From a virus: 31,164 nucleotides of DNA. Shown one piece after another: positions 1 to 31,164 of this stretch (its first letter is position 1; each line of letters starts with the position of its first letter). The stretch covers positions 1-31,164 of IMG/VR virus record IMGVR_UViG_3300032895_000397. One strand, written 5' to 3'. Position numbers and translations under genes: made by a program. The notes beneath the pieces are model-generated. The model did not search any database, was not told the origin of the DNA, and worked only from the letters and a program-made list of their open reading frames with translations.

Positions 1-777
1 TCAGCCTCGCCGAACCTGCCCCCAGGGGGTCACGTTGCAATGGAGCACGTTTTCAGATCGACCGTCGATAACCATCTTGAAAGACTTGCCCGCGTCATCT
101 GTTACATCGTAATGGAAGCCGGGTGGAACTTCATAGCAGAAGCGGAACGACTTGCGCTGTTCTCGGTCCGCATTCGAGCGCCCGTGCTTGGAAGGGTCGA
201 TTCGAAAGCGTCTATTTCGATCATCGATCCACGAACGAATGCCTCGGCTGTCGGGACGCCTGTGGCCTTGCTCCACTTCTTTGAGGAGTTGCGCTGCTCC
301 GTCAAATCGTTCGGTCGAGTATACATCGCAATGCCGCCAAAAATTGGATGTTGCGGCGTTCGTCGCGAAAACGGGCGGAGGTAAGAGAAGAGCATGCCTC
401 AGATCCTTCGGCGCCAGCTCTTGAAGCCAAAGTTCATCCATCTTTGTAATATTGCGCAGGTTTTCCTGGAGAACTGGCCACGCCAGATCTTTTAGAGGTT
501 CGCGCAGCCGAGAAAGATGAACGCGGCAATCATAATGAAACCGTCGCTTTATCTCCGCCCAGTCCCTGTTCGCGGGAATGACAATGTGGGTGAACCCATC
601 GCCGACCCCCTTGGCGAGCTCGTCCAATTCCGGTTCTGAGAATGCTCCAAGTGAATTTGAGGAAGCCGGTGTGCTGCGAAATTGGTGCCCCGGTGGTAGC
701 GCTTCATGCCAATTCGACGATTCTTGCTTGAGACGCCGATGAAGACTGATTGGCAAGCCAAACAGGTGCACTTTCAT
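1..777 (-). CDS. Unrecognised protein, coupled partner of the OST-HTH gene (258 aa)
   Basis: I do not recognise this family. The protein is soluble-looking, with no signal peptide or membrane segment, and is rich in Arg, Trp, His and acidic residues. Its last 45 residues contain a compact segment (VPPGFHYDVTDD, then VIDGR, then HCNVTPWG) that looks like a conserved C-terminal motif. A start at 807 is possible, but the ATG at 777 is preferred because it overlaps the stop of the upstream gene as ATGA (774-777), the usual sign of translational coupling. The stop lies at the very first bases of the window, so the gene is complete. The two genes form one minus-strand cassette. Function is unknown; a joint role with the OST-HTH protein is inferred only from coupling. 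Confidence 0.75.
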   Translation of the reverse strand: MKVHLFGLPISLHRRLKQESSNWHEALPPGHQFRSTPASSNSLGAFSEPELDELAKGVGDGFTHIVIPANRDWAEIKRRFHYDCRVHLSRLREPLKDLAWPVLQENLRNITKMDELWLQELAPKDLRHALLLPPPVFATNAATSNFWRHCDVYSTERFDGAAQLLKEVEQGHRRPDSRGIRSWIDDRNRRFRIDPSKHGRSNADREQRKSFRFCYEVPPGFHYDVTDDAGKSFKMVIDGRSENVLHCNVTPWGQVRRG

Positions 778-1619
778 TTTTTTTCTCGCGTCACTTTCAG
801 AACCCACTCCAGCGGCACGCGAAGTTGTAGAAGATCCTCGATGGGAAGGTTGTCAAGAAAGTTGTAAAGCTCTGACCGCTGCCCGATGCTGTGTGTCTTC
901 ATTGGCATCGCTTCTTTTAGGGCGCCCACATCGCTACGCGAGGTTCCGCTACACCAGCGCTCTTCAGGCACATTGTTCGCCGACGCCCATGCCGCGACGT
1001 AATCGGTTATCTGCTTTTGCAGATATCGATTCCAGGCATGCGTGACTGACGGATTTTCGCGGACCCGTCGCGCAAATTGATTGAAGACAGAAGTACCCGT
1101 CGCGTCCAGCGACGACAGAAGAGAGCCTCTCACATTTTCAGCCTGCTCTTCGGAAAAACTGCGTCTCCAAGCAATCTGCACGTCCCGTGTCACTGGCTCA
1201 ATGATAATGCCGTTCCTCGCAGCGGGGAGATTCTCGACGAAGATTTTGTCCTCGGTCGGATCGTACAACCGAACGGTGTTAGGGATGGGAAACTCTATGA
1301 ACGCGCGCCAGAAATCCCGACGCAATCGGGGCAGCGGACGAGCGTACGCCGAGAGGATGTCGCCCGCTGTCGCCGGGGCCAAGAGCATATCGCTACCAGC
1401 TCGAACCTGAACCGCGATGTCGGGCACCGTCTTGACGAAGTCAAGGAAGTTCCGCAGTCCAAGTTCGCGTTCGTTGAAAGTTGCGCCAATCGATGCCGCT
1501 TCATTCAGAAGCTGCGCCTTGACCAAAGCGCCGGGTATCGGGCTGTGGCGTTTGCCATACAGCCCTTGGACGACCCGAATCAGGAGCGCTTGCGAGTCCG
1601 TGAGATTCAAGAGGGACAC
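774..1619 (-). CDS. OST-HTH/LOTUS-like domain protein (281 aa)
   Basis: Residues about 8-80 resemble an OST-HTH (LOTUS) winged helix: LLIRVVQGLYGKR, then LLNEAASIGATFNERELG, then NFLDFVKTVPDIAVQ, then DMLLAP. This follows the family pattern in which a G-(L/F)-x-x-F-x-D-F-(L/V) helix precedes a 'PD' turn and a short beta strand. OST-HTH domains bind RNA and in bacteria are often found with NYN nucleases (established knowledge). The remaining 200 residues are not recognised and show no nuclease motif. The start is GTG, 6 nt after a -10-like TAAGAT, so the mRNA is probably leaderless. It is the first gene of a two-gene minus-strand cassette. The domain call was made by eye and needs a profile search. 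Confidence 0.65.
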   Translation of the reverse strand: MSLLNLTDSQALLIRVVQGLYGKRHSPIPGALVKAQLLNEAASIGATFNERELGLRNFLDFVKTVPDIAVQVRAGSDMLLAPATAGDILSAYARPLPRLRRDFWRAFIEFPIPNTVRLYDPTEDKIFVENLPAARNGIIIEPVTRDVQIAWRRSFSEEQAENVRGSLLSSLDATGTSVFNQFARRVRENPSVTHAWNRYLQKQITDYVAAWASANNVPEERWCSGTSRSDVGALKEAMPMKTHSIGQRSELYNFLDNLPIEDLLQLRVPLEWVLKVTREKK

Positions 1620-1625
1620 GTTGCA

Positions 1626-1631
1626 ATCTTA
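1626..1631 (-). promoter_or_regulatory. Putative leaderless promoter -10 of the OST-HTH cassette
   Basis: On the minus strand the hexamer TAAGAT lies 6 nt before the GTG at 1619, so transcription would begin at or next to the start codon. No clear -35 is seen. The -35 zone falls within the terminator hairpin at 1641-1659. Confidence 0.4.
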
Positions 1632-1635
1632 AACT

Positions 1636-1659
1636 AAAAAGGGCCGCTATTTGCGGCCC
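1636..1659 (-). terminator. Rho-independent terminator, minus-strand polarity
   Basis: A 7-bp G+C stem (1641-1647 with 1653-1659, loop TATTT) is followed on the minus strand by TTTTT (1640-1636). It would stop minus-strand transcripts arriving from the right. It sits only about 20 nt before the GTG of the OST-HTH gene, so it insulates that cassette from upstream transcription. Confidence 0.7.
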
Positions 1660-1879
1660 CTTCGGTGATTGCTTGTTTCAATCAGCCTAAGAAACTTATA
1701 TGCTCGCCCTGATCTTTGTAGGGTGTGTGCTTCCGTGAGATCGTCAATTCGCTAGCGAGTCACGAATTGGGACCCCACCCCCACTCGATCCCTTCCGCGT
1801 GAGCGCATGTCGCACATCACCGGAATCATCTCCATCATCGCCGATTGGACTAGATTCTGTCAATCGGATTAGTACTGGT

Positions 1880-1969
1880 CGCTGGATACCCGACCGGAAT
1901 CCCAGGGTGACCTTTGGTCCGTCACGTGATCGCGTGACTCACCCTGGGATTCCGGTCGGGTATCCAGCG
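1880..1969. repeat. Perfect 31-bp inverted repeat with nested inner hairpin
   Basis: The left arm 1880-1910 (beginning CGCTGGATACCCGACC) is exactly complementary to the right arm 1939-1969. The 28-nt centre contains a second inverted repeat, GTCACG (1921-1926) with CGTGAC (1933-1938) around TGATCG. The two stems are contiguous on the right side (1938/1939), with a 10-nt bulge on the left (1911-1920). The result is a single cruciform or RNA hairpin of about 37 bp. No U-run follows, so this is not a standard terminator. It resembles a MITE or REP-type palindromic element. Confidence 0.85.
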
Positions 1970-2235
1970 GGCACACGAAAGCTTTCCCCTTCGCTTTCGA
2001 ATCAGCGACATGCTGGGCACCTTCGGACTTGGGTCTGGTGCCAACCGTGCACGGATTGTGCTGAACCTGGAATAACGGCTTGCGATGGCCGTTGGGGCCT
2101 AAGGAACTTCAGCAACCCTCAGCGCATGTAGTTTCCGGGTATCCCCTTCGGATCGCGTCCTCCCGAACGCTACCTTCCTCGTGCGCCCCATCTCGACGTG
2201 CCGGGTCTTTCCGTCCCGCCTTCCGTTTCCAGCAG

Positions 2236-2252
2236 GCTATCTAAACGATAGC
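2236..2252. repeat. Short perfect inverted repeat (GCTATC-N5-GATAGC)
   Basis: A 6-bp perfect stem surrounds TAAAC. It has the size of an operator half-site pair. No adjacent promoter could be identified, so its role is open. Confidence 0.4.
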
Positions 2253-2400
2253 ATAATCAGCATCTTCCGCACTTTTTTCTTTCGGAGCATCTCGGGCTCC
2301 CCTTTGCTACGTGGCTTCGGCAATTCGTCAATCTTCGTCCGCAGCGATCTCTCAAATCCATTACGCAATTGATCGCGATGTCTCTCTTCTGCTGTACAAA

Positions 2401-2514
2401 CCCGACATTCCCGACATTCGGTAGCTAAGCCATTGATTCAACTTGATCGGCCGCTGTCGGGTCGCCCGGATTTCCCGACATCCAACCCGACAAAATCGAA
2501 CCAAAAACCCGACA
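2401..2514. repeat. Cluster of six CCCGACA repeats (iteron-like)
   Basis: CCCGACA occurs directly at 2401, 2410, 2474, 2486 and 2508, and inverted (TGTCGGG) at 2455-2461, six copies in 114 bp. The first two are in tandem with a 9-bp period. Between the copies lies CTAAGCCATTGATT (2425-2438), which recurs with one change at 3254-3267. The spacing is too irregular for CRISPR. A protein-binding array is the simplest reading. Confidence 0.6.
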
Positions 2515-2672
2515 GAACAAACTCACTCGGACACGCAAGGATCCTTGTCGCGCCCGCTTACAAACTTCTCTGTTGACGACTGAAAGCGCGCAGTGCTAAC
2601 AAAGGGTTGAACGCTGGCGAAGCGTTCCGTGCGGGCATACCCGCAATCCCACCTGGGCATTTCACCAGAACC

Positions 2673-3002
2673 ATGCGCAAAAACATCCGAATCGAAAACC
2701 CGGTCTCCGGGTGCGGGTTCACGTCGAAGAATCGCGCGCAGCGTTTCATAAAGCAGGGGCGGGCGGAATGGGTCGAAGCCGGAGTTTCGATACGGTTTGT
2801 TCAAACAGATCACCGCCACGTCTCCGCCCAGAAAACCGTAGACCAGACGCGGTATTGGTACGAGCGGGCGGCGAGCACCGGCTTGGCACAACTTTCAGAA
2901 CTGGCGAACTTGCCAATGATCGCGCCCGCCGTGGCCCTGGGAATCGGGCGACGGAAGGGTGCCAGCAGACACACGTTCTTGGCGACTCAGGGGCCAGGAT
3001 GA
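2673..3002 (+). CDS. Small hypothetical protein (109 aa)
   Basis: An open frame with phage-like codon use encodes a basic protein whose centre reads TSKNRAQRFIKQGRAEWVEAG, followed by SIRFV. This is a compact helix-strand motif similar in style to small phage proteins that I cannot name. No membrane segment or known catalytic motif is seen. The ATG at 2673 is chosen; an alternative ATG in frame at 2607 would add 22 residues and has no better ribosome site. An antisense frame covers part of the region but has less protein-like sequence. It lies alone between the two repeat clusters and may be read from a promoter near 2401-2514. Confidence 0.45.
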   Translation: MRKNIRIENPVSGCGFTSKNRAQRFIKQGRAEWVEAGVSIRFVQTDHRHVSAQKTVDQTRYWYERAASTGLAQLSELANLPMIAPAVALGIGRRKGASRHTFLATQGPG

Positions 3003-3211
3003 TCGGTTGTGCGGCCAAGTCCACTTTTGAAAGCTGTCGCGGCCACGCGCGCCCAAGGGACTCGATGGCCCAACCAGCCAGCCCGGCGCCAGCCGGCGCG
3101 ACACAGGTCACCGGGGCGCGAAACCGTGGCATTCCCTGCGTAGTGGCCGTTTCAGGGACCTGACTTGCGAGGCGGCGACCGCGGGTCGAATGGCGGCGCT
3201 ATCGGCCTAGT
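3003..3211. other. Short non-coding stretch before the repeat cluster
   Basis: With the following cluster this makes about 330 bases without a gene. It is G+C-rich, with small self-complementary segments such as GGCGCCAGCCGGCGC near 3089. Overlapping open frames here look like chance. Confidence 0.35.
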
Positions 3212-3324
3212 CAGGTTGTCATTTTCAGGTTGTCACCCCAGGTTGTCGGGCACCTAAGCCGTTGATTTTTCGAGAACGGGTTGGATTTTGGCAGGTTGTC
3301 ACCCCGTTTCAGGTTGTCACCCCC
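3212..3324. repeat. Five CAGGTTGTC repeats upstream of the methyltransferase operon
   Basis: CAGGTTGTC occurs at 3212, 3226, 3239, 3292 and 3310, all in the same direction. Three copies continue as ACCCC and one as GGG. The copy at 3239-3250 contains TTGTCGGG, which is the inverse of the CCCGACAA form at 2486-2493, so this cluster is related to the left one in opposite orientation. The last copy ends only a few bases before the ATG at 3330. It is a candidate operator controlling the methyltransferase operon. Confidence 0.65.
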
Positions 3325-3329
3325 GTCTA

Positions 3330-4847
3330 ATGCATCTCCCAACGCAGATTGAGCTTCGCCGGGTCGCACAACTTCTGCCCGACGCGCGCAACAGCCGCGT
3401 TCATTCGGACGAGCAGGTTGCCCAACTCGCCAGCTCCATCCGTGAATTTGGGTGGACCAACCCGGTGCTGATCGGCCCAGACGGGACCATCATCGCCGGG
3501 CACGCGCGAGTGCTGGCCGCCCGACTGCTCGGAATGGCCGAAGTTCCGGTGATCGTGCTGGAGCACCTGACCGAGACGCAACGGCGCGCCTTGGTCATCG
3601 CCGATAACAAGCTGGCCCTCAACGCGGGTTGGAACGACGAGATGCTTCGTCTGGAAGTCGAGGCCCTCCAGGAGGACGGTTTCGACTTGAACGTGGTCGG
3701 CTTCAACGACGACGAGTTGCGCGTCCTGCTCGCGGATGGAATCGGCGGCGCGATCGCGGGCGACGCGGCGGGCGAAGAAGAGATTCCGGAAGCGCCGGTC
3801 AATCCGGTCACTCTCGCCGGCGACGTCTGGGTGATCGGGCGCCACCGGCTGATCTGTGGCGACTGCCGCGATCCCCGCGTGGTGGCGCAGGTCCTCGAGG
3901 GCGCCCGCGCGAACGTCGTGATCACGTCACCGCCATACGCGACGCAGCGCGAGTACGACCCGTCGAGCGGCTTCGAGCCGGTCCCGCCGGAAAAATATGT
4001 CGGATGGTACGCGCTGGTGGCGGCGAACATCGGGTCGATCCTCGCCGACGACGGTTCCTACTTCTTGAACATCAAAGCTCACGCCGACGACGGCGAGCGG
4101 AATCTGTACGTGATGGACCTGGTGCTTGCGCATCGGCGCATCTGGGGCTGGCGATTTGTGGATGAGTTCTGCTGGCGCAAGACCGACAACGGCGTTCCGG
4201 GCGGATGGGGCAATCGGTTTAAGAACGCGTGGGAGCCGATCTTCCATTTCTGCCGCCAGTCTGAGATCAAGTTCCGGCCGAAGGAGGTCGGGCACGTTTC
4301 CGAGGACTGCTTCGATTACTCACCGAATAATCCGAAGTCGACGTCGGGCAGCGGCCTGCTCGGAACCGGCGCGCGCGGCGACGCGGCGGGCCAGCCTGGC
4401 GCCGATGACAGCGGCGGTCGGTTTACCGGCATCGCGCGCCCGAGCAACGTGATCGAAGTGAAGACGGAGAGCAGCCAGGGATCGCACTCGGCTCCGTTCC
4501 CGCGGGTGTTGGTCGAGTTTTTCGTGAAAGCGTTTTCCGATGCCGGCGACGTGGTGTTCGATCCGTTCCTGGGGAGCGGAACCACGATGGCCGCGGCGCA
4601 TGTGCTGGGGCGCACCGGATGCGGCTGCGAGATTTCGCCGGCATACTGCGACGTGATCCTGCATCGGATGAAGGAATTGACGGGCGAGGAACCGGTGCTC
4701 GTTGCCACGGGCAAGTCGCTGACCGAAGTCGCGCAGGAACGCGGCGCCACCGGCGACCAGGTGGAGAATCCGCGGCTGAAAGACAGCCGCCGGATTCAGC
4801 ACGACGGTGTGCGGCCGAACTACGGTCCGAGGCGGAAGGCGTCATGA
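3330..4847 (+). CDS. ParB-domain DNA methyltransferase, TSPPY type (505 aa)
   Basis: This is a site-specific DNA methyltransferase with an N-terminal ParB/Srx-like domain (residues about 3-110, including the HSDEQVAQLASSI and IIAGHARVLAA blocks). The catalytic motif IV is TSPPY (S200-Y203). The AdoMet-binding motif I is DPFLGSGTT, starting at D411. The order IV then I marks the beta class. TSPPY is commonest in N4-cytosine enzymes but also occurs in adenine enzymes, so the modified base is uncertain. The track-length frame could begin at a TTG (3288), but that start lies inside the repeat cluster; ATG 3330 fits the conserved domain start. Its end overlaps the next gene as ATGA. Phage enzymes of this kind are thought to protect DNA from restriction. 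Confidence 0.9.
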   Translation: MHLPTQIELRRVAQLLPDARNSRVHSDEQVAQLASSIREFGWTNPVLIGPDGTIIAGHARVLAARLLGMAEVPVIVLEHLTETQRRALVIADNKLALNAGWNDEMLRLEVEALQEDGFDLNVVGFNDDELRVLLADGIGGAIAGDAAGEEEIPEAPVNPVTLAGDVWVIGRHRLICGDCRDPRVVAQVLEGARANVVITSPPYATQREYDPSSGFEPVPPEKYVGWYALVAANIGSILADDGSYFLNIKAHADDGERNLYVMDLVLAHRRIWGWRFVDEFCWRKTDNGVPGGWGNRFKNAWEPIFHFCRQSEIKFRPKEVGHVSEDCFDYSPNNPKSTSGSGLLGTGARGDAAGQPGADDSGGRFTGIARPSNVIEVKTESSQGSHSAPFPRVLVEFFVKAFSDAGDVVFDPFLGSGTTMAAAHVLGRTGCGCEISPAYCDVILHRMKELTGEEPVLVATGKSLTEVAQERGATGDQVENPRLKDSRRIQHDGVRPNYGPRRKAS

Positions 4848-6094
4848 TCGATCTATCGCGTCTGGTTGTCCAGATCTGGACAATTGATCGGCTGCTGCCC
4901 TACATCCGCAACGCTCGCACGCACAGCGACGAACAGGTGGCGCAGGTCGCCGCGAGCATTCGGGAGTTCGGGTGGACGAACCCGATTCTCGTCGCGGGCG
5001 ATGGGACGATCATCGCCGGCCATGCGCGATTGGCGGCTGCCCGCAAGCTGAAGATGACCGAGGTGCCGGTAATCGTTCTCGATCATCTGACCGAAGCGCA
5101 GCGGCGTGCGCTGGTCCTGGCGGATAACAAGCTCGCGCTGAACGCCGGTTGGGACGAAGATATGCTGCGCGTCGAGTTGCAGTCGCTGCAGGAGGGCGGG
5201 TTCGATCTTGACGTGGTGGGCTTCTCGGACGAAGAGTTGGAGGACCTGCTGCGTGATCCGGAAGAGGCCAATGCCGGCCTGACCGATGAGGATGCCGTTC
5301 CCGATGAACTGGAGCGCGCGATCAGCGTGCCTGGTGACGTCTGGATCATGGGTCCGCACCGACTGCTCTGCGGCGATGCGACACAGATGGATGTGGTCGA
5401 GAAGGTTCTCGCTGGTGGCTTGGCCGACATGGTCTTCACCGATCCGCCGTACAACGTGGCTTATGAGGGCAAGACCGCGAAGAAATTGACGATCGGGAAC
5501 GATGCGCTTGGCGAAAAGTTTTACGAGTTCCTGCGGGAGGCGTGTGCGAACATGCTCGCGGTTTCCAAGGGCGCGATCTATATCTGCATGTCTTCATCGG
5601 AGTTGCACACACTCTTCCGCGCGTTCACCGACGCGGGCGGGCACTGGTCCACTTTCGTTATTTGGGCCAAGCATCATTTCACGCTGGGCAGATCCGATTA
5701 TCAGCGCCAGTATGAGCCGATCCTGTACGGCTGGCGGAAAGGCGTTGATCACTTCTGGTGCGGCGGTCGCGATCAGGGTGACGTGTGGTTCATCAAGCGG
5801 CCAATGGCAAACCTGGAGCATCCGACCATGAAACCGGTCGAACTGGCCGAGCGCGCGATTCGCAACAGCAGCAAGTCTCGCGACACGATTCTCGATGTGT
5901 TCGGTGGATCGGGAACAACGCTGATTGCGTGCCAGAAGTCGGGACGCCAGTCGCGGCTGGTTGAGATGGAGCCGAAATACTGTGATGTCATTATCCGGCG
6001 ATGGCAGGAATTCACAGGGAAACAGGCCGTTCTTGAAAACGACGGACGGACATTCGATCAAGTGTCAAGTGAACGCGGAGCACTGGCGGCGTGA
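4844..6094 (+). CDS. ParB-domain DNA methyltransferase, DPPY type (416 aa)
   Basis: This is a second ParB-methyltransferase fusion and a clear paralogue of the gene before it: the N-terminal ParB blocks (HSDEQVAQVAASIREFGWTN, ADNKLALNAGW) are nearly the same. The catalytic motif IV is TDPPYNVAY (D200-Y203), typical of N6-adenine enzymes. Motif I is DVFGGSGTT from D351, so it too is beta class. The start at 4844 is set by the ATGA overlap with the upstream stop; an in-frame upstream start at 4619 would only extend it into the neighbouring gene. It lacks the insert of roughly 60 residues between the motifs that the first enzyme has. The two may have different target sites or work as a pair. Confidence 0.9.
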   Translation: MIDLSRLVVQIWTIDRLLPYIRNARTHSDEQVAQVAASIREFGWTNPILVAGDGTIIAGHARLAAARKLKMTEVPVIVLDHLTEAQRRALVLADNKLALNAGWDEDMLRVELQSLQEGGFDLDVVGFSDEELEDLLRDPEEANAGLTDEDAVPDELERAISVPGDVWIMGPHRLLCGDATQMDVVEKVLAGGLADMVFTDPPYNVAYEGKTAKKLTIGNDALGEKFYEFLREACANMLAVSKGAIYICMSSSELHTLFRAFTDAGGHWSTFVIWAKHHFTLGRSDYQRQYEPILYGWRKGVDHFWCGGRDQGDVWFIKRPMANLEHPTMKPVELAERAIRNSSKSRDTILDVFGGSGTTLIACQKSGRQSRLVEMEPKYCDVIIRRWQEFTGKQAVLENDGRTFDQVSSERGALAA

Positions 6095-6227
6095 TGTTGA
6101 GCGGTGCATCGAAGAGATCGCCGAGGTCGAACGGCTGCTACTTGACGGCCATTTGGACGTTCAGGGCCTGTGCATGGCGCTCGCGGACTGGTCAGCGGAA
6201 TTGAGGTTTCTCCGGGCTGAACGGTAG
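6069..6227 (+). CDS. Small helical protein, coupled to the methyltransferase (52 aa)
   Basis: A GTG start at 6069 gives a 52-residue protein overlapping the end of the methyltransferase by 26 nt. It is predicted mostly helical and acidic (DVERCIEEIAEVERLLLDG, then LADWSAELRFLRAER). No family is recognised. Codon use resembles the neighbours and the amphipathic helices look real. It could be a small regulator or structural protein. The start is uncertain because no strong ribosome site is visible. Confidence 0.5.
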   Translation: MNAEHWRRDVERCIEEIAEVERLLLDGHLDVQGLCMALADWSAELRFLRAER

Positions 6228-6302
6228 GAGGATTGAGACGGCGCATGCACGACGGACCCCCGCGAAGCTGTAAGATGTTTTTCGAGGACCACACTCGCAG
6301 AG

Positions 6303-6857
6303 ATGCAAGTCTTCTATGCATTGCCTTTCGTTCTGCTTTCCCTGGTCACTTTTCTGCTCTTTCTGGTGATTCCGCGGTTCCGCAAGTACGCGCTTCGAGC
6401 GCTTGTCGTACCCGCGGCGTTCGGCGGTTTGTCAATCGTTTTCCTGCTGCTTGGCGCAATACTTGGGGACGCAGTCGTTGAGCATCTTCGGCTTGGCGGG
6501 GTGCAAGTTATAGCGGTGGCTCTCGAGATAACGCTTTACATCAGCGGAGGCGCGCTGGGTGCTTGGCTGGCTGTAAAGGTTGTTAGGCGCTTCGAGGAAG
6601 GCTTGCTCAAGGCGCCTCACGCGAGAGAGCTGGCCATTCGCCTCGTGATTGGACTCATTGTCTTTGGGCTGGTTTCCTTCGTCTCGATGGGAGTCGCTGA
6701 AGGATTCGACACGGGATCGGATAGCGTGCGGGAGTTTCTCTTGATGGCGGCTGCATCTCTTCTCGTCGGTTTATCGGCTGGCACTTTGGCTTACCTACTC
6801 GCAAAGAGAATTCAGGGGCGAGCACTAGTCTCCAGAGAACCCTCAAACGCGCAGTAA
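6303..6857 (+). CDS. Integral membrane protein, cargo candidate (184 aa)
   Basis: The protein has about five hydrophobic segments (residues about 2-24, 34-55, 65-92, 112-130 and 145-165), joined by short Arg/Lys-rich loops. No catalytic motif is visible. The gene is visibly less G+C-rich than the terminase genes. A -10-like TAAGAT lies at 6271-6276, 26 nt before the ATG, without a clear -35. It is followed by a hairpin terminator shared with the convergent DUF3489 gene. It has the profile of a moron gene; a role at the envelope such as superinfection exclusion is possible but not shown. It is not a holin-sized protein in a lysis cassette. Confidence 0.7.
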   Translation: MQVFYALPFVLLSLVTFLLFLVIPRFRKYALRALVVPAAFGGLSIVFLLLGAILGDAVVEHLRLGGVQVIAVALEITLYISGGALGAWLAVKVVRRFEEGLLKAPHARELAIRLVIGLIVFGLVSFVSMGVAEGFDTGSDSVREFLLMAAASLLVGLSAGTLAYLLAKRIQGRALVSREPSNAQ

Positions 6858-6859
6858 TG

Positions 6860-6890
6860 AAAAAAGCCGCCCTTTCGAGAGCGGCTCTTT
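6860..6890. terminator. Bidirectional hairpin terminator between convergent genes
   Basis: The stem AGCCGC (6865-6870) pairs with GCGGCT (6881-6886), with an inner CT-TTCG-AG tetraloop hairpin. Six A residues (6860-6865) give a T-run for the minus-strand DUF3489 gene, and CTTTAT follows on the plus strand. It lies just after the TAA at 6857. Confidence 0.75.
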
Positions 6891-6911
6891 ATCTGCGCGT
6901 TTTGGGATTCT

Positions 6912-7325
6912 TTACTTGGCGCTTTTGTACAGGCGGTCGCCCGCCTCGTTCTTCGAGGACTCGATCTTGACGCCATGCTTCTTTCCGGCGGTGGAGATGA
7001 ATCCGCGCACGCTGTGCGCCTGCCAGTCGGTGGCCTTCATGATCTCGGCGAGGGTCGCGCCCTTGGTGCGGGCGATCATCTCCAGGATTTTCGCGCCCTT
7101 GCTTTCGGCGCGCGGCGCGGCGGCTTTGCGTTCTGTTTTCTTGGCGGCCTTCTTCGCCTTGGCTTCGGGTTTGGCCTTGGCACCCTTGGCGGTTTGCTGG
7201 ACCTTGGGCGCGCCCTTCTTCTGGGTGGCCGCCTTCTTCGAGGCAGCCTTCGCGGGCGCGACGGGCGCGCCCTGTTCCGCAACGGCGGCGGTTTGGGCAG
7301 CGTTCGTGGTTTCTGCGTTTGTCAT
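6912..7325 (-). CDS. DUF3489 family protein, Lys/Ala-rich tail plus HTH (137 aa)
   Basis: Residues 1-75 are a low-complexity Ala/Lys/Pro tail similar to histone H1 or nucleoid proteins. Residues about 78-137 (GAKILEMIARTKGATLAEIM, then WQAHSVRGFISTAGKKHG) match the DUF3489 winged-helix pattern, known from phages and proteobacteria. A DNA-binding or DNA-condensing role is likely, though unproven for the family. The start ATG at 7325 is preceded by a GAAAGGA ribosome site. The gene faces away from the terminase genes, so it is transcribed from its own promoter in the 7326-7421 gap. That gap also contains a GCGC-rich inverted repeat that might be an operator. Confidence 0.8.
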   Translation of the reverse strand: MTNAETTNAAQTAAVAEQGAPVAPAKAASKKAATQKKGAPKVQQTAKGAKAKPEAKAKKAAKKTERKAAAPRAESKGAKILEMIARTKGATLAEIMKATDWQAHSVRGFISTAGKKHGVKIESSKNEAGDRLYKSAK

Positions 7326-7421
7326 ACGGCTCTAATCCTTTCTGATCAATGTCTTGCGCGGTTTGCGCGCACCTGATTCATCCCTCGACTTCGACCGGAA
7401 AGCAAGGGAAATTTTCAAACG

Positions 7422-7943
7422 ATGGGCATCTCTTTGCGGGCCTATGCGCGGCGGCGCGGATGCAGCCTGACCGCGGTTCAGAAGGCGATTACAGCCAAGC
7501 GGATCTCGACGCTCGCCGACGGGACCATTGATCCCGAGCGCGCCGACCGCGAGTGGACGCGAAATACCTTCGCCGGTCAGACCGTCCGTGAAGCGGCCCC
7601 GCCACCGGCGCGGCTGCCGTCGCTGCCGGAGTCGCCAGGTCCCGCCGGCGATCCGGTTGCTGCGTACCTGCGGGCGCGGGCGGTCAAGGAAAGTTTCCAG
7701 GCGCGAACCGCGGAACTGGATTATAAAGAGCGCGCCGGGAAGTTGATCGACGCGGCGCGCGCCTCAGAATACGCGGCGACGTTTTCCGCGATCGTCAAAG
7801 ACGGCCTGATGGCGATGCCGGATCGCCTGGCTCCGATGCTGGCGGCGGTGGATGACGAGAAGACGATCCATCGAATGTTGGGGGCTGAAATTACAGCCTT
7901 GTTGCGGAAGGTGAGCAAGGCGGTCGCGGACGCGGGTCTTTGA
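7422..7943 (+). CDS. Terminase small subunit, Nu1-like (173 aa)
   Basis: Small terminase proteins recognise the phage packaging site and direct the large subunit to it. Residues 1-45 form a helix-turn-helix-like segment (SLRAYARRRGCSLTAVQKAI, then DGTIDPERADREW) typical of Nu1-type proteins. A Pro-rich linker and a helical oligomerisation region (residues about 85-173, ending KVSKAVADAGL) follow. The position directly before a GpA-type large subunit supports the call. The ATG has an AGGGAA site about 12 nt upstream. The gene ends 2 nt before the ATG chosen for the next gene. Confidence 0.85.
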   Translation: MGISLRAYARRRGCSLTAVQKAITAKRISTLADGTIDPERADREWTRNTFAGQTVREAAPPPARLPSLPESPGPAGDPVAAYLRARAVKESFQARTAELDYKERAGKLIDAARASEYAATFSAIVKDGLMAMPDRLAPMLAAVDDEKTIHRMLGAEITALLRKVSKAVADAGL

Positions 7944-7945
7944 AG

Positions 7946-9841
7946 ATGCAGCCGTTCTCGATTCACGAAGTGGGCGCCGCGGCGATGCTGCCGCCGCGCG
8001 ACATCACGGTCGCGAAGTGGGCCGACGAGAATCGTGTGCTCACCGGCGGCGCGGCGGCCGAGCGCGGGCAGTGGCACACGCGTCCGTATCAGCGCGAGCC
8101 GATGGAGGTGCTCAGCCCGGCGCATCCCTGCCGGCAGGTGGTGCTGCTTTCGGCGGCGCAGCTTCTGAAGACCGAGGTGCTGCTGAACTTCATCGGCTTC
8201 ATCGCGGACGTCGACCCGGGTCCGGTGCTGGTCGTCGAGCCGCGCGCCGAGGACGCCAAGGCGCTCTCGAAGGACCGCGTTGCTCCGATGTTTCGCGCAA
8301 CGCCAGCGCTGCGGGGCAAGATCGCGCCCGCGAAATCGCGCGATTCGAACAACACCACGCTGCACAAAGTTCTTGCGAACGGCGAAGGGCACATCACGTT
8401 CACGGGAGCGATCTCGCCGTCTGGCCTCGCGATGCGGCCGATCCGGTACGCGCTGCTGGACGAGATCGATCGTTATCCGGCGAGCGCGGGGACGGAAGGC
8501 GATCCGGTATCGCTGGCGATCCAGCGCACCTCCGAGTTCGCGCACAACAAGAAGATCGTCATGGCGTCGACGCCGACGATCAAGGGCATCAGCCGGATCG
8601 AGCTGGCGTGGCTTGAAAGCGATCAGCGCGATTACTTCGTGGCGTGTCCGAAGTGCGGCTACTTCCAGGTGCTGGTGCTGGGCGATGGAACCGGGCCGGG
8701 GCTCGTGTGGCCTGAGGGCAAACCCGAAGATGCTGTCTATCGCTGTGTTGGATGCCGCGAGCTGATCCCGCATCACGAGAAAGCCCGAATGGTCGAGCAC
8801 GGCGAGTATCGCGCGCAGAATCCTTCGTCGCCCATTCCGGGGTTTCGCGTTTCGCAGTTGATCTCGCCGAAGCGGAGTTGGGGATCGATCGCGGTCGAGT
8901 TCCTCGCGGCGAAGAAGTCGCCGGAGACGCTCAAGGCGTTCATGAACACGGTGCTCGCCGAGCTGTGGGAGGAGAAGCACGAAACGCCCATGGACGAGCG
9001 CGCGCTGTGGAATCGCTGCGAGCCGTTCGAAGCCGAGGCGCCGGATGGAGCAGCGCTGATCACCGCCGGCGTCGATGTGCAGGCAGACCGGCTCGAGGTG
9101 GAATTGGTCGGATGGGGGCGCGACGAGGAGTCGTGGTCGATTGCATACCACGTCATCCCGGGCGACATCATGCGCAACGAGGTGTGGGATCACCTGGAGG
9201 GCCTGCTCACTTCCGAGTGCTTGCACGAATCCGGCCTGGGCATGCGCGTGGTTGCAGCCGCGATCGATTGCGGCTTCAAGGACGCGCAGGTGCTGCGGTT
9301 CACGCGCGACCGCTGTGCGCGCCGCGTTTACGCCGTGAAGGGACGGCCCGGCCAGACTCCGATCTGGCCACGCAAGCCGAGCCGGAAGAATCAGACGCCA
9401 TTCTTTATGGTCGGGGTCGATGCCGCGAAGACGGCGATTTACGATCGGCTAAAGATTCAGGAGCCGGGACCGGGGTTCTGTCATTTTCCGCTCGGGCGCG
9501 AGTTGGAGTACTTCGAGCAGTTGACGGCGGAGAAGAAATTCACGCGCTATCACAACGGCTTTCCAAAGCAGGAATGGAAGAAGGCCGCCGGCGCGAGGAA
9601 CGAAGCGTTGGACTGTCGAGTGTACGCCTACGCGGCGCTTTTCGCGCTCTACGCGAGCGGGTTGCGCCTGGGTGCGCACTGCGACAAGTTCGCGCAGATG
9701 GCGGGTGGTCGGTGCGCTGAGTCGAAAACGGTTATGCCGCGTCAGGAGCAGCGTGCGCAGCCACCGACCGAAGGAGTGCCGCCTGCGCTCATCGAGCGGA
9801 CGACTCCCGAGCCGTGGGTGCCACGGAGGAACTGGTTCTGA
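7946..9841 (+). CDS. Terminase large subunit, GpA family (631 aa)
   Basis: This is the ATP-driven DNA packaging motor and nuclease. The degenerate Walker A of the GpA family is seen as SAAQLLKTE (69-77) and Walker B as LLDEID (D172, E173). A Cys-rich CPKCG...CVGC zinc ribbon lies near residues 235-270. The nuclease domain begins at the GVDVQADRLEVE acidic motif. The length is usual for lambda gpA relatives. An in-frame TTG at 7940 overlaps the upstream stop, but ATG 7946 is preferred; the difference is two residues. The stop overlaps the next gene as TGATG. Confidence 0.95.
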   Translation: MQPFSIHEVGAAAMLPPRDITVAKWADENRVLTGGAAAERGQWHTRPYQREPMEVLSPAHPCRQVVLLSAAQLLKTEVLLNFIGFIADVDPGPVLVVEPRAEDAKALSKDRVAPMFRATPALRGKIAPAKSRDSNNTTLHKVLANGEGHITFTGAISPSGLAMRPIRYALLDEIDRYPASAGTEGDPVSLAIQRTSEFAHNKKIVMASTPTIKGISRIELAWLESDQRDYFVACPKCGYFQVLVLGDGTGPGLVWPEGKPEDAVYRCVGCRELIPHHEKARMVEHGEYRAQNPSSPIPGFRVSQLISPKRSWGSIAVEFLAAKKSPETLKAFMNTVLAELWEEKHETPMDERALWNRCEPFEAEAPDGAALITAGVDVQADRLEVELVGWGRDEESWSIAYHVIPGDIMRNEVWDHLEGLLTSECLHESGLGMRVVAAAIDCGFKDAQVLRFTRDRCARRVYAVKGRPGQTPIWPRKPSRKNQTPFFMVGVDAAKTAIYDRLKIQEPGPGFCHFPLGRELEYFEQLTAEKKFTRYHNGFPKQEWKKAAGARNEALDCRVYAYAALFALYASGLRLGAHCDKFAQMAGGRCAESKTVMPRQEQRAQPPTEGVPPALIERTTPEPWVPRRNWF

Positions 9842-10110
9842 TGGCGCTCACCACTCTGACCGTCGTGCAACTGACGGCGAACCTGAACGCGCTGTACATG
9901 GCGCTGGGGAACCCGACACTACGTGCGCGTTTCCCCGATGGACGCGAGGTGCAATATCGAACCGTCGACGATATTCGGAAAGCCATTGCCGAGACCGAGG
10001 ACGCCATCCGGGAAGCCAGTGCCCAGAAGACGAGCAAATCGACGCTCGCGGAACATCGGCGCGGGGATGGCCCATACGTGGCGGGTTTCCCGCCGTGGGA
10101 ACAGTGGTGA
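9841..10110 (+). CDS. Head-tail joining protein, gpW-like (89 aa)
   Basis: The pattern ALYMALGNP, then FPDGREVQYRTVDDIRKAI, then a helix with ETEDAI matches small gpW-type connectors, which join the portal to the tail. Its place between the terminase and portal genes is the lambda order A-W-B. The ATG overlaps the terminase stop. The C-terminus (GFPPWEQW) ends at TGA 10108-10110, but the same frame continues for 11 coding-like codons to a second TGA at 10144-10146. The family match is by eye and size. Confidence 0.75.
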   Translation: MALTTLTVVQLTANLNALYMALGNPTLRARFPDGREVQYRTVDDIRKAIAETEDAIREASAQKTSKSTLAEHRRGDGPYVAGFPPWEQW

Positions 10111-10184
10111 GGCGAGATCGTCGACGAGGCGTTTTTCGTCAAGTGAGCCGCGCACGACTGGATCATCGCCAATATGGAACCGTC

Positions 10185-10190
10185 TATACT
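10185..10190 (+). promoter_or_regulatory. Putative -10 element (TATACT) of the 10196 cargo gene
   Basis: TATACT lies 5 nt before the ATG at 10196, so transcription would start at or within the start codon and give a leaderless mRNA. No good -35 is visible at the usual distance. Confidence 0.45.
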
Positions 10191-10195
10191 CAGTC

Positions 10196-10663
10196 ATGCG
10201 GCGCCCTCGTGTCGTGACCGTATCCTGCATAACTCTCCTAATTGTTGGCGCGTGCCTTTTGCTTCTTGGTTGTGGCGTCGTCGTCGAGGGAGTTGATGGA
10301 AGTGACCTTACCGAGGATGTCGTGTTCGCCGTTGAGGCCGTCAGCTTGACAGCCGTTGGGATTTGGAGCATCGCTACGGTGGTCGGGCTATGGCGCATGC
10401 GGCGATGGGGCCGCATATCTACGATATGGATCGGTCGCGTGCTCTTCGTTGTGTATGTTCCTGAAGTTGCATGGTACGCGTACATTGTCAGGAACTCGCG
10501 GGATATAGGATGGAGTTGGCAAGCGCTTTATCCGTTAGCTCTGTTCGCTGCAACCGGAGCCCTATTGCTCGTTCTGGCTTCAATGGCTCAATTTCGGGTT
10601 CAGTTCCTCGAAACAGCAGATCATCGATCTCGGCCACCCGACGACCAAAGTGGTCGTTTATAA
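10196..10663 (+). CDS. Membrane protein inserted between gpW and portal genes (155 aa)
   Basis: The protein has about four hydrophobic segments (residues about 6-25, 40-66, 78-96 and 110-137). The first is followed by GCGVVVEG, which resembles a lipobox only weakly. No known family is recognised. The ATG at 10196 is chosen because the frame upstream runs through the gpW gene in another reading frame and TATACT sits 5 nt before this ATG. It is the only gene without phage-structural character in the packaging block, and it is more A+T-rich. It fits the description of a moron; a membrane-based exclusion role is a guess. Confidence 0.65.
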   Translation: MRRPRVVTVSCITLLIVGACLLLLGCGVVVEGVDGSDLTEDVVFAVEAVSLTAVGIWSIATVVGLWRMRRWGRISTIWIGRVLFVVYVPEVAWYAYIVRNSRDIGWSWQALYPLALFAATGALLLVLASMAQFRVQFLETADHRSRPPDDQSGRL

Positions 10664-10751
10664 ACCTCCAGCACCGGATTCGGCAATATCCCGCCGTCTG
10701 TCGGGAAGCAATTCGGTTTGTCCCCAAGCGTGTGAAGTTGCCGTTTTCCGG

Positions 10752-10788
10752 GTGACCATTGAGACCGTCTCCTGAGACCAGTGGTCAC
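10752..10788. repeat. Inverted repeat in the gap before the zinc-ribbon gene
   Basis: GTGACCA (10752-10758) pairs with TGGTCAC (10782-10788), and the centre contains GAGAC-C-GTCTC. There is no U-run, so termination is uncertain. It could be an operator or a processing site between cargo and portal genes. The gap 10664-10804 has no other gene. Confidence 0.35.
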
Positions 10789-10804
10789 TCCTCCTAAGCA
10801 AACA

Positions 10805-10993
10805 ATGCGAATCAATCCGACTGTGATTCTGTGTGACTGTGGGTCGCCGGTGCTCGTGCTGAATGAGCAGGGTCTGTTTACGTGCTCGAATCCGACGTGC
10901 CCTAACTTCGAGAAGGTCTTTAAGCCGGTTGAGGTGAAGGCGGTTCGCTCGCAGAAGACGTATCGGGAAACGGTGTACACGGTGGCCGAATGA
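10805..10993 (+). CDS. Small zinc-ribbon protein (62 aa)
   Basis: Residues C12, C14, C28 and C33 (CDCG, then CSNPTC) form a likely zinc-binding ribbon around a beta hairpin. Its stop overlaps the portal ATG as ATGA (10990-10993), so it belongs to the structural operon. GTG 10781 would add eight residues but lies within the inverted repeat, so ATG 10805 is preferred. Small zinc-ribbon ORFs at this site are common in lambda-like phages and have no assigned role. Confidence 0.6.
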   Translation: MRINPTVILCDCGSPVLVLNEQGLFTCSNPTCPNFEKVFKPVEVKAVRSQKTYRETVYTVAE

Positions 10994-12678
10994 ACGTTCT
11001 CGATCACGCCATCAACTTCGTTGCGCCGCGCTATGGGCTGCGGCGGACCCAGGCACGGATGGCGCTGGAGCTGACCGAGGGTTACCTCGAGCGCCACGCG
11101 TCGCGCTTCTCTTACGACGGGGCGAGCGCGGGACGGCGCGCTTATGGGTGGTACGCTCCATCGACCGACGCCAACGTCGAGTTGATGGGGTCGCTGGTGT
11201 GGCTCCGGAACCGGAGCCGCGATCTGATCCGCAACAATCCTTATGCGTCGAAGGCGATTGAGGAGTTGGCGGGAAACACGGTCGGGACCGGAATCGTGCC
11301 GCAGGCGAAGACGGGTGACGTTGGGCTCGACCGCATCATCGATGCGGAGTGGCCGTACTTCGTCGAGAACTGCGACACACCGCAGCGTCTGGATTTTTAT
11401 GGGATGCAGTCGCTGATCATGCGCACGACCGCCGAGAGTGGCGAGGCGATCCTGCGGTTCCGGCCGCGCCTGGCGAAGGACAACCTGCGCGTGCCGCTTC
11501 AGCTTCAGATCCTGGAGGCCGACTTTCTGGACCAGACCAAAACGATGGGCACGGTGAACGGCCACATCATGCAAGGCGTCGAGTTCGATCTCCTCGGTCG
11601 GCGGTCGGCGTACTGGCTGTACACGTATCATCCCGGCGGCGTTCTGATTCTGAATCCGCGCGGCGGCATTCTGAGCCAGCCGATTCCCGCCGAGCAGGTG
11701 CTGCACACGTATCGCGTGCTGCGACCCGGCCAGGTGCGCGGCATTCCGTGGCTGCATCCGGTGATGATGGCGCTGCGCGATCTCGACGATTACGCTGACG
11801 CGGAGCGCGTGCGCAAGAAGATCGAAGCGTGCGTGGTGGCGATGGTCACGCAGCCGGAGGGGATCGATGGCTCGACGCTGGGCATTCAGGGGAAAGATCC
11901 GCTGACGCGCAATCCGGTCGAGTCGTTTCAGCCCGGCATGACCGCGTACTTGAAGCCGGGCGAGGATGTGAAGTTCAACAACCCGCCGGTCGCTGGCGGT
12001 TATCGCGAATACAAGATGACCGAACTGCAAGGAATCGCGGCGGGCCTGGGGATTCCCTACGAGATGCTGGCGGGCGATCTGTCGCTGGTCAACTATTCGA
12101 GCTGGCGCGGCGGCCAGTTGGGGTTCCGCAACACCATCGAAGGATACCGCTGGCTGACTCTGATTCCGATGTTCTGCATGCCCGTGCGGCGGCGCGTGAT
12201 CGACACCCTGGTGATGCTGGGCAAGATTCCGGCAAAGGCCGTCACCGATCCGAAGATCAATCTGTTCGGAACGCAGTGGACGGCTCCTCGGTTTGAATCG
12301 GTAGATCCGGTGAAGGACGCCGAGGCGGCTTTGAAAGACATTCGCATCGGCCGCGTGACGTGGTTCGAAGCAGTGGTGGCGAACGGGTTCGATCCCAACG
12401 CCCAGATCGAACAGATCGCACTGTTCAACAAGCTGATGGATAAGTACGAAATCATCCTCGACTGCGATCCTCGCAACATGACTCTACGTGGCCAGGAGCA
12501 GTCTGCGGCGACCGAGGAACGCACACCGACGAGCAAAGCCGTGCCGGGCATGCCGAAGCCCACGAATCAATCAGCAAAGCTTTCCGAGGAAGACCTGGGG
12601 ATGATCAAGGAACTACTCGTGGCCGGCGCGACGAACCGCGCGCGATGGGATTCCCCCACGCGGACGTACCTCACCTAA
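10990..12678 (+). CDS. Portal protein, lambda gpB family (562 aa)
   Basis: The portal forms the dodecameric ring through which DNA enters the head. Family features are seen in order: an N-terminal WLRNRSRDLIRNNPYAS segment, AGNTVGTGIVPQAK, EADFLDQTK, the GVEFDLLGRRSAYWLY core, HTYRVLRPGQVRGIPWL, and AAGLGIPYEMLAGDLSLVNY with SSWRGG. The length matches lambda-type portals. It starts at ATG 10990, coupled to the zinc-ribbon gene, and ends 18 nt before the capsid gene. Confidence 0.95.
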   Translation: MNVLDHAINFVAPRYGLRRTQARMALELTEGYLERHASRFSYDGASAGRRAYGWYAPSTDANVELMGSLVWLRNRSRDLIRNNPYASKAIEELAGNTVGTGIVPQAKTGDVGLDRIIDAEWPYFVENCDTPQRLDFYGMQSLIMRTTAESGEAILRFRPRLAKDNLRVPLQLQILEADFLDQTKTMGTVNGHIMQGVEFDLLGRRSAYWLYTYHPGGVLILNPRGGILSQPIPAEQVLHTYRVLRPGQVRGIPWLHPVMMALRDLDDYADAERVRKKIEACVVAMVTQPEGIDGSTLGIQGKDPLTRNPVESFQPGMTAYLKPGEDVKFNNPPVAGGYREYKMTELQGIAAGLGIPYEMLAGDLSLVNYSSWRGGQLGFRNTIEGYRWLTLIPMFCMPVRRRVIDTLVMLGKIPAKAVTDPKINLFGTQWTAPRFESVDPVKDAEAALKDIRIGRVTWFEAVVANGFDPNAQIEQIALFNKLMDKYEIILDCDPRNMTLRGQEQSAATEERTPTSKAVPGMPKPTNQSAKLSEEDLGMIKELLVAGATNRARWDSPTRTYLT

Positions 12679-12696
12679 ACCAACCGGAGAAACAAA

Positions 12697-14925
12697 ATGA
12701 GCGAACCGCGAGGCGAATATTTCGCCGCCGATACGGAGGTGTCGTTTGTTCCGACCACGCTCGACGCCGACGAACGCACTGTCGATGTGGTCTGGTACGG
12801 CGGCGCAACTGTCCCCAGAACTGACCCAGACACCGGCGACGAGTACATGCTGCAGCTCGACATGGCCGGTGCGCGGCTGGACCGGCTGAACAACGGCGCT
12901 CCCGTGTTCGACAACCACATGAGCGGAACCGACGTTCGCTCGGTGATGGCGAACAAGGCCGGGACGAGGGCGCAGATCGGCGTCGTGCAGAAGGCTTGGG
13001 CCGATGGCCCGAAGGGGATGGCCACGCTGAAGTTCCGGCCGGAGGGTCAGGACCAAAACGCTGATCTGGTTTGGTCAGGAATCCAGTCTGGAATTGTTCG
13101 CAGTCTCAGCTTCGGCACCTGGCTCTACGCCAAGGAGCCGCAGGACGCCAGCAACGGCGCGACCAGCAACGTCTTCACTGCGACCGATTGGGAGCCGTTT
13201 GAGATCTCGGCGGTCAATGTACCGGCGGATTTCACCACCACGTTTTTGTCCGCGACGGTTTTGTCAGAGAAAGCCGCGGATCGAACCCGGGCAACTCGCC
13301 CACATAAGGAGACCATCGTCATGGAAACGACGACTCACGCGGGCGGGGATGCCCGCAATGATCAGGTAGTGCTCGACGCGGCGCGCGCCGAGGGAACGAG
13401 GCTGGAGCGGCAGCGCGTGAGTGAGATCACGTCGCTGGGCGCCAGCTTCAAGTTGGAGAAGCTCGCGGCTTCTCTGGTCAATGGGGGCGTCTCGATCGAG
13501 GACGCCAAGCTTCGGTTTGCCGGGGCTTCGGAGATCCGCACGATCGGAGCGCCGATGCTGAAGTACGGCGTTCCGCAGCAGTTCATCGACGGGTTGATCG
13601 ACGAAGGCGTGACGCTCGATGCGGCTCGCGCGAAGATCCAGGACGAGCTAGCTGCACGTGCGAACCAGACCCGCGAGGGCCGGGAGTTCCAGCCGCGAAG
13701 CGAGGTCGTGATCACGCGCGACGCCAACGAAACGCGGCTCGCGTGCATGCAGGAAGCGCTGGTGCTGCGCTGCAATCCGCAGTTCTACATGCAAAAGCGG
13801 CGCTCGTTCGCGGGAGAGATGGAGTTCCTTCCGGGCGGCGGCACCGAGATGCAGCGTCGCGCCGAGGAGATGGGCCGCGAGTACGTCGGCTTCTCGCTGC
13901 TGGAGATGGCTCGCGAGAGTCTGGAGCTGCGCGGCGTCAACACGCGCGGAATGGACAAGATGACCATCGCCACCAAGGCGCTGATCCAGTATGACGGCAA
14001 GGTCGAGATCTTCGGCGGCGGCGCGGAGTCCACGAGCGACTTCCCGTCGATCCTGGCGAACGTCGCGAACAAGACGTTGCGCCAATCGTACGAAGCGTAT
14101 CCGCAGACGTTCAAACCGTTCAGCCGTCAAGTGACCGCGCCCGATTTCAAACCGATCAATCGCGTGCAACTTTCGGATTCGCCGGCGTTGCGACAGTTGA
14201 ATGAAAAAGGCGAGTACACGCGGCTGACGCTCACCGACACGAACCAGAATTACTCCCTCGCGACCTACGGCGGGGTCGTGGCGCTGACTCGCAAGACGAT
14301 CATCAACGACGATCTGCAAGCGTTCACGCGGATTCCGGCGATCCTGGGTGTCGCCGCCGCGCGCAAGCAGTCGGATGTGGTCTGGGCCATCATCACCGGC
14401 AACCAGGTCATGGAGGCTGACAACACCGCGATGTTCGCCACAGCGCACAACAACCTGCTGACAGGCGCCAATAGCGCGCTGGCGCTCGGAGCGGGCAATC
14501 CGGTGACGGGCATCGCCGCTGGCCGCGTCGAGATGCGCACTCAGACTGGTCCGCAGGGCACGCCGCTGAATCTGATTCCGCGGTATCTGCTGGTTCCGGC
14601 CGCGCTCGAAACGCTGGCGCTGCAACTGATCTACCCGATTCAGTTGGCCGCCAACCAGGTCACCGGCGTGGTGCCCGAGTGGATTCAGGGCCTGGTGCCG
14701 ATCGTCGAGCCGCGCCTGGACGCGAACAGCACCACGGCTTGGTACATGGTCGCCGATCCGACCCAGATCGACACGATCGAGTACTGCTTCCTCGAGGGCC
14801 AAGCGGGTGTGTATTTCGAAACGCGCCAGGGTTTCGAGGTCGATGGCATCGAGATGAAAGCACGCATGGATTTCGCGGCCGCGGCGATCGATTATCGCGG
14901 GCTGCAAAAGAACGCGGGCGCATAA
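12697..14925 (+). CDS. Prohead protease / major capsid protein fusion (742 aa)
   Basis: This is one polypeptide with two parts. Residues 1-185 are an HK97-type (U35) prohead protease with His74 in FDNHMSG and Ser138 in RSLSFG, followed by FEISAVNVPAD. Residues 186-330 are a linker and a helical scaffold-like region. Residues about 400-742 are a gpT-like major capsid protein (SYEAYPQTFKPFSRQ, TYGGVVALTRKTIINDDLQ, and the C-terminal YCFLEGQAG). NCBI describes such fusions as prohead protease/major capsid protein fusions. GGAG lies about 10 nt before the ATG. A second in-frame ATG at 13321 has a strong AAGGAG 9 nt upstream and may make a separate capsid product of 534 residues. Confidence 0.92.
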   Translation: MSEPRGEYFAADTEVSFVPTTLDADERTVDVVWYGGATVPRTDPDTGDEYMLQLDMAGARLDRLNNGAPVFDNHMSGTDVRSVMANKAGTRAQIGVVQKAWADGPKGMATLKFRPEGQDQNADLVWSGIQSGIVRSLSFGTWLYAKEPQDASNGATSNVFTATDWEPFEISAVNVPADFTTTFLSATVLSEKAADRTRATRPHKETIVMETTTHAGGDARNDQVVLDAARAEGTRLERQRVSEITSLGASFKLEKLAASLVNGGVSIEDAKLRFAGASEIRTIGAPMLKYGVPQQFIDGLIDEGVTLDAARAKIQDELAARANQTREGREFQPRSEVVITRDANETRLACMQEALVLRCNPQFYMQKRRSFAGEMEFLPGGGTEMQRRAEEMGREYVGFSLLEMARESLELRGVNTRGMDKMTIATKALIQYDGKVEIFGGGAESTSDFPSILANVANKTLRQSYEAYPQTFKPFSRQVTAPDFKPINRVQLSDSPALRQLNEKGEYTRLTLTDTNQNYSLATYGGVVALTRKTIINDDLQAFTRIPAILGVAAARKQSDVVWAIITGNQVMEADNTAMFATAHNNLLTGANSALALGAGNPVTGIAAGRVEMRTQTGPQGTPLNLIPRYLLVPAALETLALQLIYPIQLAANQVTGVVPEWIQGLVPIVEPRLDANSTTAWYMVADPTQIDTIEYCFLEGQAGVYFETRQGFEVDGIEMKARMDFAAAAIDYRGLQKNAGA
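13306..13323 (+). promoter_or_regulatory. Internal ribosome site and in-frame start within the protease/capsid gene
   Basis: AAGGAG (13306-13311) lies 9 nt before the in-frame ATG at 13321 (codon 209). Translation from here gives scaffold plus capsid without the protease. TAAGGAG looks like the usual end of one gene and start of the next, but the TAA is out of frame with the protease. Confidence 0.6.
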
Positions 14926-14943
14926 GGAAAAGGAGAACCCAAC

Positions 14944-15306
14944 ATGAAGAACTACGTTCAACGCGGAGATACGGTCACCGTCACTGCACCCTACGCGGTG
15001 CTGTCGGGCGGCGGCCTCCTCATCACCGGGACCGGCCACATTTTCGGCGTGGCCGTCAACAACCAGAACAGCGGCGACAGTTCGGAGATCCTGACCGAGG
15101 GCGTATTCGATCTCGCCAAGGACACAAGCACGTTCGCCGAAGGCGATTACGTGTACTGGAACAACACGTCCCAAGAATGCACGTCGACGGCGACCAGCAA
15201 CACGAAAATCGGCGTTGCCGCACTCACCACGCCGGGCGGCACGAACGCGCCGGGCGGTCTGTCGGGTGATCCCACCGTGCGGGTTCGGCTGAATCACGAC
15301 TTCTGA
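14944..15306 (+). CDS. DUF2190 capsid decoration protein (120 aa)
   Basis: The sequence MKNYVQRGDTVTVTAPYAV, with internal HIFGVAVN and EGVFDLAKDT, follows the DUF2190 pattern, a beta-rich family found on phage capsids as a cement or decoration protein. It is rich in Gly, Thr and Ser. It sits directly after the capsid gene, with AAGGAGA before its ATG. The stop overlaps the next ATG as TGATG. Confidence 0.88.
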   Translation: MKNYVQRGDTVTVTAPYAVLSGGGLLITGTGHIFGVAVNNQNSGDSSEILTEGVFDLAKDTSTFAEGDYVYWNNTSQECTSTATSNTKIGVAALTTPGGTNAPGGLSGDPTVRVRLNHDF

Positions 15307-15629
15307 TGTCGGACTGGCCCACCATCGACGCGGCTGCGACCGCCGTCATGCAGCAGACGTTCGGGGAGCCGGTCGTGTATCAGCCAGTGCAATCTGGCGC
15401 GCCGGTTGGCGATCCCCTGACGGTCACGGCGGTTCGCCATGCACGGTTGCGCGAGGAGTCGGGCGCGACCGGCAACTTCGAAGAAATCTCGGTGAATCCG
15501 TCCGACTTTCCGAATCCGCCGGCGAAGGGTGATTGGGTCACTGCCTGGGGCACGCAGTACGTGGTGACGGCGGTGCGCCAGCCCGACGCCTACGGCATGA
15601 TCGCTGTCACCTTGCTTCAACGCTCGTGA
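15306..15629 (+). CDS. Head-tail connector protein, gpFII-like candidate (107 aa)
   Basis: This small beta-rich protein (VTAVRHARLREESG, then NPSDFPNPPAKGDWVTAWG, then TQYVVTAVR) sits where lambda-like phages encode the connector that attaches the tail. The family match is from size, position and the strand pattern of a GDWV loop, so it is moderate. The start overlaps the previous stop, and its own stop overlaps the next GTG as GTGA. Confidence 0.65.
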   Translation: MSDWPTIDAAATAVMQQTFGEPVVYQPVQSGAPVGDPLTVTAVRHARLREESGATGNFEEISVNPSDFPNPPAKGDWVTAWGTQYVVTAVRQPDAYGMIAVTLLQRS

Positions 15630-16129
15630 TCAATCCGAAAACAATCATCTGCGCGTGGGTCACGGCGCTTCAGTCCTGCCCGGATCTGGTTACCGCGCTC
15701 GGCGGCGAGCCGGCCAACATCCGGTCATTCATGGAAGGGCTTGCCACCGACAACAATCTGCGGCTGGCCATCTTGCAGATGCCGCCGGGCTCGATCCTGG
15801 TTGCCTGGAACGGGACCACGCCGCGGCGCCTCTCTGGCGGCGCGCTGCACTTCGCGCATCGCTTCTCGATTTACCTGCGCGCGCCGGAACAGAATGCCTC
15901 GGCAACGTATGCCGATCTGTTCTGGCTTTTCGTGAGCGCGGTTCCAACGGGCGCGCCGTCGTGGTCATCGCTTCTGCATTTTCAGATCGACCCCGGCTGT
16001 TACCCGATGGACCTGGATCTTCCGTCCGCGCAGCGAAACACGGTTGTGGTCGCCGCGGACGGGACAACGCTAGATTACTTCGAAGTGCAAGCAACGCTGG
16101 TGGAACAAGGCAATCCCGGCGGTGAATGA
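15626..16129 (+). CDS. Tail completion protein candidate (167 aa)
   Basis: The GTG start at 15626 overlaps the previous stop. The longer frame from 15533 would duplicate the upstream gene in another frame and is rejected. The sequence contains AWVTALQSCPDLVTALGG and a beta-rich half with SIYLRAPEQNASATYADLFW. Its length and place, after the connector and before the tail tube, fit tail terminator or gpZ/gpU-type proteins, but no strong family motif is visible. Confidence 0.65.
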   Translation: MINPKTIICAWVTALQSCPDLVTALGGEPANIRSFMEGLATDNNLRLAILQMPPGSILVAWNGTTPRRLSGGALHFAHRFSIYLRAPEQNASATYADLFWLFVSAVPTGAPSWSSLLHFQIDPGCYPMDLDLPSAQRNTVVVAADGTTLDYFEVQATLVEQGNPGGE

Positions 16130-16140
16130 GGAGAACGTTT

Positions 16141-16299
16141 ATGGATTGGGTGTTCATGGAATCACCGACGGGCGAAGTAAAGGAAGTCGAGGCGACCGCC
16201 GCAGCGCTCACGCCGCTCATGGTCGCTGGGTGGCGTCAGGTTCCCGCGCCGCCGGCAACCGGCCCGAAAACGGCAGCTCCGGCTGAGGAGAAAAAGTAG
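16141..16299 (+). CDS. Small acidic-to-basic ORF before the tail tube (52 aa)
   Basis: An ATG with GAGGAG 7-10 nt upstream begins a 52-residue protein: MDWVFMESPTGEVKEVE, a hydrophobic Ala/Leu stretch, then a Pro/Ala tail ending EEKK. The stop is 1 nt before the tail-tube ATG. The strong ribosome site and tight packing make it a real gene. Short ORFs at this point in siphophages are common and have no assigned function. Confidence 0.7.
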   Translation: MDWVFMESPTGEVKEVEATAAALTPLMVAGWRQVPAPPATGPKTAAPAEEKK

Positions 16300-16300
16300 C

Positions 16301-17329
16301 ATGGCAAACATCAATGAACTGCTGAACGGATGGGGCTTCGGCAAACAGACCGCGATCGGTACAGCGAACGCGTCCACCGCGATCTGGCGTCACACGAATC
16401 TCAATACGAAGCCGTGGGCCAAGGTTCCGATGAACGAGGATGACCGGGCTGAGATCGGCAAAGGCCACGAGTTCCCGACGCAGCTTTTCAAGTCGCATTA
16501 CAACATGCCGACTTACGAGCTCTCGAAGTACGCCTCGTCGGAGATTCTCGCCTGGGCGCTGGCGTTCTCGCTCGGCAACGTCACGGTGAGCGGCAGCGGC
16601 CCGTACACGTACACGATCATCCCCGCGCTGGGCGCCACGAACCCGACCGGCCTCGAGCTGCCGTACTTCTCGTTCGTGCAACAGATCCGGCCCGGCGGCT
16701 CGGCGGTGCTCGATGAAATGTTGGTCGGATGCGCCGTGAAGGGATGGAAGCTGTCGATCAAGAATAGTCCCGGTCGCGCCAGCGCGATGATTTCCGCTGA
16801 GTGTGTCACGACCGGCCAGTACACCTCGCCCAGTGGGATCACGCTTCCCGCCGTTTATTCACCGCACGAATTCAACGCGGGGATGATCACCGCGCTGACG
16901 TTCAACGGCATCAACTACCTTTCCGGCGGCAGCGCGAAGGATTTCGTGTCGATGGACGCTTCCTGGGAGAACAACTTCCGGCCTGGCTTCTTCCCTGGCT
17001 CGGGAACCCAGGACGGCTACCAGATCCAAGGACGTTTCGAATGGGGCGATCGCGTCTTCGCGGTGCAGTTCGTGGTGCGCGTCGAGTCCGGGTCAGCCGA
17101 ATATTCCAACCTGATCAACCTGACGACCGGAACGGCGACGTTCACCATGACCCGCGACGCCAACAACTCCTTCACGATGCTCATCCAAAAGATGGGCTTC
17201 AACGTTGCCGAGCTGTCGAACACGGACGGGATCGTGACGCTCCAGATCACCGGGGTTCAACTTTTTGACCCCACGAACGGTCTGGTAACGATGACGGTCA
17301 CCACGCCCCAGGTGGGCATCTGCCAATAG
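16301..17329 (+). CDS. Major tail tube protein (342 aa)
   Basis: This protein forms the stacked rings of the tail tube. It is beta-rich and hydrophilic, with no signal peptide, and has a repeating architecture: a first half ending near YTIIPALGATNPTG, and a second half with SMDASWENNFRPGFFPGSG and a final LQITGVQLFDPTNG strand. The size, abundance-type codon use, strong AGGAGA ribosome site and position before the chaperone genes support the call. At 342 residues it is longer than lambda gpV, suggesting an extra domain. Confidence 0.82.
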   Translation: MANINELLNGWGFGKQTAIGTANASTAIWRHTNLNTKPWAKVPMNEDDRAEIGKGHEFPTQLFKSHYNMPTYELSKYASSEILAWALAFSLGNVTVSGSGPYTYTIIPALGATNPTGLELPYFSFVQQIRPGGSAVLDEMLVGCAVKGWKLSIKNSPGRASAMISAECVTTGQYTSPSGITLPAVYSPHEFNAGMITALTFNGINYLSGGSAKDFVSMDASWENNFRPGFFPGSGTQDGYQIQGRFEWGDRVFAVQFVVRVESGSAEYSNLINLTTGTATFTMTRDANNSFTMLIQKMGFNVAELSNTDGIVTLQITGVQLFDPTNGLVTMTVTTPQVGICQ

Positions 17330-17338
17330 GAGAATTTC

Positions 17339-17947
17339 ATGGAAACAGAAAAGAATTCTGGCTTCGACGTTTCGAAGCCGTTTGTTGTGCCGATTTTGTC
17401 GGGCGGCGAGAAGCGTTGCGAGGTGCGGTTCCCAACGGATGACGAATGGTGTGCCTGGGCGCGTGCGCAGCGCACGGTGCGGCATTTCCTCGGGCGCGGA
17501 AAATCACAGAGCGAGGACGTGGACCTGCCGAAGATCAACGCGGAGCTGTTCGCCAAAATCCGCATCGACAAAGATGGCCCCGAGTTCGATGACGCCGAGG
17601 CTGGCATGGTGATCGGCCGCATTGAACGTTGTGCCGTGGCGAGTGTCGAGCGCGAGGGCATCAACTATCGAATCGAAATGAAGGTCCCCGGCGCGCGTGT
17701 GATTCACGTGTTGCGGATGCCAACCGCCAAGGAGATGCAGGATCACGAACGAGCTTCGACCAGCATCGTGGCCGCGCGGCGGTCGGTCGAGACGCGAGCA
17801 TTCTTGGAACCAAGCGGTGCGCTCTACGATAAGTTGCATGTCTCGCACGACGGTTACGTCGGTTCCGTCCCGATCGTGCACAAATCCGCTGCCGTCTCTG
17901 AGGTCATCGCGCAATTGGCGATCGAGGCGGATGATGACCCGGAATGA
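17339..17947 (+). CDS. Tail assembly chaperone candidate, gpG-like (202 aa)
   Basis: The gene follows the tail tube directly, where lambda-like phages encode a chaperone for the tape measure. The protein is hydrophilic and acidic (DDEWCAWARAQRTVRHFLG, then DDAEAGMVIGRIERC, ending IEADDDPE). The ATG has TAGGAGA 8-10 nt upstream. Its end overlaps the next gene as ATGA. No slippery heptamer was found near its end, so the classical -1 frameshift seems replaced by simple coupling. Confidence 0.65.
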   Translation: METEKNSGFDVSKPFVVPILSGGEKRCEVRFPTDDEWCAWARAQRTVRHFLGRGKSQSEDVDLPKINAELFAKIRIDKDGPEFDDAEAGMVIGRIERCAVASVEREGINYRIEMKVPGARVIHVLRMPTAKEMQDHERASTSIVAARRSVETRAFLEPSGALYDKLHVSHDGYVGSVPIVHKSAAVSEVIAQLAIEADDDPE

Positions 17948-18342
17948 CGGCGCCCGGCGACTGGCCGGAGGAGCCGAGCGTTCGTTTCCTGATCCGGTCG
18001 GTACTGAACCAAGCGACCCTGTGCGGGCGTGAAGAAGACTGTCCTGACAGCGTCTTCCGATGCCGAACGTGCGGATACTCAGCTCAGACGGAGTTGGATG
18101 GCTGCCCCGCCTGCGGCGCGGATTGGAAGGCCATCGATGTCAGCCATGGGCCGAGCTGTCCGAAGAACCGGCTCGAAGAGGCGATGGACTCTCCGAACGG
18201 CTCTCTCGTGCGCCGGTGCTTCCGCATTCTGAACGCGAAGAGCATGGGGCTGACGATCACGCTGGCGGATATCACGGACGAGGAATTCCGCGTGTTGGAA
18301 CGGATCGAAGCCGAACGCCAGAAGCATATCTGCAGGCAATGA
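17944..18342 (+). CDS. Zinc-ribbon tail assembly protein, second chaperone candidate (132 aa)
   Basis: The N-terminal half has a CRTCG...CPACG zinc ribbon (Cys residues spaced C-x2-C-x12-C-x2-C) plus further Cys at the start. The C-terminal half ends with a helix pair typical of the second tail chaperone (TITLADITDEEFRVLERIE). It starts at ATG 17944, overlapping the previous stop. At its end, ATGA at 18339-18342 begins another frame that is cut by the cargo insertion. The combination of a zinc ribbon and tail chaperone is unusual, so the function is an inference from position. Confidence 0.6.
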   Translation: MTAPGDWPEEPSVRFLIRSVLNQATLCGREEDCPDSVFRCRTCGYSAQTELDGCPACGADWKAIDVSHGPSCPKNRLEEAMDSPNGSLVRRCFRILNAKSMGLTITLADITDEEFRVLERIEAERQKHICRQ

Positions 18343-18444
18343 GGGCGGCGAAGCCGGGCTTTCGCAACGGCAGGTCAAATTCCGGTCCGACATTCCGTCC
18401 CGACGAGCCACTCGAGTTCGATGCGGGAATCCAGAGCTTCGAAG
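18339..18444 (+). pseudogene. 5' fragment of a coupled phage ORF, cut by the HEPN cassette
   Basis: An ATG at 18339 overlaps the previous stop as ATGA and opens a frame with phage-like codons for about 35 residues (RAAKPGFRNGRSNSGP, then RPDEPLEFDAGIQSFEA). It then runs antisense into the HEPN gene, where codon use becomes irregular, until a stop at 18740. Upstream of the gene at 19800, a frame ending FLSFGFRATFCGR and a stop at 19796-19798 could be the other end. It could also simply be non-coding. Confidence 0.3.
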
Positions 18445-19695
18445 CTACGGTTTCGCCCATGGCACAGCATCGACTGCCCCGACCCAGCGCTGAGCCCGCG
18501 TCCGATCCGAATATACTCCAGAGAAGGAAAGCATTCGAAGGAGGACGAGCTCTACATACCACTCAGCCAGCCTCCAAGCGTCGTAATACGGGAGTCGCTT
18601 CTGGGTGCTGGGGTGTACCAGTAGGTTACGCACGGCGGCGAGCGCCTTTGGCCCATCGCTCCAATTCAATTCTTTCGCTTTGCAGTAAAGATCCGTTAGC
18701 CCTGGAGGAATATTGGTTGGTATTTTGCAGCTCTCAATGAGAAGCCGGAGCTGGTCATCGCCAGGCAATCTACCAAATCCTTCGCGCGAGAGTGCTCTCC
18801 GCTCTACCACGAAGAACTGCCAAGAGAGGAGTTCGAGGGCAGCTTGGAGCAAAACGATTCCACCATCAACGCCGGCGGCGAGACCGGTCGAACGGAGATA
18901 CCAGTACAGTGACGAGTGAAATGTCTCGGCGCGCTCTGCGTTTTTACGAAGCTCGCAGGCACCAGAAAGAACTTCAGCTAGCGTTTGGCCGTTGTGGGTG
19001 TCGAACCAGGTTTCTATTCTGCCGAGGTTTGGGTGTAAAGGTCTGGTGCCCCACTCTTTCCAGACAATCTGTTGATCTTTTCCAAAACCGCTGACCAGCA
19101 CTGGCGCGACCCAGCGTCCTGCAGCAAATGACATCACGTCGTGAACGATATCCAATAGGTGATGCGCTTCTTTGGCGCTAAATGCCTCATTGTCGCTCTT
19201 ACGCATAACGCAAGAGTGAGTTATTAAGTGAAGCGGCGACCGAAATGCCTTTATATCAGGAGATTGCCGCGGCGGCCGAATTTCGAGATGCCAACCTGCT
19301 GCGTCCAGATCCAAGTGATCCTCTGGGAGGCGAGACGACGGGGTCCCTAGTGTGCAAAAACTGGGAAAGTTGATCAAATCGAAGTGGACCTCGATCAATT
19401 CGTCCGACCGACCTACCTCAATGGGCTCTCTCGCAGCGCAGAGCGCGACTATTCCGTCATTTGCCGAGGCAAAAAACGCTTCACAATTGACGTCAGCGTG
19501 GACGAGGTGGATAGAGAGCCGCTGCTGCGAGCCCCACACTCGCAACGGATGGAGGCCCGTTAATTTGAACGACAACCGTGGACGGGGCTCGGTATCCAAC
19601 ACAATATCGCAGGGCAGTTTCTGTGCCTCGTCGCGGATCACAAATTCAGCTTCGTCCTTATCGAGATGAATGGTGGCAGAAGTTGAATCCAGCAT
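18445..19695 (-). CDS. HEPN-domain protein, likely RNase of ApeA-like type (416 aa)
   Basis: The C-terminal third (residues about 280-410) is a helical HEPN-like domain with the catalytic R-x4-H motif as RNLLVH (R356-H361), preceded by helices with LLQAALELLSWQFFVV. HEPN domains with this motif are metal-independent RNases in many toxins and anti-phage proteins. The N-terminal 230 residues are a beta-rich domain of the kind paired with HEPN in ApeA-like proteins (an inference from architecture, not a motif match). The gene is on the strand opposite to all tail genes, is visibly more A+T-rich, and has a TGCTATTGT extended -10 11 nt upstream. It is the best candidate for a prophage-carried abortive infection gene. 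Confidence 0.75.
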   Translation of the reverse strand: MLDSTSATIHLDKDEAEFVIRDEAQKLPCDIVLDTEPRPRLSFKLTGLHPLRVWGSQQRLSIHLVHADVNCEAFFASANDGIVALCAAREPIEVGRSDELIEVHFDLINFPSFCTLGTPSSRLPEDHLDLDAAGWHLEIRPPRQSPDIKAFRSPLHLITHSCVMRKSDNEAFSAKEAHHLLDIVHDVMSFAAGRWVAPVLVSGFGKDQQIVWKEWGTRPLHPNLGRIETWFDTHNGQTLAEVLSGACELRKNAERAETFHSSLYWYLRSTGLAAGVDGGIVLLQAALELLSWQFFVVERRALSREGFGRLPGDDQLRLLIESCKIPTNIPPGLTDLYCKAKELNWSDGPKALAAVRNLLVHPSTQKRLPYYDAWRLAEWYVELVLLRMLSFSGVYSDRTRAQRWVGAVDAVPWAKP

Positions 19696-19706
19696 AGACT
19701 CAACTC

Positions 19707-19712
19707 ACAATA
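19707..19712 (-). promoter_or_regulatory. Putative extended -10 of the HEPN gene
   Basis: On the minus strand TGC-TATTGT (hexamer 19712-19707) ends 11 nt before the ATG at 19695. This would give a 5' leader of only a few nucleotides. No clear -35 is visible, which is usual for extended -10 promoters. Confidence 0.45.
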
Positions 19713-19799
19713 GCAGTCGTTTACCACCGGTGCATCGGAGACCGACCGCCACCGATTCCTATCGTTCGGCTTTCGTGCAACATTCTGCGGAAGGTAGTC

Positions 19800-20258
19800 A
19801 TGGCCAGATTCCAAACCGTCCTCAAACGCGCCCGCTTCGTCTACTCCCCTTACACCGCGACCGAGATGCAGGGCTTCGGGCAGGTGCTCGCGGATGCGAT
19901 CCGGGCGCGCATCCAGAGCGGGCAGAACATCTACGACCAAGCTGCCGCGCCGCTGAAGCCAGGTCTTCCGGGCCGGCGCGGGTATCCCGACTACAAGATT
20001 GCGCGCGGTCTCCAGCCCATTCGCGATTGGACCTGGAGCGGGCACACCATGCGCTGCCTCAAGGTTTTGACCGCGAATGAGAATCGAGCGGCCATCGGGT
20101 TTCTCGACGAGGCGCTGCCCGGACGGCGGCAGACGGCATCGCAGATCGCATTTTTTAATAACCAGCGTGAGCGCCAGTGGGGAGTGTCGCCGCGGGATCG
20201 GGAAGCCGTGCTCGCGGCGTTTCTCGCGCGTCCTTTCGTGAGCGTCAAGGCAGCGTAA
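19800..20258 (+). CDS. Phage virion morphogenesis-like protein (152 aa)
   Basis: The sequence (MARFQTVLKRARFVY, then DAIRARIQSGQNIYDQAAAPLKPG, then DWTWSGHTMRCLKV and FLDEALPGRRQTASQIAFFNNQ) resembles Mu gpG-type virion morphogenesis proteins, which act in tail or head completion. The lengths agree. The ATG has GGAAGG 6-10 nt upstream. Its TAA is directly followed by the tape measure ATG. Placement between chaperone and tape measure genes is not the usual lambda position. Confidence 0.65.
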   Translation: MARFQTVLKRARFVYSPYTATEMQGFGQVLADAIRARIQSGQNIYDQAAAPLKPGLPGRRGYPDYKIARGLQPIRDWTWSGHTMRCLKVLTANENRAAIGFLDEALPGRRQTASQIAFFNNQRERQWGVSPRDREAVLAAFLARPFVSVKAA

Positions 20259-23200
20259 ATGGCAGATCAGGCGGAAAAAGTAATCCTCGAAGCCGAGGAG
20301 CAGCCGGTACTCGACTCAGTCGGCAGGGCCAACGCCGCCCTCGATAGTTTCGAGAAGAAGGCGGAATCGTCGAACACAAAGGTGATCCGCATTTCGGATC
20401 AGACTCGATCGAGTGTCCAGCGGCTCATCGCGTCGCTTGAAAAGCAAGCGGAGACTTACGGCAAGACCGGCGTCGAGCGTCTGATCTCGCAGCGCGATCA
20501 ACTGTTGCAGCGCTACAGCCGGGAACCGCAGGCCATCGATGCCATCACGAAGTCCTACGAAAAGATGATCTCGGTCGAGGAGCGCGGCCACGCCTCAGTT
20601 TCGAAGCTCGGGCTGGCGATGAAGGACGTTTTCGAGGGGCGCACGAATTACGCCGGCGTGGAAGTCGGCAAATTCATCGGGAGTCTGTCCGGGATGGCGG
20701 CGGTCGCTGCCGGGGCGGGTGCGGCGCTGCTCGGACTCATCGCTGGCGCCCTGGAGTCGGTCAAGAGTCTGGGCCAATACGGCGTCGCGGTGCGGGACGT
20801 TGAACTCCGAACCGGCCTGACGGCGAAAGAGGTCGGCGATTTCACCTTTGCCGCGCGCGCCGCCGGGCAGGAAGTTTCGGTTTTCGAGCGCATGATGCGC
20901 GGGCTTTCGCAGGCGGCCGACGACACGTCGAAGGAAGGCGAAAAGGCGCGCGCCACAATGGAAAAGTTGGGCGTCAGCCTGGTGGATGCGGACACGGGCG
21001 CGTTGAAACCGACTTCCCAGGTGCTGGAGGAAATCTCGGACGGGCTGTCGAAGCTGCCCACCGCTTACGAGCGGAACGCGGCGGCGATGGCGTTGTTCAA
21101 GCGCGCCGGTATCGAGGCGATTCCGGTGATTACGGAGCTGTCGGAAAATCTCCGTGTTGCCCGCGAGCACGGCTATGGTCCCAGCGAGGAAGAGGTCCAG
21201 CGTTTCACCGAGTATCAGCGCCAGGTGACCGAAGCGGAGATGTCCTGGGAGAAATTCACGCGCAGCATCAAGGAGCCGCTCGCGGCTACCGTGGTCGTGA
21301 CGGTCAAATGGCTGAAGACGGCGTCCGACATGGCGTCGCTTCCCGGGCAGCTTCTCGGCGACCTACTGTTCAGCAAGAAGGCGAAGCCTGTCGACGTCGA
21401 GATGCAAGAAACGGAGGGCTGGGGCTACGGCGCGACCATGTCCCGGCAGGCGCATGAGCGCGAGCAGTCTGGCCTGGCGCAGAACGATCAACTGGTCGCC
21501 GCGGCGAAGGCCGCCACCGATACAAGCAAGCAATTGGAAACGGCAGAGAAGAAGCTCTCTGATCTTCAGTCTCAACTCAAGACCGGCGTCATGCCGTCGG
21601 TGAACGAGCCGGTTCTGAAACAGATCACCGAGCAGCGCCAGATCATCGCCAGCATAAAGGCCAGAACCGAGGCGGCCAAGGAACTGAAGGATTGGGAGCG
21701 CCAGGCCGCCGAGTTCGAGAAAAAGGGCGATGAATCGGAACTGGACGCGACCGCCAAAATCTACTATCAGCGCGACCAGCTTCTGAAGCAGGCCGAAAAG
21801 GTGAAGGCGTCGGAAACCGAGATCGCGGCGATCCGCAAGTCGGCCGATCAGCAGGCGTCCGTCCTTTATAAGAAGGCCCAGGATGACTTCGAAAAGTACG
21901 ACGCTCAGCAGCAGATCGAGCGAAACAAGCGTGCGCTCGCGCTGATGGCGCCTTCGAAGGAACAGATGAAGGAGTGGGAGGAAGGTTTCGCCGCGCAGGA
22001 AAAGATTGAAGACATCGGGGTCCAGGCGCAGCGCGATGAACTGCGGCGGCGCGCATCGCGGGCGGCGCGGATGGCTGAATTGAGCGGCGGCAGCGACGAG
22101 GAAGTCGCGCAACAGACTTATGAGACGCGCATCAAGCTCGCCGTTCAGTTGGCGAATATCGAAGCGGAACGCGTCTCGAAGGAGGAGAACGCGGCGAAGC
22201 GCTCCGTGCTGGCGGCGCAGGCGCAGAAGGATCTGTTTGGAGAACTCGCGCAGGCGCAGGACCAGTTCGACGAAAAGCGGGCCGAGATGCAGCAGAAACG
22301 TGAGCAGGAGTTGCAGTCGCAGATCGACGGTTTGCAGAAGCAGGCTGAGAAACTGATCGACGTTCTGTTCACCAAGCCGGCGAAGTTCGGCAAGGACCTG
22401 CTGAACACGATCCACTCCGCGGTGCTCAAGCCTGTTACCGAGACGCTGAGTGGCGCGGTGGCGAACGTGCTGCATCCGGTTATCTACGGATCGGACGGGC
22501 GCGGCGGAATCAAGGGGATGCTGCGCGGGACGTCGCAGGATCCGGTGCGTGTCTCGACCGACATGAACACGGCAGCGACCATGCAGAACAGCGCGGTGAT
22601 GGCTAGCATGACGGCGATCCTTGCGGCTGGTATTGGAATCGCGGCTCCGTCCGTTTCGAGTGGCGCTATCGGGGTTCCGTCCATATCGATCCCGGCGATT
22701 TCGGCTCCGGCGAGCACCAACGTAAGTTTTCCGGCGATCTTCGGCGGCGGCATCTCATTAGGTGGAACATCGACGGCGGGAGGCGGCGGGTCGACCAGTG
22801 CTTCCGCGACGAGCGCACCCGATCTTCGTGACCTTCCGTTGCGTTCCGTTCCCCGTCCCGGCTTCAACCCGCTGGGATTGCTATTTCCTGGTTCCAGCCA
22901 CGGCGTGGGAGGGAGCGCCGCAAGCATCTTCAAGCCGGGCGGCATCAGCGACGTCCTAGGAAATCTGAAAAACTCCGTCTACAACTCCGGCGGCATCATC
23001 ATGGGGCCGGGGGTCGGGACCACCGCGGCCGGAATCGGCGGGCCTTTGGGTGCGGTTGCGGGCGTCGCCTCCAGCCCGGCCGCGGGCATGGCCGGCCTGA
23101 TGCTGGGCATGAACGGAGTCCAGCGCCAAGGCGTGGGAGGAACGATCGAGGCCGGTCTGGGCGGCGCGCTGGCGGGCTTTTCCCTTGGCTCGCAGATCGG

Positions 23201-23828
23201 TTCGCTTGGTGGCCCGATGGGAGCGGCGATCGGCGCCGGGGCCGGTGTTCTCGCCGGCGTGATCAGTTCCGTGTTCTTCGAAAATCCGCAGACGAAAGCT
23301 CACGACGACATCCAGAGCATCTACGGCGTGAACATCCCGAAGAACAGCGGCACGATCAAGCAGGTGGTTCAGATCGCGCAGTCACAGTTCGGCGGTGACA
23401 TCGCGGTGGCCGTGCGGTCGCCGAGCGTCCGTCAACTCGTGATGTTGTACTCCGAGGCGACGGGGCAAAAGATGCCGCTTTCGGCCACCACGCCGTACGC
23501 CGGCAGTTTGGTCGAGCAGGGCGGCAATCTCTATCAGCAGGCCAGCTACCAGGATGGTCAGGCCCACGTTTACGCTTCGAACATCCCAACGCTCGGCGGG
23601 ATCTCCGCGGGCGTCTATCCGACGCCGGGCAATCCGAACACGGCTGGCGGCACCGGCGCGACGTATCTGTCGCTGAACGTCAGCGGCTCGGACGCGGCGA
23701 ATTTCATGACCGGCCAGTTCGTGACTCCGCAGTTCGTGACCGACCAGGCGATGGCGGCGCAGTATTCGAGCTACGGGCGCACCCAGCAATCGGCCAACAT
23801 GCAGTTGCCCGGCCTAACCGTATCCTGA
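20259..23828 (+). CDS. Tape measure protein (1189 aa)
   Basis: This is the protein that sets tail length. Residues about 5-110 are helical. Residues about 120-360 form a TP901-type core with a hydrophobic segment (GMAAVAAGAGAALLGLIAG). Residues about 400-700 are long coiled coil rich in Glu, Lys, Gln and Ala. Residues about 780-1000 are Gly/Ser/Ala-rich with several hydrophobic segments, as is usual for proteins that may enter the host membrane during ejection. The C-terminal 150 residues are more polar. At about 0.15 nm per residue (known rule) the tail would be about 180 nm. The start is directly after the previous stop. Confidence 0.93.
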   Translation: MADQAEKVILEAEEQPVLDSVGRANAALDSFEKKAESSNTKVIRISDQTRSSVQRLIASLEKQAETYGKTGVERLISQRDQLLQRYSREPQAIDAITKSYEKMISVEERGHASVSKLGLAMKDVFEGRTNYAGVEVGKFIGSLSGMAAVAAGAGAALLGLIAGALESVKSLGQYGVAVRDVELRTGLTAKEVGDFTFAARAAGQEVSVFERMMRGLSQAADDTSKEGEKARATMEKLGVSLVDADTGALKPTSQVLEEISDGLSKLPTAYERNAAAMALFKRAGIEAIPVITELSENLRVAREHGYGPSEEEVQRFTEYQRQVTEAEMSWEKFTRSIKEPLAATVVVTVKWLKTASDMASLPGQLLGDLLFSKKAKPVDVEMQETEGWGYGATMSRQAHEREQSGLAQNDQLVAAAKAATDTSKQLETAEKKLSDLQSQLKTGVMPSVNEPVLKQITEQRQIIASIKARTEAAKELKDWERQAAEFEKKGDESELDATAKIYYQRDQLLKQAEKVKASETEIAAIRKSADQQASVLYKKAQDDFEKYDAQQQIERNKRALALMAPSKEQMKEWEEGFAAQEKIEDIGVQAQRDELRRRASRAARMAELSGGSDEEVAQQTYETRIKLAVQLANIEAERVSKEENAAKRSVLAAQAQKDLFGELAQAQDQFDEKRAEMQQKREQELQSQIDGLQKQAEKLIDVLFTKPAKFGKDLLNTIHSAVLKPVTETLSGAVANVLHPVIYGSDGRGGIKGMLRGTSQDPVRVSTDMNTAATMQNSAVMASMTAILAAGIGIAAPSVSSGAIGVPSISIPAISAPASTNVSFPAIFGGGISLGGTSTAGGGGSTSASATSAPDLRDLPLRSVPRPGFNPLGLLFPGSSHGVGGSAASIFKPGGISDVLGNLKNSVYNSGGIIMGPGVGTTAAGIGGPLGAVAGVASSPAAGMAGLMLGMNGVQRQGVGGTIEAGLGGALAGFSLGSQIGSLGGPMGAAIGAGAGVLAGVISSVFFENPQTKAHDDIQSIYGVNIPKNSGTIKQVVQIAQSQFGGDIAVAVRSPSVRQLVMLYSEATGQKMPLSATTPYAGSLVEQGGNLYQQASYQDGQAHVYASNIPTLGGISAGVYPTPGNPNTAGGTGATYLSLNVSGSDAANFMTGQFVTPQFVTDQAMAAQYSSYGRTQQSANMQLPGLTVS

Positions 23829-23862
23829 CCTTCTCGTTTTTCCGACCACAAGGATTCGCTCT

Positions 23863-25065
23863 ATGCGTAAACTGCTTACTTTCCTTGCCTGCGCTTTGCT
23901 CTGGCTGCTCTGCGCACCGCTGTGCCGGGCGCAGCCGGTGCTGACGACGATCCAGGACACGCTCTACAACCTCGACGGGTCGCTCATGAACGGCAGCCTG
24001 ATCGTGACAACTCCGGCGTTCTCCGTGGCAGGCGTGCCGATCGCCCATGGCACGCACACGTTCCCGATCACGAACGGCGTGGTCAACATCCAGCTTGCGC
24101 CGACGGATCACGCGAATCCCGCCGTCACGTACACAGTGGATACCGTTTCGAACGGGTTGGGGGCAGCAAGCGTGTGGTCGGTGCCGACGCTGCCATCGGC
24201 GCAGTGCGCGTCGTCTTCGCATTGCACCATCGCCGAGGTTACCGTCGCCTCCGGCGTGGGTCCGACGCTGCTGTTGAATCCGAGCCAGATTTCGACGGGC
24301 GCTTCGCAGTCGGGTCAATTCTTGTGCAACGTGGTCGGCATCGTCGGCTGGTGCAACGCCGGCGGCGGGATCTGGGGATCGATCACCGGAACGCTCTCCG
24401 CGCAGACGGACCTCGAAAACGCGCTGAACGCGAAACAGAGCGCCCTCGGTTTCACGCCCGAGAACGTCGCGAACAAGGACGCGATCGGCGGATATGCGGG
24501 CCTGGACTCCGGTGGCAATCTCAAAGTGAGCACGGAGTGTCCGACGGCGTCGGCATCGCAGAAGGGCTGCCTCTCGGCGGGGGATTGGGCGGCGTTTAAC
24601 GGGAAAGTGCAATCCGCCACGGTGACTCTCTCGGCTGCGCAGGTGTCGAATCTTTTCACCACTTCGTATCCTTTGGTTCCGGCACCAGGAAACGGCACCG
24701 TTCTTCAGTATCTTGGGCACGTCGTCAATTGCGTCAGCGGAGCGACGCCTACCGTGCTGATAGCCGGCTTCGGCGAAATCGGGCAAGTGGGATACGGCGC
24801 CGGAGCCTTCACCCAGAACACGATAACTCCTGCTACGGGCGGCTACCTCAATACCCCGAATGGACCATGCGCTGCAAACGCGTTAATCGTTGACATGGGC
24901 ACGGCGGGCAATTACGAGTTCGGGAACGGTCTGGCGAGCGCCGCCGTGATCAATCAACCGTTGTCGTTCGGAGCAGTTTGCGTCAGTGGCAGTTGCGCGT
25001 TATCGAGCGGGACCACCACGATGACGATCACTACGTTCTACCGCATGATTTCCGGGGTTCAATAA
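23863..25065 (+). CDS. Tail-fibre-like protein with a Sec signal peptide (400 aa)
   Basis: Residues 1-24 are a classical Sec signal: RK, a Leu-rich core (LLTFLACALLWLL), then CRA before Gln, with cleavage likely after Ala24. Residues about 25-170 are a beta-rich domain with paired cysteines. Residues about 175-260 are a fibre-type segment: GSITGTLSAQTDLENALNAK, TPENVANK, GGYAGLDSGG, and GCLSAGDWAAFNGK. The remainder is Gly/Thr-rich beta structure with more Cys pairs. A phage tail gene normally lacks a signal peptide. The ATG has an AAGGAT site 8-13 nt upstream. It may be exported, anchored or merely homologous to a secreted host protein. Confidence 0.72.
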   Translation: MRKLLTFLACALLWLLCAPLCRAQPVLTTIQDTLYNLDGSLMNGSLIVTTPAFSVAGVPIAHGTHTFPITNGVVNIQLAPTDHANPAVTYTVDTVSNGLGAASVWSVPTLPSAQCASSSHCTIAEVTVASGVGPTLLLNPSQISTGASQSGQFLCNVVGIVGWCNAGGGIWGSITGTLSAQTDLENALNAKQSALGFTPENVANKDAIGGYAGLDSGGNLKVSTECPTASASQKGCLSAGDWAAFNGKVQSATVTLSAAQVSNLFTTSYPLVPAPGNGTVLQYLGHVVNCVSGATPTVLIAGFGEIGQVGYGAGAFTQNTITPATGGYLNTPNGPCAANALIVDMGTAGNYEFGNGLASAAVINQPLSFGAVCVSGSCALSSGTTTMTITTFYRMISGVQ

Positions 25066-25108
25066 CAGGGTGCCGCCGGAAACTTGCAGCAGATGAGAGG
25101 TTGAAGCA

Positions 25109-25525
25109 ATGCCCGGAAATATCCAGAACGCTGCACCAAGCGGCGTGATGCCCGCGTCGCTATGCACAGCGTTCACGGAATTGCGCGAATTTGTTCAGCT
25201 CCAGAACCAATATCACGATGGCACGGTTCAGCGGTCGCAACTCGCGCAGACGTCCCGGCGGACGTTTCGGCTCAGCAAACGATTGACCGCATCTCTGCTC
25301 GCAGCGCTGTACAGCTTCTGGGTCGCGCAGAACGCCGGCCTGACGCCGTTCGTCTTCTACAATCCGTTCGACGTGGCGTCGGGCCAGCAGATCGGCAGCA
25401 ATTACGATTCGACCGGCAATAACACGCAGGGTCGCGTGACGGTGGTGTTTCGCGGCAACTGGGCGGAGGCGACGGACGTCGCGCGGACCAATATGCAGGG
25501 AATAGAATTGGTTGAAGTAGGGTGA
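25109..25525 (+). CDS. Small tail protein near the tail tip (138 aa)
   Basis: The protein has a short N-terminal linker and a folded core (LREFVQLQNQYHDG, then SRRTFRLSKRLT, LYSFWVAQNAGLTPFVFYNP, and VTVVFRGNW), similar in style to the domain at the start of the next tail gene. A role as a gpM-type minor tail protein linking tube and tip is likely. The ATG has GAGAGG about 10 nt upstream. The next tail gene in the same direction begins only at 26905, the space being taken by two minus-strand genes. Confidence 0.6.
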   Translation: MPGNIQNAAPSGVMPASLCTAFTELREFVQLQNQYHDGTVQRSQLAQTSRRTFRLSKRLTASLLAALYSFWVAQNAGLTPFVFYNPFDVASGQQIGSNYDSTGNNTQGRVTVVFRGNWAEATDVARTNMQGIELVEVG

Positions 25526-25543
25526 ATCGATCTGATCCGCCAA

Positions 25544-26275
25544 TCAGTTCTCCCACCACTGGGTCGAGTTCTTGGAGCCAACCGCTGCATCGTTCTCTAC
25601 CACTTGGGGACGTCGACCGGCCCCCTTTCGCCAGTGTTTGGGAAGCGCCAGGCCCCATCGGAGTGGGAGATCGTCTGGAAAGCGCTCCATAAGGCGGAGG
25701 TCCAGGTGTCGGCAACGAAGGCGCTCGTTGAACTCGCTTTCGAGTTTCTCAAACTCGTCGGCGATCACGCTTTCGGGTGGAAACAGAATGCCAAATCGCG
25801 CTCGGTCGTGACGCCGCAAGGCCATCCTGATCGCCGGAATCAAATCGAGATCTGCACTCACTAGGAAGGCTCTATCGAAACTTTGATCGATTGCGTTCTC
25901 AACGAGCCGAATTGCGATGTTGACGTCGGTTTGCTTTTCCGTGAGTTTGGTGTCCTTCCCGCACCTAGCGCACCGCATAGGTTCGTCGCAGGCTCTGCAT
26001 CTGACGCTGCGCTCACGAAATTGTCCCTTAACTATCTCTGCGCCAGCAATCTTCTCCATAGCCAGAAGGTGTAACTTCTGGCGATGATTCGCGCCGCGGT
26101 TTCGTGGCGAGATGTCGGAAGTAAAGTATAGCACCCGTACCTGCGCGCCGGGGCTATAGTTTTGAATCGTCTTCGTCCAGTTGCACCAGCCGTAGGGGTA
26201 CCAATCCTTGCCTTTGCTTGTCTCGAAGAAATTGAATCCGTCGATGTATGCCGATACCCTAATGTCGCATGCCAT
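25544..26275 (-). CDS. NYN/PIN-like nuclease with zinc ribbon insert (243 aa)
   Basis: This is a predicted metal-dependent RNase of the NYN (LabA/DUF88) family. Motif 1 is YIDGFNFF (D12, N15). Motif 2 is EKQTDVNIAIRL (D117). Motif 3 is FLVSADLDLIPAI (D142, D144). These are the conserved acidic residues of NYN domains. Between them lies a zinc ribbon, C93-x2-C96-x5-C102-x2-C105, seen in some LabA-like proteins. The C-terminal tail of about 60 residues is basic and disordered-looking. The gene is minus-strand, A+T-richer than the tail genes, and lies 36 nt after the stop of the nuclease gene upstream. A TATGAT lies 6 nt before the ATG, so it may also be read alone from a leaderless promoter. 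Confidence 0.85.
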   Translation of the reverse strand: MACDIRVSAYIDGFNFFETSKGKDWYPYGWCNWTKTIQNYSPGAQVRVLYFTSDISPRNRGANHRQKLHLLAMEKIAGAEIVKGQFRERSVRCRACDEPMRCARCGKDTKLTEKQTDVNIAIRLVENAIDQSFDRAFLVSADLDLIPAIRMALRRHDRARFGILFPPESVIADEFEKLESEFNERLRCRHLDLRLMERFPDDLPLRWGLALPKHWRKGAGRRPQVVENDAAVGSKNSTQWWEN

Positions 26276-26281
26276 GGTCAG

Positions 26282-26287
26282 ATCATA
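26282..26287 (-). promoter_or_regulatory. Putative leaderless -10 element (TATGAT) of the NYN gene
   Basis: On the minus strand TATGAT lies 6 nt before the ATG at 26275. No strong -35 is visible; the T-run TTTTTT (26305-26300) precedes it. Confidence 0.4.
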
Positions 26288-26311
26288 ACCAATCCTGCAA
26301 AAAAGCTGCCG

Positions 26312-26815
26312 CTAGTGCGTTTCGACTCCTTGTGTTTTTGTCATGGGCGACTGTGACTCGTCCCTCCGCCAAATGCACCGGCCCGAGGACTTGAATTCCG
26401 ACACACTTAATGTACTTCTGTCTGATCTTGCCTTCGATCCCGGTTTACGAAGCGCGAGTTCGATCGCGGCGCGATCTGCCTCGTAAATCGCGTATGGGAA
26501 GAACCACTCATCCATAAGAACAGCCAGCGCAACTGTCCACTCGTTTTTCAGATTGATTCGCCCAAGCCTGTAGGAACCTTCACGCTTTCGATGTCGGATC
26601 GTCTTGCTTTTAATTTCGATAGTAACGTCCCCTCGCTGTGCGTCAAAAGGCGCTCTGGCGTCGCTGAGTTTTAGGCCCAAAATGCGAGCTGCCTGGTATT
26701 CGCCCATCTCGCCCGTTATTCCTAGCGGCCTACCGGCTAGTTGCTCGTACTCAATCGCCAGTGGACGAACCGCTTCGAGGATTTCGCCCAAACGCGAGAA
26801 GACTTCAGGATCCAT
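26312..26815 (-). CDS. PD-(D/E)XK-like nuclease (167 aa)
   Basis: A restriction-endonuclease-like core is suggested by E36/E39 in GITGEMGEYQAARILGL, followed by D63 and E67-x-K69 in RGDVTIEIKSK. This is the order E...D-x3-E-x-K of the PD-(D/E)XK fold. The following region (GRINLKNEWTVALAVLMDEW) contains a beta strand and helix as expected. No DNA-binding domain is visible, so a partner may supply specificity. It is the first gene of a minus-strand pair with the NYN gene. The fold call rests on motif spacing and needs structure prediction. Confidence 0.65.
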   Translation of the reverse strand: MDPEVFSRLGEILEAVRPLAIEYEQLAGRPLGITGEMGEYQAARILGLKLSDARAPFDAQRGDVTIEIKSKTIRHRKREGSYRLGRINLKNEWTVALAVLMDEWFFPYAIYEADRAAIELALRKPGSKARSDRSTLSVSEFKSSGRCIWRRDESQSPMTKTQGVETH

Positions 26816-26904
26816 GTGATTTAGTGTTGCGCACTTGCGATCGAGTTGGTACAGCGTTCAGGAATTCACGGTAGAAATCACTCGTCGGTTGAAAGAACTA
26901 ACCT

Positions 26905-29900
26905 ATGTCCGACACCATCGGCCGCATCACCGTCCCAACGGTAGTCAACTCCGGCCAGACATTCCCGCTCACTACGCAGTACCCGTTCGGCTTCTCCGTC
27001 GAGCGCCCGGTGATCGTTCACCGCTTCGGCTCGCTCGACGCCAAACAGGAGCAGCGGTATTACGTCGGCATCGGTCCACGCAAATTCCAGTTCAAGCACC
27101 CGAACTTGAACTGGGCTGAGGTCAACCAGCTCAAGGCGTTTTGGGAGTCGATGCAGGGGCCGTGGCAGGCGTTCACCTACACCGTCCCCAACCCCGATGG
27201 AACGACCAGCAGTGTGCTCGTGACGTTCGAGCAGGCGCCGATTTCGTTCGAGTACCTGCGCAACGCGGCGCAGATCGGACTGAATTTCATCGAGGTCGTC
27301 GATCCGACCGCTGCGCCCTCTTACACGATCAGCTCCACCTGCCTGCGGTTCCCCTCGACCGCGCTCTCCACGGCGCTGCTTTCTGAAGTCCAGCAGATCG
27401 TCCCGCTGGTGCACATCCGCGTCCGCGAATCCGCGGTCGCGGACATTTATCTCTCCGACCGCCGCGTGACCGTCGGCGGGCAGCTTTACCTGCCACGATT
27501 GATCGGGATCGGCGAGGCGGGCTCCGACGTCCTGATCTCCCAGGACATCAAGGGCACTTCCGATAACGTCCGCTTCACGTTCGGTAACGGCGACCGCGTG
27601 ATGACGCAGCTCGCCAACGACACGGACCTGAAGTACGCCGAAATAGACCTGTGCCTTTTCCACGTCAACTCCGGCATCCTGCTGCAACTGTGGAAGGGCG
27701 TCATCCAGAGCTTCACCAGCGATGGCACGCCGATCTTCGCGGTGACGTGCTCGGACGGCTTCTTCCAGATCATGAACCAGTACCCGGAGCGGCAGGTCAG
27801 CCGCCAGTGCTGGAAAACCTACAACGACGGCGTGAACTGCCCCTGGGCCACGCTGGGCGCGAGCGCCGCCGCAGTGACGGCCGCCGGCGGCGATCCCACG
27901 AGTTGCGATTATTACCTCGAATCGCCGAACGGATGTCAGGTTCACGGCATGTCCGCGTATTTCGGCGGGCATCAGGCTGATCCGCAGGGCGTCGTCATCA
28001 AGGATGATTCCACCGGTTTCCTCGGATTCGGACGCAACACCGTCACCGCGACTTCGATCATCTCGGACACGGTGTGGGGACTTGCCCTGCCAGAAATCTG
28101 GTGCAACAGCGGTGGCAACCCGCTCTATGCGTTCATGGCGACCGCGTTGATGGTCGATTACCGCGATGAATCGGGCTATGCGGACTCGCTCGGCATCTTG
28201 AGCGCTGGGCCTCTCGGTGGATTCACCGCGTCGATGGTCGTCACAAACGCGGACGGCTACCGATACGTGGTCGCGCCGATGGTCGACGGCTACACCTGGC
28301 AAGGCTTCCAGGTCAACGGGAATTTGAACGTCACGAAGTACCAGCCGGGATACGGGCTTCGGTACGTCACCGGCAGTGATCCGGCGAACCCGAGCACGGA
28401 TTACTTCTCGCTTGGGCAAGGGACGCCGCAGGTGTGGGAGCCAAATGTTTACGCCGCGGGCACGTCGTCGTGCGAGATTCGCATCGTCAAGTCCACCACG
28501 ATTCAACCGAGCACTCCCGATCAGCACCAGATGACGGTCCCGATCGATTACGGAATGTGGGGTTGGACCTGGGATCAGAGCGGCAATCGCACGGCGGTGA
28601 TGGGGCTGATCAATCCATTTTGGATCGCGGTCAACATGCTGCTGCGCGCGCTTGGCTTGTACGGCGATCCGTCCACCGGCTCAAATCCTGCTGGCGGAAC
28701 CGGACCGGCGTCGTCCGATCAACTCGCCGTGTTCGTGCTGCCCTCGCTGATTGTGGGCGATGGAAGCGGCGCGGCCGAGATCGCCGCAGCCCAAGTGGCC
28801 GCCATCCTCGGAACCGGCACCGAGACGCAGTTCCAGTTTCAGGGAATCATCAGCAGCCAGAAGCCGTTCCGCGATTGGCTCACAGAGGTCCTCAACTGCT
28901 GCCTGGGCTTCTACACCTGGGAGTTCGGGCAGTTGAAGCTCGGCTGTCGGATCAATGCGAGCGCGGTGGATGCGTACACACTCGCCAATTCTCTTTACCA
29001 GACCCTGCGGCTGACGCCGATCCAGGCCGGGTTCGAGCACTTGGTGATCTCGTTCGCCGACGTTGCCTATCAATACCAGGCGAACACGGGTGAGTATTGC
29101 GACAAGAGCCACGCTGCCTATTACGGGCGCGCCGGATCCCCGCTCACCAGCCAGATGCACTCCGTGGGTTGCTCTTCGCTCAGCCAGGCGCTTCGAATCG
29201 CGGCCACGCGCACACGCGAAGAACTCGGCGGTGTGACGCCCGCGGAATGGCGCGACGCGCGCACGGCCGCGTGGCAGACCACGCTTCTCGGCCTCGGCAA
29301 CGAAGTCGGGCAGGTCGTCTCGATGACGCACCCGGACATTCCGGGCGTCCATGGGACGTGCAGCGTGTCAGGCAGCACGGCCACATGGGTGAGCGGCGAT
29401 CCGTGGACCTATGCGGGGACCGCGACCGGAGACACCGAACTGATCAATAAAGAGATCGTGATCGGCGGTTCACAGATGACGATCACTGCGGTCGCCAGCG
29501 ACGGCTCGACGATCACCACGTCTCCAGCACCTCCCAGCGGAACCGGCTTGGCGTTCCAAGTCATCACGATGTGCTTCCGCATCCAGCGCTGGAGCCTGAA
29601 GAAGGACTGGTCGGTGCAGATCGAGGCGCAGACCGTCACCTCTTCAATGTACGACCTGGACGTCGGGCCGAAGCCGATGGACGTGGTGCCTGCGCCGCTG
29701 CCGGCGCTGTTTTATCCAATCCCGCTCGGCCCGGTATGGGCTCCATACCAGGTGCAGGCGTCTTCGAGCGATGCGCTGTATCCCAGCGAGTGGACCTTCG
29801 ATTCCGACCAGGAATACACGACGCTCGCCGACGGCAGCGCACTCGCGAGCCTGATCGTCACCGGCAAGCTTCCGGTGAACGAGTTCAGCGCCACGGGTGC

Positions 29901-31164
29901 GGGCGCGCCGGGAATCGGCTCGATCACGCAGAGCGCGACCGGCGGATCGCTGGCGGCGGACATCACGCTGTGGGTGGCCATTTGCGCGATCGATTCGAAC
30001 GGCCTTCCGTCCGCACCTTCGAATATCGCGATCATCGGAACCGGTGCGGCGGCGGGTGGCACTTTCACGCTCGACAACATCACGTGGCCTGCGGTCGCGG
30101 GGCTCGCTTCTTACGTGCTGTTCGTCGGAACGCAACCTGACCTGATTTGCGCGCAGGCAACCGGCACGTTGACGGCGGGCACGGGCAACACGTACACGCC
30201 CGGATCGATCACGTTCGGTGGGCCAGTGGCGCGCTCGACATGGGCGCTGCCATCGCCGTACGTCGCCAAAGTTCGGATCAAAGCCAAGCTTCTGCTGCAT
30301 TCCGGCGTGGCCGGTGTCGCCGTTACCACCGTCTCGACCAACACGCTGGTTTGTTCTGAACTGGTCGATACCTCCTCAACGCCGTTCAGTCCCGTCGGCC
30401 GCATTCTCTCCGTGATCGGACGGCCCAACGGCAGCACGCCCTTTGCGAGCTTCAACATCACCGCGTTCGTGCCGACCACCGGGACGCTGACTCTTGACCG
30501 CGACCCGACCGGGATCGTGAACATCGGCGACGCAGTGGTCATTCGCAACCAAGCGTCGGGCCTGTCAAGCACACCTACCGCCATCACCCAAGTCACGGAC
30601 CCCGGCTACCAGAACGTCGCGAACAGCTACGGCGGCCTCGCGGCAAGCGCGGAGATCGGCAACCTGATCCGCGTGATCGCTGGCACCGGTCGCGGTCAGC
30701 CGCCGAGCACCATCACGGCGAACACTTCGACGCAGTTGACCTTCCAGCCGCCGCTGCTCATGGACGATACGTCCATCTGGATCGTCGAAGCGCCCACGTG
30801 GAGCTTTCAGGCGGATTCCACCAGTATCGACAACGCGAACCCGCTTACTCCGGTGACCCTCTCGGTGCCCACGGCGAACTTCATCGAACAGGCGATGCTG
30901 ATTGCCGGCTTCACAGTTGACGTGAACGGCAACGAATCTCCGGACGGCGACCAGCCTTTCCGCGAGGACTGGATCTACGGCGAAGTCGGCGCGCCCTCGG
31001 GCGAGATGAAGATCTCGATTCCGGGCACGCTGGCCATAGGAAGCAACCTCGGCCCCGCAGCGTTCTACACCGCCACAGTCTCGTTGCAAAACGGCGTGAC
31101 CTGCATGGTGAAGCAGGCGCCCGTGGGCGCGAACCTCGTCATCCAGGTCTATGCGGGAACCACG
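26905..31164 (+). CDS. Giant fused tail-tip protein, open at the window end (at least 1420 aa)
   Basis: The frame from ATG 26905 to the last base has no stop, which I checked line by line. The 3' end lies beyond the window. Residues 1-150 resemble a gpM-type beta domain (RKFQFKHPNLNW, then FWESMQGPWQAF). Residues 150-350 match the gpL/DUF2163-type baseplate domain and end with C302, C312, C334 and C344, followed by the VHGMSAYFGG segment. In lambda gpL four C-terminal cysteines bind an iron-sulfur cluster. Residues 600-900 resemble the hub part of host-specificity proteins. A fibronectin-type segment lies near 1030-1080 (AIDSNGLPSAPSN, then ASYVLFVGT). The remainder is Ser/Thr/Gly-rich beta structure. 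The GAAAG about 10 nt upstream serves as ribosome site. The fusion replaces several separate lambda genes. Confidence 0.82.
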   Translation, partial: MSDTIGRITVPTVVNSGQTFPLTTQYPFGFSVERPVIVHRFGSLDAKQEQRYYVGIGPRKFQFKHPNLNWAEVNQLKAFWESMQGPWQAFTYTVPNPDGTTSSVLVTFEQAPISFEYLRNAAQIGLNFIEVVDPTAAPSYTISSTCLRFPSTALSTALLSEVQQIVPLVHIRVRESAVADIYLSDRRVTVGGQLYLPRLIGIGEAGSDVLISQDIKGTSDNVRFTFGNGDRVMTQLANDTDLKYAEIDLCLFHVNSGILLQLWKGVIQSFTSDGTPIFAVTCSDGFFQIMNQYPERQVSRQCWKTYNDGVNCPWATLGASAAAVTAAGGDPTSCDYYLESPNGCQVHGMSAYFGGHQADPQGVVIKDDSTGFLGFGRNTVTATSIISDTVWGLALPEIWCNSGGNPLYAFMATALMVDYRDESGYADSLGILSAGPLGGFTASMVVTNADGYRYVVAPMVDGYTWQGFQVNGNLNVTKYQPGYGLRYVTGSDPANPSTDYFSLGQGTPQVWEPNVYAAGTSSCEIRIVKSTTIQPSTPDQHQMTVPIDYGMWGWTWDQSGNRTAVMGLINPFWIAVNMLLRALGLYGDPSTGSNPAGGTGPASSDQLAVFVLPSLIVGDGSGAAEIAAAQVAAILGTGTETQFQFQGIISSQKPFRDWLTEVLNCCLGFYTWEFGQLKLGCRINASAVDAYTLANSLYQTLRLTPIQAGFEHLVISFADVAYQYQANTGEYCDKSHAAYYGRAGSPLTSQMHSVGCSSLSQALRIAATRTREELGGVTPAEWRDARTAAWQTTLLGLGNEVGQVVSMTHPDIPGVHGTCSVSGSTATWVSGDPWTYAGTATGDTELINKEIVIGGSQMTITAVASDGSTITTSPAPPSGTGLAFQVITMCFRIQRWSLKKDWSVQIEAQTVTSSMYDLDVGPKPMDVVPAPLPALFYPIPLGPVWAPYQVQASSSDALYPSEWTFDSDQEYTTLADGSALASLIVTGKLPVNEFSATGAGAPGIGSITQSATGGSLAADITLWVAICAIDSNGLPSAPSNIAIIGTGAAAGGTFTLDNITWPAVAGLASYVLFVGTQPDLICAQATGTLTAGTGNTYTPGSITFGGPVARSTWALPSPYVAKVRIKAKLLLHSGVAGVAVTTVSTNTLVCSELVDTSSTPFSPVGRILSVIGRPNGSTPFASFNITAFVPTTGTLTLDRDPTGIVNIGDAVVIRNQASGLSSTPTAITQVTDPGYQNVANSYGGLAASAEIGNLIRVIAGTGRGQPPSTITANTSTQLTFQPPLLMDDTSIWIVEAPTWSFQADSTSIDNANPLTPVTLSVPTANFIEQAMLIAGFTVDVNGNESPDGDQPFREDWIYGEVGAPSGEMKISIPGTLAIGSNLGPAAFYTATVSLQNGVTCMVKQAPVGANLVIQVYAGTT

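Follow-up and report, generated by a model that had tools for sequence, protein, structure and literature searches.

A BisI-group restriction endonuclease homologue and a putative NYN ribonuclease as cargo of a variable tail-gene junction in a metagenomic phage family

The gene pair and the junction that holds it

The window analyzed here was the whole 31,164-nucleotide stretch of the virus record IMGVR_UViG_3300032895_000397. Two minus-strand open reading frames, claimed by the initial annotation at 25544-26815, were both found to be real and to lie at exactly these positions, where they form the sole cargo of an insert between two conserved tail genes, designated tailA and tailB. The two genes are called DEXK and NYN below, and the features of the locus are the following:

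25109..25525, plus strand: left anchor tailA, encoding a conserved 138-aa tail protein with a weak DUF2460 match
25526..26904: accessory insert of 1,379 bp holding the DEXK and NYN genes
25544..26275, minus strand: NYN gene, an ORF of 243 aa for a HEC-09-like putative ribonuclease
26276..26311, minus strand: spacer of 36 nt between the DEXK and NYN genes
26312..26815, minus strand: DEXK gene, an ORF of 167 aa for a BisI-group restriction endonuclease homologue
26816..26904: divergent intergenic region of 89 bp, upstream of both the DEXK gene and tailB
26905..31164, plus strand: right anchor tailB, encoding a conserved large tail protein (1,420 aa up to the window end) with a weak Phage-tail_3 match

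The common strand and the 36-nt gap suggest that the two genes are probably co-transcribed. A promoter for the cassette would have to sit in the 89-bp region 26816..26904, in which a consensus scan recognized none; the consensus scan for promoters and terminators performed near chance level. The GC content of the insert was 53.7%, compared with a mean of 60.9% for the window, and is among the lowest of the window, since only one of 298 sliding windows of equal size had a lower value. Neither gene was found in any of the 41 related phage records, which, together with the low GC of the insert, is consistent with a recent acquisition of the pair.

Searches with the tailA and tailB proteins yielded about 150 loci in related IMG/VR records. 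The distance between the two genes ranged from an overlap to 4.7 kb (quartiles 712/1168/2226 bp), while the control junction between TMP and tailA was mostly invariant (quartiles 4/6/6.5 bp). Empty sites (≤22 bp) were represented by 10 classes in 15 records, and filled sites by 55 different inserts between 159 and 4,693 bp long, most of which hold one to five genes, in either orientation. In a close relative, whose flanking proteins are 85% and 90% identical to those of the window, just TAG separates the two coding sequences. Neither flanking repeats in common nor site-specific boundaries were apparent when the insert edges were inspected by eye. Just before tailB, three loci (L264, L289 and L250) carry the 138-aa tail gene a second time or as a 3' remnant, and such copies around some inserts hint at exchange via homologous recombination between them. 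Upstream, the plus-strand gene at 23863-25065 of the window is an optional tail-region gene, found in just 14 related loci, which makes the TMP-tailA junction a second, rarer variable site.

The cargo of the tailA-tailB junction includes recognized defense systems, as matched by PADLOC:

L214 insert: LmuA (1.3e-17) and LmuB (2e-88), Lamassu
L355 insert: NsnA/PD-T4-2_A (NsnA at 4.6e-65)
L215 insert: TIR-TM (2e-60)
L298 insert: TIR with HEAT-like repeats
L239 and L235 inserts: PD-T4-6-like kinases (PD-T4-6 at 2.2e-40)
L238 insert: PD-T4-7
L207 and L297 inserts: HEC-05 with GmrSD_N
L233 insert: PD-Lambda-2_B
L247 insert: UvrD/GajB-like
L251 and L226 inserts: PLD proteins

PADLOC matches to NYN, ankyrin, PLD and kinase domains are no proof of defense. 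Many cargo genes had no defense match, and some are plainly of another kind, such as an LCM methyltransferase-like gene. The insert at L233:7411-12104 carries genes resembling thymidylate synthase, aGPT-Pplase3/ADDT and PD-Lambda-2_B, which may together form a set for thymine hypermodification.

Tyrosine integrases were detected in 11 of the 41 related records, mostly fragmentary, so that the phage family probably includes temperate members; none was identified in the window record itself. The tailA gene was absent from all four genomes reached through the collected loci. Among 396 genomes from the phylum to which the L065 genome belongs (Bryobacterales), a single one had a distant relative (46% identity), and the tailA-tailB interval there contained plus-strand ORFs of phage-structural appearance, without defense-like cargo. 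The host group of the phage family is perhaps the Acidobacteriota.

Identity of the two predicted nucleases

The DEXK protein matched the PADLOC profile mREase_II at 7e-23 and was 38% identical to Pam7902I over its whole length (162 aligned columns). Rather than an unnamed PD-(D/E)XK nuclease, it is thus a full-length homologue of a characterized enzyme. Pam7902I is m5C-dependent and cuts GCS^SGC bearing several m5C (PMC8281217). It was present in the collected set as a plasmid homologue (L005 4001-4489; WP_054068722.1), which is labeled "hypothetical protein" in the plasmid record despite having been characterized. A profile built from 46 relatives of the DEXK protein reached the structures of Eco15I (5.9e-7) and NhoI (6.7e-6); single-sequence searches of the PDB returned only noise. 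DUF6998 was dropped as a possible identity (E 0.26, below the cut-off). In the AlphaFold model (pLDDT 90.7) the protein adopts the BisI-family PD-(D/E)XK fold without a sensor domain. The eight best Foldseek matches of this model were NhoI/Eco15I, with E-values of 1e-6 to 1.6e-5 and moderate TM-scores of about 0.5, followed by PvuII. The initial remark that the protein has no DNA-binding part was right, and this is to be expected, because BisI-family enzymes have no separate sensor domain (PMC11347163). The homology of the DEXK protein to Esp638I/Pam7902I-like, BisI-group modification-dependent restriction endonucleases is therefore secure. A requirement for a partner methylase was also considered, since relatives adjoin ParB-methyltransferase genes, and was set aside because the characterized homologues act alone on m5C DNA.

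In the alignment of the 46 relatives, the catalytic motif of the DEXK protein was located at E36/E39...D58-x8-E67-x-K69. The motif first proposed, D63-x3-E67-x-K69, started from the wrong aspartate, D58 being the invariant one. All of the invariant residues (E36, E39, D58, K69, R130, R133 and W149) are kept. The core of Pam7902I, consisting of E39, D59, (Q/E)72, K74 and D106, corresponds to E39, D58, E67, K69 and D102 of the DEXK protein, where E67 replaces a glutamine found in 44 of the 46 relatives (E in 2). The Pam7902I mutants E39A, D59A, K74A, D98A and D106A are dead and Q72A is weakened (PMC8281217). The acidic residue matching D98 is absent from the DEXK protein, in which T94 occupies this position; the alignment of 46 has 43 D, 2 E and 1 T there, the threonine being that of the window protein alone. 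Since D98 is essential in Pam7902I, T94 lowers the claim of an active enzyme, but not that of homology, D98 being an activity requirement of Pam7902I and not an established marker of the family. With T94 the enzyme may have lost or altered its activity, and cleavage dependent on 5mC/5hmC is putative.

The 243-aa protein matched Pfam NYN at 1.2e-5, above the curated cut-off, PADLOC HEC-09 at E 1.4e-33 over residues 6-170, and also phrog_7929. Used alone as a query, it found no relatives among genome and viral contigs, and alignment queries were needed. The acidic motifs initially reported (D12, D117, D142 and D144) were borne out by an alignment of 46 relatives: E113, K114, D117, D142 and D144 never vary, and D12 and N15 occur in every aligned sequence covering them. 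The AlphaFold model (pLDDT 84.7, with a C-terminal tail of about 30 residues at low confidence) gave only unspecific Rossmann-like folds in Foldseek until the matches were re-ranked, when VPA0982 (Z 15.0) and the mouse (13.6) and human (13.4) MARF1 NYN domains stood above the next unrelated row (8.6). The MARF1 NYN domain is a demonstrated endoribonuclease (PMC6294520). On these grounds the protein has an intact NYN (PIN-like) ribonuclease fold and is probably an RNA-cutting enzyme, with a putative ribonuclease or antiviral role. The Cys4 ribbon insert described at first consists of four real cysteines (C93, C96, C102 and C105) in a CxxC-x5-CxxC loop, but it does not define the family: at least four cysteines were present in this loop in only 2 of the 46 relatives, and at least two in 22, as expected of a variable loop that is not typical of the family. 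In the passage of PMC12988326 dealing with HECs, these are presented as Hma-embedded candidates, several with tested antiviral activity; HEC-09, a candidate family, is not named in that passage.

Relationship between the two genes

For the analysis of gene neighborhoods, the best 80 loci per scan were collected with flanks of about 6 kb. Relatives of the DEXK gene were represented by about 120 loci, from plasmids, genomes (80 loci) and viral contigs, and those of the NYN gene by 86. Within these flanks and these best 80 loci per scan, none of the approximately 120 DEXK loci had an NYN neighbor, none of the 80 viral NYN loci had a DEXK neighbor, and the two genes were together in none of the approximately 200 loci besides the window. 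Neighbor names were read by eye, save for the methylases of the L002 type, which were searched for in the window. The DEXK relatives were located behind tandem ParB-methylases in phages (e.g., L002), behind a primase-like gene, or alone. In the phages L002, L016 and L021 the relative lies directly behind the ParB-methylase tandem; a tandem of two ParB_N + N6_N4_Mtase genes is also present in the window (3288-4844 and 4619-6091, plus strand), 20 kb away from the DEXK gene. In L113 and L115-L120, which look like P4-type satellites, the relatives lie 454-463 bp behind a primase/helicase-like gene. The NYN relatives were single genes in phage structural regions, and some of these lone relatives (L146-L161, L172, L178 and L180-L182) are on the strand opposite the adjoining tail-like genes.

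The two genes had been interpreted as a two-component defense module, in a combination that could not be named. The nuclease identities and a defense-like role are supported by the matches to HEC-09 and mREase_II, by the homology to Pam7902I and by the defense genes among the other cargo of the site. The two-component part fell by the refuting condition that had been set for it, as the pair was never together in the approximately 200 other loci (best 80 per scan) or in the 41 related records. Each component can be named, and the combination was indeed encountered nowhere else in the loci examined. In the loci examined, then, the pair is not a conserved module; the DEXK and NYN genes probably represent two separately acquired single-gene candidates, and they would act independently.

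We consider it likely that the two genes at present occupy a hypervariable accessory/defense ("moron") hotspot in a phage family with temperate members, each gene acting alone. The homology, folds, catalytic residues, hotspot and lack of co-occurrence were observed in the analysis; expression in the lysogen, the substrates, the antiviral effect and the independence of both genes are what we infer. In this phage family from soil or peat metagenomes, the cassette fills the tailA-tailB slot, is oriented against the late operon, is probably read from its own promoter, and would be expressed in the lysogen. The DEXK enzyme would work alone, as a dimer with no methylase partner, on incoming DNA with 5-methyl- or 5-hydroxymethylcytosine, restricting the modified DNA by cutting or binding it, and the NYN endoribonuclease, also alone, would cleave RNA during infection; competing phages would be excluded in both cases.

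Other explanations were weighed against the same observations. The DEXK gene could be a decaying passenger, with at most the NYN gene functional, as suggested by T94, which stands where Pam7902I has an essential aspartate, by the loss of other conserved residues (R71 to K, N131 to S) and by the rare Gln-to-Glu change in the QxK motif (2 of 46). This is unlikely, however, since the 167-aa frame is intact with a confident fold, the invariant E36, E39, D58, K69, R130, R133 and W149 are all retained, and E in place of Q restores a canonical ExK. A service to the phage itself, the nucleases degrading host DNA/RNA or processing phage DNA/RNA during the lytic cycle, would be in line with the presence of relatives of both genes inside phage structural regions; it is nevertheless distinctly improbable, given that the cassette is on the strand opposite the late operon, is dispensable and swapped for unrelated cargo in relatives, and has homologues on plasmids and chromosomes too.

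The least probable explanation is a true two-component module in which a DNase and an RNase work jointly, the DEXK protein, for instance, sensing modified DNA and the NYN protein executing shutdown. Their location on the same strand, 36 nt apart and as the only occupants of one low-GC insert, is what such a module would present, but no other locus held both genes (flanks of about 6 kb, best 80 per scan), the relatives of each occur singly or beside unrelated neighbors, and related phages lack the two. Beyond the preferred reading of an accessory hotspot with independent genes, there is close to an even chance that the junction serves as a defense hotspot throughout this family, whose hosts would be uncultured soil bacteria, that anti-phage systems as yet undescribed make up many of the unclassified single-gene inserts, and that the DEXK protein is a diverged BisI-group enzyme in which the loss of the acidic residue reflects altered specificity or binding-only restriction.

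Comparison with known systems

These results name both nucleases and remove a false two-gene module, replacing it with a bounded location. The tailA and tailB genes are usable as anchors to pull compact candidate defense systems from soil phage metagenomes, and the replacement of an essential aspartate by T94 offers a sharp test of the limits of drift in the BisI group. The DEXK and NYN proteins themselves are further members of families already known.

The DEXK protein resembles Pam7902I and Esp638I (PMC8281217) in its full-length similarity (38%), in its single domain of about 160 aa requiring no methylase partner, and in keeping the equivalents of E39/D58/K69/D102. It differs from Pam7902I in having E67 for Q72, T94 for D98 and a shorter spacing from D to ExK, and from both enzymes in being encoded by a phage gene, with a putative specificity. 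With NhoI and Eco15I (PMC11347163) it shares the profile and fold match, the PD-(D/E)XK core and the lack of a separate sensor domain; the identity in structural alignment is low (about 16-20%), Eco15I has an extra C-terminal domain, and GCNGC specificity should not be assumed for the DEXK protein. The NYN protein, in turn, is like HEC-09, VPA0982 and the MARF1 NYN domain in its fold and acidic residues, and unlike them in its four-Cys loop, its low-confidence tail of about 30 residues and the putative nature of its activity.

No description of the tailA-tailB hotspot was found in the open-licence papers searched, which is weak evidence of its novelty. Compared at the level of sequence, the site may be likened to the antiviral hotspots of P2 and P4 phages (Rousset 2022, PMC9122126), as in both cases about 1-5 kb with high turnover and many defense genes lies between two conserved genes. 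By contrast, the P2/P4 hotspots sit beside the cos site or between the repressor and integrase genes, whereas the site described here is located between tail genes of the morphogenesis module in an uncultured soil phage family.
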